A stretch of DNA of 64,000 nucleotides from Zhongshania aliphaticivorans. GTDB lineage: Bacteria > Pseudomonadota > Gammaproteobacteria > Pseudomonadales > Spongiibacteraceae. Every line of letters begins with the position of its first letter. Position 1 is the stretch's first letter. The notes under the pieces are model-generated. The model saw nothing but the letters and a program-made list of their open reading frames with translations. It was not told the DNA's origin and ran no database searches. The translations under genes were made by a program, and so were the position numbers. Positions 1 through 64,000 of this stretch are shown piece by piece. The DNA is taken from positions 141,441-205,440 of the forward strand of contig NZ_CACSIJ010000016.1 of NCBI RefSeq assembly GCF_902705855.1, in the 5' to 3' direction.

Positions 1-42
1 GGCCGGGTTTTTTCTGAGCTAAACTAACTGCCTAATGGCGAA

Positions 43-1596
43 TTAGTAATCTAACTCATCCTCAGACATTTCGTATGGCTGATACTCTTCTTCTGCAGCA
101 GGCTCGTCCATCATAATTTCGTCTGCTGACTCTTCTTCTACCATTGGCTCGTCGTCTACAGCAGGGTCTTCAAGCATTAGTTCGTCTTCAACCATTGGTT
201 CATCTTCAACCATTGGCTCGTCGTAAGACATTGGCTCAGCCACTGTATCGCTACCCAATACTTTCAGTTCAACGCGACGGTTTTCTGCGCGGCCGTCCTT
301 AGTATCGTTGCTCGCGATTGGTTGTTCTTCGCCGTAGCCAGTTGCAGTCAAACGATCACTGCCAACACCACTGCCAACCAAGTAGTTTTTCACTGACTTA
401 GCACGGTTTTGCGACAGGTTCATGTTGTAGCTATCGCTACCAGTGCTGTCAGTGTGGCCTTGCAATTCAACATTGAAGCCAGGCGAGCTAGTCAGTGTTG
501 CCGCTACGTCATTCAGAATAGTTTCTGCATTTACAGTCAACTTAGCGCTATTCAGCTCAAAGTTAACACCGCGCAGAATCACCGCCTGATCTTTTGCACA
601 GCCGTTAGACATAACCGCTTCGCCAGCAGGCGTGTTCGGACAGGCATCATCTGCATCAACAACACCGTCGTTATCGCCGTCTAATGGGCAACCAACAGCA
701 TTTACTTCAGCACCAGCTGGTGTATTAGGACACTGATCAAGGTAGTCAGCGACACCGTCGTTGTCGCCATCAAGTGGGCAGCCAACGCTGTCTACTTGTA
801 CGCCACGTGGTGTGCCTGGGCACTCGTCCATTTCATCAGAAACGCCGTCACCATCAGCATCTTGTACGCCATATTGCGCGTCAAAGAAGTTATAACGCAG
901 GCCAACCAACAGGCTTTGTGCGCTGTATTCAATTTCAGTTTCGGTTCCGCCAGATTTAAAGCTTGCATCGTCAGCAACGCTATAACGGTAACCTGCATCA
1001 ATCGCCAAACGAGGGGTCATGTAGTATGTGATACCCGCACCCAACTGACCGATAGTAACGTCGTCGTCACCATTACCAAAATCTAGGTTTGCTTGACCCA
1101 AACCAAAACCGATGTAAGGACGTAGACGCTCACCTGCAGAGAAGTCATACCACAAGTTACCCATCATCGAGGTCACTTCTAACGAGCTGCTGCTAGATAA
1201 AGACACACCGCCGCCGCTCACTTTATCTACATCGTTTTCGCCTTGACGATATTCAAATTCAAGACGATATGGGCTTTCAAATTTATAACCAAAGGTGAAA
1301 CCGTAGCTAATGTCTGTGTCGTAGCTAGTTTCAAAGTTGGCGTTTGCACCGCCACCGCCACCCAAACCACCTAGCAATCCGTTAAGCAGATCGCCAACAA
1401 CTGGAATAGCGCTAAGTCCGGGAATACCGCCGGCATCAGACGTTGTTACTGTGCCGTCTGCGTCAAATACTTCATTGTAAAAAGCATTACCACCAATGTA
1501 GTAACCCTTTTCCTTTTCGGCCTGGGCCGTCGCCGCACCTGCCGCTGATGCTAAAATCACACCGGCAGCAAGAGCATTTCTCCATTGCTTGCTCAT
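43..1596 (-). CDS. OmpA-family outer membrane protein with calcium-type (TSP3) repeats
   Basis: This is a two-domain outer membrane protein expected to join the outer membrane to peptidoglycan. A signal peptide (about residues 1-26, ending AQA) is followed by a beta-barrel region to about residue 245. Three aspartate-rich DxDxDG...CP thrombospondin type 3-like repeats follow (about 250-340), then an OmpA_C peptidoglycan-binding domain (about 345-450, with LQGHTDSTGS and NRRVEL). The last 60 residues are a very acidic tail with repeated EPMVEDE-like units, which is unusual. I place the start at 1596, where AGGGGA lies 6 nt upstream, rather than at the first in-frame methionine 18 nt earlier. 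The T-run at the window's left edge may be part of its terminator. OprF-like function is inferred. Confidence 0.9.
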   Translation of the reverse strand: MSKQWRNALAAGVILASAAGAATAQAEKEKGYYIGGNAFYNEVFDADGTVTTSDAGGIPGLSAIPVVGDLLNGLLGGLGGGGGANANFETSYDTDISYGFTFGYKFESPYRLEFEYRQGENDVDKVSGGGVSLSSSSSLEVTSMMGNLWYDFSAGERLRPYIGFGLGQANLDFGNGDDDVTIGQLGAGITYYMTPRLAIDAGYRYSVADDASFKSGGTETEIEYSAQSLLVGLRYNFFDAQYGVQDADGDGVSDEMDECPGTPRGVQVDSVGCPLDGDNDGVADYLDQCPNTPAGAEVNAVGCPLDGDNDGVVDADDACPNTPAGEAVMSNGCAKDQAVILRGVNFELNSAKLTVNAETILNDVAATLTSSPGFNVELQGHTDSTGSDSYNMNLSQNRAKSVKNYLVGSGVGSDRLTATGYGEEQPIASNDTKDGRAENRRVELKVLGSDTVAEPMSYDEPMVEDEPMVEDELMLEDPAVDDEPMVEEESADEIMMDEPAAEEEYQPYEMSEDELDY

Positions 1597-1829
1597 AAAC
1601 ATCCCCTGATTCATTAAAGTTATACCTTATAAAGCGCAAATTACCACGTCAGCACGAGGCTTAATACACACTTTAGGGCATAGTGGCGCATAATAACGTA
1701 AAATTTTATTTAAAATGTGTGCGAACTAACGTTTAAAAACCAAGAAATCCTAAACCCTCTTATAGAAACAGTAAAGTAGCATTTGATAATGACCGTGCAA
1801 ATGCACCCCCAAATGCCTGAATTGCCGTC

Positions 1830-2543
1830 CTATTTAAACGAATTCGCCCGAATCACTCGTAGAGCAACTCGTCGATTACGGGCTCGACCTTCGGGTGTGT
1901 CATTGTCAGCAACCGGCATTGCATCACCATAGGCTTGGACGGTAATACGGCTGGCAGGTACACCCAGCTCAAGCAGCACTACCTTTACTTTATTTGCCCG
2001 CATTCGCGACAAGCGATAATTCGCATCAGCTGATCCACTGCTATCACTGTGGCCCTGCAACGCCACACGAAACTGCGGCGTTGAACGGAGCAACCCTGCC
2101 AAACGAGATAAGCGTTCATGGGCCTGAGCGTCAAGAGTGATACTGCCATGATCAAATCGCAGGCTTTCGAGCTCGACAGTTTGCCGCGCTGAACAGCCAT
2201 TGTGCATGACTCGCTCGCCCGCAGCGGTGCGAGGACAGTGGTCCTCACCGTTTTTTACACCGTCATTATCACTGTCCATGCAACCAAACTGGTCAACAAC
2301 GTTACCTGTTGGCGTGCGAGGGCAGAGATCAACGGTATCGATAATGCCGTCGCCATCGCTGTCTGCACAGCCATATATATCCACCTCCGCAGCCGCTTTC
2401 GTAGCCGGACAGCGATCATCTGCATCAGCTATTCCGTCACCATCACCGTCCAATGGCCGCACCAAAGCTGGTGCGCAGGCGACCAACACCAAGGGTATGA
2501 GCAACAGCTTTATGACGAATATATTCAATATACGTATTCCCAC
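1830..2543 (-). CDS. OmpA-family lipoprotein with TSP3-like repeats
   Basis: The protein has 237 residues and starts with a lipoprotein signal whose lipobox VLVAC puts the acylated cysteine at residue 23. Aspartate-rich calcium-type repeats (DGDGDGIADADDRCP and two further units) occupy about residues 32-110. An OmpA_C domain follows (LQGHSDSSGS, NRRVALRV). It lacks the beta-barrel of the neighbouring OmpA protein but shares its repeat plus OmpA_C half, so the two look like paralogues by domain content. It is probably an outer-membrane-anchored, peptidoglycan-binding lipoprotein. Separate transcription is likely because 230 bp separate the two genes. Confidence 0.88.
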   Translation of the reverse strand: MGIRILNIFVIKLLLIPLVLVACAPALVRPLDGDGDGIADADDRCPATKAAAEVDIYGCADSDGDGIIDTVDLCPRTPTGNVVDQFGCMDSDNDGVKNGEDHCPRTAAGERVMHNGCSARQTVELESLRFDHGSITLDAQAHERLSRLAGLLRSTPQFRVALQGHSDSSGSADANYRLSRMRANKVKVVLLELGVPASRITVQAYGDAMPVADNDTPEGRARNRRVALRVIRANSFK

Positions 2544-2790
2544 GACAAACGTAATTCTCGAGTCACATCGAGTGTAACCAAGCCTAGCTCGACCACCAAT
2601 AGCGCATAATACATAGGGTCTTGGATTATCACTGCTGTGACTAAAAAGGCGTCAATCGAGGCGCGGGGAAGGTAGTCTGGTCATTCTAAGTGAGAGGCAA
2701 GCAGTAGCAATCCAATTAGTGTGAACAGGCTTGGGGTTTACGCTACCATAGGCGCCCTGACATCAAATGCAATTCCAAGGCCTTAGTCCC

Positions 2791-4116
2791 ATGATTCCTG
2801 AACTCCTTTCACCCGCAGGCAGCCTCCGCAATATGCGCTATGCCTTTGCCTATGGCGCAGACGCGGTCTACGCCGGCCAGCCACGATACAGTTTGCGGGT
2901 GCGAAATAACGAGTTCAAAGACCTAGAAACTTTGGGCAGTGGTATTGAAGAAGCCCATCGGCAAAACAAGAAATTCTACTTAGCGTCTAATATCTCGCCC
3001 CACAATGACAAAATTCGCAGTTATTTACGCGACCTCGCCCCCGTCATAGAAATGAAGCCCGACGCCCTGATTATGGCCGACCCCGGCCTAATGATGCTGG
3101 TGCGCGAAAACTGGCCAGATATGCCGATACACTTATCTGTTCAAGCCAATGCGGTGAACTGGGCCTCGGTTAAGTTCTGGCACCAAAACGGTATCCAGCG
3201 CGTGATTCTCTCCCGTGAGTTGGCGCTCGATGAAATCGAAGAAATTCGTCAGCGCGTGCCAGAGATGGAGATTGAAGTCTTTGTGCACGGCGCATTGTGC
3301 ATCGCGTATTCCGGTCGCTGTCTGTTATCTGGTTACATGAATCACCGCGACCCCAATCAAGGGGCTTGCACCAATGCCTGCCGTTGGAAATATCAGGCTC
3401 ACGAAGCCAAAGAAGACGAAAACGGCGATTTGGTGCCAGTGCAAACTTATATACCTGAACCTCAGCCCGAACCCCAACCCGTGACTGAACCGGTGCTATT
3501 GCAGCAGGCCCAGCGCCCCGGCGAATTTATGCCCGCCTACGAAGATGAGCACGGCACTTACATTATGAACTCCAAAGACCTGCGCGCCGTGCAGCATATA
3601 GAGCGATTGGCCGCCATGGGCGTGCATTCTCTAAAAATTGAAGGCCGCACCAAGTCGCATTACTACGTTGCCCGCACTGCGCAGGTGTATCGCCAAGCGA
3701 TAGACGATGCCGCCCACGGCAAACCCTTCGATATGCAGTTGATGGATAAACTAGAAACCCTCGCTAATCGGGGTTATACCGAGGGCTTTTATCGTCGCCA
3801 TCCGCCCAAGGAGTATCAAAACTACGAAATGGGTTTAAACAATGCCCAGCAACAACAGTTTGTGGGTGAAATAGTCGATGCGCGGGATTCAGTGATTACC
3901 GTCGATGTTAAAAATCGTTTTGAAACCGGCGATACCCTAGAATTAATGATGCCCGGCGGCAACACTCGCTTTACCTTAAAGACTCTTAGTGACAAACACG
4001 GCAAGGCGATCAGTGCGGCGCCCGGTTCAGGCCACCGCGTGAAGATCCCGCTGGATCAACCGCTGGCAGAATCGGCACTAAAATATGGTCTACTGGTCAA
4101 AGACATTCACGCCTAA
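2791..4116 (+). CDS. trhP: Peptidase U32-family tRNA hydroxylation protein TrhP (YegQ)
   Basis: This is a U32-family protein of about 441 residues, matching YegQ/TrhP, which takes part in prephenate-dependent formation of 5-hydroxyuridine at the tRNA wobble position. The U32 signature is clear around EVFVHGALCIAYSGRC followed by NQGAC and CRWKY, giving the conserved cysteines proposed to bind an iron-sulfur cluster. The protein begins MIPELLSPAG, the usual family start, so I prefer the ATG at 2791 over the one at 2767. A C-terminal beta domain (about residues 345-441) is present. A membrane protein gene follows 26 bp downstream and may be cotranscribed. Confidence 0.9.
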   Translation: MIPELLSPAGSLRNMRYAFAYGADAVYAGQPRYSLRVRNNEFKDLETLGSGIEEAHRQNKKFYLASNISPHNDKIRSYLRDLAPVIEMKPDALIMADPGLMMLVRENWPDMPIHLSVQANAVNWASVKFWHQNGIQRVILSRELALDEIEEIRQRVPEMEIEVFVHGALCIAYSGRCLLSGYMNHRDPNQGACTNACRWKYQAHEAKEDENGDLVPVQTYIPEPQPEPQPVTEPVLLQQAQRPGEFMPAYEDEHGTYIMNSKDLRAVQHIERLAAMGVHSLKIEGRTKSHYYVARTAQVYRQAIDDAAHGKPFDMQLMDKLETLANRGYTEGFYRRHPPKEYQNYEMGLNNAQQQQFVGEIVDARDSVITVDVKNRFETGDTLELMMPGGNTRFTLKTLSDKHGKAISAAPGSGHRVKIPLDQPLAESALKYGLLVKDIHA

Positions 4117-4142
4117 ATCGTCAAATAATATCAGGAGCCAAC

Positions 4143-4526
4143 ATGGAACGACGCAAATTACGCATACTTCGCGGACTCGTTAATATCAGTTTGATTAGTT
4201 TAGTATTCGGCGCAATTTTGAATTTACTTGCTGGCATTCTTGGCAGCTACTACGTGCTGATCATCGGCTTTTTAGTAGCATTGATCACCTTCTATTGCTA
4301 CCGAAGAGCAGATAGCGAAGCCGCCTCTAGCATGAGCTATTACCTGTGGCGCTACCTACCCACTTTGATTTTTATCGCGATGCCAATCGTCGCCTATTGG
4401 TCTAGCCGTGATACGCAGTGGACACTGGCCGATATTATTCACGCAGTGCAAATAGGCTGTAGCTTTATTCTGCCCATCATCTGTCTGCTATACGTTGAGC
4501 GCACTTTAAAAAACGCCCAGCAATAA
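4143..4526 (+). CDS. Small integral membrane protein of unknown function
   Basis: I do not recognise the family. The 127-residue product has four hydrophobic segments (about 12-34, 36-51, 70-87 and 95-117), separated by short charged loops, and a basic N-terminus (MERRKLRILR). AGGAG lies 6 nt before the start codon. It follows trhP by 26 bp on the same strand and a strong terminator comes straight after it, so the two may form one unit. No catalytic motif is visible. Confidence 0.75.
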   Translation: MERRKLRILRGLVNISLISLVFGAILNLLAGILGSYYVLIIGFLVALITFYCYRRADSEAASSMSYYLWRYLPTLIFIAMPIVAYWSSRDTQWTLADIIHAVQIGCSFILPIICLLYVERTLKNAQQ

Positions 4527-4536
4527 ATACACCCGT

Positions 4537-4564
4537 GGCCGACCGCGTGCTAGTCGGCCTTTTT
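4537..4564 (+). terminator. Intrinsic terminator after the trhP unit
   Basis: A 7-bp perfect stem, GGCCGAC and GTCGGCC, with a 9-nt loop is followed by TTTTT. It ends the plus-strand trhP unit and overlaps the 3' end of the convergent GNAT-like gene. Confidence 0.85.
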
Positions 4565-5704
4565 AAACGGCAGCATCTCGCTAGCTTCGCGCAAGTAATT
4601 ACCTACATGAAGCTGCTCGTCGTCTAAAAATCGCTGCACCGCTGTTGAAAAATCCGCATCCGCCAACCAGTGATTTGAGTAGGTCAAAATAGGGGTAAAG
4701 CCGCGCTGAATCTTATGCTCGCCCTGCGCGCCGGGATCAAAATGCCGCAGACCTTCCCGAAGACAATACTCAATACCTTGGTAGTAGCAGGCTTCAAAGT
4801 GCAGAAATTCGTACTCGCGAATACAGCCCCAGTAGCGACCGTACAGCGTGTGTTTGTCGCGGAAGTTCAACGCCACCGCCACCGGTTCATCACCGTGACT
4901 GGCAAGCACCATCACCAAATGCTCTGGCATGGTCGCCGCTAACTGGGTGAAAAATGCCTCTGGCAAATAGCCGCCATGACCGCTGCGCTTGGCATAAGTA
5001 AGCTGATAGCAGTGAAAAAAGAATCGCCATTGCTGGGCGCTTACCTCCGCCCCCGCCAACACCTGTAAGCTCAAACCTTGTTCGACAACAACGCGGCGCT
5101 CTTTGCGTAAACCCTTGCGCTTGCGAGAACTGAACTCAGCTAAAAATCCGTCAAAGTCGCCGTAATTGCGGTCATACCAATGATATTGCGGCCCAATTCG
5201 CTGCATTAAGCCTTCTTGCGACCAGATATTCGCCATTTCTGCCCGCGAAAATAGAATATGTACTGACGAAGCCCCGATTTCTGCCGCGTGTATCGGCAGG
5301 GCCTTTGCTAAAGTTGCCATCACGTCGCTACGATCATTCTCATCGACCAAACACAAACGTGGCCCCGTCGCAGGAGTAAACGGAATAGCGGACAATAATT
5401 TGGGATAATAAGGGCGGCCGTGGCGCTGGTAGGCGTCGGCCCAAGACCAGTCAAACACATACTCACCGTAGCTGTGGGTCTTAAGGTAAAAAGGCATGAC
5501 GCCAACTAGCTGAGTATTGCGACGTATAATCAGGTGATGCGGCTGCCAGCCCTTGTCTTCAGCCACTGCGCCACTCTCCTCAAGCGCGTGTAAAAACTCA
5601 TAGCGAGTAAAGGGGTAGTCGAAACCCGCCGCGCTATTCCACGCCTCGGCACCAATCTCATCAATCGCGCCGACAAACGCTAGCTCAAGTTTAGTAATGC
5701 TCAT
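4550..5704 (-). CDS. GNAT-fold protein of the DUF482/FemAB-like family
   Basis: The 384-residue protein matches the DUF482 family (FemAB-like, GNAT fold) often labelled peptidoglycan biosynthesis protein, although no reaction is established for it. Recognisable family features are the [16 protein letters not shown] start region, the [10 protein letters not shown] basic stretch at about 190-205 and [25 protein letters not shown] near residue 320-345. Its start codon overlaps the ubiA stop codon by 4 bases, so it is translationally coupled to ubiA as the third gene of a ubiC-ubiA unit. A role in quinone synthesis is not implied by its sequence. Confidence 0.85.
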
Positions 5705-6585
5705 GCCCCTATTAGAAAGTGCAGCACAATACCTGCAAAAATAACGGCGCCCACCCAGTTATTATTTAAAAATGCCTTAAAGCATTTATCGGTTTGACGA
5801 TAACGAATGAGCTGCTGCTGGTATATAAACAGCCCGCTGGCAGCAATGACACCCGCATAATAAATAAAGCTCATCTCAAAACGCGGCCCCGCCATCAGCA
5901 ACACAACTACCACGCAAACCTGCAGCATGGCGGTGATGACTTTGTCGTCGTCGCCGAACAAAATTGCCGTCGACTTCACGCCAATTTTTAAATCATCTTC
6001 GCGGTCTACCATCGCGTAAAAGGTGTCGTAGGCCACCGTCCAAATCAACACGCCGATATACAACAGCCATGCCGCCGGTGGCGGTAGCTCTCCCGTTTGC
6101 GCGGTAAACGCCATTGGAATTCCCCACGCAAAGGCCGCGCCCAACACTAACTGGGGCAAGTGGGTATAGCGCTTCATAAAGGGATAAGTTGCCGCCAAGG
6201 CTACTGCGCCAAAGGCAAATAATACGGTGAGTAAATTAGTGAACAAGACGAGCGCGAAGGCTAGTAAACAAAGCAGCGCAAACAGCAGTAGTGCTTCTTT
6301 TTCCGTCACCGCCCCTGTCGCAAAGGGACGCTGCTTGGTTCGACTGACGTGAGCATCAATTTTGCGATCCGCAAAGTCGTTAATCACGCAGCCTGCAGAG
6401 CGCATTAAAAACGTACCGGCCACAAAAACAATCAATATATGCCAAGCCGGAAAACCACCTGCAGCAAACCACAGCGCCCACAATGTTGGCCACAACACCA
6501 AATACGTGCCAATTGGACGATCTACTCGCATCAGCGCTAAATACTGAGGGGTTTGGTTTTTTATGTGTTGGAGTAATGCGTTCAT
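5701..6585 (-). CDS. ubiA: 4-hydroxybenzoate polyprenyltransferase UbiA
   Basis: This integral membrane enzyme attaches the polyprenyl tail to 4-hydroxybenzoate, the second step of ubiquinone synthesis. Two aspartate-rich motifs that bind magnesium-pyrophosphate are visible: NDFADRKID near residue 70 and DREDD near residue 195, with RTKQRP between them. About eight to nine membrane segments are present. I choose the start at [11 protein letters not shown] (6585), which gives about 294 residues, close to the usual 290; an upstream GTG or ATG is possible. It lies 60 bp behind ubiC, which makes its substrate, and overlaps the next gene. Confidence 0.93.
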
Positions 6586-6645
6586 AACATGGCCGTCGAA
6601 GTCTTGTGACAAAAGTATATCAGCACGTCCAAGGTCGGAGGAAAA

Positions 6646-7206
6646 CTACCAGGACCGAAAGGCGGGTAAAAATATCTCGCTCACCATAATAGGATGACCG
6701 CTGAGGACAAACCGCGAACGCCGCCCCCATAGTCCGTCATCGTCTTGCTCTGTGACCGGCTCGCCCAAAGCGGCTGCCGGCACCCGACATATTTCATAGC
6801 GGTCGCGGGACATATGAGGGTCAGTGAATAGCAAATGGCCGAGCGGCCTATTATCTAGAGTACGTAAACGGTCTAAGCGGCCAACCAGCGATGTAGCCGG
6901 CAGCACGCTGCGGGCGTAAACCCAAGGCTGATTGTGGCAGTGCAAACGAACTTCTCTGATCAAGCCCCAGTCGCGATCACCCATACCTAGCAAGCGGCGT
7001 TCAGACAAACGCGGAATTTGCCAACGCTGAAATAGCACCTCAACGTGAAAGTGCCCTTGGGACACACGGCGCAAATGGGCGGTCAAGGAACCGGTATCTA
7101 ATAGCCAGCGCGCATCCTTTGCGGGCAGTGCAGAGCGCGGGAATTTCTGGCAATCAAGCCAGTTTGGCTCTTGCGAGTGGAATCGTGATGTTTGAAAAGC
7201 GTACAA
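6646..7206 (-). CDS. ubiC: Chorismate lyase UbiC
   Basis: It converts chorismate to 4-hydroxybenzoate and pyruvate, the committed step of ubiquinone synthesis. Family landmarks are WLLDTGSLT, REVRLHC followed by PWVYARSVLP, RPLGHLLF, WGRRSRF and the C-terminal VSEIFLPAF. No ATG lies near the expected N-terminus. A TTG at 7206 preceded by GGAAG with 7 nt spacing gives 186 residues, against about 165-180 for the family. The alternatives are a GTG at 7233 or an ATG at 7320, and both add a sequence with no family match. It is the first gene of the ubiC-ubiA unit. Confidence 0.85.
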   Translation of the reverse strand: MYAFQTSRFHSQEPNWLDCQKFPRSALPAKDARWLLDTGSLTAHLRRVSQGHFHVEVLFQRWQIPRLSERRLLGMGDRDWGLIREVRLHCHNQPWVYARSVLPATSLVGRLDRLRTLDNRPLGHLLFTDPHMSRDRYEICRVPAAALGEPVTEQDDDGLWGRRSRFVLSGHPIMVSEIFLPAFRSW

Positions 7207-7413
7207 TACTCGTCTTCCAGTGTTGAAGGTCACTGAACATAAGCGTTGCCACACAATAAACGCGCAGCAATCAAAACTAAAGTGTGGCGGCAGAATGCGC
7301 GAATCACCTGCGACTTGCAAGCGACGATATCGGCCATATAGGCGATGATATCTGTATAAATATTACTTTAAGCTTCGCCGACAGAAGCATATGGCTTATG
7401 AGGAATTTGGTAA

Positions 7414-8784
7414 ATGAGTAAGTGGGAATGTATTGTTTGTGGCTGGGTTTACGACGAGAAAGTCGGCGACCCTGATTCTGGTATCGCGGCAGGAACACGT
7501 TGGGAAGATATCCCCGACGACTGGCTGTGCCCCGACTGTGGTGTGGGCAAAGAAGATTTCGAGATGATTGAGAAGTCTGAGGAAAGCGACCTTCCCCATC
7601 ATGATGAGCCCGCGTCCGCCGGCAGCGAAGCCGCCATTGTGGTGATCGGCACCGGCTTGGCCGGCTATGGCTTGGTTCGTGAATTGCGTAAGCACGACAA
7701 AGACAGCCCAGTCATTATGATTACCTCTGATGACGGCCGCGCTTATTCTAAGCCGATGCTCTCTACCGGCTTCACCAAAAACACCGACGCTGATGCACTG
7801 GCACAGAAAGACGCCGGCGGCATGGGTGAAGATTTGAATGCCAGCGTGTGGACCTCTACCAAAGTCACGGCCATCGACACCGCCGCGCAAATCATCACAA
7901 TTGGTGACAAAGAAACCCAAGTTCACTACAAGAAATTGGTATTGGCTTTGGGCGCCGATGTAATTCGCCCGCCCATTCAAGGCAATGCGCTGGAATACGT
8001 GTACTCAGTAAACGACCTGCTGGACTACCATGATTTCCGCACTGCGGTAGCAAAAAACAATGTTAAGAAAGTCTGCATTATTGGCGGCGGTCTTATCGGT
8101 TGCGAGTTCACCAATGACTTACTCAACGGTGGCATCGAGACTGAAACTGTTGACCCACTAGCATACTGCCTACCTACTCTGCTGCCAGAAGCAGCAGGTA
8201 AAGCGGTTCAAGCGGGACTCGAAGCCAAGGGCGCGAAATTCCATTTCGGCCCACTGGTCACCGAGGTGAACAAGTCAGGCAACGGTTTAGTCGTCAGCCT
8301 TAATAATGGCGAAACCATCAGCTGCGACTTGGTTCTGTCTGCCGTTGGCGTGCGCCCACAAATCAAACTAGCGCAAGAAGCTGGCTTGACGGTAAATCGC
8401 GGTATTGCCACTAACCGCTTGCTAGAAACCAGTGCACCTAACGTTTACGCCATGGGTGACTGCGCTGAAGTCGCTGGCCACGTTTTGGTTTACGTTGCGC
8501 CACTAATGGCACAAGCTCGCGCCCTAGCAAAAACCCTCAGCGGTGATGCGACCGAAGTGAGCTACCCTGCCATGCCGGTCACCATCAAAACCCCAGCATG
8601 CCCCGTTACGGTCAGCCCTGCGCCCCGCGACGCCAAAGGCAGCTGGGAAATTGAACAAGACGGCATCAATGTGGTTGCACGCTTTGTCGGCACCGACGGC
8701 GAATTGCTAGGCTTTGCCCTAACCGGCGAAGGCACCAAGCAAAAGATGGCCCTGCAAAAACTACTACCCGCCATTATGCCATAG
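7414..8784 (+). CDS. Rubredoxin fused to an NAD(P)H-rubredoxin reductase
   Basis: This is a 456-residue fusion. Residues 1-50 are a rubredoxin with the four iron ligands Cys6, Cys9, Cys39 and Cys42 (CIVC and CPDC). After a linker (about 55-72) comes a pyridine nucleotide-disulfide reductase-type FAD enzyme. It has the FAD motif VVIGTGLAG at about 75, the NAD motif [13 protein letters not shown] at about 220, and the second FAD motif [11 protein letters not shown] at about 345. Such pairs pass electrons from NADH to alkane hydroxylases or oxygen-detoxifying partners, and here both carriers are in one chain. The partner is not in this window. GAGGAATTTGGTAA precedes the start. Confidence 0.92.
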
Positions 8785-8811
8785 GCTTAATAACGGCTTG
8801 TAAAATAGATG

Positions 8812-8843
8812 AAGGGCGGAGCTAAAAACTCCGCCCTTTTTTT
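8812..8843 (+). terminator. Intrinsic terminator after the rubredoxin reductase
   Basis: AAGGGCGGAG and CTCCGCCCTT form a perfect 10-bp stem with a 7-nt loop, followed by a run of T. Confidence 0.93.
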
Positions 8844-8997
8844 GTCTGATGTTTAGCGCTCCCGTCATTTATCTCCCTTATTCCGCCAAGTACCTTCACA
8901 CAAACAAATTAGCTCAATGCCTGAATGTTGGCCGTGAGTATACAAATCCGCCGCAGATTGCTAATATTCGCGCGCCCCGATAGCGCCTATGCCTATT

Positions 8998-9146
8998 GAG
9001 GGTTCTCAGGGCGGGGTGGAAGTCCCCACCGGCGGTAATCATGCCTAAGCATGTAGCCCGCGGGCGCTTATTGAGCTTCGCAGCTCGTAAGGACAGCAGA
9101 TCTGGTGGGATTCCAGAGCCGACGGTTAGAGTCCGGTTATGAGAAA
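8998..9146 (+). promoter_or_regulatory. FMN riboswitch (RFN element)
   Basis: The conserved RFN blocks occur in order: CAGGGCGGGGTGGAAGTCCC then ACCGGCGGT, AGCCCGCGGGCGC, CAGCAGATCTGGTGGGATTCC, GAGCCGACGGTTAGAGTCCGG. The basal closing stem lies about 9001-9010 and 9130-9146. It ends about 95 nt before the ribH start codon. No T-tract hairpin follows, so control by hiding the ribosome-binding site (GGGA at about 9231-9235) is more likely than transcription termination; that is an inference. Confidence 0.95.
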
Positions 9147-9242
9147 AGATCGTTACACACCACCACGCTTAGCTTCCATCGCTATGCCAACACTGGTCTG
9201 TCAGCTCATCTTTGCCCTGCCGTATTCACTTGGGACAAAAAC

Positions 9243-9707
9243 ATGACATCGACAGATACCACATCACCAAAGCAAACCGTCGCCTTTATTCAAGCCTGCT
9301 GGCACCGTGACATTGTCGACCGCTGCAAAGAATCGTTTCAAAAAGAAATGTCGTCGCGTAGCGATATAAACGTCGAGTGCTTTGAAGTAGCCGGCGCCTT
9401 TGAGATCCCGCTCCACGCCAAGCTCCTCGCCCAAACCGGTAAATACGCCGCCATCGTCGGCGCAGGCCTAGTGACCAATAGCGGCATATACAAGCACGAA
9501 TACGTCGCCCAAGCGGTCGTGTCGGGCCTTATGCAGGTACAACTAGAAACCAGCACTCCGGTATTCTCTGTAGTACTGACTCCCCACAACTTTCATAACA
9601 GCGACGAGCACATTAGCTTCTTCCGCGAACACTTTGTGGTGAAAGGCGCAGAAGCGGCATCGGCCTGTATTAGCACCCTCAGCAGCCTCGCCAAACTTAA
9701 AGGCTAA
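9243..9707 (+). CDS. ribH: 6,7-dimethyl-8-ribityllumazine synthase, type II (RibH2-like)
   Basis: It condenses 5-amino-6-ribitylaminouracil with dihydroxybutanone phosphate to give the riboflavin precursor. The sequence fits the RibH2 class: AFIQACWHRDIVD at the start, GAFEIPLHAK, GLVTNSGIYKHEYVA, VQLETSTPVFSVVLTPHNFH and HFVVKGAEAA. The length is 154 residues, typical for this class. I choose the ATG at 9243, since translation from 9105 would run through the riboswitch. It stands alone, without ribB, ribD or ribE, directly under the FMN riboswitch, so it is expected to be repressed when FMN is abundant. Confidence 0.93.
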   Translation: MTSTDTTSPKQTVAFIQACWHRDIVDRCKESFQKEMSSRSDINVECFEVAGAFEIPLHAKLLAQTGKYAAIVGAGLVTNSGIYKHEYVAQAVVSGLMQVQLETSTPVFSVVLTPHNFHNSDEHISFFREHFVVKGAEAASACISTLSSLAKLKG

Positions 9708-9792
9708 ATGGCTGCTAGGCCGCCAAGCCTGTGCTAATCTGCATTTTTAGCCGGTAAATTTACCGGCCAAGTGAAACCTGCAGGAATACGCT

Positions 9793-10413
9793 ATGGGCTT
9801 TTATGATAATAAAGTACTACCCGTGATCATCGACAAAGCCTGTTCGATGGCATCTATTATGGACTTGCGCAAAAAGGTCGTCCCCCTCGCCAAGGGCGTA
9901 GTCTTAGAAGTCGGCATGGGCAGCGGCATTAATTTAGCGCTATACAATCCAGACAATATTGATTTCGTCTGGGGACTGGAGCCGTCCATCGGCATGCGCA
10001 AAAAAGCCCAGCGCAATCTCGACAAATCAACCATTGAAGTACGGTGGCTGGATCTTCCCGGTGAAGATATTCCGCTTGACGACAACAGCGTCGATACCGT
10101 TTTACTGACTTACACCCTCTGCACCATCCCCGACTGGCAACGCGCACTAGAGCAAATGCACCGCGTACTAAAACCCGACGGAAAATTATTATTCTGTGAA
10201 CACGGCCTAGCCGAAACGAGTGCCGTACAAAACTGGCAGAACAGAGTAACGCCGGTCTGGAAAAAGCTGGTAGGCGGCTGTCATCTTAATCGCCCCATTG
10301 CAGAATCTATCACCAGCTGCGGATTTACCATAAACAAGCTAGAAACTTGCTACGCCGAGGGCGTACCCAAAATTGCCGGCTTTATGTACTACGGCGAGGC
10401 GGTAAAAAGCTAG
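9793..10413 (+). CDS. Class I SAM-dependent methyltransferase
   Basis: The 206-residue protein has a Methyltransf_11 fold. Motif I is VLEVGMGSGINLALY (about residues 35-50), the acidic end of strand 2 is WGLEPS, motif III/IV lies around SVDTVLLTYTLCTIPDW, and LLFCEHG follows. It resembles UbiE-like and phosphatidylethanolamine methyltransferase-like enzymes, but the substrate cannot be told. It lies 85 bp downstream of ribH on the same strand. Confidence 0.85.
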   Translation: MGFYDNKVLPVIIDKACSMASIMDLRKKVVPLAKGVVLEVGMGSGINLALYNPDNIDFVWGLEPSIGMRKKAQRNLDKSTIEVRWLDLPGEDIPLDDNSVDTVLLTYTLCTIPDWQRALEQMHRVLKPDGKLLFCEHGLAETSAVQNWQNRVTPVWKKLVGGCHLNRPIAESITSCGFTINKLETCYAEGVPKIAGFMYYGEAVKS

Positions 10414-10442
10414 CGACTATGCGCTCTAAATCCTCCCCGCAC

Positions 10443-10490
10443 TGCAGCCACGGCCAGCTCGCGTTACGCTGAGTAATTGCCGTGGCTGCA
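10443..10490. other. Long intergenic inverted repeat
   Basis: TGCAGCCACGGC (10443-10454) and GCCGTGGCTGCA (10479-10490) form a perfect 12-bp stem with a 24-nt loop between the methyltransferase and the monooxygenase gene. There is no T-run of the terminator type on either strand. It could be a terminator-like 3' stabilising hairpin or an operator. Confidence 0.6.
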
Positions 10491-10631
10491 AAATCCCACG
10501 TACCCCCACAAACTCCGTGATCTTTTTCGTCACCCTTAAAGGGTGGTATTTGAGCGGAGATGTCATCTAGCTCCACCTATTCGCGCCGTATAATCTTTAT
10601 CGCCTTAGCGGAATAATAAAGAGGAGTTAGC

Positions 10632-11654
10632 ATGAAACTCGGACTACATCTCGGATACTGGCAAAAGCACCCCACCGACCGTTTTCTAGAATTGGCCCAA
10701 GCAGCCGAGACGATGGGATTCGATTCCGTGTTTACCGCAGAGGCGTACGGCTCAGACTGTTTTACCCCCCTCGCCGCTATTGCCGCCACAACCAGCAAAA
10801 TTCGCCTGTGCACAGGGGTGATGCAATTATCTGCTCGTACCCCAGTATGCGCGGCAATGACCGCCATGACCTTAGACCACTTGTCCAATGGCCGCCTGTG
10901 CTTGGGGGTTGGCGTATCTGGGCCGCAGGTAGTAGAAGGTTGGTACGGCCAACAATTTAAGCGCCCTCTTGAGCGCACCCGCGAATGGCTAGATATTTTT
11001 CAGCAAGCGGTGTCCCGCGAGGCACCGGTAGAATTTAGTGGTGAACAATACAATCTGCCATATAAGGGCCCTAATAGCCTAAATCTCGGCAAACCCTTAA
11101 AAAGCATTACCCACCCTTTGCGTAAAAAAATTCCGGTATTCCTTGGCGCCGAAGGCCCCAAGAATATCGCGCTAGCGGCGGAGAAATTCGACGGCTGGAT
11201 GCCCATATTTGTGTCGCCCTACCGCATGAATATTTTCGATGACAGCTTGGCTAATAAATCTGACGATTTTGAAATTAACGCCATGGTGAATTGCATTGTT
11301 AACGACAACCTCGAAGAGGCTATGTATCCCGGCAAAATGACCATGGCCCTCTACCTAGGCGGCATGGGTGCGCGGCAAGACAACTTTCACAAAAACCTAA
11401 TGGGGCGAATGGGATTTGGTGACGAGGCCGAAAAAGTGCAGGACCTCTGGTACGAAGGCAAACATGACGAGGCAATCAAAGCCGTGCCAGATGCATTGGT
11501 AGATGAAATCTCGCTAGTCGGCCCCAAAGAGCGTATTAAAGAGCGCCTACAAGACTGGAAGAAGTCCGATGTCAGCACCCTCATCATTGGCCACCGCGAT
11601 CACTTTGAAACCTCTATAGACACAATGGAGTTTATCGCCAACGAAGTAGTGTGA
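10632..11654 (+). CDS. LLM-class flavin- or F420-dependent oxidoreductase
   Basis: This 340-residue luciferase-like monooxygenase has a TIM-barrel fold. Typical features are the start MKLGLHLGYW, the strand-helix unit DSVFTAEAYGSD, KIRLCTGVMQLSARTP with the conserved cis-peptide region, LSNGRLCLGVGVSGPQVVEGWYG and a C-terminal VGPKERIKERLQDW. The strong GAGGAG Shine-Dalgarno lies 6-7 nt before the ATG. The substrate is unknown; related proteins act on diverse carbonyl and hydrocarbon compounds with FMN or F420. A second, only distantly similar member lies at 14289. Confidence 0.87.
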   Translation: MKLGLHLGYWQKHPTDRFLELAQAAETMGFDSVFTAEAYGSDCFTPLAAIAATTSKIRLCTGVMQLSARTPVCAAMTAMTLDHLSNGRLCLGVGVSGPQVVEGWYGQQFKRPLERTREWLDIFQQAVSREAPVEFSGEQYNLPYKGPNSLNLGKPLKSITHPLRKKIPVFLGAEGPKNIALAAEKFDGWMPIFVSPYRMNIFDDSLANKSDDFEINAMVNCIVNDNLEEAMYPGKMTMALYLGGMGARQDNFHKNLMGRMGFGDEAEKVQDLWYEGKHDEAIKAVPDALVDEISLVGPKERIKERLQDWKKSDVSTLIIGHRDHFETSIDTMEFIANEVV

Positions 11655-11672
11655 GCCTTAAATCCGACACCT

Positions 11673-11706
11673 AAAAAGCTCGTCAGCAATCGACGGGCTT
11701 TTTTTT
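11673..11706. terminator. Bidirectional terminator between the LLM oxidoreductase and rlmJ
   Basis: AAAAAGCTCGTC pairs with GACGGGCTTTTT across a 7-nt loop (one T-G wobble). It has T-runs on both strands and lies between converging genes. Confidence 0.8.
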
Positions 11707-11715
11707 GCCAAAATT

Positions 11716-12549
11716 TTAGGCGATCACCGCATCGAGAACAAAAGGCTTGCTCTCGACGTTCGCTAATAGGGTTTGCAACACTGGCATCACCTCTTGCAAC
11801 TGCACATTCAGTTGCCACGGCGGATTAATGACAAACATCGCACTGCCATACATACCGTGACTACCCTGCTCAGCCTGCACACACAGTTGCGCATGAAGAT
11901 AATTATTGGGTGACAAGGCTTTTAGACGACGGCCTAAGTCTTTGGATTCGTCTCTGGGTATCAGCGGATACCACAACGCATATACCCCATTTGGAAAGCG
12001 ACGCTGACTATCCTTCAGTGCGCTAATCACATTGCGGTAGTCATTTTTATCTTCATAGGGCGGGTCAATCAACACCAAGGCGCGCTTACTCGGCGGTGGT
12101 AATAAACCTTTCAAACCTGCAAAACCATCGGCCTCATTAATACGCGCGCGGTCTTTAAAACGCTTACTTAAATTTTGATGATCGTTAGGGTGCAACTCAA
12201 ACAAATGCGCCTTGTCTTGCTCGCGCAACATAGCCAATGCGATAGCGGGTGAACCAGGGTAGCCTTCAGCCTCGCCAGTACAGCACGCCGTTACAATCTC
12301 CAAATACCGTGCTAAAGGCTCCGGCAAAGCAAGGTCGCTAGAACGCAGCTTAGCAATACCTGTATCAAATTCGCGATTCTGAGCACTGAAGGTACTGGCA
12401 AAGTGATAAAACCCCGCTCCCGCATGGGTATCAATATAAGAAAGCGCTGTCGGCTTTTGCATGAGGTAGTCGAGAATAAGCACTTCGACCACATGCTTGA
12501 GCACATCAGCGTGATTACCGGCGTGAAAGCCGTGGCGATAACTGAGCAT
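11716..12549 (-). CDS. rlmJ: 23S rRNA (adenine-N6)-methyltransferase RlmJ
   Basis: It methylates A2030 of 23S rRNA. The 277-residue sequence shows the characteristic N-terminus MLSYRHGFHAGNHADVLKH, the SAM site YIDTHAGAGFY and the catalytic N6-adenine motif LIDPPYE at about residue 165. The length matches the family (about 280). It lies 33 bp downstream of fbp on the same strand and is probably cotranscribed. Confidence 0.95.
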   Translation of the reverse strand: MLSYRHGFHAGNHADVLKHVVEVLILDYLMQKPTALSYIDTHAGAGFYHFASTFSAQNREFDTGIAKLRSSDLALPEPLARYLEIVTACCTGEAEGYPGSPAIALAMLREQDKAHLFELHPNDHQNLSKRFKDRARINEADGFAGLKGLLPPPSKRALVLIDPPYEDKNDYRNVISALKDSQRRFPNGVYALWYPLIPRDESKDLGRRLKALSPNNYLHAQLCVQAEQGSHGMYGSAMFVINPPWQLNVQLQEVMPVLQTLLANVESKPFVLDAVIA

Positions 12550-12582
12550 TAGCTAATATTCCGGTACTGGGGCTGGGTGATC

Positions 12583-13557
12583 TCAGCGCTGATGATAGTC
12601 AACGCAAAGCGCGACCTCATTGGCCGCGCCCAAAATAACGGGAACGCGCTGATGAATATGATCGGGCTGAATATCGAGAATCTTACCGTCGGGGGTCCAA
12701 ATTTCGCCACCGGCCTGCTCGACCAAAAAGCCCATGGGATTGGCCTCGTACATCAAGCGCAGTTTACCCGCCTGATCTGGTTTACGGCTGTCCCAAGGGT
12801 AGGTAAACAAACCGCCACGACACAAAATACGGTGCACGTCCGCCACCATTGCCGCAACCCAGCGCATATTAAAATCTTTGCTACGTGGGCCATCTTTGCC
12901 GCTGATTAAATCTGCAATATAAGACTGCATCGGTGCAGCCCAGTGGCGTTGATTAGACATATTAATCGAAAATTCTTTCGCCTCAACTGGAATTACAACC
13001 TCAGCCTCAGTAAGCAAGTAACTGCCGGTGTCTTGATCTAGCGTAAACATCACCACACCGTTGCCGGTGCTTAACACCAACATGACCGACGGCCCGTACA
13101 AAACATAGCCCGCTGCCTGTTGATGGCGACCAGGCTGTAAAAAATCTTGCTCCGTTACCGGTGCCTCGCCAGCGTGTGGCAGCACCGAAAAAATAGTGCC
13201 AACCATACTATTAATATCAATATTCGAAGAGCCGTCCAGCGGATCAAAGGTCACCAAATAGCGACCATCCGTATGGCAAGGCACTACCTCTGCCTCTTCT
13301 TCAGAAGCAAGACCGCGCACTGCAGGAAGGGCCGCGAGCGCGTCTTTAATCATGTCGTTAGCAATAACATCTAACTTCTTTTGATCTTCGCCCTGCACAT
13401 TTTCCGCACCGGCGGCGCCGAGGATATCGGCAAGTGCACCTTTGGCTAAAGCTTTACTAATATCAGCGCTGACCGTTGCTAGGCCGAGGAGTACGGTTTG
13501 TAACTCTGGTGTGACAGCGGCGCTCTCTAAATACTGGGGCAGGGCAACTCTGCTCAT
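12583..13557 (-). CDS. fbp: Class 1 fructose-1,6-bisphosphatase
   Basis: It removes the 1-phosphate of fructose-1,6-bisphosphate in gluconeogenesis. The 324-residue sequence has the metal-binding signature [13 protein letters not shown] at about residue 110 and the acidic SEEEAE loop that contributes metal ligands, followed by RRGG-like CRGGLFTYP and [10 protein letters not shown]. It is the first gene of an fbp-rlmJ pair. Confidence 0.96.
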
Positions 13558-13859
13558 GTAAAAAATTCCAATTTGCGATAATTACAGCTGGCCATTATGC
13601 CATTCGAGGTACTGAGAAGACAGGAGAGCTAGAGCCTGTTACACCCTATTGAATTGAATTCTGCTTTACTCAGGCATGTTGGCTCGGCGCGCCACCGCTC
13701 CCAAAACACATTTTCCGGCGAGCCTTCACTACATATCGAGGCTTTCGCTCAAGCACTTTCCCAAGTCAGACAACAAGAAATTACACAGCCAATTTTACAA
13801 ATTAGCAGTAAGTGGCTTATTGTTATCAAACAACTTTCAGCAATGACACGGAGGTCATT
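13558..13859. other. 302-bp intergenic region without recognisable content
   Basis: It lies between the start of fbp and the small secreted protein gene, so it should hold both promoters. I see no clear hairpin, repeat or gene remnant. Confidence 0.5.
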
Positions 13860-14120
13860 ATGAAGTCTCGCCTAGCAATACTCCTCTTTTTAAGCTTTAG
13901 CGCCGGCAGTGAATTACATGCCGCCGACTGGGACGCCTGCCGAGCCCGAAAAATAGAAGCCGTGCGGCTCGAACAAGCCCTCGGAGACGGCAAAAAACTC
14001 AAGGGCTACGCCAGCGGCGCTGCAATGAAAAAAGCCCGTCGCGCAAAAGAAGATTGGATATGGAAAAACTGTCGCTATTATTCTCGGCGCCTGCGAGATA
14101 TAGAACGAGACATGATGTAG
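13860..14120 (+). CDS. Small secreted basic protein of unknown function
   Basis: I do not recognise the family. The 86-residue product starts with a signal peptide, MKSRLAILLFLSFSAGSELHA, cleaved near residue 21. The mature part is short, rich in Lys and Arg, has two cysteines (CRARK and NCRYY), and ends YSRRLRDIERDMM. It is probably periplasmic with a single disulfide. A strong GGAGGT lies 5 nt before this ATG, which decides the start against the upstream in-frame ATG at 13812. Confidence 0.75.
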   Translation: MKSRLAILLFLSFSAGSELHAADWDACRARKIEAVRLEQALGDGKKLKGYASGAAMKKARRAKEDWIWKNCRYYSRRLRDIERDMM

Positions 14121-14288
14121 CACGATAGATTGCGCAGCAGCGCGAAAACACTCACTTTTCTTGACGCTGCTGCGCCATTCGGATGAGGCGGTAAATTTTG
14201 CTTTGTATTATTGTCAACCAACCATAGTTTGCGCGCGTATACCCCGTACAAACACCAAAACAATAATGACGGCCAAGGAATCTCTGCA

Positions 14289-15167
14289 ATGAAATTCGCC
14301 TATCACCACAGCATGTGTCCCACCGAGCAATACCTCCCACTAACCCTCGAGGCAGAAAAGCTCGGCTTCGACACGATCACCATGCCAGACAGTATTTGCT
14401 ACCCCAAAGAAGGTAGCTCTAAATACCCTTACAACAGTGACGGCAGTCGTGAATTTTTAGACGGCGTGCCGTTTATCGAACCCTTTTTGCTCACTGCACA
14501 TTTAGCGGCGTTAACCACTAAAATCCGTTTCACCACATCGGTACATAAACTAGCGGTACACGAGCCCGCCTTAATCGCTAAATCATTATCTAGCCTCGCC
14601 ATTCTTACCGGCAATCGCTTTGGCTACGGCGTTGGTATCAGCCCCTGGGCAGAAGACTTTGAAGTAACAAATGTCGCTTGGGACAAACGCGGCAAACGTA
14701 TGGACGAAATGATAGAAATCATTAACGGCTTAATGAGCGGCGAATACTTCGGCTACAAAGGCGATATATTCGACATGCCAGAAATTAAAATTTGTCCCGT
14801 GCCAACAGTGCGCCCACCCATTTTAGTCGGCGGCCATTCAATGCCCGCACTGCGCCGCGCCGCGCGCTTAGGTGATGGCTGGATAGCCGCCGGCGGCGAG
14901 CTGGACTCGATTAAAACAATGGTCGATAAAATCAATGAGTTCCGCAAGGAGTACGGCCGCGACCACCTGCCATTTGAATTTCACGCAATGACAGCCGAAG
15001 CCTATTCAGCTGACGGAATAAAGCGTTTGGAAGATATTGGCATCGATGAGGTGCTCGTCGCATTCCGTGATGTTTATGCATCAGAAGCAGATGATAAAAC
15101 AGTTGAAGAAAAAATTGGCATGATGAGCTGGTACGCAAATGAAGTCATTGCAAAGTCTCAGCAATAA
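14289..15167 (+). CDS. LLM-class flavin- or F420-dependent oxidoreductase
   Basis: This second luciferase-like monooxygenase has 292 residues. It starts MKFAYHHSMCP, then KLGFDTITMPDSICYPKEG, LTTKIRFTTSVHKLAVHEP, GNRFGYGVGISPWAEDFEV and PPILVGGHSMPALRRAARLGDGWIAAG, the last being typical of the F420-type subgroup. AAGGA lies 9 nt before this ATG; translation from 14211 would add 26 residues with no match. Substrate and cofactor are unresolved. It converges with the P450 gene. Confidence 0.87.
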   Translation: MKFAYHHSMCPTEQYLPLTLEAEKLGFDTITMPDSICYPKEGSSKYPYNSDGSREFLDGVPFIEPFLLTAHLAALTTKIRFTTSVHKLAVHEPALIAKSLSSLAILTGNRFGYGVGISPWAEDFEVTNVAWDKRGKRMDEMIEIINGLMSGEYFGYKGDIFDMPEIKICPVPTVRPPILVGGHSMPALRRAARLGDGWIAAGGELDSIKTMVDKINEFRKEYGRDHLPFEFHAMTAEAYSADGIKRLEDIGIDEVLVAFRDVYASEADDKTVEEKIGMMSWYANEVIAKSQQ

Positions 15168-15196
15168 CATCACAAACTCACTGCATTTTTAAAACT

Positions 15197-15230
15197 CAGA
15201 AAAAAGCCATATCCCACAGGGATATGGCTT
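15197..15230 (-). terminator. Intrinsic terminator of the P450 gene
   Basis: AAGCCATATCCC and GGGATATGGCTT form a perfect 12-bp stem with a 3-nt loop. On the minus strand it is followed by TTTTTT, so it ends the P450 transcript. Confidence 0.88.
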
Positions 15231-15345
15231 AGGAATAAAAACACTTAAATAATCGACTTGTTCGATGAAATGAAAAGCTTACTCACTTCATAGCAACGCG
15301 GGCTTCATCTTAGCCAGACAAAACCCAAGTCACTCGCGCCCTCAG

Positions 15346-16713
15346 TTAGCCTTTAGCAATACGCTTTACGACTATCGGCAAATCATCTACTGGCTTAGGC
15401 AGCGGAACCGTCTGCATTTTACTACTGAAGTTATCCGCCAAACTAAATTCATATTCACGCAAAAACTGATGCATAAAGTTTTTGACCTGCATCAACGCGA
15501 AGTGCATACCGATACATTTATGCGCACCACCACCAAAACCAACAAAGCTGAAGGTATGGCGCTTGTGCTCATTGCGCGGCTCTAACCAGCGGTCTATGTC
15601 GAATTTTTCTGGCTCATCCCAGTATTCCGCCATACGGTGATTATGCTGCGGCGCCAAGAATAAAATGGTATTCGGTGGCAAGGTGTAACCACCCAATTCA
15701 CATTCATTAATTGTACGGCGCTGCATCATCATGACCGAGGGATGCAAACGCAGCCCCTCTTTCACCGCCACTTCCATCAACGGCATTTTTTCTAAATCTT
15801 CATACTCTAAATAGGGTTTATCAATAGCCATTGCCTCATCGCGCAAACGCTGCTGTAATTCTGGGTTTTGACCCAAGTGATACAGCATATGGCTCAGGGC
15901 GCTAGTCGTTGTATCATGCGCGGCAAACAGCAAAAAACTCATATGCGCGATAATATCTTCGTCAGAAAAATACTCACCGTCTTCGGTTTTTTCACGGGTA
16001 AAATAACTAAAGGTATCAACCCCGTCACCGGCACGACGCTCAGCAATTAAGCCGCCAAAAAACTCTTTAAGATAACGCTCACCAATCTTGCCTTTACGGT
16101 ATTTTGTGCCCGGCAACTCCTTGGTGATAATCCCCATCAAACCATTAGCGATATCTAAAAATGCTTTATTCAACTTAGCAGCGCGCTCATCACTCTCATG
16201 CAAACCAACAAAAATCTGTGCAGCGACGTCTAATAAAATTTGTTTAATGGCGGGGAAAAATAATAACTCTCCCTTATCACCCCAATCAGCAATAGCGTCG
16301 CCAATCATCGGCCCCATCGTACCGATGTAACCTTTCATCGCGTCGTTCTTAAATGCAGATTGCATCATGCGACGCTGGAACTTATGTTCTTCGTGGTCAC
16401 GCAGCAAAAGAGCCCCTTTATAAAAGCGCCCCAACGACCCCATATAACCCATTTCAGCAGAAAAGTTTTTATATTTGTCTAAATAAACCTCTTTATACAA
16501 ATCAGGGCCGACCAACAAAGCACCGCGAAACCCAGCCAAACCGAACCGACTCACGTTTCCATATTTTTTATATTGATTGTCAATGGTGCCGTAAAGGTCA
16601 TTCACCAATTGAAAGGTCTGACCAATAATGGGTAGGCCAAATGAACCGGGAATGTGATCTAGGTTTTCATTATTTTTGGCTAACTTATAATCGGGGTTTG
16701 CTACGGTACTCAT
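15346..16713 (-). CDS. Cytochrome P450
   Basis: The enzyme has 455 residues and no transmembrane anchor. The oxygen-activation helix is AAHDTTTSAL (about 268-277), the K-helix ExxR is KEGLRLHP, the PERF-like region is PEKFDIDRWL, and the heme loop is FGGGAHKCIGMHFA with the thiolate ligand Cys400. The heme loop and CIGMHFA context resemble the CYP120/CYP26/CYP51-like branch rather than the CYP153 alkane hydroxylases; the substrate is open. A TetR-type gene is divergently transcribed and probably controls it. Confidence 0.92.
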   Translation of the reverse strand: MSTVANPDYKLAKNNENLDHIPGSFGLPIIGQTFQLVNDLYGTIDNQYKKYGNVSRFGLAGFRGALLVGPDLYKEVYLDKYKNFSAEMGYMGSLGRFYKGALLLRDHEEHKFQRRMMQSAFKNDAMKGYIGTMGPMIGDAIADWGDKGELLFFPAIKQILLDVAAQIFVGLHESDERAAKLNKAFLDIANGLMGIITKELPGTKYRKGKIGERYLKEFFGGLIAERRAGDGVDTFSYFTREKTEDGEYFSDEDIIAHMSFLLFAAHDTTTSALSHMLYHLGQNPELQQRLRDEAMAIDKPYLEYEDLEKMPLMEVAVKEGLRLHPSVMMMQRRTINECELGGYTLPPNTILFLAPQHNHRMAEYWDEPEKFDIDRWLEPRNEHKRHTFSFVGFGGGAHKCIGMHFALMQVKNFMHQFLREYEFSLADNFSSKMQTVPLPKPVDDLPIVVKRIAKG

Positions 16714-16779
16714 AATCGGCCCTCCAGACGGGGTGCGATAGCATTGTTATTTGAGCCAATCATAGGCTTGCACAAAATA

Positions 16780-16799
16780 CATATCAAGCGTCCGATATG
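16780..16799. promoter_or_regulatory. Candidate operator between P450 and tetR
   Basis: CATATC (16780-16785) and GATATG (16794-16799) form an inverted repeat with an 8-nt spacer in the 165-bp divergent promoter region. That spacing suits a TetR-family dimer. Binding is inferred. Confidence 0.45.
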
Positions 16800-16878
16800 A
16801 AATATTGGTCATCTTCGGTATATTATTCGCCTACAATGGCAAAGAAGCGCCGAACACCATAAGCACAAGGTAAGAAAA

Positions 16879-17469
16879 TTGAGGAAAGTAGATCACGACA
16901 GCCGCCGTGAAGAAGTGGCCGCCGCAGCCGCCCGCTTGATCGCGAACAAAGGTTTAGAAGCACTTACTACCCGCGCACTAGCCAAGGAGCTTGGCTGCTC
17001 CATAGGCGTACTGTCTCACTACTTCAGCAGCAAAGAAGAAATCGTCATCGCCGCATTCCGCTGGGCAGACCAACGCATAGACCTGCGCATGCAAGAAGCC
17101 GTTGCCGACGAAAGCCCCAACATCCAATCGTTTTTCCCCGTCATTAAGGCTGGCCTACCCCTAGACGTAGAATCGGACCTTGAATGGCGAGTGCGCCTCA
17201 ACCTACACACCTTTGCCCTCACCCACGACGCCAGCCTCCTCGCAGAGCGAGAAAAAAATCAACAATTCAGAGACTTAATGACCATCATGATTGCAGGGAT
17301 GCAAGCCAAAGGGCACGTAATCAATGAACTAAGCGCAGAAGACATCACCAGCCTCGCCTTCGATCTAGTCAACGGCATGGCCAAAAACCTACTCATGTGC
17401 CCCTTCGAAGAACGCGAAGCAAAAGCCGAATACCTATTCCGACTAATCGGATATTTGGGGTCAGTGTAA
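16879..17469 (+). CDS. TetR-family transcriptional regulator
   Basis: The 196-residue protein has an N-terminal helix-turn-helix (about 28-60), with LTTRALAKELGCSIGVLSHYF and then SSKEEIVIAAF, and a C-terminal ligand-binding domain. It starts at a TTG preceded by AAGG at 8 nt. The divergent position next to the P450 gene suggests local repression. The final codons LGSV and the TAA stop are encoded by the REP-like sequence TTGGGGTCAGTGTAA, so the original C-terminus has been replaced or extended by that repeat. Confidence 0.88.
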   Translation: MRKVDHDSRREEVAAAAARLIANKGLEALTTRALAKELGCSIGVLSHYFSSKEEIVIAAFRWADQRIDLRMQEAVADESPNIQSFFPVIKAGLPLDVESDLEWRVRLNLHTFALTHDASLLAEREKNQQFRDLMTIMIAGMQAKGHVINELSAEDITSLAFDLVNGMAKNLLMCPFEEREAKAEYLFRLIGYLGSV

Positions 17470-17770
17470 AAACTCTAGTTTGAGTTGACACCAAGAAGCC
17501 AGACAGCATGTTCTGGTTGAATGAACCGGACACGGCTTGGAATAACAAAAGAAGCAAGAATCGCAGCCTATCGAGCCCTCTTCGCAACCCAATTAGACCC
17601 CAGCACACAAAAAGCAATAAGATCAGCCCCCAACAAAGGCATGGCCTTGGGAAATGACAAATTCAAACGAGAAATCGAAGCCTTAACAGGCCGGCGGGTA
17701 ACACCAGGTAAACGAGGACCAAAGCTTAGGAATAACAAAGAATAGGGCGTTTTTACACTGACCCCAAATA
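17454..17770 (+). mobile_element. Relic of a REP-associated (Y1) transposase unit bounded by inverted repeats
   Basis: TTTGGGGTCAGTGTAAAAAC at 17454 reappears inverted at 17749-17768 (GTTTTTACACTGACCCCAAA). A third copy, in the same orientation as the second, lies at 18013-18032. Such GGGGTCAG-TAAAA ends are typical flanks of REP-associated tyrosine transposase units. The enclosed 280 bp carry only the 3' part of a transposase gene. Confidence 0.75.
17521..17745 (+). pseudogene. 3' fragment of a REP-associated Y1 transposase gene
   Basis: The 74-codon frame reads AAYRALFATQLDP, then ALGNDKFKREIEALTGRRVTPGKRG, which is the C-terminal region of Y1_Tnp/RAYT proteins. The catalytic HUH and tyrosine regions are missing, so it cannot be an active transposase. 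Upstream of it only about 45 bp separate the fragment from the inverted-repeat end, so the internal deletion removed most of the gene. Confidence 0.8.
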
Positions 17771-18012
17771 AACTAAAGTAGCAGGAAGGCAGCCGCCTTC
17801 TTGGCAATGCCCTACCATCCCTTGCAAGTTCTCGTCCTGAGAATGCCTTCCATGCTATGAGCTCGTCCTGAGCCTACGGAAACTATAGATGCATTATTCA
17901 ATTTTGAAAAGCATAAATTTGGCATTTAAGGCCAGAACAATAAACATTTTCGGCCAAGGCAAGAACCCTAGCCTCGATTTAAGTAAAACCCCTCAACTGA
18001 AACACATATGGC

Positions 18013-18032
18013 GTTTTTACACTGACCCCAAA
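18013..18032. repeat. Third copy of the GGGGTCAGTGTAAAAAC repeat at the galE 3' end
   Basis: GTTTTTACACTGACCCCAAA is identical to the copy at 17749-17768 and inverted relative to that at 17454. Its minus strand supplies the last four sense codons (LGSV) and the stop of galE. Confidence 0.85.
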
Positions 18033-19042
18033 TTGTAACCGTCAGGATTGCCACGCTGCCAACGCCATGTATCAGCCATCATCTTCTCTAAACTGCTGCC
18101 AGCCTCCCAAGCAAGTTCACGCTTTGCTTTTTCGGCATTCGCCCAAAATGCGGGTAAATCGCCTTGGCGGCGCGGCGCAATTTTGTAGGGCACAGGTTTA
18201 CCCGTCACCGCCTCAAAGGCCTTTACCATCTCTAGCACCGACACGCCTTTCCCTGCACCCAAATTAAACGCGTGTAAGCCGGGTTTATCCAAGGCCATTA
18301 ATGAACGACAGTGCCCAGCCGCTAAATCCACAACATGCAAATAATCGCGTATGCAAGTTCCGTCTGGGGTGTCGTAATCGCCGCCAAATACCGACAGTTC
18401 CTCTAACTTACCCACCGCAACACGGCTAATAAACGGCATTAAATTATTCGGAATACCCTGCGGATCTTCCCCTATCAAACCAGACTCATGCGCACCAATC
18501 GGATTAAAATAACGCAAGGCCGCCACCGCCCACCTAGTGTCAGATGCGCATAAATCTGCCAGCATACGCTCCGTCATCGCCTTAGACGCACCATACGGAC
18601 TAGAAGGCTGCCCCAAGGGCATAGACTCCTCATACGGAACAGGCGCACCAGGCCCATACACCGTAGCAGAAGAACTAAACACCAGCTTAAACACCCCAGC
18701 GTTTGCCATCGCCTGACACAAGACCATCGTGCCACCCACATTATTTTCGTAATAGCGCAAGGGCTGTTCAACACTCTCGCCCACCGCCTTCAAACCAGCA
18801 AAATGAATAACTGCATCAACCTTGTGAGATGAAAACACCTCTGCCAGCGCATCCGCATTGCGCACATCAGCCTCAATAAACGCTGGCGCAACACCCGTAA
18901 TTTTTTCAATTCGTTTTAAAACAACAGAACTGCTATTCACTAAGTTATCGACAATAACCACATCATGGCCAGCTGTTTGAAGCTCAACAACCGTGTGGCT
19001 ACCAATGTAACCCGCACCGCCTGTGACAAGAATTGTAGCCAT
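18017..19042 (-). CDS. galE: UDP-glucose 4-epimerase GalE
   Basis: It interconverts UDP-glucose and UDP-galactose and so can feed the exopolysaccharide locus downstream. The 341-residue sequence shows the NAD motif VTGGAGYIGSHT, SSSATVYG, the YGASK catalytic tyrosine-lysine pair (YxxxK) and ALRYFNPIGAHESGLIGEDP. The normal family ending WRWQ-NPxGY is complete, but then NLGSV and the TAA stop come from a REP-like copy of TTGGGGTCAGTGTAA, as in the converging tetR gene. Confidence 0.95.
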   Translation of the reverse strand: MATILVTGGAGYIGSHTVVELQTAGHDVVIVDNLVNSSSVVLKRIEKITGVAPAFIEADVRNADALAEVFSSHKVDAVIHFAGLKAVGESVEQPLRYYENNVGGTMVLCQAMANAGVFKLVFSSSATVYGPGAPVPYEESMPLGQPSSPYGASKAMTERMLADLCASDTRWAVAALRYFNPIGAHESGLIGEDPQGIPNNLMPFISRVAVGKLEELSVFGGDYDTPDGTCIRDYLHVVDLAAGHCRSLMALDKPGLHAFNLGAGKGVSVLEMVKAFEAVTGKPVPYKIAPRRQGDLPAFWANAEKAKRELAWEAGSSLEKMMADTWRWQRGNPDGYNLGSV

Positions 19043-19109
19043 ATCGATTTAACCCAAACAAAAAACACCCATTCTAACAGCCTTGCCAAAGTATTTGGGG
19101 AAGTGAACC

Positions 19110-19372
19110 TGTAGGAGGCCGCGCCCGAGGCCGATTGAATTACGCTCCAATCCAACCCAAAACCATCGCGGTCGGCGCCCGCTCCTACCAAACCGAGTGA
19201 ACTTGTAGGAGGCCGCGCCCGAGGCCGATTGAATTACGCTCCAATCCAACCCAAAACCATCGCGGTCGGCGCCCGCTCCTACCAAACCGAGTGAACCTGT
19301 AGGAGGCCGCTCTGAGGCCGATGAATTACGCTCCAATCCACCCCAAACCCATCGCGGTCGGCGCCCCCTACA
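19110..19372. repeat. REP-like palindrome cluster I (three copies)
   Basis: The copies lie at 19110-19188, 19204-19282 and 19298-19372. Each begins TGTAGGAGGCCGC, passes through GAGGCCGAT and a central AATTACGCTCCAATCC segment, and ends ATCGCGGTCGGCGCCCGCTCCTAC, so the outer arms pair. Copies 1 and 2 with their linker form an almost perfect 94-bp tandem duplication. The arm resembles the known Pseudomonas REP core (GTAGGAGCGGGC). The cluster lies upstream of galE and of the tumE gene. Confidence 0.93.
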
Positions 19373-19430
19373 CACACTGCCTAAAAAGTTTTAATTGAAT
19401 TCTCCCCCGCTTCAAATACTCCAATATTTG

Positions 19431-19461
19431 CCGAATGGTATCATCAGCTGATACCATTCGG
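19431..19461. promoter_or_regulatory. Palindromic operator immediately before tumE
   Basis: CCGAATGGTATCA (19431-19443) and TGATACCATTCGG (19449-19461) form a perfect 13-bp inverted repeat with a 5-nt spacer, ending two bases before the tumE ATG. It is a likely binding site for the toxin-antitoxin complex. It also replaces any Shine-Dalgarno, so the transcript may be leaderless or very short-leadered. Confidence 0.7.
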
Positions 19462-19462
19462 C

Positions 19463-19825
19463 ATGGAGAACGATGGCGGAATAGAAAATCTATTGTTACT
19501 GGATGGATCGATCCTAGATCAAGGTGATGGCTACTGGGTAAAAATTGAAGCTCGGCAGCTTGCGCCAAATCAGGACATTCCGCATGGCATTCGGTATTCA
19601 CTGACGCTCCATAACCGTTATGGAACTAGGTTGATTGGTTACGACAATGCCCATGCGGTGAAACCACCAAAAAAATTTAAGTACGCAGGCCAGAAACTAC
19701 CGTACGACCACAGGCACCGTAGCGCAGTTGATAAAGGGGTGCCCTATTTATTTGAAACCGCCCACCAGATGCTGAAAGATTTTTTCAAAGACGTTGATGA
19801 CGCCATGAAAAGAGAAAAGAAATGA
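19463..19825 (+). CDS. tumE: TumE-family (DUF6516-type) toxin-like protein
   Basis: The 120-residue protein matches the TumE/DUF6516 family, the presumed toxin of a type II toxin-antitoxin pair. Recognisable are ILDQGDGYWVKIEAR, HGIRYSLTLHNRYGTRLIGYDNAH and the HRHRSAVDKG-VPYLFE segment. Its molecular target is not something I can read from sequence. The gene order toxin then antitoxin, with a 4-base overlap, and the palindrome just upstream fit an autoregulated TA operon lying between REP-like clusters. Confidence 0.8.
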   Translation: MENDGGIENLLLLDGSILDQGDGYWVKIEARQLAPNQDIPHGIRYSLTLHNRYGTRLIGYDNAHAVKPPKKFKYAGQKLPYDHRHRSAVDKGVPYLFETAHQMLKDFFKDVDDAMKREKK

Positions 19826-20172
19826 AGACACTCAAAATTGGGATTATGCCCAAAGACAAAATTCGCGAGCGCACGCTGGCTATCGCCAAAGGCGAACTCA
19901 CACCAAAACCCGGCGACCCAAAAGTGTGGTTTACCTCCATGAAATCAATTGCCGAGGTGTTAAGTGACGAAAACAGAGCCCTACTGCATGTTATCGCACA
20001 GACCGAGCCGAATACGATCGCAGATCTTGCGCGGTCAACAGGGCGCAAACCAAACAACCTATCTCGCACCCTAAAGACAATGGCTAACTACGGGATTGTG
20101 GAACTGAAAAAGAAACATAACCGAGTTACTCCTCGCGCGAAGGCGACAGAATTTACCGTGTTAGCCAACTAG
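19822..20172 (+). CDS. tumA: TumA-like winged-helix antitoxin
   Basis: The 116-residue protein has a C-terminal winged helix-turn-helix (about 50-110). NTIADLARSTGRKPNNLSRT is the recognition unit, followed by LKTMANYGIVELKKKHNRVTP, as in the DNA-binding proteins that accompany TumE toxins. Its ATG overlaps the tumE stop codon (ATGA), so the two are translationally coupled. It is the probable repressor acting at the 13-bp palindrome. Confidence 0.8.
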   Translation: MKTLKIGIMPKDKIRERTLAIAKGELTPKPGDPKVWFTSMKSIAEVLSDENRALLHVIAQTEPNTIADLARSTGRKPNNLSRTLKTMANYGIVELKKKHNRVTPRAKATEFTVLAN

Positions 20173-20195
20173 CCTTTAACGTCTGGCGCTGAACC

Positions 20196-20478
20196 TGTAG
20201 GAGGCCGCTGGCCCAGGCCACCTTCTCTTGCGATGAACCCGCAATTCACCTTGGCCGAGGCCGATGAATTACGCATCGATCCAACCCAAAACCCATCGCA
20301 GTCGGCCAAGGTGAATTGCGTAGCAAGAGAGGGCAGCCTGGGCTGGCCCGCTCCTACCAAACAGGTACGCTGTTTCACATCACGAAACGATTACGTGGTC
20401 TTGTAGGAGGCCGCGCCGAGGCCGATGAATTACGCACCAATCCAACCCATACTCATCGCGGTCGGCGCCGCTTCTACA
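20196..20478. repeat. REP-like palindrome cluster II (one long, one short copy)
   Basis: The copy at 20196-20357 is the long form, in which the arms are extended by CTGGCCCAGGCCACCTTCTC and AATTCACCTTGGCC and their complements. The copy at 20402-20478 is the short form. They are joined by a linker with TTTCACATCACGAAACG, which recurs in other clusters. The short copy overlaps the end of fic and provides its stop codon. Confidence 0.92.
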
Positions 20479-22030
20479 CGCTCGGAATTGAAGGCTCTGC
20501 CTTACCTTCCAAGGCAGCTTGAACAAGTAACCCCAAAAATTTCGTGAAAGGCTCTATGTTTTGGTTTGTGCTGGCCTCTTCAAGTGCAGCCATGTAATCG
20601 TTGCGCTTTTCTAGCGGCACAATCGTCCAAGGGTAACCGCCACTGGCAAGCATTGCGTTCATTAAAAAACGCCCCGTGCGGCCATTGCCGTCCATATAGG
20701 GATGAATATAAACAAATATAAAATGCCCTAGCACAACACGCACAGCGGCATTTTCTTCGGCTTGTAGCAATTCAAAAAACGCTGGCATTGTATCGCGCAC
20801 AACCTCTCGGCTTGGAGGCGTGTGCATGGAACGACGGATAAAAACGGGAGCATTCCGATAACCAGCCAGATCAGCGGGCTTGTGAATGCCGGCGGCTACT
20901 CCGGGTGCAAACATTTCGCGATACCATACGCGATGATCGTTATCCACGACCTCTCCCGCATTACGCCCATCGAGTATTTGCTCTATGCTTTTACGCACGG
21001 CTTGATAAGCTTGCCAATAGCCTCGGGCGGCCAAAGCATTTAGCCGCTCTTTATCGTCGGCATTTTGTGTTGGGTTCCAGTCTCCAGCGCGAACGCGGTT
21101 GATCAACTCTGGCGTGACGCGATAGCCCTCAATAGAGAGCGAGTGATAGGCGTCTGTTACATACACATCTTCAACGTGCTTCATGTATGCGGTTTTATCA
21201 ACGGTTAGTGAGGGAGATGCAGGAAAGTGCGCTATCACGGTTTCTCTCATATCCTGCCACATAAGCCGAATACGATTCACAGATGGAGATTGCTCGCGCC
21301 GCGAGAAGCGTAGGCTAGATTGAGATTCAAACGGATCTGATTCTCGCAAGTCATACCCAGCCGCACGCATTGTGCCCAAAATATCGTCGGCAATTTGAGT
21401 ACGACCAATATTTCTAAAGGCACCCGCTAAACGACCTGCAATCGAACTATGTCCTCCCTCTAGCAATTGCCCCAAAACTTCAGATGCATCACTGATCATG
21501 GATAATGCTGCGCGCATATCGGTTGAGTTCTGAGTAAAGCTTTGCTTACTACAGGCAATCAAAGCAGCGGGAAGGCTATACATGCGCAGACCGTTTTTGG
21601 TCGTCACCTGAGCGAGCTCAGGGAGCGCAGCGCGAATATCTAGTAATGACGTGCCGTGAGGTAATTCGGTTACATTATTCCGTGCCTTAGTGGCTCGAAC
21701 TAATAACTGCTTGGGTACAACCATATTCTCGGTATGAAGCGCGATAGATTGCTCAGGTGACAAGCACCAATCGTCGCCTTTTAAATAATTAAGATAAGCT
21801 GCACAAAATTGCCAAAAGGACGCATACCAAGCCGTGCTCTCCCCGCGCGTTTCATCAGGGCGTGCAGGCACATACCAGCCCTTAATAACCTCCTCAAGAA
21901 AGCCATTTTGAACGAGGCGCTCGCGGTGAGTACGCGAGAGATCGGCAGAACGTATGGCAACTGAACCATTTGCCTGAAGGCCGTAAAGGGCATCTAATGC
22001 ATCAGCCAGCTTTTCGGAAGGGGTTGCCAT
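20474..22030 (-). CDS. Fic-domain protein with an AbiEi-like N-terminal domain
   Basis: The 518-residue protein carries the complete catalytic motif HPYMDGNGRTGR (443-454) of Fic enzymes, which usually transfer AMP to target proteins. An inhibitory helix motif, S297-LSI-E301-G, lies N-terminal to the Fic core, so it belongs to the self-inhibited class. Residues about 1-160 look like an AbiEi-type winged-helix antitoxin domain (RERLVQNGFLEEVIKGWYV, then CLSPEQSIALH). The last codons and the TAG stop lie in a REP-like arm (GTGTAGAAGC). Four 24-bp spaced repeats precede the start. A role in phage defence or as an autonomous TA-like unit is inferred. Confidence 0.87.
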   Translation of the reverse strand: MATPSEKLADALDALYGLQANGSVAIRSADLSRTHRERLVQNGFLEEVIKGWYVPARPDETRGESTAWYASFWQFCAAYLNYLKGDDWCLSPEQSIALHTENMVVPKQLLVRATKARNNVTELPHGTSLLDIRAALPELAQVTTKNGLRMYSLPAALIACSKQSFTQNSTDMRAALSMISDASEVLGQLLEGGHSSIAGRLAGAFRNIGRTQIADDILGTMRAAGYDLRESDPFESQSSLRFSRREQSPSVNRIRLMWQDMRETVIAHFPASPSLTVDKTAYMKHVEDVYVTDAYHSLSIEGYRVTPELINRVRAGDWNPTQNADDKERLNALAARGYWQAYQAVRKSIEQILDGRNAGEVVDNDHRVWYREMFAPGVAAGIHKPADLAGYRNAPVFIRRSMHTPPSREVVRDTMPAFFELLQAEENAAVRVVLGHFIFVYIHPYMDGNGRTGRFLMNAMLASGGYPWTIVPLEKRNDYMAALEEASTNQNIEPFTKFLGLLVQAALEGKAEPSIPSV

Positions 22031-22041
22031 AGTGGCTCTTC

Positions 22042-22121
22042 TCGCTTATCGCGCGCACCTATTGCTCGCTTATTGTGTTGTACCATTATTCGCTTATTAT
22101 GTCGAACGATAATTCGCTTAA
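22042..22121. promoter_or_regulatory. Four direct repeats at 24-bp period upstream of fic
   Basis: TCGCTTAT starts at 22042, 22066 and 22090, and TCGCTTAA at 22114, so the spacing is exactly 24 bp each time. Units two and three are similar along their whole length. They fill the 105 bp between the fic start codon and the next REP copy, where its promoter must lie. Binding of the Fic protein's own winged-helix domain is a reasonable guess. Confidence 0.8.
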
Positions 22122-22135
22122 TGACCGATATGCTT

Positions 22136-22652
22136 TGTAGGAGGCCGCTGGCCCAGGCCACCTTCTCTTGCGATGAACCCGCAATTCACCTTGGCCGAGG
22201 CCGATGAATTACACACCAATCCAACCCAAAACCATCGCGGTCGGCCAAGGTGAATTGCGTAGCAAGAGAGGGCAGCCTGGGCTGGCCCGCTCCAATTCGG
22301 TGGTTTTGTATCACATCACAACACAATGGGGTGATCCTGTAGGAGGCCGCTCTGAGGCCGATGGAATTACGCACCAATCCACCACAAAACCCATCGCGGT
22401 CGGCGCCCGCTCCTACACGTGGTGGTACGATGATTTCTGTAGGAGGCCGCTCTGAGGCCGATGGAATTACGCTCCAATCCACCCTAAACCCCATCGCGGT
22501 CGGCGCCCGCTCCACACGTGGTGGTACGATGATTTCTGTAGGAGGCCGCTCTGAGGCCGATCGAATTACGCTCCAATCCAACCCAAACCCCATCGCGGTC
22601 AGCCAAGGTGAATTGCGTAGTAAGAAAGGGCAAGCTGGGCCTGCCCGCTCCT
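22136..22652. repeat. REP-like palindrome cluster III (four copies)
   Basis: The copies are 22136-22293 (long form), 22338-22417 and 22438-22517 (short form), and 22537-22652 (short left arm with long right arm). The last three are joined by the linker ACGTGGTGGTACGATGATTT or a close relative. The hybrid copy indicates recombination between the two forms. Confidence 0.92.
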
Positions 22653-22735
22653 TGCCTGCTTGAGGGGGCATTGCATTACTTTCAAACCAGATCTACAATG
22701 TTATAACAATGTTGTCACAAAAATGGGGCGAAAAG

Positions 22736-22975
22736 ATGCTAACCACGCTGAGAAAAATTGGTAATTCGAGAGGGCTCATCATTCCATCCGCTTTTTTGGA
22801 GCAGCTTCAAATCGAAAACGAGGTGGAGCTGATTTTAGAAGACGGAGTATTACTTTTAAAACCCGTTACCCCGCTAAGACAAGGTTGGTTTGAGGGTTAT
22901 GCTCCCGCTAAAGACGTTGAACCTTTGTCTGATTTGCAAGAACTGGATTCTGAGCAGAAAGACTGGGAATGGTGA
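22736..22975 (+). CDS. mazE: MazE-like AbrB-fold antitoxin
   Basis: The 79-residue protein starts MLTTLRKIGNSRGLIIP, the classic MazE/AbrB swapped-hairpin DNA-binding half, followed by an acidic C-terminal tail (LDSEQKDWEW) of the kind that wraps the toxin. I place the start at 22736 behind GGGGCG; the in-frame ATG at 22709 adds nine residues not seen in the family. Its end overlaps the toxin gene by 7 bases. Confidence 0.88.
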   Translation: MLTTLRKIGNSRGLIIPSAFLEQLQIENEVELILEDGVLLLKPVTPLRQGWFEGYAPAKDVEPLSDLQELDSEQKDWEW

Positions 22976-23277
22976 AGCGTGGTGAAGTTTATTGGGTGGA
23001 ATTAGATCCGACAGTCGGCAGTGAAATTCGAAAGACACGACCTTGCCTGATTATCTCCCCTGATGATATGAACGCCGTTTTACCCCGCGTCATCATCGCC
23101 CCCATTACCACTAAGGGTCAGCCTTTAGGATGTAGACCCGAACTTGTCTTCAATGGAAAGCAAAGCCGTATTTTACTAGACCAGGTTCGTACGGTAGACG
23201 CCAGGAGGCTTAAAAATAAAATGGGCAAAATCGAGCTGGAGCACTGGCACAGCATATTAATTCAGATGCTTTCATGA
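22969..23277 (+). CDS. mazF: MazF/PemK-family endoribonuclease toxin
   Basis: The 102-residue protein opens MVKRGEVYWVELDPTVGSEIRKTRPCLIIS, with the MazF substrate-loop arginine and the KTRP motif. It continues with VIIAPITTKG and LLDQVRTVDARRL, in which the threonine-arginine catalytic pair is present. Such toxins cut mRNA at short specific sequences. It is intact, overlaps mazE, and sits between REP-like clusters III and IV. Confidence 0.92.
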   Translation: MVKRGEVYWVELDPTVGSEIRKTRPCLIISPDDMNAVLPRVIIAPITTKGQPLGCRPELVFNGKQSRILLDQVRTVDARRLKNKMGKIELEHWHSILIQMLS

Positions 23278-23281
23278 GTAT

Positions 23282-23715
23282 CATCGCGGGCGGCCAAGGT
23301 GAATTTTGTAGGAGGCCGCTGGCCCAGGCCACCTTCTCTTGCGATGAAGCCGCAATTCACCTTGGCCGAGGCCGATGAATTACGCTCCAATCCACCCCAA
23401 ACCCCATCGCGGTCGGCGCCCGCTCCCACACCTGGTGATACGATGATTTTTGTAGGAGGCCGCGCCTGAGGCCGATTGAATTACGCTCCAATCCACCCAA
23501 AACCCATCGCGGTCGGCGCCCGCTCCTACACGTGGGGTGATACGATGATTTCTGTAGGAGGCCGCGCCGAGGCCGATGGAATTACGCACCATCCAACCCA
23601 AAACCCATCGCGGTCGGCCAAGGTGAATTGCGTAGCAAGAGAAGGCAGCCTGGGCTGGCCCGCTCCTACCAATTCGGTGAACCTGTAGGAGGCCGCGCCT
23701 GAGGCCGATCGAATT
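23282..23715. repeat. REP-like palindrome cluster IV (three full copies and two partial ones)
   Basis: A right-arm fragment (23282-23304) is followed by copies at 23307-23430 (long left arm, short right arm), 23451-23530 (short) and 23553-23670 (short left, long right). A left half at 23684-23715 stops seven bases short of the manC stop codon. The linkers carry GATACGATGATTT. Confidence 0.92.
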
Positions 23716-23721
23716 CGACCC

Positions 23722-25137
23722 TCACCCCTTGGGAACCCGCCCATACCGATCTTCAAAACGCACTATGTCGTCTTCGCCTAGGTATGAGCCTGACTGAACC
23801 TCAATCAATTCCAAAGGTATTTTACCGGGGTTTTCTAAGGCGTGAACGACGCCAACGGGAATATAGGTGGACTGGTTTTCCGTCAGCATTAATTCTTTAT
23901 CGCCATTCGTGACTTTGGCAATACCCGACACCACTATCCAATGTTCAGCGCGGTGATGATGCATTTGCACCGACAATTTAGCACCCGGCTTTACGGTAAT
24001 ACGCTTAACCTGATACCGCTCGCCATTATCAATAGAATCATAAACACCCCAAGGCCGATAAACGTGACGGTGCTGACTCACCTCGCTACGGTCTTGCGCT
24101 TTTAATGACTCAACAATTTTTTTAACATCTTGAACCTGATCTTTTGCCGCCACCAACACCGCATCATTGGTTTCAACAACCACAACATTATCTAAACCCA
24201 CCGTCGCCACCAAACGGTGTTCAGCGCGGATATAAGAGTTAGACGTATTATGACTCAGCACATCACCGCTGCTGACATTGCCAGATGCATCTTGATCGCC
24301 AATCTCCCACAAAGAAGACCACGCACCCACATCACTCCAACCTGCAGACAACGGCACCACCACGGCCTTATCGGTTTTTTCCATTACCGCGTAATCAATA
24401 GATTCATCTGGGCAAGCCTTAAACGCCTCGGCGTCAATCCGTAAAAAATCGACATCGCGGCTTTTACCCAAATAGGCTTTCTCACAAGCGTCATAAATAT
24501 CAGGGCGAAAGGCTTTTAGCTCTGCCAAATACACATCAGCCGCCACTAAAAACATACCGCTATTCCAATAATAGCCCCCGTCATTTAAATAAGATTGCGC
24601 CGTGTCTGCGCCGGGCTTTTCTACAAACCGAGACACCGCATAAGCGCCATTACCACTCTCAGCGCCGCGCTGAATATAACCATAACCGGTGTGGGCAGAC
24701 TCGGGTACAATCCCAAAGGTGACCACCTTACCCGCTTCAGCTTGCGCCTTTGCGACCTCGACCGCAGTATGAAATGCCGCCACATCGTCAATCACATGAT
24801 CCGCCGCCATCACCAACAGCAATGGCGCAGCACCATCAGAAGAATCCAGCGCATCAAAAGCAGCAAGGGCAATAGCCGGCGCGGTATTACGGCCAACGGG
24901 TTCTAAAATAATAGACGTTAATGCTGCACCGAACTCCTGAGCCTGCTGCGCCACCACAAAACGATGCTCTTCATTGCAAATAACCGACGTGCTAGTGCTT
25001 AAACCCTCAACCCGAGCGAGAGTGGCTTGCAACATGGTGCTGTCGCCAGCAATAGATAAAAACTGCTTGGGGAATAAACCGCGGCTAGACGGCCATAAAC
25101 GGCTGCCACTGCCGCCAGCCATAATTACTGCACGCAT
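23722..25137 (-). CDS. manC: Mannose-1-phosphate guanylyltransferase / mannose-6-phosphate isomerase
   Basis: This bifunctional enzyme makes GDP-mannose and interconverts mannose-6-phosphate and fructose-6-phosphate. The N-terminal nucleotidyltransferase has [15 protein letters not shown] and FVEKPG (about residue 170). The C-terminal cupin isomerase (about 350-471) has [33 protein letters not shown] and [20 protein letters not shown] choose the ATG at 25137 with AAGGA 8 nt upstream over a TTG at 25155. It supplies a sugar donor to the exopolysaccharide genes that follow. Confidence 0.95.
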
Positions 25138-25260
25138 ACTGCGATTCCTTTGCAAAAATAATTAAAACAGCCTGAGGTCGTAAGCAAAAGCAGCCCACTT
25201 AAAGCGCAGCGAATGCCTTGCGTCCGACTTCCGACACCCTGCGTCAGACCTTCTTTTACT

Positions 25261-25495
25261 CTATCGCCAAACTGCCAAAGTATTAATACCCAAGCGCTTT
25301 CTAACAAAATATGCTGTCAGTAAACTTTGCACAGCGAATGCTACAGCCGTACCCGTTGCAGCGCCAACGATACTAAATTGCATGGTTAAATACTAAGTTA
25401 AAATGATCGCTAGGATTCCTGTTATCAACACTACCGCATGCGATCCCTTACCAAGCGTCACAAACGTAGAAATCAGGTTTTGGTAATACACAACA
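25261..25495 (-). pseudogene. C-terminal relic of a Wzx-type polysaccharide flippase
   Basis: Reading the minus strand in one frame from about 25493 gives VYYQNLISTFVTLGKG, then a hydrophobic stretch VVLITGILAIILT, one TAG stop, and QFSIVGAATGTAVAFAVQS followed by LLTAYFVRKRLGI, ending at the stop at 25261. The pattern (membrane helix, GAATGTA, VRKRLGI) is the last two helices of a polysaccharide transporter of the Wzx/MATE-like type. It has no start and an in-frame stop, so it is non-functional. An intact flippase lies at 31167. Confidence 0.65.
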
Positions 25496-26518
25496 TTAAT
25501 TCCAATCTTCTAGGCAATCGCGCTTCCAATCTTGCATAGCGGTTTCTAGTGTAAACAAATACTCATATCCGCTATTTACCAAAACACTAGGCAAGATATT
25601 ATTTGAACGAACTAATTTACGTATGCGTACAGGGCTGAATGGATGACTAATCCCCAGCGGCCTAGCGACTAGATCAATGCAATAGGCCGCTGCCAGCAAC
25701 AAGAAAAACGGCATACTCGGCACGAATCGCTTAACTTTTGCAACCTTACACACCGCAACAACATACTCGGAAATAGAAGGTCCGGGATTCATGGACCCAT
25801 TAAACAATACAACCCCTTTTCCCTGTTCCATCTGTAACTTATGCATCCACCAAATCGCATTACAAAGCTCTTTTACATAAATACCTGCTTTGCGTGTGCC
25901 ACGATTAGCCATATAGAAAAAGTAACCTTTACATACCGCACTCACCAAACGAGTGACGTTTCCCCCTTCGCCAGGGCCAAACACTACTCCAGGCCTAGCA
26001 ATCACTAGGGTACGGATCTCAGCATCCCGCGCCTGCCAAGATTCATGTATCTTTTCAGCAACTAGCTTCGATGAGCCGTATGAAGTTACGGGCACAGGTA
26101 AAGTAGCCTCATCCTTAACGCTTTCACTTATACCATAGGGCGAAATCGATGAAGTGAAAGCAATTCGATTACACTCAACCTTCTCCGCCCAAGCAGTTAC
26201 ATTCTCTGCTCCAAGTAAGTTCGTTTTAAAGTATTCCCAGTCTTCGTGGCCAGGCTCACGATGAACCGCCGCAAAATTAGCTATAAAACTCACAGGTTCA
26301 ACAGGCTTCCATACAATAGCTTCGCACACGTCGCCACGCACAAATTCGATAAGTTCTCCGTGTTCTTCAAGTAGTTGACAGCGAAAGGAAAAGGACTTCT
26401 CCTCGCAAGAGTCCACGTCGTACAAATAAACTTTAGTAAACAATTTTTTGCTCAAGACGTAATCAGCGAAGAAGCATCCAATAAAGCCGGACCCGCCAAA
26501 AATAACTGCACAAGACAT
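25496..26518 (-). CDS. NAD-dependent epimerase/dehydratase (extended SDR)
   Basis: The 340-residue protein has the nucleotide-binding motif FGGSGFIGCFFADYVL at the N-terminus, the catalytic serine region FTSSISPYG and the YGSSK (YxxxK) motif at about 147. A hydrophobic segment near residues 265-285 (FFLLLAAAYCIDLVA) suggests membrane contact, as in some nucleotide-sugar epimerases. The sugar is not predictable. It lies between manC and the glycosyltransferases and probably makes or modifies a precursor of the exported polysaccharide. Confidence 0.85.
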   Translation of the reverse strand: MSCAVIFGGSGFIGCFFADYVLSKKLFTKVYLYDVDSCEEKSFSFRCQLLEEHGELIEFVRGDVCEAIVWKPVEPVSFIANFAAVHREPGHEDWEYFKTNLLGAENVTAWAEKVECNRIAFTSSISPYGISESVKDEATLPVPVTSYGSSKLVAEKIHESWQARDAEIRTLVIARPGVVFGPGEGGNVTRLVSAVCKGYFFYMANRGTRKAGIYVKELCNAIWWMHKLQMEQGKGVVLFNGSMNPGPSISEYVVAVCKVAKVKRFVPSMPFFLLLAAAYCIDLVARPLGISHPFSPVRIRKLVRSNNILPSVLVNSGYEYLFTLETAMQDWKRDCLEDWN

Positions 26519-26536
26519 AAAAAACCCCAGACTAGT

Positions 26537-27454
26537 TTATAGCCATCCTAATATCGAAGAAATTGCCAGTACCACCCGGTCAGTTCGACGGCGGCGCCCA
26601 CGCTTAAGTAAAATCATAGCCAAATGGAATCGCCGGAAGATACCATCAGGCAAATTCCACACTAATAAAAAGTCTTCAGGAAAGACTTTTTTGCTTTCTT
26701 TAAGTACGGAAACGACAGCTATGACCTGCTGAACTTGGTCAGCGTACCAGCCATTTCTTATCAAATTCATACGCTTTCGAATACCTACTAGTGCGGCGCG
26801 CGCACCAGTATCATTTCCACTATGTTGTCGATAACGCATTGTAGGCGTGGGATCAAATAGCCATTTTTTACCCATTACTCTTGATAAAGCGTAAACTAGC
26901 CAATCATGGTAATGAATTCCAGCGAGCCCAGCAGAGTGCTCTCTAATGAAAAACTGTATCTCTCTGGCAAAATCGCCTCGCAATACAAAAGTACACCCTT
27001 GTCCCGCGCCTTCAAAAAGAAAGTCAATATCCGTTTCACTCATGCTCTGGCTAAGTAACTGCTCTTTACCATCAGGCCAAAAGGCAGTCACTGCCGAAGA
27101 ATAGCCATCGCCGTTGAGAGATTTAAGCCTGCCAATTGCCCTCGAAAGTTTATCCGGGCTCCAGTAATCGTCCTGATCAGAAAAAGCTACGTAATCAAAA
27201 AGATCTAAATCGGCATAACTGAGAATACGTATGAAATTTTGTCCTGCACCGCCTGAGGACGAGTCAAATTTTTTAATCTGTACTCGATCATCCTTTACCA
27301 TAGCTTTCAAATCAATTATTGACCCATCCGTAGAGCAATCATCACCAATCAACAATCGAAGGGTAACGCCTTGCTGAGCAAGAACACTGTTTACTTGCTC
27401 CTCCAGCCACGGCCTTCCGTTGTATGTAGCCAGCAGTACCAGTATATCGTTCAC
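26537..27454 (-). CDS. Glycosyltransferase family 2
   Basis: The 305-residue enzyme has a GT-A fold: ILVLLATYNGRPWLEEQVNSV at the start, LLIGDDCSTDGS, and the metal-binding DxD-like FSDQDDYWSPDKL at about residue 95. It resembles rhamnosyltransferase-type GT2 enzymes of O-antigen and capsule loci. Its first codons overlap the end of the upstream GT4 gene by 4 bases, so it is coupled to it. The donor sugar is unknown. Confidence 0.88.
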   Translation of the reverse strand: MNDILVLLATYNGRPWLEEQVNSVLAQQGVTLRLLIGDDCSTDGSIIDLKAMVKDDRVQIKKFDSSSGGAGQNFIRILSYADLDLFDYVAFSDQDDYWSPDKLSRAIGRLKSLNGDGYSSAVTAFWPDGKEQLLSQSMSETDIDFLFEGAGQGCTFVLRGDFAREIQFFIREHSAGLAGIHYHDWLVYALSRVMGKKWLFDPTPTMRYRQHSGNDTGARAALVGIRKRMNLIRNGWYADQVQQVIAVVSVLKESKKVFPEDFLLVWNLPDGIFRRFHLAMILLKRGRRRRTDRVVLAISSILGWL

Positions 27455-28515
27455 GTCCGCTCCAATCCTTTTTCTACAGCCAACAAACTAGCTTCGAGCG
27501 CCTTAAGTGAATTTTTCTGCGTATAATGTGCAAGCCGTTTCTTACCATTAGACACGGTTTTATTAAGAGTAGATTCGTCTTCTATTGCGCTAAAAACCTC
27601 GCGCCAACTAGATTCATCATTCAACTTAACAAACAACGCAGCATCACCAAGTACTTCGCGGTGAATTTCAATATCTGAAGCAATAACAGGCCGACTGCAA
27701 GCCAATGCCTCAAGGGGCGGAATGCCGAAGCCCTCCCATTTCGACGGGTACACCAATGCTTTACACCCCTGGTAAAGTTGCAACAACTGCGCATCAGAAA
27801 CGTAGTTACGAAATTCAACACGATCGCTAATACCAAGTTGACCGATAATTTTTTCTAGCGCCTGACGATATTTACCACTGCAGGAAGTAACCACCAAACG
27901 ATACTTATCCTTCCACAAGGCGGCCATTTGCAATACCTCATCGACATTTTTATGGCTGTAACGAGCGCCCACCATCAACAGATACGGCGATTGCGTATCT
28001 ACACGCCCAGGCACAAACCGGCTAACATCTACCGCATTCGGCACGACATAAACTTTTTCAGGAGGAAAGCGATAGACACGAAGAATATCCCTGCGAGAGG
28101 TTTCTGAAACGGTGAAAACCGCCCGACACTTCTTAAGCAGGCGAGGCATTAAATACCTGAAAAAAATATACTGGGGCAGATGCTGCATAGGAAACCGCAA
28201 GCAGATCATATCGTGAATGGTAATAATTTGGTTTTCCTGGCCTGGCAAGCCGTGGTGAGTTGGAGAATAGACCAAAGCCTCACGATCAAACGTTAATTTT
28301 CTCATCCAGAGCTGACGCTTGATCGCCGCCAACTTACCACCGCCAATCCCAATAGATTCCGGGGACTGAATAACGGCATCAACTTCAACATTCGCGGGTG
28401 CCCTGCCAATAACGCTGACTTTAAACCTATTGGCAATCTCTGCACAATTTAATGAATAAACGCCAAGACCAGTTGGCTTATCACCAAGCATGGAAAGGTT
28501 GAGAATTACTTTCAT
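27451..28515 (-). CDS. Glycosyltransferase family 4
   Basis: The protein, about 354 residues, has a GT-B fold. The C-terminal half carries YLLMVGARYSHKNVDEVLQ and the donor-site motif YPSKWEGFGIPPLEALACSRPVI, where the glutamates of the EX7E motif lie. The N-terminal half has TGLGVYSLN. I use the ATG at 28515; the ATG at 28521 adds two residues and overlaps the wzy end. It is one of three or four transferases expected to build the repeat unit. Confidence 0.9.
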   Translation of the reverse strand: MKVILNLSMLGDKPTGLGVYSLNCAEIANRFKVSVIGRAPANVEVDAVIQSPESIGIGGGKLAAIKRQLWMRKLTFDREALVYSPTHHGLPGQENQIITIHDMICLRFPMQHLPQYIFFRYLMPRLLKKCRAVFTVSETSRRDILRVYRFPPEKVYVVPNAVDVSRFVPGRVDTQSPYLLMVGARYSHKNVDEVLQMAALWKDKYRLVVTSCSGKYRQALEKIIGQLGISDRVEFRNYVSDAQLLQLYQGCKALVYPSKWEGFGIPPLEALACSRPVIASDIEIHREVLGDAALFVKLNDESSWREVFSAIEDESTLNKTVSNGKKRLAHYTQKNSLKALEASLLAVEKGLERT

Positions 28516-29738
28516 CAACACTGCTCGCCATCTAGTTTGAGGTGGTGCTTCTTAGGAAAAAAAGCAGATAACAATGCTAAGGAATAAGGGATCAAAAATG
28601 CATTTATCAGCAAAGACTTTTGATGAATCAAAGAAGTATCTCGAAAAAACATGAATGACAATAACGCACAATGCATAGCAAAAAACGGTATATAAACCCT
28701 TCGACGGGCACCGATCTTTGCCAACAATCCAGAGAAAAAACCAAGAACGACAACAGAAAGCATCGATCCAACTACACCAAAATTCGACAATAAACTTATC
28801 AAAACATGAGTGCCACCAGCTGGACTCTCAATAATAAAATCACTACCAATTGAACTAAGGTACTCAGCTTTACCAGGCCAAATTATTGTCGGCACAAAAC
28901 CAACCAAAGAAGACAGCATCCTGCTCGGAGCTTCAAACGCATGAATAGCATTTGTCACAAGAAAATTTGCACCACCAATCCAATTCAAAACCGGCTCCCC
29001 GATAAATATATAAACTATTTTCTCAGTAGAAACAGTCGCTCCCGACCTTAAAACCCCAACTATTAGCATCAAAAAAACCGCAGAGAAGCCAGCAAGAAAA
29101 ATCTTTCTTAAACTTATGTGATTAAAAATTCTAAAATAGATTAGTAGCGCCAAAAAACCACACAAAACATACATTCTTCCCCCTAATCCCAACAACACTA
29201 CGGAATTAACGACCATAGGGATCCACTCAACAAGCAACAACTTCCGGCCACCGTTGTGATTAAATATCAACATAGTTGCCAGAGTAATGTTCAACCCCGA
29301 CAAAAAAGCCTTTACCGAATATTGTTCATTCCAATTACTCAGCATATATCCCGTAAACAGCTGCCCCCTTATTAAGAAATAACAATACAACTGAATCAAA
29401 AATAGCAATACGAAAAATAACGGGTGAATATTTTGCCAAGAATTATATTTTTCTCGACGCGCAAGCAGGGGAAATTTTATAGACAATAAAACACCAACAA
29501 GAAAAGCAAAAAAAAACCCTATTACTAATTGCCAGTATAATACCCAGTCGACCGAAAGAAGAAGCGACTGTACGTCCGAGTAGAGTGGGTACCCACTGCT
29601 TATATAAAACCTTGCCGCCGCCACAGGGATAACTAAATAATAAAGCCCACCACCAACAAAGCAAAAAATAACAAGCCAAAAGCAGCCCGCAACTGAACAA
29701 TCTGAGCTTACTGATTTTTTTCTTTTTAAAGATAGCAT
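28515..29738 (-). CDS. wzy: O-antigen/exopolysaccharide polymerase-like membrane protein (Wzy)
   Basis: The 407-residue protein has about eleven to twelve hydrophobic helices and a large central loop between about residues 220 and 300, as in Wzy polymerases. Sequence identity within Wzy proteins is low, so the call rests on topology and position among glycosyltransferases, flippase and WcaJ. No other polymerase candidate occurs in the locus. The region has a lower G+C content than flanking genes, usual for polymerase and flippase genes of polysaccharide loci. Confidence 0.7.
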   Translation of the reverse strand: MLSLKRKKSVSSDCSVAGCFWLVIFCFVGGGLYYLVIPVAAARFYISSGYPLYSDVQSLLLSVDWVLYWQLVIGFFFAFLVGVLLSIKFPLLARREKYNSWQNIHPLFFVLLFLIQLYCYFLIRGQLFTGYMLSNWNEQYSVKAFLSGLNITLATMLIFNHNGGRKLLLVEWIPMVVNSVVLLGLGGRMYVLCGFLALLIYFRIFNHISLRKIFLAGFSAVFLMLIVGVLRSGATVSTEKIVYIFIGEPVLNWIGGANFLVTNAIHAFEAPSRMLSSLVGFVPTIIWPGKAEYLSSIGSDFIIESPAGGTHVLISLLSNFGVVGSMLSVVVLGFFSGLLAKIGARRRVYIPFFAMHCALLSFMFFRDTSLIHQKSLLINAFLIPYSLALLSAFFPKKHHLKLDGEQC

Positions 29739-29748
29739 GACATGACCA

Positions 29749-30957
29749 TTAATTTTTTAGTGTTATCTTCCTAGAAAGAACGCTATTAACATCCCGCTCA
29801 GCCAAATCGCTGACCGAATCAAAAAACTCGACATGCGAGAGGAAGCCGTGAATATAACAATTAAGCTCCTCATCATTCATGCCTGCAAAGACAGCCCTTC
29901 CAAGACACTCAACCGGTTTACCCATTAACTTGGCTTGCAATCCCGCCGTTGAGTTGATGGTGTACACTTTTTCTGCCGCCAACATTAGCTCAAAGGTGTT
30001 ATTGCTGATCTCAAGCGCATCAAATTTAGCGATCACTTCACTGTAGCGCCGTTGCGCCCGCTTGTTCGGCTCAGCGGGGTGCTGCTTCACCACCAGAACC
30101 TGCCCCGGCTCCAAGCTCCCAGCGATATGCGCAATCGCCTCTTCGTTACCAATTTCGCTATTAAAGATTAACTGGCTATCGCTCTGCACCTGCAAAGGGA
30201 GGAAGACAAAACGTTCAGGCAGAGATTCGAGAACATGATTCTGAGGACGATAAAGTAAAGCATCAAGCTTGCGGACAGCTTTCGTCAGCAACGGATACAT
30301 TTCATACTTTGGCACGCCATTGACGACTTGCATAAAAGCGTCATAAAGAAAGGACCAATTAATTTGTCGAACACCTTTGGCTTGATGCACTTTATGGGAC
30401 TGTCGCTGACTGACAATATACCCCTGCTTCCATTGCTCAAACTCATCTGAAGTAAGCGGCGAAGGGTAATTTCGTAATGCACTGGGGTTACGCGCAATAG
30501 AACACTGCGCGTTTACCCCTTCCCCATCAATAATCATTCGTCCGGGAAAATTGGAATTTTCAAAATAGACCGTGCCTATATCCTGCTGTCTCGCAAACCG
30601 AGTCATGACTCGCTCGGGAAGAGCGCTGCCGTTCCAGATAAATACGGCTTGGCAAGAATACTCACGCCGCAACCCGTCAAGACAGTCATCCAGAGCACAC
30701 ACCAAGCGGCGAGCGGAACGAATATCACGATTTCCGACGCGATACTCCAAGCTATCTTTAATTAAGAGGTCGTCACCGAGCGCAAACGCCCGCACTGGGC
30801 GAGATAAACAGCGCAACAAAGGGTACTGCCGCGCAAGAGCTGGGCGATTACTGATAAGAACGAGCTCAAGGCCACACGCCGCCAATGCATCTCGGAAGCG
30901 CTCAAAGAATTGAACGCGGTCCAGATCAAATGCGTAGGCGAAAATTGCAGCTTTCAT
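29749..30957 (-). CDS. Capsule polysaccharide transferase-like protein (KpsC/KpsS type)
   Basis: The protein, about 402 residues, resembles the Capsule_synth family of KpsC/KpsS-like transferases. Features are VLVVKQHPAEPNKRAQRRY (about 287-305), the NNTFELMLAAEKVYTINSTAGLQAKLMGKPVECLG region (about 320-355) and FERFRDAL at the start. I place the start at 30957, where AAGGA lies 8 nt upstream, rather than at 30978. Homologues usually act in ABC-type capsule systems or as Kdo transferases; in this Wzx/Wzy locus its role is uncertain. An ops-like element lies 80 bp upstream. Confidence 0.72.
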   Translation of the reverse strand: MKAAIFAYAFDLDRVQFFERFRDALAACGLELVLISNRPALARQYPLLRCLSRPVRAFALGDDLLIKDSLEYRVGNRDIRSARRLVCALDDCLDGLRREYSCQAVFIWNGSALPERVMTRFARQQDIGTVYFENSNFPGRMIIDGEGVNAQCSIARNPSALRNYPSPLTSDEFEQWKQGYIVSQRQSHKVHQAKGVRQINWSFLYDAFMQVVNGVPKYEMYPLLTKAVRKLDALLYRPQNHVLESLPERFVFLPLQVQSDSQLIFNSEIGNEEAIAHIAGSLEPGQVLVVKQHPAEPNKRAQRRYSEVIAKFDALEISNNTFELMLAAEKVYTINSTAGLQAKLMGKPVECLGRAVFAGMNDEELNCYIHGFLSHVEFFDSVSDLAERDVNSVLSRKITLKN

Positions 30958-31038
30958 CGACATTTCCTTAAGTATCAAACTCTTTCACAGCTCAAATGGC
31001 GCATGAAACAGCACTATGCTTCTCACGACATTGATCAT

Positions 31039-31046
31039 CTACCGCC
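31039..31046 (-). promoter_or_regulatory. ops element (JUMPstart-like) in the leader of the transferase gene
   Basis: On the minus strand GGCGGTAG is followed by ATGAT and preceded at about 15 nt by GGTCAGCT, which resembles the JUMPstart arrangement used by RfaH-type antiterminators. It lies 80 bp before the start codon at 30957. The bases after GGCGGTAG deviate from the Escherichia coli consensus. Confidence 0.5.
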
Positions 31047-31166
31047 AAAAATAGCTGACCGAACGACCTCGACCTCTAAACAAACCCCAAAACAACGAAT
31101 CTAAAAACAATCTTTTTTGATAAAAAATAGTTTTTCATCGCCATCTTTTGGATGTCAAATCTACCC

Positions 31167-32564
31167 TTAATTTTGACGAAAATTAATCCGTTGGCGTAGC
31201 TCACCTACAGCACTTTTCAAAAGGGGCGCGTTCGCCCAAAAAGCTAGAATTAGCGCCACACTCGATACGAGAATGCCTGTCAAAATATTATTTACTAACA
31301 AAAGCAAACTTAATATTGCAAAAGAAGCCACTGCTGGCCCAATAGATCTTAAATTAATCTTCACTCGAAAGTATTTTCGTGTATGCAAACTTCGTATAAG
31401 CCATAAACTAAGTAAGCCTAAAAAAAATCCTATAGGCGCCGCCCATATCCCACAGTAAGGAACAGTCAACCATGTAGACATAACACTGATAAAAGTACCA
31501 ATTACTGCAGTGAATGATGCGCCCGTCGTTGTAAAGTTACCAGTATACCCAACAGAAAGAAATGTCGATAAATTGTTAAAAATAGCCCCCCAGAAAAACA
31601 GGTAACTAAGCCGCCAGGAGTTAAAGTACTCATGCGAGTAAAAAAACTGGTATAAAACAGCTGAAGCACAGAAACAAATTACGCAAAGCAGCAGCTGAAA
31701 ATTAATATAATTATTGTACACTTTAGAAAAATATTGATCCCGATCCGAGACATTCATATTTAAAAATGAGGACTCCTGCCAAGCAAGAAAGAAAACTTGC
31801 CCAAGCACTACCACTATCGTAGGGAAGGTCATTGCGATCGCAACAATAGCACTCTGATCCAACCCTAATTCGGCAGAGACAAACACTCTACTCGCCAAAA
31901 GAATAGCCCACCAATTCATAGCTGAAGGAACAAGTGGGGCTGAAAAAATGAGTAGAGGCCTTAGCAACCCGACTTGGAATACAGGCTTCGTAGCCAAACA
32001 TCCTGAACTCCGGAGAAAATAAGCACCAACGCAAAAATGAGCCGCCGCCGTAGCCAACAACAATCCCGAAACTTTTTCAGGAGCTGAATATAACGAAACC
32101 AAACTAAATGACAACACTAACAGGGCCAAAGCCACCCCCCCCACAGCATACTGGCCATTCTTACGATAGCCCCGAACAACCTCCGAAAAATAAGTATGAA
32201 AAACTTTTGAAATTAAGAATATCGAAGCTTCCAGCTTGTATGAAAATAGCTCGGTGGGGAAAAATACTAAAAAAAGCACAACCACAACAAACACAGAGAG
32301 CAGTGAAAATAGCGCACCAGTCCACACCACCTCTCCGCCTTTATAAGCAATCAAATTCCGATATATTGCGTCTACAATTTTTAGCGTAACTAATGGCTCC
32401 AACAACAAAACAAGCGTAAAAACAAGGTCGTATATACCTAAATCCTGCGGAGACAAAAATATTGCATATAAAGGGAGTAAGAAAAATTTTATAATTCGTG
32501 ATCCAACGTTACCTACCGCTAATATTAAGCTGTTTTTAATCAGACTCTTCTCGCGACTGCTCAT
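31167..32564 (-). CDS. wzx: Oligosaccharide flippase Wzx
   Basis: This membrane protein has 465 residues and about twelve to fourteen helices. The N-terminus KSLIKNSLILAVGNVGSRIIKFFLLPLYAIFLSP is typical of polysaccharide transporters of the Wzx (MOP) type, and an amphipathic central region and a C-terminal TGILVSSVALILAFW follow. It should move lipid-linked repeat units across the inner membrane for Wzy. It is intact, unlike the relic at 25261. A 443-bp gap separates it from wcaJ upstream. Confidence 0.85.
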   Translation of the reverse strand: MSSREKSLIKNSLILAVGNVGSRIIKFFLLPLYAIFLSPQDLGIYDLVFTLVLLLEPLVTLKIVDAIYRNLIAYKGGEVVWTGALFSLLSVFVVVVLFLVFFPTELFSYKLEASIFLISKVFHTYFSEVVRGYRKNGQYAVGGVALALLVLSFSLVSLYSAPEKVSGLLLATAAAHFCVGAYFLRSSGCLATKPVFQVGLLRPLLIFSAPLVPSAMNWWAILLASRVFVSAELGLDQSAIVAIAMTFPTIVVVLGQVFFLAWQESSFLNMNVSDRDQYFSKVYNNYINFQLLLCVICFCASAVLYQFFYSHEYFNSWRLSYLFFWGAIFNNLSTFLSVGYTGNFTTTGASFTAVIGTFISVMSTWLTVPYCGIWAAPIGFFLGLLSLWLIRSLHTRKYFRVKINLRSIGPAVASFAILSLLLLVNNILTGILVSSVALILAFWANAPLLKSAVGELRQRINFRQN

Positions 32565-33007
32565 ATACTCATTCCCTAAAGCTCACTTTATCAATCAACA
32601 AGCTACCTCCACCCATATCAACGCAAGCAAAACCAATTTGCCTCGCGGAGAAAGCAATTCAAAAAGCCTCCTCACCACGAAATCATGAAATAGCAAATCT
32701 TTCTAAACAATTTAAAAACGATGACCTACAGATGCTATGCGCAAAGTGGAGTGTTATAAACCCTAAAAAGGTTCAAACTATCATGAATAGAAGCTAGAAT
32801 TTAAAGTATACCGAATTCAGGGAATGGCTCCGTTCAAACTCGCGCCAAGCACACCTTCAAGAAATAGAAAACCTTAACCCCCAAAGCGGCAGCACCATGG
32901 CGCGCGAAAGACGTAGACATCTAATGACTAAAACGACTTCCACTAGAAAATAGCAGGGCCAAAAACGCACAATAAAGAAAGAAGCCTAGCCCAACCTAGC
33001 AGGAACA
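32565..33007. other. 443-bp intergenic region, AT-rich
   Basis: It lies between wcaJ and wzx, both on the minus strand. I find no convincing gene, ops site, repeat or intrinsic terminator here; a promoter for the wzx-to-manC unit may lie in it. Confidence 0.5.
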
Positions 33008-34447
33008 CTAATAAGCAGCTGAACCAAGAAACCCCTTCAAAACAGTTATAAAGACAATTTTTAAATCCATCCAAACAGACCAATTCCGAATATAAAACAA
33101 ATCAAACTCAACACGCTTTTCCATTTTTTCTAAGGTATCGGTCTCTCCCCGCCAACCATTCACTTGGGCCCAGCCAGTAATGCCCGGCTTAACTACGTGG
33201 CGCTGCATGTAACCGTCTATTTTGTCACGATAAAGTTCGTTATGTGCTACTGCATGGGGGCGCGGGCCAACAATGCTCATTGTGCCATGCAGTACATTGA
33301 TAAACTGGGGAAGCTCATCAAGGGAGGTTTTACGAAGAAGCACACCTAGCTTGGTTACACGTATATCGTTCTTTGTTGCCTGCACAATGACGTCGCCGTT
33401 GTCGCAGGTGGTCATGGAGCGGAATTTCCAGACCATGATTTCTTCGCCGTTAATGCCGTAGCGACGCTGCTTAAAAATAACGGGGCCTTTAGATGTTAAC
33501 TTAACCGCTGCCGCTATGAATAACATAGGCACTGCGACGACGCATAGAATAAGAGCACTCAGCACTATATCTTCTGTACGTTTAACGATGGCGTCGAAGG
33601 AGCCGAATGGCGATGTAGATATGCTAACTACTGGCAAGCCGTCAATTTGATGGCTACGCACATTCATCATCTTATAGGTGAATAGATCGGGCACTATGTG
33701 CACACTGCAGGTACTACTGGCGAGATACTCTACAAGCTCTTTGATGGTGTCTTCTTCTTGCATTGGCAGGGCAATGTAGACGTCATCTATATCGCCTTTT
33801 CGTGCTTGTGCTTTTAAGAGTTCTATATTGCCTAGGACTTGCAGGTTTTCGCCGTTTAGCGGTTTGCTGCCAGGGGTGATTCGATCATCATAAAAGCCGG
33901 CGATATCCATGCCCATCCATCGGCTTTGTAAAATGCTTGCCGCTAGGGTAATACCTGGCTCTTTTGCACCAACAATGACAATTTTACGGGTATTTATGCC
34001 GGTTCTTCGTATTTCTCTGAGGATGATTCTTGCCGATATACGGTAAAAACTGATGGTCGTGGGTACTGCTATTGACCACGCTACCATAACGCCGCCACCG
34101 TAAGATTCGTTTAGTTCAAATAAAAATACGACGGTTAGTAACGCTCCCAGCACAAGTAGCCATGTGAGGAATACGGTTTTTACTTCTTGGAATAGCGACT
34201 GGCCGCGCCAGGAAAAATACAGGCCATTTTTATAAGCAAGTACGTGGTAGCTCAGTGAGCTGAGGAAGGCAGCAATTTGATAACACACTTCCCAGCCGCT
34301 GCCCGCTAAGTGGACTGATAGTGCTAATAGACCCCAGATAAGAATTATATCTGTAAGTTGATGCATACCCGCAAGTATGGAGTGGTGTTGCTTGATAAAG
34401 CCGCTGGGCTGTATGGTCTTATTCAGATTGAACCGCTCGGCGCTCAC
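33008..34447 (-). CDS. wcaJ: Undecaprenyl-phosphate sugar phosphotransferase (WcaJ-like)
   Basis: This initiating enzyme links the first sugar phosphate, probably glucose-1-phosphate, to undecaprenyl phosphate. The 479-residue protein has four N-terminal helices, a Rossmann-like CoA-binding-type middle domain (KIVIVGAKEPG, about 150) and a C-terminal bacterial sugar transferase domain. The last has the helix DIVLSALILCVVAVPML, KFRSMTT, RKTSLDELPQF (catalytic Asp-Glu), VGPRPHA and KPGITGWAQV. It is transcribed divergently from wza across a long non-coding gap. Confidence 0.94.
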   Translation of the reverse strand: MSAERFNLNKTIQPSGFIKQHHSILAGMHQLTDIILIWGLLALSVHLAGSGWEVCYQIAAFLSSLSYHVLAYKNGLYFSWRGQSLFQEVKTVFLTWLLVLGALLTVVFLFELNESYGGGVMVAWSIAVPTTISFYRISARIILREIRRTGINTRKIVIVGAKEPGITLAASILQSRWMGMDIAGFYDDRITPGSKPLNGENLQVLGNIELLKAQARKGDIDDVYIALPMQEEDTIKELVEYLASSTCSVHIVPDLFTYKMMNVRSHQIDGLPVVSISTSPFGSFDAIVKRTEDIVLSALILCVVAVPMLFIAAAVKLTSKGPVIFKQRRYGINGEEIMVWKFRSMTTCDNGDVIVQATKNDIRVTKLGVLLRKTSLDELPQFINVLHGTMSIVGPRPHAVAHNELYRDKIDGYMQRHVVKPGITGWAQVNGWRGETDTLEKMEKRVEFDLFYIRNWSVWMDLKIVFITVLKGFLGSAAY

Positions 34448-35444
34448 CGCAGCTCCCTCGCATTAGTCATTATACGTTGAATGTTCTGGTAACAGGCTAT
34501 CCCTTTGAGCCTGCCCCTATTTACGTTGCTACCTATACATACTGCGGCAACCACCGTAAAAACCGCCTAATCTCAATCCTTGGAGCAGCCCTTTACGGCT
34601 TAATGGCTAATGTTAGTGTTACGCTGTCGTCGAGCCCGTTGGCACTGGGGCGATTTTGCGCCAATTATGTGCAGATTCCAAGGTCGGGGTCATGTGAAAA
34701 TGTGCTATTCGCGCTAAATCCAGCCATTCAACAGGCCAAGCCTTTTACCGTCTCGTAACTGTATGTATTTCTATTTTTCTGATGACCGACTTTATGTCTA
34801 CCTTGAGCTTATTAGTCCGTCGATGTGTGGCTTTGTTCCTGTGTGTCTTAGATTGGAGTGTTATTAATAGCGCACAACTTATGAGTCGACCAGCGTCGAG
34901 TAACTATTAAGTGGTTCTGCTTGTGCGGCATTAGGCATATATGCTGAGTGCCGAACTTAAATTACCACACCTACGTCATTGTGACGCATCGTCCTTGCGC
35001 CACACTCCGCTGTGACCAAATATCTGGTGAGTAACGCCCACATCTACTTAAGGCACTATTTTTACCTTAAGGTCGATGCTTATTGTTTGTAGAAGGCACT
35101 GGCAGACTTTCTGTCATTTACGCTGTCTACGTTTTGTGCTTTTCAAGCTGGCGATATTTTATGGTGTACTTGGCGATGCTGGCGCTTATGTTGCCCACAA
35201 AAAGAGCTCTGGTGTAGAGCAAGCAAGGTCGATATGATTGCGTCTTTGTGTCTATTGGGCTAACGCTAGTCATTCTAAATACCCTAAAGGATAGGGGAGT
35301 ATGCAATAGCAAGGATATCAAGTTTGCATAGCCGGCCTTATTCGCCTTACGTGTATTTAGCCCTTCATAGCACTATTGATTAACACCTTAGGATTACACA
35401 TACAATATAAGGTACCCAAACACCGCAGCAATGGACTTTTCTGC
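34448..35444. other. About 1 kb without genes between divergent wcaJ and wza
   Basis: Short frames exist on both strands but none has a ribosome-binding site or a recognisable product. The stretch presumably holds divergent promoters for the initiating transferase and the export genes. I see only a weak repeat, CTTAAGG at 35047 with CCTTAAGG about 14 bases further, and no ops element. Its length is unusual and it could be a decayed gene. Confidence 0.5.
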
Positions 35445-36581
35445 ATGAATATTTTTAAAGTAATGGCTTTCGCCGTTCTGATTGCGGGCATTTCGGCCTG
35501 TACAGTGGTGCCCGGTAGTCATATGAGCTCTTTGAAGTCGCGCTGGATTGACGACACCCCAGAAGCCTATGCATCCGCCATTATCGACGCTAGCTATATC
35601 CCTATTAATGCGACTGTATTGAGCCACTTAAATACGCCTGTACCGCAAAGTGCGTCCCCTAATTTAGAATTGCAACAGGCGCTTAGCAGTTACGAGTATC
35701 GGGTTGGCCCTGGCGATGTGTTAACAATTACGGTTTGGGAGCACCCAGAGCTGACTATTCCCGCCGGCTCATTTAGAACAGCCGCAGAAGGCGGTAATGA
35801 GGTAAAAGCTGACGGCACGGTGTTCTACCCATACGCCGGAAATTTTGCTGTGGCTGGGCTAACAACCTCTGAAATTAAAGAGTTGCTAGAAAATCGCTTG
35901 AGTGCTGTTATTAAAAAGCCACAGATCGATGTGCGGATTGCGTCTTTTAATAGCCAGAAGGTATACGTAACCGGCTCTATTTCTCAACCGGGTATTGTGC
36001 CTATCTCTTCTACTCCGTTAACGCTCGTTGATGCAATTGAACGTCTTGGCGGTCTCACTGGCTCTGCGTCTTGGGATACGATAACGCTTACGCGTAATGG
36101 CGTAGCGAGCCGCATTTCTTTACGCGCCCTGTATGAAGATGGCCGCTGGGCGGAGAACATGTTGCTACAAGACGGCGATTTAATTCATGTACCGCGCAAT
36201 GACGCCAGTAAAATTTTTGTGCTTGGCGAGGTTAATCGCCCACAAAGTCTGAGCATGTCTAGAAACGGTACAAGCTTGGCTGAGGCCTTGGCAGAAGCTA
36301 ACGGTATTGACGAGAACCGCGCTGACGGGCGTGGTGTTTATGTGTTGCGCAACACCGGCATAAGCAAAGATGAAAGCGGGCAATTGGTTTACCGAGCGAC
36401 TATTTATAATTTAAACGTGACATCTGCCGTGGGCTTTATGTTGGCAGACAAGTTCCCTCTTGAAGCCCGCGACGTGGTTTATGTGTCTCCGGCACCTATA
36501 ACGCGATGGAATCGTTTTTTAAGCCAGCTACTGCCATCTATTATTGCCACAGATACAATTGGGGATGTTGAAAACAATTAA
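35445..36581 (+). CDS. wza: Polysaccharide export outer membrane lipoprotein Wza
   Basis: The 378-residue lipoprotein has its lipobox GISAC at Cys19, as expected for the octameric Wza channel. A Poly_export domain follows (YRVGPGDVLTITVWEHPEL at about 95-115), with VKADGTVFYPYAGNFAVAG and two SLBB domains (VYVTGSISQPG, and KIFVLGEVNRPQ near 255). The length is almost that of E. coli Wza. I start at 35445 because the signal peptide begins there; the upstream ATG at 35376 would bury it. It is followed 138 bp later by wzc. Confidence 0.93.
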   Translation: MNIFKVMAFAVLIAGISACTVVPGSHMSSLKSRWIDDTPEAYASAIIDASYIPINATVLSHLNTPVPQSASPNLELQQALSSYEYRVGPGDVLTITVWEHPELTIPAGSFRTAAEGGNEVKADGTVFYPYAGNFAVAGLTTSEIKELLENRLSAVIKKPQIDVRIASFNSQKVYVTGSISQPGIVPISSTPLTLVDAIERLGGLTGSASWDTITLTRNGVASRISLRALYEDGRWAENMLLQDGDLIHVPRNDASKIFVLGEVNRPQSLSMSRNGTSLAEALAEANGIDENRADGRGVYVLRNTGISKDESGQLVYRATIYNLNVTSAVGFMLADKFPLEARDVVYVSPAPITRWNRFLSQLLPSIIATDTIGDVENN

Positions 36582-36719
36582 AGAGCGTAGTTTATAAATA
36601 CGCATGCATGTTTAACAATTAATCAGAGTTGCCTTAAGGGCTTTGCTTACAACGCACCCCAAAGTGCGCCTATTTTGTAACGACTTTAGATATTTACCTG
36701 ACTTTCGGTACTCGACCTT

Positions 36720-38984
36720 ATGACAAGCCAAACCCCATTAACTCCGCAAGACAATACTTATAGCGGCCCGTCTAAGAATAACTCAAGCCATCATTTTGAC
36801 GACGAAATTGATTTACTCAACTTACTTGCTACCTTGTGGGATTCAAAGTCTATTATTGCCGCCAGCACCATACTGTTTATGGTGCTGGGTGTTAGTTATG
36901 CAATCCTAGCAACACCAATATATCGCGCAAATGCGGTTGTTCAAGTTGAGGAAAAGTCACCCGGCTTACCAGGCATGAGCGACGTTACGGAAATGTTTGG
37001 CGGTGAGTCTGCAGCAGTTACTGAAATTGAGTTACTTAAAAGTCGTACGGTAATTGGTACGGCCGTCGATGAGCTGCACTTAGATATTATTATTGAGCCA
37101 AATTACTTTCCGATTATTGGCAGCGCAATTGCCCGCCACTTTAGCTATGCCAACGGCGGATTAAATACGCCATTACTAGGCTTTAATGCCAATGCATGGG
37201 GCGGCGAGCTTATCTCGATACCTAAGTTTAATGTACCCTCAACACTATTTAATGAGATGCATACGCTTATTGTCGGCGAAAGCAATAGCTATACCTTACT
37301 GTCTCCCAACGATGAAACCATTTTTACTGGAACTGTAGGCCAAACTGTTACAGTACCCGGTTATGAATTATTTGTTAGCAAACTACACGCGCGGCCAGGC
37401 ACAGAAATATTTTTAACTAAACTCCGTCGGCTAAATGCGATTATTGATTTACAAGCGACCCTCGGCGCGTCTGAACGCGGTAAAGACTCAGGCATTATTG
37501 CTTTGTCTGTAGACGATAGCGACCCAAGCCGTGCCGAAGATATTTTAAATGTTGTGGCTCGCACTTACTTGCGTCAGAACGTTGAGCGCCAATCTGCCGA
37601 GGCAGCAAAAAGTTTATCTTTTTTGAAAAATCAATTACCCACCATTAAGAAAGACTTAGAAAACGCGGAGCGCAGATTTAATGAATATCAAGTCAAAGCT
37701 GGCTCGGTAAATATTAGTGCCGAGGCCGAGGGCTTACTTGAGCAAGTTGTTGATATTGAATCTGGCATTGCAGAGTTGCAGCTTAAAAAAGCTGAGCTAG
37801 ATCGCCTATATACTCACGACCACCCAGCCTACCAAGCATGGCGTGAACAGATGGCTGAGCAACGGGCTCGGAAAGTCGAATTTAACGAGCGCATACGGGG
37901 TCTACCCGAAACACAGCAAGAACTGCTAGGTTTGAAACGAGATTTAGAAGTCGGTACAGAAATTTACACGCAGATGTTAAATAATATTCAAGAGCTGGAT
38001 ATTGTTCGCGCTGGCACCATAGGGAATGTGCGCATTGTTGATGATGCCGCGGTGAATATTGAAGAACCCGTTAAGCCAAAGCGATTACTTATTGCTATAA
38101 TAGCGACCTTATTAGGTTGTTTTATAGGGATAGCGATTGCTTTGGTGCGTGCAGCCTTGAATCGCGGGGTAGAGAACCCAGACGAAATTGAAGCTATTGG
38201 TATACCGGTGTACGCATCCATTCCGCTATCTAAAGAACAAAGCAAGCTAGACCGAACCCTGCTAGGTAACCGCAAGCTTAGACGGCACCCACACAACCAA
38301 CACCCAACAGTGCTGCTCGCTCATCATAATCCAACCGACATCACCATAGAGGCGTTACGTAGCCTAAGAACCAGCCTGCACTTTGCTATGTTGGAAGCAA
38401 GCAATAACATTATGATGATTTCTGGCCCCAGCCCCAACGTGGGCAAGTCTTTTGTGTCTGGCAATTTGGCAGCCGTTATTGCCCAAGCAGGCCAACGGGT
38501 ATTGCTCATTGATATGGACTTGCGCAAAGGCTATATGCATAAGATGTTTGATATGGAACCTGAAGACGGTGTCTCTGAGCTGCTAAGTAAACGAATTAGC
38601 GTAAAAGATGCCATTAAGCCAACGCAAATTCCCAATCTTTTCATTATTCCCCGGGGCGCTATTCCACCAAATCCATCTGAGCTGTTAATGAGCAAAGGCT
38701 TAACAAATCTGCTGGAAGATGTGAGTAACGATTACGATATTGTTCTTGTAGATACTCCCCCAATTATGGCAGTAACTGATGCGGCTATTGTGGGCCGTCA
38801 ATGCGGGGTAACAATGCTTGTTGCACGCTTTGGACTGAACCCAATTAAAGAACTAGAAGTCACTAAACGCCGCTTTGAGCAAAATGGCATTACAGTAAAA
38901 GGCGTTGTGTTAAACGCGGTAGAACGTCGCGCGGCAGGCTACGGCTACGGCAATTACCATTATGAGTATAAGTCTGAGAAGTAA
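36720..38984 (+). CDS. wzc: Polysaccharide co-polymerase and tyrosine autokinase Wzc
   Basis: This inner membrane protein of 754 residues has a Wzz chain-length domain between two membrane helices (about 40-60 and 455-475) with coiled-coil periplasmic arms. A cytoplasmic BY-kinase follows: Walker A GPSPNVGKSF (about 570), Walker A' VLLIDMDLRKG and Walker B DIVLVDTPPIM. The C-terminus has the tyrosine cluster YGYGNYHYEY that is autophosphorylated. It sets chain length and polymer export with Wza. The matching phosphatase gene (wzb) is not in this window. Confidence 0.94.
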   Translation: MTSQTPLTPQDNTYSGPSKNNSSHHFDDEIDLLNLLATLWDSKSIIAASTILFMVLGVSYAILATPIYRANAVVQVEEKSPGLPGMSDVTEMFGGESAAVTEIELLKSRTVIGTAVDELHLDIIIEPNYFPIIGSAIARHFSYANGGLNTPLLGFNANAWGGELISIPKFNVPSTLFNEMHTLIVGESNSYTLLSPNDETIFTGTVGQTVTVPGYELFVSKLHARPGTEIFLTKLRRLNAIIDLQATLGASERGKDSGIIALSVDDSDPSRAEDILNVVARTYLRQNVERQSAEAAKSLSFLKNQLPTIKKDLENAERRFNEYQVKAGSVNISAEAEGLLEQVVDIESGIAELQLKKAELDRLYTHDHPAYQAWREQMAEQRARKVEFNERIRGLPETQQELLGLKRDLEVGTEIYTQMLNNIQELDIVRAGTIGNVRIVDDAAVNIEEPVKPKRLLIAIIATLLGCFIGIAIALVRAALNRGVENPDEIEAIGIPVYASIPLSKEQSKLDRTLLGNRKLRRHPHNQHPTVLLAHHNPTDITIEALRSLRTSLHFAMLEASNNIMMISGPSPNVGKSFVSGNLAAVIAQAGQRVLLIDMDLRKGYMHKMFDMEPEDGVSELLSKRISVKDAIKPTQIPNLFIIPRGAIPPNPSELLMSKGLTNLLEDVSNDYDIVLVDTPPIMAVTDAAIVGRQCGVTMLVARFGLNPIKELEVTKRRFEQNGITVKGVVLNAVERRAAGYGYGNYHYEYKSEK

Positions 38985-38988
38985 ATGA

Positions 38989-39013
38989 ACGTCGGATGTC
39001 TGGCATCCGACGT
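38989..39013 (+). other. Hairpin directly after wzc
   Basis: ACGTCGGATG and CATCCGACGT form a perfect 10-bp stem with a 5-nt loop, starting 5 bases after the wzc stop. No T-run follows, so it may be a 3' stabiliser. Its GTCGGA core resembles the repeat family at 25221, 52797 and 55990. Confidence 0.6.
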
Positions 39014-39133
39014 GCTACCGCGAAAATACCGAACCCTTGCGCGATACGCGCTGGATAAATCATGCCCGTATCACGCAAACTGCGCATTCTGATTTTCAGA
39101 AATTAATTCTTGGGGATTATAAACTTGAAAGTA

Positions 39134-39208
39134 TGGCAGGGAGTCGGTAATCCTGTCCGAAGACACACATCCTGTGTGAATCACCAACCTTGGTCAGCAT
39201 CCCTGCCA
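39134..39208. other. Cloverleaf-like folding element between wzc and the IS110 element
   Basis: TGGCAGGGA (39134-39142) pairs with TCCCTGCCA (39200-39208). It closes three inner hairpins: TCGG/CCGA (39144-39160), CACACA/TGTGTG with a 3-nt loop (39164-39178), and ACCAA/TTGGT (39183-39194). It is not a tRNA since no T-loop or anticodon arm can be read. It may be a structured RNA or a palindromic mobile element. Confidence 0.5.
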
Positions 39209-39471
39209 AGTACCCAAACTAGGGTAGGTTTTAGTGTACTCGTGGTTAGCACGAAAGCAAATCATAAAAACCACTATGTCACACCTTTATATATCATGCA
39301 GTATAACGAGATATCGTATCTATCGATTAATACACGCCTAAACACCCGCTAAGAAAACGACAATACGCGCTATTACTCAGAGTGAAGAACGGATTCTCGC
39401 CATGACGCACCATTAGTCACGCGCGCCTTATCGCAGAACCCATATAACGGCGAGGTGATTTTGTAGGAGGC

Positions 39472-39538
39472 CGCGCCTGAGGCCGATGATTTACGCGCCG
39501 ATCCAGCCCGAGGCCCATCGCGGTCAGCGCCCGCTCCT
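39472..39538. repeat. REP-like palindrome interrupted by the IS110 element (left part)
   Basis: This copy runs TGTAGGAGGCCGC to GCCCGCTCCT, where the IS110 element begins at a CT dinucleotide. The lost end, ACACAATTAGG, reappears directly after the second CT at 40789-40790. Its central segment (ATTTACGCGCCGATCC with AGCCCGAGGC) is the sub-type also found around the RAYT gene. Confidence 0.9.
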
Positions 39539-39544
39539 TGTATG

Positions 39545-39770
39545 TTTAACTTCGATGAATTGGTAGGCTATTTCAACGGTTACCGGGGAGGCCGTCCGCT
39601 CCTAGAGGCAGCATTATCTGACCTCGTCTGTAGAGAGGCCCCCCGCCTCATTGCCTACCTCGAAGAGTATCCGGAAGCCGGTCAGACCGGACTTCGCATC
39701 ACAAGGTTGAGGCGGCATCAAGTGCGAGGTCGGGGAACCGGTGACTATTGTGCCGTATTGATGCAAGGGA
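39545..39770 (+). ncRNA. Bridge RNA of the IS110 element (boundaries approximate)
   Basis: Two internal-loop structures can be read. In the target-binding loop, stem GGGG-A-GGCC (39585-39593) with GGCCCCCC (39637-39644) encloses a left guide CCGCTCCTA (39596-39604), a hairpin (39605-39625) and a right guide TGTAG (39629-39633). The left guide equals the REP target and TGTAG complements CTACA across the right junction. In the donor-binding loop, stems TGCC/GGCA and CCTC/GAGG (39652-39717) enclose AGAGTATC (39664-39671), identical to the element's right end. They also enclose a hairpin (39674-39695) and ACAAG (39701-39705), complementary to CTTGT of the left end. Confidence 0.85.
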
Positions 39771-39780
39771 GGAAAAGCGG

Positions 39781-40773
39781 ATGAGCGTATTTGTCGGGAT
39801 AGATATTGCCGCCAACTCGTTTGAGATGGTGAGCCGCAAGAATGGCAAGGTGTCTAAGGTGGAGTCGTATCGCCAAACTAGTCAGGGGCATGCTCAGGCG
39901 CTTAAGCGCCTCACAGAGCTCAAGCCAGCGCTAATTGTCATGGAGGCCACTGGGATCTACTACTTCGACCTAGCGGTAGCCCTAGCACAGGCTGACTTGC
40001 CAGTGGCGGTCATCAACCCGAAGAGCTTCCACCACTTCGCCTCTCTAAAGCTTGCCAACAGTAAGACTGACGGCGTGGATGCGGCCTTGCTGGCGGAATA
40101 CGGCGAACGTATGCAGCCCCGGCGCTGGATGCCGCCCGATGAGACTCGGCTTGCCCTGCGTGATATCGGGCGGCAGATCAATCGCTTAACCGGTACACGG
40201 AGCCAAGCCAAGAACCGGCTACATGCATTGCAGTCCAAGCGCAGCACTCTGCCCTTGCTGATTGAGGACGAGCAGGCCGGTATTGCCTTGTTGGATCAGC
40301 GCATAGAACGGTTAAGCGAGGCCGCGCTGTCACTCATTGCTGAGTCGCCCGCACTGTCTAGAGACTTCTCGAACCTATGTGCCGCGAAAGGCGTTGGTAA
40401 GGCTACTGCCTTAAGCGTTTTGGGAGAGTTGTGTGTATTGCCTTGCGAGCTAAAAGCCCCGCAGGTGAGTCGTTTCGCGGGGCTGGATGTGCGCCTGACG
40501 CAATCAGGCAGTAGCGTTAACCGACCGGCTCGACTCAGCAAAGCGGGCAATGCCTACCTGCGTTCGACACTGTACATGCCTGCAATGAGCGCTGTACGGT
40601 ACGACCCTAGGGCGAAGGCCTTTTACGAGAACCTGGTGGCCCGAGGTAAAAAGAAAATTCAGGCTCTGTGCGCCGTAATGAGGAAATACCTCACCGGATT
40701 GTGGGCCTGCCTGAAGACCAAAACCGCCTTTGATTCAACGCTGCTCTTCAGTGAGCAGCACTTACAAACTTGA
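39781..40773 (+). CDS. IS110-family transposase (recombinase)
   Basis: The 330-residue recombinase has the N-terminal RuvC-like DEDD domain: VFVGIDIAANSFE (first Asp), IVMEATGIYY (Glu), and LANSKTDGVDAALLAEYG (the Asp pair). The C-terminal Tnp_20 domain has LCAAKGVGKATALSVLGEL and then SGSSVNRPARLSKAGNAYLRSTLYMPA, which includes the catalytic serine region. It looks intact. GGAGG lies 9 nt before the ATG at 39781; the longer frame from 39748 reads into the leader. It should work with the upstream bridge RNA. Confidence 0.95.
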   Translation: MSVFVGIDIAANSFEMVSRKNGKVSKVESYRQTSQGHAQALKRLTELKPALIVMEATGIYYFDLAVALAQADLPVAVINPKSFHHFASLKLANSKTDGVDAALLAEYGERMQPRRWMPPDETRLALRDIGRQINRLTGTRSQAKNRLHALQSKRSTLPLLIEDEQAGIALLDQRIERLSEAALSLIAESPALSRDFSNLCAAKGVGKATALSVLGELCVLPCELKAPQVSRFAGLDVRLTQSGSSVNRPARLSKAGNAYLRSTLYMPAMSAVRYDPRAKAFYENLVARGKKKIQALCAVMRKYLTGLWACLKTKTAFDSTLLFSEQHLQT

Positions 40774-40807
40774 CGGCAAACAGAGTATCTACACAATTAG
40801 GTAATTT

Positions 40808-40935
40808 TGTAGGAGGCCGCGCCTGAGGCCGATAGATTTACGCGCTGAGCCAGCCCGAGGCCTATCGCGGTCGGCGCCCGCTCTACACAATTAGGTGATT
40901 TTGTAGGAGGTCGCGCCGAGGCCGATAGATTTACG
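40808..40935. repeat. REP-like palindromes upstream of the RAYT gene
   Basis: A full copy at 40808-40887 is followed by a left half at 40902-40935. The linker ACACAATTAGGTGATTT between them is the same sequence that flanks the IS110 right junction, so the three copies were a tandem array before insertion. After the half copy, TTACGATT (40931) and AATCGTAA (40967-40974) form another inverted repeat. Confidence 0.88.
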
Positions 40936-40991
40936 ATTTAGTCAGCAATAGACTAAGCTTAATCCGAATCGTAATCCAAGGATGGATGCCA

Positions 40992-41444
40992 ATGAATAAC
41001 CCGCCAAAGGGTGGTGATCTTCGTTTGGGGCGCCGCTCTTTATCTGGGCAAGCTTATCTAATTACCACCTGTACTGCGCATCGCCAGCCTTATTTCAATA
41101 ATTTTTGGATAGGCCGCGGTGTCGTTACGGCTTTACGGGAGGTAGAGGCCGCCACGACCCTCGCGTTTGTGGTGATGCCAGATCACTTGCATTGGTTAAT
41201 GGTATTGCATGGAAATTCATCGCTTTCGCGCACAGTTCAGTTCCTGAAAACACGGTCTGCCCATAATGTGAATCGTCTTAATGTTTGCGATGGGAGAGTT
41301 TGGCAGCGTGGGTTTCATGATCGCGCGCTGAGACAAGATGACGATGTTGTTGCTGCGGCGCGGTATATCGTTGCAAATCCATTGCGAGCTGGGCTTGTTG
41401 AGAATGTTGGAGAGTATCCGCTTTGGGATGCCATTTATTTTTAA
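40992..41444 (+). CDS. rayt: REP-associated tyrosine transposase (RAYT)
   Basis: The 150-residue Y1-type HUH nuclease shows YLITTCTAHRQPYF at the start, the histidine motif MPDHLHWLMVLHG, VWQRGFHDRALRQDDDVVAAARYIVANPLRAGLV (catalytic tyrosine in RYI) and a short C-terminus. It appears complete for the short RAYT subtype. REP-like palindromes of the same subtype lie on both sides, the classical REPtron arrangement, so it is the likely agent that spreads or maintains them. The start could also be the ATG two codons upstream. Confidence 0.9.
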   Translation: MNNPPKGGDLRLGRRSLSGQAYLITTCTAHRQPYFNNFWIGRGVVTALREVEAATTLAFVVMPDHLHWLMVLHGNSSLSRTVQFLKTRSAHNVNRLNVCDGRVWQRGFHDRALRQDDDVVAAARYIVANPLRAGLVENVGEYPLWDAIYF

Positions 41445-41462
41445 TAATGTTATCTCGGTGTT

Positions 41463-41899
41463 TGTAGGAGGCCGCTGGCCCAGGCCACACGATCAACGTC
41501 CGTGATGATTTTTGTAGGAGGCCGCGCCTGAGACCGAAAGAATTACGCACCGATCCAGCCCGAGCTATCGCGGTCGGCGCCCGCTCCTACGCGAAGGGAT
41601 GTACCCCAACGGCGTAGTCCCCTGTAGGAGGCCGCGCCTGAGGCCGATGAATTACGCGCAGGTTTAGCCCGAGGTTCATCGCGGTCGGCGCCCGCTCCTA
41701 CCAAACAGGTACGTTGTATCACATCACGACACGATTGCGTGGTTTTGTAGGAGGTCGCGCCGAGGCCGAAAGAATTACGCACCGTTCCAGCCCGAGCTAT
41801 CGCGGTCGGCGCCCGCTCCTACCATCCCAGCGGTTTTGTATCACATCACGACACATTTGGGTGGTCTTGTAGGAGGCCGCGCCTGAGGCCGATGATTTA
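41463..41899. repeat. REP-like palindrome cluster downstream of RAYT
   Basis: It contains a left half of the long form (41463-41488), full short copies at 41513-41590, 41623-41702 and 41746-41823, and a left half at 41868-41899 that runs into ugd. Linkers with TGTATCACATCACGACAC occur twice here (41715 and 41837) and match linkers at 20371 and 22307. Confidence 0.9.
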
Positions 41900-43231
41900 C
41901 TCTACGCTGCGTCCTCGACCTATGCCGTAGTAGGCGATGCCTTGTGGCTCTAGTATGGCGGGGTCGTATAAGTTGCGGCCATCGAATATCACGGCGTGGC
42001 TTAGGGTTTCTTTTATTAGATCGAAATCTGGGGCTTTAAAGGCGTTCCATTCAGTGCAAACTACGAGGGCGTCTGCGCCGTTGAGTGCCGATTCTTTGGT
42101 GCCCATTAGGTTGAGGTCTGCTCGGGTGCCGTATATGCGCTGGGTTTCGTTCATGGCTTCGGGGTCGTATGCCTGCACTATCGCACCGGCGGCCCAGAGG
42201 TTTTCCATGAGCACTCGGCTAGATGCGTCGCGCATATCGTCGGTATTCGGTTTAAAAGACAATCCCCACAGTGCAATGCGCTTGCCAGCTAGGTCGCCAT
42301 TAAAATAGGACTGAACATGGCTAAACAATTTCTCTTTTTGGCGACCGTTTACCGCCTCTACTGAGCGCAGCAACTCTGGTGTATAGCCGACTTTTTCTGC
42401 CGTTCTCACCAGGGCCTGAACGTCTTTGGGAAAGCAGGAGCCGCCGTAGCCACAGCCAGGATAGATAAAGTGGTAGCCAATGCGCGGATCTGAACCTATG
42501 CCCAGCCTTACTTTTTCGATGTCGGCACCGAGTTTTTCGGCCAGATTGGCCATTTCGTTCATAAAGCTAATTTTGGTTGCCAACATGCAGTTGGCGGCGT
42601 ATTTGGTCAGCTCGGCCGAGCGCACGTCCATCACAATCAATTTTTCATGGTTGCGGTTAAAGGGCGCGTAGAGCTCGCGCATTTTACTTTCGGCAATGGC
42701 GCTGTCGGTGCCGATCACTATACGGTCTGGGCGTTGGCAGTCTGCCACCGCTGCGCCTTCTTTCAAGAATTCGGGGTTAGACACCACGTCAAAATCTAAA
42801 CTCACGCCCCGCGCTTTTAATACTGCGGCAATGCACTCGGCGACTTTGTCTGCGGTACCCACTGGCACGGTAGACTTATCAACAATAATCTTGGGGGATT
42901 CCATATACGTTGCAATCGTTTTTGCCACGGCCAACACATATTGCAAATCAGCAGAGCCATCTTCATCTGGCGGGGTGCCCACCGCAATAAACTGAATTTT
43001 GCCGTGCTTTACGCCAAGCTCGGCATCGGTAGTGAATTGCAGGCGGCCGGCTTCGTAATTGCGCTCTACGAGGGGAGTCAAACCCGGCTCGTATATTGGG
43101 ATAATGCCTTTTTTTAAATTCTCGACCCGCTCAGCATTCACATCGACACAGACAACCTCGTGCCCCACTTCTGCCAATACCGCCGCCTGCACTAAGCCAA
43201 CATAACCAATACCGAATACCGCAACTTTCAT
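41897..43231 (-). CDS. ugd: UDP-glucose 6-dehydrogenase
   Basis: It oxidises UDP-glucose to UDP-glucuronate, a likely acidic sugar donor for the polysaccharide. The 444-residue enzyme has the NAD motif [29 protein letters not shown] with RPDRIVIG, the catalytic cysteine in [10 protein letters not shown] (about residue 265), and the C-terminal [16 protein letters not shown]. Its TAA stop codon lies inside the half REP copy (reverse of GATTTAC), so the repeat arrived at or trimmed the gene's 3' end. Location after the IS110/RAYT zone separates it from wzc. Confidence 0.95.
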
Positions 43232-43332
43232 TCAATTATCCTGCACATCAAATCGTTAACTGGGGGCGATTCTAGCACGCTAAAAAGTCAGTTCGCGGAA
43301 ATTCAACGACATTCAGCGCATGTCGATACATT

Positions 43333-44151
43333 CTACTTTTGGCAAACCTTACAAAATACCGTGGTGCGCTGCGCTATACGGATCTCCTGCAGTACTCGCT
43401 GGCAAGCCGAACACGACTCGCCGCCGCGACCATAAACCTGCAGCTCTTGTTTAAAATATCCCGGCTTGCCGTCGCCGCCGACAAAGTCCTTTAGGGTTGT
43501 GCCGCCCTGTGCAATCGCATATTCCAACACCTGTTTTACCGCCACCACCAAGCGGGTATAACGGGCAAGACTGATGCTGCCCGCTTCGCGCAGTGGCGAG
43601 ATACCGGCCATAAAAAGCGCTTCATTGGCGTAGATATTGCCAACCCCAACGACCACATGGGCATCCATTAAAAAACTTTTTATGGGCACTTTGCGCTTTC
43701 TGGAGCGCTTAAACAGATAGGCCGCGTCGAACTCTGCGGTGAGTGGCTCCGGCCCCAATGAGGCAAATAATTTGTGGGTGGAGACATCGTCACCGGCGAT
43801 CCATATCACCGCGCCGAAACGTCTTGGATCGGTGTAGCGCAGCACTTGGCCGTCGCTGAGTAAAAAATCTAGATGATCATGCTTGGCGACGGGGGTATTG
43901 GCGCTCACAAGGTAAAGCCGTCCCGACATGCCAAGGTGAATCACCAAATACCCGGTATCTAGGCGCAGCAAAACGTATTTCGCTCGGCGCTCAACACTCC
44001 GTACTTCTTTACCGCGCAGCAGCGCATCGAGGTTTGGGTCAACCGGCCAGCGCAGGCGAAGATCTCTAACGATGGTTTTTTCAAACCGCCTTGCAAGCAG
44101 ATGCGGAGCAATGCCACGCTTTACAGTTTCGACTTCGGGTAATTCTGGCAC
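43333..44151 (-). CDS. mutM: Formamidopyrimidine-DNA glycosylase
   Basis: This repair enzyme removes 8-oxoguanine and has AP-lyase activity. The catalytic N-terminal proline requires the start directly before PELPEVETVKRG, and that codon is a GTG at 44151; the longer frame from 44256 cannot be right. Other features are the KxxK lysine region GKEVRSVERRAKYV, VGVGNIYANEALF (helix-two-turn-helix) and a C-terminal zinc finger with four cysteines (CSACQRVLQEIRIAQRTTVFCKVC). The length is 272 residues, close to E. coli MutM. Confidence 0.95.
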   Translation of the reverse strand: MPELPEVETVKRGIAPHLLARRFEKTIVRDLRLRWPVDPNLDALLRGKEVRSVERRAKYVLLRLDTGYLVIHLGMSGRLYLVSANTPVAKHDHLDFLLSDGQVLRYTDPRRFGAVIWIAGDDVSTHKLFASLGPEPLTAEFDAAYLFKRSRKRKVPIKSFLMDAHVVVGVGNIYANEALFMAGISPLREAGSISLARYTRLVVAVKQVLEYAIAQGGTTLKDFVGGDGKPGYFKQELQVYGRGGESCSACQRVLQEIRIAQRTTVFCKVCQK

Positions 44152-44284
44152 GACACGCTCGGCTTTATAAATAGACGCTGGATTGTATCTCAGCTTCTGC
44201 CTTATCGTCATGAATACCGCCGCAAGCGATGACAAATGAATGGCGACTGGCGACAATGGCCCAAGATTTTTATTTGAGTGAACT

Positions 44285-46282
44285 ATGCTAGATCAGGCTT
44301 ACCTTGGTGTTGATACCGGCGGCACCTTTACCGATTTTGTGTTGCTGCAAGATCAAACCATACGCAGCTATAAATGCCCGTCTACGCCCGAGCATCCCGA
44401 GTTAGCCATTTTGCATGGCATCCGCGAACTTGGCCTGCAGGATTTGGTAGACCAAGGCAGGCTGCTGGTCGTACACGGCTCAACGGTGGCAACCAATGCT
44501 GCACTGGAAGGCAAAGGCGCGAGAACCGTCTTTATTACCAACCGTGGCTTTGCCGATATGTTAACGATTGGCCGCCAAACCCGCGACGCTCTTTACGAAC
44601 TCAGACCCGCGCCTAAAGCCGCGCCGGTGCCCCGCGAACTTTGCTTAGAAACCGGCGGCCGAATAGGGGCTGACGGCAATATAATCGACGGCCTTAGCCA
44701 GGCAGAGCTAGACGCCTTGATGGCAGAACTTGATCGCCTGAAACCCGAGGCGGTGGCGATTAATTTATTGTTCTCGTTTATCAACGCCGACTTTGAAAAA
44801 GCCATTGCCGAGCAGATTCCCGCCAATATTTTTGTGTCTTGCTCCTCTGAGGTATTACCCGAATACAAGGAATACGAGCGCGGCATGGCCACCTGGCTAA
44901 ACGCCTGGCTGGGGCCAAAGGTGGCGAGCTATTTACGCAATTTACAGAGCGCCTTAAAGACCACCCCTATAGCGGTGATGCAATCTTCTGGCGGCACCAC
45001 CGACGCCAGCAATGCCTCACAACGCGCTGTTAATTTATTGCTGTCTGGCCCCGCTGGCGGTTTGGCCGCTGCAAAACATATTAGTCAGATTTTACATCAC
45101 CCCCAATTAATGACCTTTGATATGGGCGGCACCTCTAGTGATGTCGCTCTGATTAACGGCAATATCAAGTTAACTAATGAAGGCAAAATTGGCCCCTACC
45201 CCGTTGCGGTGCCCATGGTTGATATGCACACGATAGGTGCTGGCGGCGGCTCAATCGCCTATTTAGACGAAGGCAGTATGCTGCGTGTTGGGCCGGAATC
45301 TGCTGGTGCAGAGCCGGGGCCCGCCTGTTACAACAAGGGCGGAACAAGGCCAACCGTTACCGACGCTAATGTCGTACTCGGACGCCTGCCCGCCGCCGCC
45401 CGTCTAGGCGGTGCTATGCCCTTAAATGTCGATGCAGCCCACCGCGCAGTAGGCGAACTCGCCAGCGCACTAGGTATCAGCATAGAGGCCACCGCCACCG
45501 GTATTATCGACATTGCCAATGAACACATGGTGCGCGCGCTGCGAGTCATATCCGTACAGCGTGGCCACGATCCTGCAGATTTCAGCCTGTGTTGTTTTGG
45601 CGGAGCTGGTGGTTTGCATATTTGCGCATTAGCAGAAGCCTTGGGCTGTTCCGATATTATTGTGCCTAATTACGCCGGCGTGTTTTCTGCACTGGGCATG
45701 TTGCTGGCGCCCCGCGAGCGCCAGCTTTCCCGCACGATTAATATTGGCCTTACAGAGCTAGACCTAGACATTTTGCGGCTTAATTTGCAGGACTTAGCCG
45801 CTAGCGGTCGCCAACAGTTACTTGCCGAAGGTATTTCTGCATCTCAAATTACGGCGCAGGCGAGTGTCGACCTTTGCTATGTGGGGCAGTCTTACACTCT
45901 TAACTTAGATTGGCAGGACGATATACGCGCCCTTGAGCAAGCATTTCACCGCGCCCACCGCGAACTCTACGGCCACGAACTGGCGCTGCCGATTCAGCTC
46001 ATTAATATTCGCCAAGCCTTGCGGGCCGACACCCTCGCCCTGACATTGCCAACTATTAGCGGCGGCTTGGCGGCCTCTGCCGTAGATACCCAAAACGTCA
46101 TCGCCAGTAATAACAAAGGCGCAATTGAGGTGCCGCGCTATGAGCGCAAGGACTTACGCTGCGGACAAACCCTTGATGGGCCAGCACTTATTAGCGACGC
46201 CACCGCCACCTTGTGGCTAGAGCAAGAGTGGCAGGCCACCATTGATCGCCAAGGGCATTTACTGCTTACGCAAACACACTAA
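44285..46282 (+). CDS. Hydantoinase/oxoprolinase family protein (HyuA-like)
   Basis: The 665-residue protein matches the A subunit of ATP-dependent hydantoinase/5-oxoprolinase enzymes. The N-terminal Hydant_A_N domain begins LGVDTGGTFTDFVL, an ATPase-type phosphate motif. The core domain has VHGSTVATNAALEGKGART, QSSGGT, TFDMGGTSSDVALI, GAGGGSIAYLDEG and CCFGGAGGLHICALAEALG. No HyuB-type partner is adjacent, which is unusual because most work as pairs. It is divergent from mutM, with 133 bp between starts. Confidence 0.9.
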   Translation: MLDQAYLGVDTGGTFTDFVLLQDQTIRSYKCPSTPEHPELAILHGIRELGLQDLVDQGRLLVVHGSTVATNAALEGKGARTVFITNRGFADMLTIGRQTRDALYELRPAPKAAPVPRELCLETGGRIGADGNIIDGLSQAELDALMAELDRLKPEAVAINLLFSFINADFEKAIAEQIPANIFVSCSSEVLPEYKEYERGMATWLNAWLGPKVASYLRNLQSALKTTPIAVMQSSGGTTDASNASQRAVNLLLSGPAGGLAAAKHISQILHHPQLMTFDMGGTSSDVALINGNIKLTNEGKIGPYPVAVPMVDMHTIGAGGGSIAYLDEGSMLRVGPESAGAEPGPACYNKGGTRPTVTDANVVLGRLPAAARLGGAMPLNVDAAHRAVGELASALGISIEATATGIIDIANEHMVRALRVISVQRGHDPADFSLCCFGGAGGLHICALAEALGCSDIIVPNYAGVFSALGMLLAPRERQLSRTINIGLTELDLDILRLNLQDLAASGRQQLLAEGISASQITAQASVDLCYVGQSYTLNLDWQDDIRALEQAFHRAHRELYGHELALPIQLINIRQALRADTLALTLPTISGGLAASAVDTQNVIASNNKGAIEVPRYERKDLRCGQTLDGPALISDATATLWLEQEWQATIDRQGHLLLTQTH

Positions 46283-46359
46283 GCCAGCCACAGACCGCAC
46301 ATGACAAGTGCCCGTGATTGCCGGTACAGTGGGCGCAGAATGACATCGGATCGCAAAGT

Positions 46360-49149
46360 ATGGCGGATACGCCCACCCACAGCCAGCCCAGCAACCCCCT
46401 GTTCGACCGCGGTATCAGCCACGACGGATTAGCGGTGATTCGCGAGCGATTTTTGACACTAAACCGCGAACGACTATTGCGCACCCGCACCGCGCTGCTA
46501 CCTCGGCAACAAATATTTTTAGATTTACTGCCGCTGCTCATTCATATTAATCACCCCATTTTGCCCGGCTATAACAGCCTACGTGCGCCCTGTGGTATTG
46601 ATGGCTACCAGCCCGACGCACTCACTTTGGATCGGGTGCGTAACAATATCGCCCGCAGTGTCGACTACCGTCCTGAGGATCAAGCTCCGCCGCAAATTCA
46701 CAGCATATTTTTAATGGGTTCCTGCGGCACTGTCGCCCAAGCCGAAAGTTCTGACCTCGATATTTGGCTGTGCCACCATGCTGGTATTGATGAATCCGGC
46801 TTAGAAAAGCTCTACCACAAGGCGGGGGCGATTTCTGAGTGGGCAAAAACCTTAGGCTTAGAAATTCACTTTTTCTTAATGAACAACGATCAGTTCCGGC
46901 GCGGTCATCGCGACCGCATCAGTGCAGAATCTGCGGGCACCAGCCAACACTTTTTGTTGCTGGATGAGTTTTATCGCAGCGCGCTATTAATTGCTGGTCG
47001 CTATCCCATTTGGTGGCTAGTGCCTCCAGACGAGGAAGTGAATTATCAGGAGTACACCGCCCTACTTCACGCCCAAGGTTTCGTCGGCCCAAATGAGTCT
47101 ATCGACTTTGGCGGGGTATCGAATATTCCTGCTGGGGAGTTTATTGGTGCGGGGGTTTGGCAGCTTTATAAGGCCATTAGCTCACCGTATAAAGCGGTAC
47201 TAAAACTGTTGCTGACCGAGGCCTACGCGCGGGATTTCCCCAAGGTTTACCCCTTGGCTGTCAGCCTGAAGCAAGCCATTTATGATGGCAATTCCGACGC
47301 CGACGCACTAGACCCTTACATTATGGTCTACCAACGACTGGCGAGTTATCTCAACGAACGCAATGAATTTGACCGTTTAGAGCTGGTTCGTCGGGCCTTT
47401 TATTTTAAAGCCGGTATACGCCTGTCACAGCTCGGCGCAGTCAACACCACATGGCGACGTCAGTTGCTAGAAAAATTAATTCAGGAATGGCAGTGGCCGC
47501 CAGAGCAACTCCTCAATCTCGACACCCGCAGCCGTTGGAAGCTCAGGCGCGTGCGAGAAGAACATCGCTTTTTGGTTGCCGAACTCACCAATAGCTACCG
47601 TTTTTTGCAAGACTTTGCCAAGCGCAGCAAACGTCCGGCGCTAATCAAGTCTCAAGAAATGACGCTGCTGGGGCGCAAGTTATACGCCGCGTTTGAACGC
47701 AAGCGCTACAAAGTTGAGTGGCTGAACCCCGGTATCGCGCCTGACTTGTCTGAAGAACAATTATTCTTCCATTCGTCTGGCTACGGCAGCGAGCGTCGCT
47801 GGGCAGTGAGTACCAGCGCCCGTCATGATTTTGAAGCCGACGCCATTTTGCAGGAGCACGACCACTTGAGCGGCCTGCTGTGTTGGTGTTATTGCAATGG
47901 CCTTATTAACGACTATAGCCGTCTACGGCTAAACGGACGGCAGGATGGTGTAACCGAAGCTGATTTACGACGCTTGGCTGCGCACTTACAAAAACACCTA
48001 CCACGCCACGCTTACGCGGCAGATCCGGCTAAACACGAGGCCTTTAATCGGCCTAAAGTGCCTGAAACCCTTCTGATGTATATCAATCTCGGCCAGCATG
48101 CCCTGAATGCGCTTGGGGCCGCAGGGCTGGCAAACCGCAACAATAACTACCCCGTCAATCACATAGAAATTGTAGTGATTAATAGTTGGGGCGAGGTCTC
48201 GTCGATTGCCTTCAACGGTGACGAAACGGTGCTGGATACCTTTAAAATTTATCAGCAATTGATGGTGGCTGCCTCAAGGGGAAGCCACCCACCCCTTATA
48301 CGTGCGCTGTGTTTTAATGATCCAGACGATAAATTGCTGAAGCGAACGCGGCATCTACCCGCGCTGCTCTACCGTGCGTTTTACACCAAGCCCGTCAACA
48401 AGCGGCTACTCATTCGTTTAAACAACGGCTTTTATATTTTGCAGTCTCACAACGACGAGTTGCACAGTATTCAAGCCAACAACTACTCCACACTTATTCA
48501 ATGCTTGGGGCGCGGTCAAGCGGAATACAGCCCCCTTCTTATTGACCGTTACTGCGCACCAGACTCCGCGCTAACCTCTATTATTCATGCTGCAAACACT
48601 GCCGATTGCTATGTATTTTTTCATCGCAGAGAAGCGGGGGCAGACTTGTTTTTGCGGGACGAGCGCGGCTCGCTGCACCACAGCAGCAGCGCCTTTACCA
48701 CGGAAGAAAACCTCATGCAGCCGCTGTTAGCCTTTTTATTTGAATGCCAAAAAGAACAGCAGAGCAAGCACAAATTTTACGTGTATGAGCTACACCAAGA
48801 CGGTGAGACTTGGACAAGCGAAAGAAAAGGTGTATTTACGGAAGCACCGGCCAGTGAGCGACTCCCGCATACCACCATTGATTTAGAGGCTATCGCCCAA
48901 ACGCAAGAATCTGGACGACTCGTGTTTGACATGCGCTGTAATGACCAATTATTTAGCTATGCGCAATCTGGACAGCTTTTATTCGACGAGCTTGCCGAGC
49001 AACTCCAATTGCTGGACGAACGCCCCCAGCACTATCAGCTAAGCCGCATTAATCTAAGTGTCATGCCGCCACAACAGCAAACCTGTGTGTATATGCGCTA
49101 CAAACAGCATATTGAAGAAATATTGAATACCTCAATATTGGCACGTTAA
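46360..49149 (+). CDS. cyaA: Class I adenylate cyclase
   Basis: It makes cAMP from ATP for CRP-type regulation. The N-terminal catalytic domain has the nucleotidyltransferase signature FLMGSCGTVAQAESSDLDIWLC (about 122-143), with the DxD metal ligands, followed by LGLEIHFFLMN, RISAESAGTSQHFLLLDEFYRSAL and LYKAISSPYKAVLKLLLTEAY. The C-terminal half is the regulatory region. At about 929 residues it is longer than E. coli CyaA. I take the ATG at 46360; a TTG at 46318 in frame adds 14 residues. It converges on cyaY with 3 bp between them. Confidence 0.94.
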   Translation: MADTPTHSQPSNPLFDRGISHDGLAVIRERFLTLNRERLLRTRTALLPRQQIFLDLLPLLIHINHPILPGYNSLRAPCGIDGYQPDALTLDRVRNNIARSVDYRPEDQAPPQIHSIFLMGSCGTVAQAESSDLDIWLCHHAGIDESGLEKLYHKAGAISEWAKTLGLEIHFFLMNNDQFRRGHRDRISAESAGTSQHFLLLDEFYRSALLIAGRYPIWWLVPPDEEVNYQEYTALLHAQGFVGPNESIDFGGVSNIPAGEFIGAGVWQLYKAISSPYKAVLKLLLTEAYARDFPKVYPLAVSLKQAIYDGNSDADALDPYIMVYQRLASYLNERNEFDRLELVRRAFYFKAGIRLSQLGAVNTTWRRQLLEKLIQEWQWPPEQLLNLDTRSRWKLRRVREEHRFLVAELTNSYRFLQDFAKRSKRPALIKSQEMTLLGRKLYAAFERKRYKVEWLNPGIAPDLSEEQLFFHSSGYGSERRWAVSTSARHDFEADAILQEHDHLSGLLCWCYCNGLINDYSRLRLNGRQDGVTEADLRRLAAHLQKHLPRHAYAADPAKHEAFNRPKVPETLLMYINLGQHALNALGAAGLANRNNNYPVNHIEIVVINSWGEVSSIAFNGDETVLDTFKIYQQLMVAASRGSHPPLIRALCFNDPDDKLLKRTRHLPALLYRAFYTKPVNKRLLIRLNNGFYILQSHNDELHSIQANNYSTLIQCLGRGQAEYSPLLIDRYCAPDSALTSIIHAANTADCYVFFHRREAGADLFLRDERGSLHHSSSAFTTEENLMQPLLAFLFECQKEQQSKHKFYVYELHQDGETWTSERKGVFTEAPASERLPHTTIDLEAIAQTQESGRLVFDMRCNDQLFSYAQSGQLLFDELAEQLQLLDERPQHYQLSRINLSVMPPQQQTCVYMRYKQHIEEILNTSILAR

Positions 49150-49152
49150 GCC

Positions 49153-49467
49153 TTAATTTAACTGCAAAGTTTCGCCTATTTGCTCACGGCTAATTTCGAT
49201 CAGCATGTCTGCCAGCGTTTGTTCAGTGCGGGCGCAATACCATTCATTGTTTTGCCACACGTAGTGGAATCCACCTGAACGCGCAGCCAGCCACAATTCT
49301 CTTGTCGCGGTTTGGCGGCTGAAGATTAATGCGCTGCCGTCTGGGCATTGCAGTGTTAATACGCCGCCGCTAATTTCGCAATCTACATCTGCATCAAGCT
49401 CATCTATGGCATCTTCAATAGTGGCGAACAGGTCATCGATATTGTCGTTGAATTCAACGTCGTTCAT
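49153..49467 (-). CDS. cyaY: Iron-sulfur assembly protein CyaY (frataxin)
   Basis: This is a bacterial frataxin, an iron-binding regulator of the cysteine desulfurase IscS. The 104-residue sequence has the acidic first helix NIDDLFATIEDAIDELDADVDCE, then SGGVLTLQCPDGSALIFSRQ and the conserved tryptophan strand ELWLAARSGGFHYVW. The start at 49467 (MNDVEFND) fits the family length of about 106; the longer frame runs into the promoter. It is divergent from lptM. Confidence 0.95.
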   Translation of the reverse strand: MNDVEFNDNIDDLFATIEDAIDELDADVDCEISGGVLTLQCPDGSALIFSRQTATRELWLAARSGGFHYVWQNNEWYCARTEQTLADMLIEISREQIGETLQLN

Positions 49468-49711
49468 AGTAGCATCCGTAAGAGAGCGTGGTGGGCGGCA
49501 GTATACTAAGCTTAGGGAATCGCTGCATAACTCGGTTTTAATCTGGGCTTTGCCTTCGCGCCACCCCTTGCTAGTGCGCCCCAAAAACTCTAAAGGTCAT
49601 GACCACGTTTGCAGAGCTTTCCTCTAAAATCTCTGCAGCTCGTCGACAGCCATTGGGCTTGTTGCGGGAGCTAGGTATAATGCGCGCCTTAGTTAAATTT
49701 GGGACATTGTT

Positions 49712-49882
49712 ATGGTCGGCATTCGCATTGTGGCATTTTGCGCCGTGGTTTTACTCGGTGCCTGCGGGCAAACCGGCCCACTCGTGCTCTCTGATGAGCA
49801 AAGCGCGTCAATAGAGTCGTCGGCAACATCCACCAACGCCCCAAAAACCACCAACAACGCGACCACACCGTCTGCAGAGTAA
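49712..49882 (+). CDS. lptM: LPS translocon maturation lipoprotein LptM (YifL)
   Basis: This 56-residue lipoprotein has its lipobox LGAC at Cys18, followed by the family signature CGQTGPLVL and a low-complexity Ser/Thr/Asn tail. LptM assists oxidative maturation of the LptD translocon. The position between cyaY and lysA is the conserved gammaproteobacterial one. It ends 6 bp before lysA and is probably cotranscribed. Confidence 0.92.
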   Translation: MVGIRIVAFCAVVLLGACGQTGPLVLSDEQSASIESSATSTNAPKTTNNATTPSAE

Positions 49883-49888
49883 GCTTAT

Positions 49889-51136
49889 ATGTCTCCTTTT
49901 CATTACCTAAACGGCGAACTTCACGCCGAGTCTGTGCCACTTAGCAAAATTGCTGCGGAATTTGGCAGCCCCTGCTACGTCTACTCGCGGGCTTACCTTG
50001 AACAGCGTTTTACTGAATACACTGAAGCATTAGCAGGGCAGGATCATCTGGTTTGCTACGCCGTAAAAGCAAATTCCAATATTGCGGTTTTAAATGTATT
50101 GGCGCGACTCGGTGCCGGCTTTGACATTGTGTCTGTTGGCGAGTTGGAGCGTGTATTGGCCGCAGGTGGCAAACCTGAGCGCATCGTGTTTTCTGGTGTG
50201 GGTAAAACTGCTGCCGAAATGCAGCGCGCTTTAGAGGCGGGCATTCACTGTTTTAATGTTGAATCAGAGGCTGAGTTAGAACGACTCAATAGCGTTGCGG
50301 CGGCCATGAATGTTACTGCGCCCATTTCGGTGCGGGTAAACCCCGACGTCGATGCCAAAACCCACCCCTATATTTCTACCGGACTGCGCGACAATAAGTT
50401 TGGTATCGACATTGAACGCGCACCCGAGGTATATCGCCGTGCGGCTTCGCTACCCAATATTGAAATTAAAGGCGTCGATTGTCATATCGGTTCGCAGCTC
50501 ATCGACACTAGCCCGTTTTTAGATGCACTAGCGCGGGTGTTATCGCTCGTTGATGTATTAGCCGACATGGGCATTACTATCTCGCACCTCGACCTTGGCG
50601 GCGGCTTAGGTGTGCGCTATCGCGATGAAACTGCGCCAGTGACCGGCGACTATATTCGAGCAATTAGAGAGAAGCTGGGCGACCGCAAAGTGACCCTTAT
50701 GTTTGAACCCGGCCGATCTATTACCGCCAATGCCGGTGTTTTATTAACCCGCGTAGAATATTTAAAGCTCAACGATCACAAAAATTTTGCGATCATCGAC
50801 GCCGCGATGAACGACATGATTCGGCCATCACTGTATTCGGCGTGGATGGACTTATTGGCCGTACAGCCCCGCCAAGACGGCCTTATCCGCAGCTACGACT
50901 TTGTTGGTCCCGTGTGCGAAACCGGTGACTTTTTAGCCAAAGATCGTGAGCTGTGCATAGAAGAAGGTGATTTACTGGCCTTGGCATCGAGCGGTGCCTA
51001 TGGATTTACCATGAGTTCCAATTACAATAGCCGAGGACGTGCGGCGGAAGTCATGGTGGATGGCGACAAATACCACCTCATTCGCGCCCGCGAAACTGTC
51101 ACCGACTTGATGCGTGGCGAAACTGTGTTGCCCTGA
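49889..51136 (+). CDS. lysA: Diaminopimelate decarboxylase
   Basis: It performs the last step of lysine synthesis, decarboxylating meso-diaminopimelate. The 415-residue PLP enzyme has the Schiff-base lysine in CYAVKANSN (about residue 60), HIGSQLIDTSPF, the glycine-rich phosphate loop LDLGGGLGVRY and FEPGRSITANAG. The active-site cysteine region is GPVCETGDFLA, and the C-terminal SSGAYGFTMSSNYNSR follows. It lies between lptM and dapF, whose product makes its substrate. Confidence 0.97.
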   Translation: MSPFHYLNGELHAESVPLSKIAAEFGSPCYVYSRAYLEQRFTEYTEALAGQDHLVCYAVKANSNIAVLNVLARLGAGFDIVSVGELERVLAAGGKPERIVFSGVGKTAAEMQRALEAGIHCFNVESEAELERLNSVAAAMNVTAPISVRVNPDVDAKTHPYISTGLRDNKFGIDIERAPEVYRRAASLPNIEIKGVDCHIGSQLIDTSPFLDALARVLSLVDVLADMGITISHLDLGGGLGVRYRDETAPVTGDYIRAIREKLGDRKVTLMFEPGRSITANAGVLLTRVEYLKLNDHKNFAIIDAAMNDMIRPSLYSAWMDLLAVQPRQDGLIRSYDFVGPVCETGDFLAKDRELCIEEGDLLALASSGAYGFTMSSNYNSRGRAAEVMVDGDKYHLIRARETVTDLMRGETVLP

Positions 51137-51251
51137 GGCGAACGATACCGCTAAGTACTTTACTTAGCGCTTACATCTACGTACTCATTCACGGCATCGC
51201 GCCTGCATCGATTACCAGCGCCATCGGTGAGGCGCACCACAGGGTTTTACG

Positions 51252-52082
51252 ATGCAGTTACGCTTTACCAAAATGCATGGCCTGGGGAATGATTTTGTCG
51301 TTATCGACCTAATCACCCAGCGCTTCAAGCTCAAGCCGCACCATATTCGCAAAATTGCCGATCGGCATTTTGGCATTGGCTGCGACCAAGTTCTTACTGT
51401 TGAGCTGCCCAGCCAGCCCGACGTCGATTTTTGCTATCGCATCTACAATGCCGAAGGTAGCGAAGTGGAGCAATGTGGCAACGGCGCACGCTGCTTTGCG
51501 CGCTTTGTTCGCGACAAACGCTTAACCGGCAAACAAAAGATCAAAGTCGAAACACTAGCGGGAATCATTGAGTTAGAACTCACTGAAAACCACCACGTTC
51601 GCGTCGACATGGGCGAGCCCGTTCTCGACCCAAAACGTATACCGTTCACGGCAGATCAACAAGCTGGCGAATACCTGCTCGATGTAAACGGCAGTGTATG
51701 GCAAGTTGGCGCGGTGTCTATGGGGAACCCCCATGTAGTTTTACCCGTTAATGATGTCGATACAGCACCGGTAGGCACAGTTGGTCCGACGACTGAATCC
51801 CACCCTCGCTTCCCACAGCGTGTGAATGTTGGCTTTATGCAAGTTGTTGATCGCGACACCATTAAGTTGCGGGTATTTGAACGAGGCGTAGGTGAAACCC
51901 TAGCCTGCGGTACCGGCGCCTGCGCGGCAGTCGTCAGCGGGATCGTGCAAGGCAAGCTAAACTCTAGTGTGACCGTACACTTGCCCGGCGGCAGCCTAAG
52001 TATTGACTGGCAAGGCCCTGGGCAGCCCGTTATTATGACCGGTCCCGCCACCACGGTTTTTGAAGGCCAGATACAAATATAG
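51252..52082 (+). CDS. dapF: Diaminopimelate epimerase
   Basis: It converts LL- to meso-diaminopimelate, the substrate of LysA and a peptidoglycan precursor. The 276-residue cofactor-free racemase has [13 protein letters not shown] and the two catalytic cysteines in [14 protein letters not shown] (about 74) and [11 protein letters not shown] (about 218). RVNVGFMQV and the family-typical C-terminus complete it. It overlaps no neighbour and lies 9 bp before the DUF484 gene. Confidence 0.97.
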
Positions 52083-52090
52083 GATTCTCT

Positions 52091-52795
52091 GTGGACAGTG
52101 CAAGCCCGAAAAAAGACGGACTCCCGAGTGAAACTGAAGTTGCGCGCTATCTTCGCAACCACCCTGGCTTCTTTCTTAATAACGAAGATCTGCTGACCGA
52201 ACTTAAAATCACCCACAAAACCGGCAAAGCGGTCAGCTTGCTTGAGCGGCAAGTAGAGGTCTTGCGTGAGCGCAATATGGACATGCGCAACCGCATCAGC
52301 AGTATGCTAGACAATGCCCAGCGCAACGACATGCTCTTCGAACGCAGCAAAACTCTGATTTTATCGCTGATCGAAGCGCGACGTGCGGAAGAACTGAGCA
52401 ACACCCTCTGCCGTCATTTGGTGAACGATTTTGAGGATATCGATTACGCCAGCCTAATTCTGTTCGCCGACCCCAAGCGCGTTGGCGGCAATTCACTAAA
52501 AGTAGTGAGCCCTGAGCAAGCACAGCACCAAATTGGCAATTTACTGCGCGGTAAAAAATCGGTATGTGGTGTACTGCGCGGCGAAGAATTGAGCTTTCTA
52601 TTTGGCAAGCACGCCGATCATATTGGCTCTGCGGCACTCATGCCCATCCAACCGGGTAACATCGACGGTGTTATCGCCATTGCCAGCAAAAACCCGCAGC
52701 ACTTTAAATCGAGCATGGGCACTATGTTCTTGGAATATATTGCTGACGTCGTAAATCGAACGCTACCAAGATTGATGAAAGGACCGTTTTTATAA
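52091..52795 (+). CDS. DUF484 (GAF-like) family protein
   Basis: This 234-residue protein is a DUF484 member, which in gammaproteobacteria lies between dapF and xerC. It starts at a GTG. It has the family opening VARYLRNHPGFFLNNEDLLTEL, a coiled-coil SLLERQVEVLRERNMDMRNRI and a GAF-like C-terminal domain ending FLEYIADVVNRTLPRLM. No activity is known. The expected xerC gene does not follow. Confidence 0.93.
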   Translation: MDSASPKKDGLPSETEVARYLRNHPGFFLNNEDLLTELKITHKTGKAVSLLERQVEVLRERNMDMRNRISSMLDNAQRNDMLFERSKTLILSLIEARRAEELSNTLCRHLVNDFEDIDYASLILFADPKRVGGNSLKVVSPEQAQHQIGNLLRGKKSVCGVLRGEELSFLFGKHADHIGSAALMPIQPGNIDGVIAIASKNPQHFKSSMGTMFLEYIADVVNRTLPRLMKGPFL

Positions 52796-52796
52796 C

Positions 52797-52903
52797 GAGT
52801 CAGACGTCTGAGGTCGGACACGGGTTATGCCCGACGTCCAACCTGTTTTTAGCTTTTGACTTGTCGTCAGACATCAGACTTCCGACTTCCGACCTGTTTA
52901 AGC
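52797..52903. repeat. GTCGGA-type intergenic repeat replacing the usual xerC position
   Basis: The stretch contains CAGACGTCTGAGGTCGGACA, then CCCGACGTCCAACC, and TCGTCAGACATCAGACTTCC with GACTTCCGACC. These are permutations of GTCGGAAGTCTGA in both orientations. Related sequences lie at 25221-25251 and 55990-56046. Confidence 0.65.
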
Positions 52904-54079
52904 CCCCTGACAATGGCTATCCATAAACCGCCGCATTAATTTCAGGTACTCACGCTGCCCTAGGTGAACAAGGTGATTGCCAGGAAACCAGTGCAGGTGT
53001 GACTCTGGCCAATGGGCGTGCAGTAAGCGAACAAAACGTGGTGGGGTGAAGCGATCACCGGCGCCACCGATGATCATGACGCGGTCTGGATCTAGTTTTG
53101 GCTGATAACTTAATGGGCTGTGTATCGCGAGCCCCCGTCGTAAGTCCAAGGGCGTCAGTCCGGTACGCTTACCAATCAAGTCCATTACCCCGCCCGTTGG
53201 CACCCAACTCCGCATCGTATCTACCGGCGCCACCAGCGGCGAATTGGGTATGCAAAACGCTAAGCGCGGCTCTACTACTGCCATCACCGAGCTTATGTAC
53301 CCTCCTAAACTCAATCCGCTAATGCCCACATGGCGCGCACCGCGCTCCAGTAGGTAATTGACAAGTACCCGCGTGTCAGACACTGCTTGCAGCATGCCTT
53401 CGTTGAGCTGCGAAAAGCCGCCAGCGAATAAGCCGTAGCCACTAAATGGATGACAACGCTCTGCACGATCACCGTGAAAAGGCTGGGTCATCAGTACAAT
53501 GTCGTAGCCATTGTCGTAAAACCATTTGAGCGAAAAAAAGAGGCTATTAAATCCATACGAACTCTCTACCACACCATGCACAAATATCAGCGTGGCCCGC
53601 GGGCCGTCGGGATGCCTCCAATACTGGGCTCTAGCGGTACGATTACGGGTGTAACTCAAATAGCTGTCGGTAAGTTCAGGGTTCAAGGGTGTAAATGGGC
53701 TTTCAAAACGCAGTTCTACGGCGGGGATGTCCTTCGGTTTATAAGCAAATTTGCTGATTTTATGTTCGGTAATATCAACTGCCGGCGGGGCTATAAATAC
53801 TTGATCGACATCGCGCTGCTCCGCCAGATTAGCGTAGAAGTCCATCCAGTCGCGTTCGCGGGCTAAACCGTCGCCCTTTAGCAACTGTGGTAGCAATGTG
53901 CCAGAAATCATCAGCGACAAACCTGTGCGCATGATTCTGTCCATCACCGCCGTGCCGTAGACTTTCAATGGGTATTCGCTATCTAGCTCGGTGCCATCAG
54001 ATTGACAATAAAAGTCATCCGGCAGGGTTCGCCACCACGGCGGTGATGCCTTTACCGGCTGCAATGCAGTTTGTGCCAT
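52898..54079 (-). CDS. Alpha/beta hydrolase family protein
   Basis: The 393-residue protein has an alpha/beta-hydrolase core in its C-terminal two thirds. The oxyanion HG motif is IFVHGVVESSYGF (about 165), the nucleophile elbow GLSLGG lies at about residue 255, the Asp near IIGGAGDRFTPP and the His in WFPGNHLVHLG. The first 160 residues form a cap or recognition region not seen in simple esterases. It could be an acyl esterase or thioesterase. It sits on the opposite strand where xerC is normally found. Confidence 0.8.
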   Translation of the reverse strand: MAQTALQPVKASPPWWRTLPDDFYCQSDGTELDSEYPLKVYGTAVMDRIMRTGLSLMISGTLLPQLLKGDGLARERDWMDFYANLAEQRDVDQVFIAPPAVDITEHKISKFAYKPKDIPAVELRFESPFTPLNPELTDSYLSYTRNRTARAQYWRHPDGPRATLIFVHGVVESSYGFNSLFFSLKWFYDNGYDIVLMTQPFHGDRAERCHPFSGYGLFAGGFSQLNEGMLQAVSDTRVLVNYLLERGARHVGISGLSLGGYISSVMAVVEPRLAFCIPNSPLVAPVDTMRSWVPTGGVMDLIGKRTGLTPLDLRRGLAIHSPLSYQPKLDPDRVMIIGGAGDRFTPPRFVRLLHAHWPESHLHWFPGNHLVHLGQREYLKLMRRFMDSHCQGA

Positions 54080-54283
54080 AACTTAAGTCTCTACCGTATA
54101 TGTCAATATTGTTATTGGTGAACACATACTGTTGTACCACATTTCATAAACTAACATCATTAACTAGCGGTGATTTTATCTACCCCTTTTGCCTTACACG
54201 CGGGTAAAAACCTATACTGCGTCGACCAAACAATATCCGCAACGCCACCGTCCGCGCCACGTCGCCCCTTGCGAAGCTAATTC

Positions 54284-54994
54284 ATGAAGAAAATTAAACT
54301 GCTGAGTTTTGATTTAGACGACACCCTGTGGCTTAGCAAGCCGGTAATCCAGCGCGCTGAGCAGGTTTTTTATTCGTATTTAACAACTATCGCACCGGCA
54401 CTGGTCGAGCGCTTTAGTCCAGAGTCATTGCGTGCACACCGATTAGACTTTCTTAAACGTCACCCTAAATTTGCGCACCAAATATCCCAGTGGCGCATCG
54501 CAAGTCTTACCGAGGCATTGGAGCTCTGCGGGTATAAGGAGAAAAGCGCCAATATCGCCCGTGAGGCATTTGCGCATTTTATTGCGGCACGGCAGCAAGT
54601 CACGCTTTTTCCGTACTGCGAAAACGTTATTCGCGAGCTCAGCCAAAACTATATGCTAATTAGCCTAACCAATGGCAATGCTGACCTTAACCAACAACCC
54701 GTCGGTCAATATTTCCACGCGAATTTTCAAGCGGAGCATGTAAATGCCGCTAAACCTGAGCCCGCGCTCTTTTTAAAGGCATTAGATATTGCTGGCTGCA
54801 AACCAGAAGAGGCGATTCATATTGGAGATCATATAGTTGACGATATTAGCGGTGCCAAGGCGCTTGGCTTTTTTACTATTCAAGCCTGCCTAAAACCAGA
54901 CTCACCAGAACCCCATGCCCTCTCTGATGAACAATTTAATGATTGGCGGGAGTTACCATCTAAAATTGAGCAGCTAGAGCAGATATTGCCCTAG
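54284..54994 (+). CDS. HAD-superfamily hydrolase, YigB-like
   Basis: The 236-residue phosphatase has motif I LSFDLDDTLW, motif II SLTNGNADL, the lysine of motif III in NAAKPEPALF and motif IV HIGDHIVDDISGA. It corresponds by position (after DUF484 and xerC) and sequence to YigB, which dephosphorylates FMN and the riboflavin intermediate 5-amino-6-ribitylamino-uracil phosphate. If so it supplies RibH, coded 45 kb away under the FMN riboswitch. The substrate is inferred. Confidence 0.87.
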   Translation: MKKIKLLSFDLDDTLWLSKPVIQRAEQVFYSYLTTIAPALVERFSPESLRAHRLDFLKRHPKFAHQISQWRIASLTEALELCGYKEKSANIAREAFAHFIAARQQVTLFPYCENVIRELSQNYMLISLTNGNADLNQQPVGQYFHANFQAEHVNAAKPEPALFLKALDIAGCKPEEAIHIGDHIVDDISGAKALGFFTIQACLKPDSPEPHALSDEQFNDWRELPSKIEQLEQILP

Positions 54995-55019
54995 CTGCTA
55001 TGCCATATCGAGACTCTGA

Positions 55020-55223
55020 TCAGTAGCTATCTGATTCGGTGTCTATGTCATTAAGATTACTGCGCAAATGTGGGTCTAAATGCTTGATCTCACCGCCAAG
55101 GGCGAGAAAAGCCTCCACATCTTTTGCAAGTTGCTCTCGCATACGGTCATGCACCGTCGGTGCCGACACATACCTTTGAGCGTTTGATATTTGAGTTTCT
55201 GTACTACGATTACGCGACCCCAT
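55020..55223 (-). CDS. Small protein, possibly SutA-like
   Basis: The 67-residue product has a basic, serine/threonine-rich N-terminus (MGSRNRSTETQISN) and a helical core RMREQLAKDVEAFLALGGEIKHLDP. The core resembles the RNA-polymerase-binding protein SutA of Pseudomonas in its LxxDVxAFLxxGG pattern. A perfect GGGAGGA 7 nt upstream sets the start at 55223. It lies next to glnK-amtB. The family assignment is tentative. Confidence 0.55.
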   Translation of the reverse strand: MGSRNRSTETQISNAQRYVSAPTVHDRMREQLAKDVEAFLALGGEIKHLDPHLRSNLNDIDTESDSY

Positions 55224-55375
55224 ACGACGTCCTCCCGGAAATAAGAATCCCGCGTTTACGAGGCGATTTATACTTGTATACAAGGCTTTCTGACAAGAGG
55301 TGCGTTAGGTTTTTTTGTTATTACGGACAAATATCTTCATTACTTTTTGAGCTAAAGATCAAAAATATTGCAAAC

Positions 55376-55398
55376 AAAAAGGGCGGCCAAAGCCGCCC
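55376..55398 (-). terminator. Intrinsic terminator of glnK (first copy)
   Basis: GGGCGGC and GCCGCCC pair across a CAAA loop, and the minus strand continues with TTTTTG. It lies 22 bp after the glnK stop codon. Confidence 0.85.
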
Positions 55399-55420
55399 CG
55401 TTCATATCACTTTTGCAGTG

Positions 55421-55774
<354 letters not shown>

Positions 55775-55989
55775 TTACTTTTATGATAAGAATTATTACC
55801 TGCCGTTAAGTTAGCTCAGGCGATAAGGACTTGGCAAGGTGATCCCAGCTTTTGCCGTAAAAAAGCCCAGAAAAGCGGGATAGAGGCCTTAAATCTTTGC
55901 TAGTGCGGTTTTGGCTTGATGCTAGGTGGGAGGCGCTTTTGCGCTTTACGCTAGATGGGAGACGGAAAACGCTAATATAAAAGCGCGCT

Positions 55990-56046
55990 TGACGTCGAAG
56001 GTCAGACGTCGGAAGTTAAAGCCGACTTCCGTTTCCCGTCAAGCAT
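55990..56046. repeat. GTCGGA-type intergenic repeat downstream of amtB
   Basis: TTGACGTCGAAGGTCAGACG, TCGGAAG and then CCGACTTCC with CCCGTCAAGC form a nested inverted repeat of the same vocabulary as the block at 52797. Together with the amtB terminator it fills most of the gap between amtB and the first glnK. Confidence 0.6.
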
Positions 56047-56051
56047 CCAGC

Positions 56052-56079
56052 AAAAAAAAGGGCGCTCTATGAGCGCCCT
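56052..56079 (-). terminator. Intrinsic terminator of amtB
   Basis: AGGGCGCTC and GAGCGCCCT pair with a 3-nt loop, followed by a run of eight T on the minus strand, 21 bp after the amtB stop. Confidence 0.92.
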
Positions 56080-56100
56080 GAAATCACCAAACGGGGGAGA

Positions 56101-57348
56101 TTACTTGTTGGTGAATTCTGGATAAGCTTCCATACCACATTCTGAGAGGTCGACACCTTCGTACTCTTCCTCATCAGATACGCGTATACCCATGACTGCT
56201 TTCAAGATCGCCCAAACCACGAGGCTTGCTACGAAGGTCCAAGCAAAGATCACGAAGGCACCGTAGATCTGATTACCGAAAGTTGCGTCGCTGTTGTTGA
56301 ATGGCACTGCCATTACACCCCAAAGACCAACTACACCGTGAACAGAGATCGCACCGACTGGATCGTCAATTTTCAGCTTGTCTAGGCCTAGGATGGCGAA
56401 TACAACCAGTACACCACCAACCGCACCGATCAGAGTAGAAACAACTGGATCTGGTGACAGTGGGTCTGCAGTGATCGCTACCAAACCAGCCAAAGCGCCG
56501 TTAAGTACCATGGTTAAGTCAGCTTTGCCGAACAACAAGCGGGCAACAATCAGCGCGGCAATCAAGCCACCACTTGCAGCAGCATTGGTGTTAACAAATA
56601 CTTGAGCAGTCGCATTCGCTTCTTCGATGTTAGACACCATCAGCTCTGAACCGCCGTTGAAGCCGAACCAACCCATCCACAGGATGAAGGTACCCAATGT
56701 TGCCATTGGTAGGTTTGCACCAGGGATCGCATTAACGTGACCGTTCTCGCCGTACTTGCCTTTACGAGCGCCCAGCATCAATACACCAGCCAGTGCCGCA
56801 GAAGCACCACACATATGCACAATACCTGAGCCAGCGAAGTCAGAGAAACCTGCTTCTGACAAGAAACCACCGCCCCAGCTCCAAGAACCTTGTAGCGGGT
56901 AGATAACGCCTGTCATCACAACCGCGAAAGCTAGGAAAGCCCACAGCTTCATACGCTCTGCAACCGCACCCGACACGATAGACATAGCCGTTGCTACGAA
57001 TACCACTTGGAAGAAGAAGTCAGATGAACCTGAGTAGTAGGTGTCGCCGTTTGACGCTAGCACTTCTTCAACAGATGCGTCAGCAATTGAGTTGCCGAAC
57101 CATGCATCTGGCAGAATGCCACCTTCTGAACCGCCGTACATGATTGTGTAACCACACAATAAGTACATGGTACAAGCCACCGCAAACAGCGCGATGTTTT
57201 TAGTTAAGATTTCTGTGGTGTTTTTTGCACGAACCAAACCGGCTTCGAGCATGGCAAAACCTGCTGCCATCCACATTACGAACGCGCCCATAACTAGGAA
57301 GTAAAATGTGTCCAGGGCGTACTTGACCTGTATGATGTCTTCCATCAC
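56101..57348 (-). CDS. amtB: Ammonium transporter AmtB
   Basis: It conducts ammonium across the inner membrane. The 415-residue protein has eleven membrane helices with the pore histidines in GIVHMCGASAALAG and ISVHGVVGLWG (about residues 180 and 330). The usual MWMAAGFAMLEAGLVRAKN and WMGWFGFNGGSEL are present. No long signal peptide is visible. It is downstream of the second glnK by 67 bp with no terminator between, so the two are cotranscribed and the PII protein probably plugs the channel. Confidence 0.97.
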   Translation of the reverse strand: MMEDIIQVKYALDTFYFLVMGAFVMWMAAGFAMLEAGLVRAKNTTEILTKNIALFAVACTMYLLCGYTIMYGGSEGGILPDAWFGNSIADASVEEVLASNGDTYYSGSSDFFFQVVFVATAMSIVSGAVAERMKLWAFLAFAVVMTGVIYPLQGSWSWGGGFLSEAGFSDFAGSGIVHMCGASAALAGVLMLGARKGKYGENGHVNAIPGANLPMATLGTFILWMGWFGFNGGSELMVSNIEEANATAQVFVNTNAAASGGLIAALIVARLLFGKADLTMVLNGALAGLVAITADPLSPDPVVSTLIGAVGGVLVVFAILGLDKLKIDDPVGAISVHGVVGLWGVMAVPFNNSDATFGNQIYGAFVIFAWTFVASLVVWAILKAVMGIRVSDEEEYEGVDLSECGMEAYPEFTNK

Positions 57349-57415
57349 ATGCCCTCCAAAGGGAAAGAGATAAGTCTTTTAATTTAATTAATAAATATAA
57401 ACCGCTGCAGTATGA

Positions 57416-57778
<363 letters not shown>

Positions 57779-57801
57779 TTAGCGCACATTAGGACTAAGT
57801 T

Positions 57802-57834
57802 AAAAAAATAGCCGGTGGCAACGCTGCCACCGGC
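57802..57834 (-). terminator. Intrinsic terminator of the TorF-like gene
   Basis: GCCGGTGGCA and TGCCACCGGC form a perfect 10-bp stem with a 4-nt loop, followed on the minus strand by ATTTTTTT. Some read-through into glnK-amtB may still occur. Confidence 0.92.
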
Positions 57835-57842
57835 CGAGGGTT

Positions 57843-58505
57843 TTACATTGAAATTGGCAAGCTATAAGAAACGATAAACTTAGGATCAGTATCGACGCCT
57901 AATACCTCATCGCCATCTTGCTGGCTGACGATAAACGACAAGTTGTCGTTATAAGCGTATGCCAAGTCAACGTGATAGGTGTTGTCGCCATTAATATCCT
58001 CTGAACCCCACGTCATAGAAAACGCACCAAGCGAACCACTTACAGTGTAGTAGTTGTACTCGGTGTAACCAGAAGGACCAGCAACTGGCTCATAATATGA
58101 AACGCTGATTGGACCATAACCGACGGTCAGTACAACATCTGTGTGCTCAAAGAAATCTGTTTCTTCAGTACCTAGGTAACCAGCACCTGATGGGTAGTTG
58201 TAGTTGTAAGCGGTAATGTCAAAGCTGAAGTCGCCTGCAGACACACCGTAACCAACATATAAGTCATACTCGGTGCCGGCAGAGGTATCACCAGATGAGC
58301 CCCAAATACCAGCGGTAAAACCACCAGCACTGTAGTTAATGTCACCAGATACTGCTGGAGTGCCACTACCTAAATCGTAACCGCGCCACAAGTAAGTGCT
58401 CGCAATTCCGACACTTGCAGATACATCTGCAGAAGCTGGAGCAGCAATCATGGTCATTGAAGCAGCTGCAACGCTTGCAGCTAATAAAGTTTTCATTGTT
58501 TTCAT
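57843..58505 (-). CDS. TorF-family putative outer membrane porin
   Basis: The 220-residue protein has a signal peptide (MKTMKTLLAASVAAASMTMI, cleaved after PASA). A beta-barrel of alternating short strands follows, with the family hallmark SVGIASTYLWRGYDLGSGTPAVSGDINYSAGGFTAGIWGSS split over residues about 28-70. The C-terminus is KFIVSYSLPISM. GGAG at 10 nt favours the ATG at 58505 over a GTG at 58520. A sigma-54-like promoter lies upstream and glnK-amtB downstream, so a role in uptake of a nitrogen compound is a fair inference. Confidence 0.87.
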   Translation of the reverse strand: MKTMKTLLAASVAAASMTMIAAPASADVSASVGIASTYLWRGYDLGSGTPAVSGDINYSAGGFTAGIWGSSGDTSAGTEYDLYVGYGVSAGDFSFDITAYNYNYPSGAGYLGTEETDFFEHTDVVLTVGYGPISVSYYEPVAGPSGYTEYNYYTVSGSLGAFSMTWGSEDINGDNTYHVDLAYAYNDNLSFIVSQQDGDEVLGVDTDPKFIVSYSLPISM

Positions 58506-58564
58506 GTCTTTAGTCTCCACTAAGGTATAAGAAAGTGATTAAGCACTGTCCTGACCTAGCTTTA

Positions 58565-58579
58565 GCATTTTCGATGCCA
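58565..58579 (-). promoter_or_regulatory. Sigma-54-type promoter of the TorF-like gene
   Basis: On the minus strand TGGCATCGAAAATGC has the GG and GC dinucleotides 10 nt apart, as in the consensus TGGCAC-N5-TTGC. It lies about 60 bp before the ATG at 58505. Together with the PII and Amt genes it suggests NtrC-dependent nitrogen control. Confidence 0.65.
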
Positions 58580-59046
58580 ACTTGGTTTTTATTCTTTTAA
58601 AACAATATCTTAGAGACAAAAAACGACAACAATACAACAGCGATAGTTAAGGCTACGTTACAGCCCCCTCGCCAAACCAATAGATATGCTCAAAAGTAGA
58701 GCGTTTTTAATTAAGTTCGAATTTAAATGCTTCAATAACATGCACAACTTGAGTGCCAAATAATTTAAGACCGTCAATATATTCTGCTAAAAACACGCTA
58801 AATAATTAAAAAATATAGGATTTTATTAATATTAATGTCACAAAAAAAGACAGCGTGCATTACCCTTACACACGGCGCACCATTTCGGTGCCAGCGCACT
58901 ATATTTCAGCGAACGTGTACTTTAAGGCGCCAAAAAATAAAAAAGGGATGCCCTTTGGCATCCCTTAAAACAAAATATTCATTCAGTAATTTCTGCAAGC
59001 CTTGGGCTGCTTAGCTGTTAAATGATCCGCGATTATTCGCCACAAA
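58580..59046. other. Gap upstream of the TorF-like gene, AT-rich
   Basis: Apart from the CoA transferase terminator at 58932-58967 I see no gene. Enhancer sites for a sigma-54 activator would be expected in this stretch, but no clear GCACC-N3-GGTGC type pair was found by eye. Confidence 0.4.
58932..58967 (-). terminator. Intrinsic terminator of the CoA transferase gene
   Basis: AAGGGATGCC and GGCATCCCTT form a 10-bp stem with a 4-nt loop. On the minus strand it is followed by TTTTTTATTTTTT. Confidence 0.92.
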
Positions 59047-61452
59047 TTACGACACCATTACCTCAAGATCGCCCGATTCAATTAACGATTCTATCGTCGT
59101 CTCATCTAGCTGAAGAATATCTCGCATCAGCTCTCGAGTGTGTTCGGCAACAAATGGTGCTGGACGGATTTCCGGTTCCGGCAAGTAGCTTCTCCCAGCG
59201 GGACCATTCTCTGTTAGTAAGGGCGCATCTAAACCCGGCTGCATATTGATTCTGAAGAAGTCCCGCGCTTTTAAATGCGGGTTATCGGGCAGCTCATTAA
59301 TTCGCGCCATGGCTGCTGCGGCAATACCCGCTGCCTGTAGAGTTTCCACTATTTGCTGGGGCGTCCGCTCTAGCGTCCAATTAGACAACTCTTGCTCCAC
59401 GTAATCACGCATGGCGAGTCTGCCGCTGGCAACTTTAAGACGCTGATCCTCTGCAAGATCTTGACGCCCCATTGCGCTACAGAGCTGCAGCCATTGTTCG
59501 TCACCCTCGATATCAATCACGCACCACTCATCGTCACCTTCGCAGCTAAACAAGTTTGAGGGCGCGTCAAATCGACCGCGATTCCCGCTGGGCGCCAACC
59601 ATCCCTCCTGCAGAGACTCACTCAGTAGCTCGGTGGACAAGGTCATTAATATGGTTTCCGCCTGAGACAAGCTGACGGTGCCGCCTACGCCGGTTTTTTC
59701 ACGCTCTATTAGCAATGCAAGAATCGCCACCGCCGACACCCTCGCCGCCAAATGGTCGGGGAATATGGTTAATGCATCGCCAAAACCGCACTCGTCTTCT
59801 GGATAACGCCACAAGCCGGTAAGGCCACTGCTAGCCCGCACCAGTGGGCCGTAACCCATGCTGTTGCTCATTGGTCCGCTGCCTCCGAGGGCACTGCTTT
59901 CAGAAACGATAATACGCGGGTTGATGGCTTTGAGTTCGGTATAACCAAAGCCAAGCGAGTCCATCGTTCCTGGTTTGAAATTTGAGAGAACCACGTCCGA
60001 CTTCGCCACCAGTTCTTTAAAGATCTGTTTGCCCTTTTCACTGCGTAAATTAAGGCCTAGCGATTTTTTGCCTCGGGAACCCTGTGCAAATGATTCTGTA
60101 ATAGGGCTATTTTGCAAGGACTGGCGCAAGCCATCAGGATAGGCTTTATTCTCTACCTTAATCACCTCCGCACCTTGATCTGCAAACAATCTTCCCAATT
60201 CTGCGCCAGCTACAATCACGCCGAGATCGAGTACACGAATGCCCTCAAGCGGGCGGCGAGTTGACTGAGCTGGACTAGCGCTGCGTAGCGCTAATCGATC
60301 AGTACTAAAATTCGGCTGATGTTCGTTTAATACTGGTGCTGGCTGACGAATACCCGCCCGCTGGCCGTTAATTTTTAAATAGCCAGAGGGTGCCTTGCCT
60401 TGTAGTCCGGCGGCGAGATCTATTTCTGTAAATGCCCCTCTTGCCGTGAAGTGATGATCTTGTAATACCTGCTGTGGTGTAGCGACAGCAGCAATGGGAA
60501 CACCACGGCGCTGTCCTTCCGCCACCAAATCTGTGCTATTTTCTTTGGCAAACAATGCTTCGATTAATAGATTGATCTCGCGCATATGTTTAAATCGCTT
60601 GGCCATATTTGCGTATGCAGGGTCGGTATAAGGATGATCATCGCCAAGCCAAGCACTCATCGCCTGCCACTGGCGCGGGTTTAAAACGCAGATCCGTACA
60701 AAACCGTCTGCACAGGGAAAGAAAGGGTACATTTTGCCCTCTGGCGGCCGGCCTCTAGGTGCCAATTTGGTCGCACTCTGACCGCCGGCGGCGCTGCCGG
60801 TCACCCCCAATGCGGGGTCTAAAATCTGGCAGCTCGCCTCAAATACCGAAAAATCGATATTACCGCTCCGATGGGTATGAGCACTTTGCCAATACGCGAC
60901 TAACGCAACCCACGCCGCCTGTATTGCCGCGGCTTCATAGCATAATTGACCCGGCGGCAGCAGCGGTTCCCGATCTTTAAGACCAGAACGCGCCGTAATG
61001 CCTGCCATCGCCATATGCACCGCATTACTGCCGGCATAGCCCGCATACGGGCCGCTGTCGCCAAAATCTGATATTGCGAGGGTAATTAAATGACTCTCTT
61101 CCGACTCAACTAACGGCGTAATTTCATTTAGCCACTGCAGCGCGGTCTCTGAACAAGAGTGAATCAAAATATCGGTCTGCTGCGCTAGCGCATAAAAAGT
61201 TGTCCGGTCACCTTCTTGCGCAATATCTAACACCACGCTCTTTTTATTTGCCGCGTGGGTCGCAAAATATAAGCTATGCCCCTTCACCAAGGGCGCCGCC
61301 CGCCGCGCGGGACTGCCTTGACCCGGCTCAATCAACATCACCTCAGCGCCTAAGTCCGCTAAGTAGCGGCCACAACTATCACCCTTACCTTCGCAAAGGT
61401 CGAGAATACGTAAGCCCTTTAAGGGTTGATTGCTTTTATTGCTATTCATCAA
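59047..61452 (-). CDS. Tandem CaiB/BaiF-type (family III) CoA transferase
   Basis: The 801-residue protein holds two family III CoA-transferase domains in one chain. The first runs from about residue 12 (LKGLRILDLCEGKGDSCGRYLADLGAEVMLIEPGQG) to about 370. The second starts near 405 (LEGIRVLDLGVIVAGAELGRLFADQGAEVIKVEN) with DVVLSNFKPGTMDSLGFGY. Family III enzymes usually dimerise, so this may be a pseudo-dimer in one polypeptide. The first half lacks some conserved residues around LSNFRPG, so only one half may be catalytic. The substrate is unknown. Confidence 0.88.
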   Translation of the reverse strand: MMNSNKSNQPLKGLRILDLCEGKGDSCGRYLADLGAEVMLIEPGQGSPARRAAPLVKGHSLYFATHAANKKSVVLDIAQEGDRTTFYALAQQTDILIHSCSETALQWLNEITPLVESEESHLITLAISDFGDSGPYAGYAGSNAVHMAMAGITARSGLKDREPLLPPGQLCYEAAAIQAAWVALVAYWQSAHTHRSGNIDFSVFEASCQILDPALGVTGSAAGGQSATKLAPRGRPPEGKMYPFFPCADGFVRICVLNPRQWQAMSAWLGDDHPYTDPAYANMAKRFKHMREINLLIEALFAKENSTDLVAEGQRRGVPIAAVATPQQVLQDHHFTARGAFTEIDLAAGLQGKAPSGYLKINGQRAGIRQPAPVLNEHQPNFSTDRLALRSASPAQSTRRPLEGIRVLDLGVIVAGAELGRLFADQGAEVIKVENKAYPDGLRQSLQNSPITESFAQGSRGKKSLGLNLRSEKGKQIFKELVAKSDVVLSNFKPGTMDSLGFGYTELKAINPRIIVSESSALGGSGPMSNSMGYGPLVRASSGLTGLWRYPEDECGFGDALTIFPDHLAARVSAVAILALLIEREKTGVGGTVSLSQAETILMTLSTELLSESLQEGWLAPSGNRGRFDAPSNLFSCEGDDEWCVIDIEGDEQWLQLCSAMGRQDLAEDQRLKVASGRLAMRDYVEQELSNWTLERTPQQIVETLQAAGIAAAAMARINELPDNPHLKARDFFRINMQPGLDAPLLTENGPAGRSYLPEPEIRPAPFVAEHTRELMRDILQLDETTIESLIESGDLEVMVS

Positions 61453-61824
61453 ATAACTGCCTCGTAGATGACATGTTCAATAGAATGGCCATGCCGGAGA
61501 TCGCGGATATAAACATCAGCACGCGATCTGTTGTCGCTGTTGATCATTATTGCGGGTATATGCGTGAATTAGACTCAGTCTTGAAAACGCTGTAAAGCAG
61601 GCTCACGACCAATTATTGTTTGCACGCGACATAAATACGCTCACTAAATCTAATCACAATAGTTTAATGGCCGTCAATTTTCTAGCAAAAACCGCCGCCC
61701 AGAAAGAATAGATATTTAGGCGGGAGGGCCGACTATTTCAAATGGGCAATAGCCAAAAACAAGAAACCCCAGAAAACTGGGGCTCTTGTACCAAATTGAC
61801 GCTAATTAGACGGCGGCGCTAAAA
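61453..61824. other. 372-bp intergenic region
   Basis: It holds the promoter of the CoA transferase on one side and the terminator of the glycine-rich protein gene on the other. I see no further gene. Confidence 0.5.
61755..61782 (-). terminator. Candidate terminator of the glycine-rich protein gene
   Basis: CCCCAG and CTGGGG form a short 6-bp stem with a 4-nt loop, and the minus strand continues TTTCTTGTTTTT. Confidence 0.5.
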
Positions 61825-62730
61825 CTACTCTGCGCCCTTTTCATCTAATTTTTCCACTCGCGCACGAAGATGCTCAATTTGGCGCTGTAGCTCTGAAATC
61901 ATTGCTGCGGAAGACTTGGCTTCAACCGGCTGCTCTGAGGACAAAATTAACTGATCAAGCAATTTACGCCCAGGGTTTCCAGCAGAACCAGCCAAACCAG
62001 GGCTGCCAGCTAAACCACCGTCACTGCCAGCTACCCAAGCGCGATTACCCGTCAAACTTCTCTTATGCACAAAACGGCCACTCGTTCCTGCGCCGCCAGA
62101 TCCAGCGTCACCGCCGTTGCCACCAGCACCACCTTCATTACTAATAAGAATACGCTGAATCAGATCATCACCAGAAACACCTTTGGCAAGCACTTTATAC
62201 AAAACAGTAACGTCACCGCCTCGGCCACCTTCACCGCCTTCGCCACCGTCACCGCCGTTACCAGTAAAGTCTCCGTCACACGCTGCGCCGGCGTCTGCAC
62301 CGTCACCACCTGCACCGCCATCTCCGCCGTCACCACCATTAGCCAATATCTGCATATCGCCTAGTGATTCAATACCGAGTTGTAGGCGAATCTCTACGCC
62401 GTCGCTGCCACCACCACCGTGTTCACCTGCCATACCGTCTGAACATGTAGAGGCATTCTCACCCGCTTCACCCGCCGCTCCTGCACTGCCACTACCCTCG
62501 ATGACAACGCCATTGCCAATATAGGTATGCCTAGCCTGTACGCGCCAACCGGCTACAGCAGAAGAGAAGGTAATGCGGGCGCCATCGCCAATACGGAGGT
62601 TTTCGAGCACAAGCTCTTGTTGATCAATACCGACAATATAGGTTTTACCGGCGGGAATGCTGAGACTGGCTGCCAGCCCCGCTAGCGGGGTCAACGCTAG
62701 CGCTAATATGGCAAGGTACTTCATGAACAT
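61825..62730 (-). CDS. Secreted glycine-rich, collagen-like protein with C-terminal coiled coil
   Basis: The 301-residue protein has a signal peptide (MFMKYLAILALALTPLAGLAA). Next comes a short beta-like region about 22-75, then a long glycine-rich part (about 80-260) of GGxGGDGG and GGAGGNGGDAG units with few cysteines. The C-terminus (about 275-301) is a heptad coiled coil, ISELQRQIEHLRARVEKLDE. AAGGA just before the ATG at 62730 favours that start. I do not know the family; it might be a surface or matrix protein. Confidence 0.75.
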   Translation of the reverse strand: MFMKYLAILALALTPLAGLAASLSIPAGKTYIVGIDQQELVLENLRIGDGARITFSSAVAGWRVQARHTYIGNGVVIEGSGSAGAAGEAGENASTCSDGMAGEHGGGGSDGVEIRLQLGIESLGDMQILANGGDGGDGGAGGDGADAGAACDGDFTGNGGDGGEGGEGGRGGDVTVLYKVLAKGVSGDDLIQRILISNEGGAGGNGGDAGSGGAGTSGRFVHKRSLTGNRAWVAGSDGGLAGSPGLAGSAGNPGRKLLDQLILSSEQPVEAKSSAAMISELQRQIEHLRARVEKLDEKGAE

Positions 62731-62789
62731 TTTTTTCCTTATACTAGTGCGTAAGAAAGACAAAACTCGCGCTAGTATAAACCCTGAGC

Positions 62790-63485
62790 TTACACCGTCA
62801 TATGGCGACGTACGTCTTCTTCGATCATTTCATCACCGCGACCCGATAAGATAACTTCACCACGATCCATAACCGCATAGTTATCGGCAAGCGCCCGCGC
62901 AAAATCAAAATATTGCTCAACCAACACAATCGCCATTTCACCCTGCTGGCGCAGAATGGTAATCACATTTTGAATGTCTTTAATAATCGACGGCTGGATA
63001 CCTTCAGTAGGTTCGTCGAGCACGAGTAAGCGTGGCCGGGTAATTAAGGCCCGTGCAATCGCTAGCTGCTGCTGCTGGCCACCGGATAAATCACCACCCC
63101 GTCGCCGCAACATACTTTTTAAAACCGGGAATAAATCAAAAATTTCCGGACTAATACTGCGCTGGCTGCGCTTAAGCGGCGCGTAGCCGGTATACAGATT
63201 TTCTTGCACCGTAAGCTGAGAAAATACTTCGCGGCCCTGTGGCACATAGGCGATTCCCGCCCGCGCTCGATCCGCTGGCCCCATCGCGCTAATGTCTTTA
63301 TCTTCCCACATAATACTGCCACCACGAATGGGATGACGACCGGCGATTGCCCGTGCCAAGCTCGACTTACCGACACCATTGCGACCGAGAATACAGGTGA
63401 CTTTACCTTTCTCTCCAACAATATCTACTTTTCTCAAGGCCTGACTAGCACCGTAGTAAAGATCAATTTCATTTACGACCAACAT
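62790..63485 (-). CDS. urtE: Urea ABC transporter ATPase UrtE
   Basis: This branched-chain-type ABC ATPase has 231 residues. Walker A is ILGRNGVGKSS, the signature LSGGQQQQLAIARAL and Walker B LLVLDEPTEGIQPSIIKDI; the TEGIQPSIIKDI ending is typical for UrtE of urea transporters rather than LivF. I start at 63485 (MLVVNEIDLYYGAS), directly at the urtD stop codon. It is the last gene of the urt unit in this window. Confidence 0.9.
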   Translation of the reverse strand: MLVVNEIDLYYGASQALRKVDIVGEKGKVTCILGRNGVGKSSLARAIAGRHPIRGGSIMWEDKDISAMGPADRARAGIAYVPQGREVFSQLTVQENLYTGYAPLKRSQRSISPEIFDLFPVLKSMLRRRGGDLSGGQQQQLAIARALITRPRLLVLDEPTEGIQPSIIKDIQNVITILRQQGEMAIVLVEQYFDFARALADNYAVMDRGEVILSGRGDEMIEEDVRRHMTV

Positions 63486-63486
63486 A

Positions 63487-64000
63487 TCAACGCCCCAAAT
63501 ACACTTCGATAACACGCGGATTAGCAGACACCACCTCAAGCCGCCCTTCGGCCAGCACGCCGCCTTCGTGGAGTACCGTCACTTTGCTATCCAGTGCTTT
63601 AATAAAATCCATATCGTGCTCGACCACCACCACGGTATGGTCTTTATTTATTTCTTTTAACAAGGCAGCCGTTTCCATGGTTTCATGGTCGGTCATACCC
63701 GCCGCGGGCTCATCTACCAGCAATAACTCTGGCCCCTGCACAATCAACATACCAATTTCTAACCATTGCTTTTGGCCGTGAGAAAGGCTGCCAGCTAAAT
63801 CATTTGTTTTGGCTTTTAAGCCAACTAACTTAATCACCTCGTCGATTTTGTCTGCCTGCTCGCTGCTCAATTTATGCAGCAGCGCGCGCAGCACACTACG
63901 AGTACCCGCCAAGGCAAGCTCGACGTTTTCCCACACCGTTAGCGTTTCAATTACCGTCGGCTTTTGAAATTTGCGACCGATGCCAAGATTGGCGATATCC
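63487..64000 (-). CDS. urtD: Urea ABC transporter ATPase UrtD (partial, continues beyond the window)
   Basis: The 3' part of urtD runs off the right edge. The visible 171 codons include IGRKFQKPTV (Q-loop region), VWENVELALAG, the signature LSHGQKQWLEIGML (LSHGQ as in UrtD), Walker B LLLVDEPAAGMTDHE and the switch histidine EHDMDFIKAL. It ends two bases before the urtE start. Its Walker A and N-terminus lie outside the window. Confidence 0.92.
   Translation of the reverse strand, partial: DIANLGIGRKFQKPTVIETLTVWENVELALAGTRSVLRALLHKLSSEQADKIDEVIKLVGLKAKTNDLAGSLSHGQKQWLEIGMLIVQGPELLLVDEPAAGMTDHETMETAALLKEINKDHTVVVVEHDMDFIKALDSKVTVLHEGGVLAEGRLEVVSANPRVIEVYLGR

What the first reader, a model, noticed from the sequence alone, without database searches (positions are those of the whole stretch)
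17454..18034. Two converging genes end in the same REP-encoded residues LGSV-stop
The TetR gene and galE, on opposite strands, both finish TTG GGG TCA GTG TAA, encoded by inverted copies of one mobile end. GalE has its family ending (WRWQ, NPDGY) before these residues, so the repeat inserted at the stop codon and supplied a new one with four or five extra residues. The palindromic end carries an in-frame stop that makes insertion at gene ends harmless.
Basis: partly seen in the sequence, partly recalled or inferred. Interest (0 to 1): 0.7.

Follow-up and report, generated by a model that had tools for sequence, protein, structure and literature searches.

The report
Mobile DNA end supplies stop codons
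Copies of one small mobile DNA element lie at the ends of two neighbouring bacterial genes and give both the same last few amino acids and stop codon, an effect already known for related repeats and here traced in other genes and other bacteria.

Summary
In detail: a TetR gene (+) and galE (-) both end TTG GGG TCA GTG TAA inside inverted 21-bp copies of one sequence. That sequence is the terminal inverted repeat of a RAYT-like (IS200-type) transposon: the window holds a C-terminal transposase relic between two ends, and complete 802-829-bp elements with Y1_Tnp genes exist elsewhere. It fits published TIRYT/TIRtron elements, not GTAG REPs. Relatives without the repeat end differently. Of 252 ends from many genomes, 14 end a long ORF at LGS[V/E]-stop and 8 are read on in other frames. 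Among family-supported genes cut short by an end, 11 of 12 use this frame (a filter chosen after seeing the rows). I read this as survivorship: insertions near gene ends persist when translation stops at once. Stop codons supplied by REP termini are already published, so this is a variant of a known kind.

The parts
16879..17469 (+). TetR-family regulator gene whose last 4 codons and stop lie in the element end
   Evidence: ORF; best NCBIfam match BetI, E 4.3e-12, below that model's curated cut-off; relatives' C-termini
17452..17473 (+). Left terminal inverted repeat; codes LGSV-stop at 17455-17469
   Evidence: BLAST homology to five relatives without the repeat stops at 17432-17447, homology to the sister genome G017 runs to 17494
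17521..17742 (+). C-terminal relic of a RAYT-like Y1 (IS200-type) transposase, catalytic part missing
   Evidence: 56-58% identity over 63-64 aa to the C-termini of transposases inside four 802/829-bp elements; three of those transposases match Pfam Y1_Tnp; the relic itself has no Pfam or NCBIfam match
17749..17770 (-). Right terminal inverted repeat of the 315-bp relic unit 17454-17768
17771..18012 (.). Spacer shared with the sister genome downstream of galE; seems to contain a degenerate opposite end (approximately 17945-17973) of the galE-side element
   Evidence: alignment, in which G017 has what I read as a diverged element of about 103 bp; the boundary in the window is my reading of that alignment
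18013..18033 (-). Terminal inverted repeat at the 3' end of galE; codes LGSV-stop at 18031-18017
18017..19042 (-). galE, UDP-glucose 4-epimerase, ending NPDGYNLGSV*
   Evidence: (PRK10675, E 2.2e-149; TIGR01179, E 9.7e-135, both over cut-off)

Best explanation
The shared LGSV-stop is coded by the terminal inverted repeat (TIR) of a RAYT-like 'TIRYT' transposon and its short non-autonomous derivatives. Copies inserted in or next to the last codons of each gene, removed the original ending and supplied mostly NAT-TTG-GGG-TCA-G(T/A)G-TAA, i.e. [Y/H/N/D]LGS[V/E]-stop. Shown: the TIR, the transposase relic, complete elements elsewhere, different endings in repeat-free relatives of three genes, and recurrence of this ending in unrelated genes and genera. 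Inferred: insertions at gene 3' ends are kept mainly when the reading frame meets this early stop, because the other frames run on into the element, so the pattern is survivorship and not targeting of stop codons. The insertion at TetR appears older than the split from the sister species (supported by shared sequence inside the element); the one at galE probably is too.
For: Inverted TIR pairs of 104-118 bp elsewhere in the own genome; the two short elements folded, one from each Zhongshania genome, form long hairpins (z -8.6 and -9.4). Four complete 802-829-bp elements with the same ends carry a RAYT-like gene; three of three proteins tested match Y1_Tnp. The TIR contains GGGGTCAG, fitting GGGGWSAS of TIRYT TIRs. 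Relatives without the repeat end differently: GalE, TetR, and a third own gene (PepSY_TM)...NQRRNAEKNLGSV* against ...NQRRNQQRP*...NQRRNKNKLST* and ...WWSRRLG*. Of 252 ends, 14 long ORFs stop at LGS[V/E] and 8 run on in other frames; of stops between -3 and +60, 14 are at +13, none at -3 to +12, 3 at +14 to +60. Family matches support 11 of the 13 independent LGS genes and one gene truncated in another frame (L091): 11 of 12, p about 5e-5 at 1/3. A peroxiredoxin ends ...AVSSLGSE where the solved relative 5enu ends ...AVQAL.
Against: Insertion was not seen happening. The 11-of-12 filter was chosen after seeing the rows; unfiltered it is 13 of 21, p 0.007, and with the two family-supported ORFs that read on (L092, L224) counted, 11 of 14, p 0.0007. 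Genes were called by a longest-ORF rule, which misses at least one further case (L088, MGSV, seen only). Copies within a genome are not independent. L108 is just under its Pfam cut-off and TetR under the NCBIfam cut-offs. Only GalE, TetR, the PepSY gene and, through PDB chains, one peroxiredoxin were compared with relatives; other PDB relatives of the latter (e.g. 5iph) have four more residues. In the sister genome galE enters the diverged element in another frame and stops at TAG, so the history at galE is not one clean insertion.
Confidence: 0.85

Rival explanations
1. The transposase targets a sequence around stop codons, so insertions land in a fixed register with gene ends.
For: 73 of 252 ends have a long ORF stopping 3-60 bp before the end, and A-N-A precedes most ends of genome G271 (A at -3 in 60 of 64, A at -1 in 63 of 64).
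Against: Those stops are spread over -4 to -57 with no single register. A 483-codon ORF can start 15 nt from an end (L002), one element reads in frame through dnaG (L224), and 33 of 252 ends have no adjacent long ORF.
Confidence: 0.08
2. The repeat is kept at convergent gene ends because it acts as a transcription terminator or mRNA 3'-end hairpin; the shared stop is a by-product.
For: The two short elements tested fold strongly; REPs at gene 3' ends are proposed to act as RNA control sequences (PMC3733652, section read).
Against: None of the 4 terminator-like sites found in 17300-18200 lies on a TIR, the TetR-side end does not fold locally better than shuffles (z -0.8), and the two arms here are 275 nt apart. 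This does not exclude a role for the short elements elsewhere.
Confidence: 0.1
3. The match between the two gene ends is a chance or composition effect.
For: Single chance hits do occur: the 19-mer is expected about twice in a 257-Gb collection (my arithmetic), and I take L092, a GNAT gene that reads through the motif within its domain, as one.
Against: Three exact copies in 580 bp against 0.03 expected in the 64-kb window, and 17 against 0 control in the genome.
Confidence: 0.005

Closest known systems
TIRYT / TIRtron elements (Di Nocera et al. 2013, PMC3733652; sections 15 and 16 read whole, passages of others)
   Same: RAYT-like IS200-type transposase between terminal inverted repeats, some with GGGGWSAS; TIRs also found as dispersed dimers
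   Different: The copy in this window is a relic without the catalytic domain. The GGGGTCAG[T/A]GTAAAAA sequence is not spelled out in the text I read; the paper's TIR sequences are in a figure and additional files that I could not see, so it may be listed there
[quoted passage not shown]
   Same: A repeat terminus supplies the stop codon of a neighbouring gene
   Different: There the tag itself is the stop; here a TIR adds four to five coded residues and then TAA, in one frame only
Bacterial MITEs fused in frame to genes, e.g. RPE, ERIC, Correia (PMC2229807 and PMC10969869, passages seen)
   Same: Short repeat units that alter coding sequences
   Different: In the passages seen these add open reading frames to genes; here mainly a tetra- or pentapeptide and a stop

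Membership tests
TIRYT/TIRtron (RAYT-like element with TIRs) | Y1 HUH transposase gene between the TIRs | tested here: inconclusive
   Met in complete elements with the same ends in other genomes; in the window only a C-terminal relic without the domain. The own genome's two Y1_Tnp genes lie near none of the 17 ends
TIRYT/TIRtron (RAYT-like element with TIRs) | TIR with the GGGGWSAS motif (given for some TIRs in PMC3733652, for the majority in PMC6006769) | tested here: met
   GGGGTCAG in all three ends against the motif
TIRYT/TIRtron (RAYT-like element with TIRs) | TIRs dispersed as dimers | tested here: met
   5 short inverted pairs in the own genome and 7 in G017, 104-118 bp long (its eighth 'G017' row, L051, is G003)
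TIRYT/TIRtron (RAYT-like element with TIRs) | Subclass 2.1 C-terminal HTH domain | not tested
   Described in PMC6006769 (passages); no domain comparison was run
GTAG REP | GTAG tag at the end of a short palindrome | tested here: not met
   The ends read TTTGGGGTCAGTGTAAAAAC, without GTAG
MITE | Short non-coding unit with TIRs and a target-site duplication | tested here: inconclusive
   Size and TIRs met by the short copies; left and right flanks are often ANA/TNT, so a duplication cannot be separated from the TIR

The most novel reading that the evidence does not exclude
The early stop in one frame of the TIR is itself a selected property of the mobile element (a soft-landing end), and the uniform [Y/H/N/D]LGS[V/E] tail that it puts on unrelated host proteins affects their stability.
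Probability: 0.08. Interest if true: 0.6.

Novelty: new variant of a known kind. Interest (0 to 1): 0.33.

Why it matters
With repeat-free relatives as controls for three genes, it shows one transposon end rewriting the C-termini of unrelated genes, in at least Zhongshania, Seongchinamella, Candidatus Thiodiazotropha and a Chromatiales genome, mostly in the frame with an immediate stop. It gives a readable signature ([YHND]LGS[VE]-stop) for finding such events, and warns that shared C-terminal peptides can come from mobile DNA and not from homology.

Tried and rejected
Chance: rejected by counts. GTAG REP: rejected, no tag. Intrinsic terminator on the TIRs in the window: none of 4 sites coincides. 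Literature search for the TIR letters: 22 papers, 20 listed, all judged by title as host-gene or other unrelated work, none of the 20 with the GTCAGTG form. Searches for stop-codon supply by repeats (long lists, only the best 2-20 shown) and for RAYT/TIRYT: of the four papers opened (PMC3733652, PMC2229807, PMC10969869, PMC6006769), only PMC3733652 states it. PMC5896051 (Coxiella MITEs and protein evolution) was listed and not opened.

Other-frame rows of the 252-end set (8): L091 is a truncated Mutator-family transposase; L092 is a GNAT gene that I take as a chance match; L224 is DnaG read through a whole element; L102, L168, L175, L200 and L217 have no Pfam match. The last five, L092, L224 and the two LGS ORFs without a family match (L226, L239) are left out of 11 of 12; L001/L058 (orthologues) count once. 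Three of the 111 'stop before' rows are genes already ended by another end (L005, L172, L226). Dropped before the 252: ends with less than 200 bp of flank, repeated flanks, and loci L018-L049 and L118-L142; L248-L252 came later.

Full report
What is there. In the window, a TetR-family gene (16879-17469, +) and galE (18017-19042, -) converge and both end TTG GGG TCA GTG TAA. The tails lie in perfectly complementary arms, with a third copy at 17749-17770. The 19-mer is found 3 times in the window against 0.03 expected, and at 17 places in the own genome at up to 2 mismatches against 0 for the reversed control.

What the element is. In the own genome 10 of the 17 places form five inverted pairs 104-118 bp long, and the closest relative in the set, G017, has seven such pairs. 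Two of these short elements, one from each genome, were folded and form long hairpins. In the window the outer pair (17454-17768) encloses a 74-aa fragment. It has no Pfam or NCBIfam match, but is 56-58% identical over 63-64 residues to the C-termini of proteins inside four 802-829-bp units with the same ends, in three Candidatus Thiodiazotropha contigs and one Marinagarivorans contig. Three of those proteins were tested and all three match Y1_Tnp. The own genome has two Y1_Tnp genes; neither lies near any of the 17 places, so I found no intact partner element in this genome. The published TIRYT/TIRtron elements have this layout, and some of their TIRs share GGGGWSAS; a later study says the majority and places most TIRYTs in subclass 2.1 (passages). 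The TIR here, GGGGTCAG, fits. The TIR sequences of the first paper are in a figure that is not held, so I could not check whether this very family is listed.

Relatives without the repeat. GalE: 56 of 57 genomes searched have a match; of the 30 loci read, only the own one ends LGSV, and the 29 others have 0-12 residues after GY (GF in three), 0-4 in 26 of them, against 5 here. TetR: of 15 loci, own LGSV, G017 LGAV on a degenerate copy of the same end, 13 others neither. BLAST homology of five repeat-free relatives to the window stops at 17432-17447, while G017 continues to 17494, so that insertion appears to predate the split. A third own gene (PepSY_TM) ends NAEKNLGSV in own and G017, and differently in the three other genus genomes with a homologue at E up to 1e-40. 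Ends at up to one mismatch occur in 3 of 18 genus genomes, the third (G003) with GTCAGAG. At galE, G017 carries what I read as a diverged element of about 103 bp, in which the gene enters in another frame and stops at TAG; I infer that this insertion is also shared and was later remodelled.

How general. Exact matches to the pattern with T or A at one position occur in 13 of 390 genomes of the order and 16 of 369 of the class, both sets including the own genome. One genome, inferred to be Seongchinamella unica, has 71 ends at up to one mismatch. From the loci held, 252 distinct ends (up to 2 mismatches) with at least 200 bp of flank were classified by the longest adjacent ORF: 111 with an ORF stopping before the end, 86 on the other strand, 33 with none, 14 stopping at LGS[V/E], 8 running on in other frames. 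Residues before LGS are N, Y, D, H or, once, S. Family matches support 11 of the 13 independent LGS genes: GalE and TetR (TetR below the models' cut-offs), PepSY_TM, PadR, PQQ_2, Nuc_deoxyrib_tr (28.5 against a cut-off of 28.8), DUF1415, ChaC, YHS and two AhpC-TSA proteins. One family-supported gene is truncated in another frame (L091). With 1/3 per frame, 11 of 12 has p about 5e-5 and the unfiltered 13 of 21 about 0.007; counting the two family-supported ORFs that read on, 11 of 14 has p about 0.0007. These are rough: the filter came after seeing the rows, copies are not independent and genes were not annotated.

Mechanism. Most likely the element inserts without regard to stop codons. Stops before the ends are spread over -4 to -57, one element reads in frame through dnaG, and 33 ends have no adjacent long ORF. 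Among insertions into the last codons, those entering the TIR in the frame TTG GGG TCA stop after four residues; the other two frames run on, and such genes are seldom seen. That this is survivorship is inferred and not shown.

Known or new. Stop codons supplied by GTAG REP termini are in print, as are TIRYT TIRs. In my searches I saw no earlier report of this stop-supplying behaviour for TIRs, but the library holds only open-licence papers, the lists were capped, and four papers were opened. I rate it a new variant of a known kind.

Noticed in passing
L224, about 1504-1592 (genome G271, inferred Seongchinamella unica): An 89-bp element with both ends is read in frame within dnaG, between the Pfam DnaB_bind and DnaG_DnaB_bind regions, coding about 30 residues. 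No element-free DnaG was compared.
   Followed up: partly
window 17454-18033 against relatives: In five other genus genomes fetched (G002, G005, G006, G008, G011) TetR and galE are convergent and 2.4 to 10 kb apart; here the gap is 0.5 kb and full of element ends, and in G017 the two genes lie on different contigs. This suggests deletion or rearrangement near the repeats; in several other genus genomes the two genes are not close.
   Followed up: no
window 41052-41369: One of the own genome's two Y1_Tnp matches lies in this window (33.3 bits; position); no end of this family at up to 2 mismatches lies beside it.
   Followed up: no
window 19102-19366: Tandem array of a 94-bp unit, 2.8 copies, just upstream of galE.
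   Followed up: no
L012 1961-2180 and L054 861-1140: An element present in G017 and absent from the own genome at the same gene end gives an approximate empty site, but the flanks are too diverged to read a target duplication.
   Followed up: partly
64 ends of genome G271: A-N-A precedes the TIR at nearly every end with a variable middle base (T 33, A 11, G 11, C 9), which may mark the true element boundary or a target preference.
   Followed up: partly
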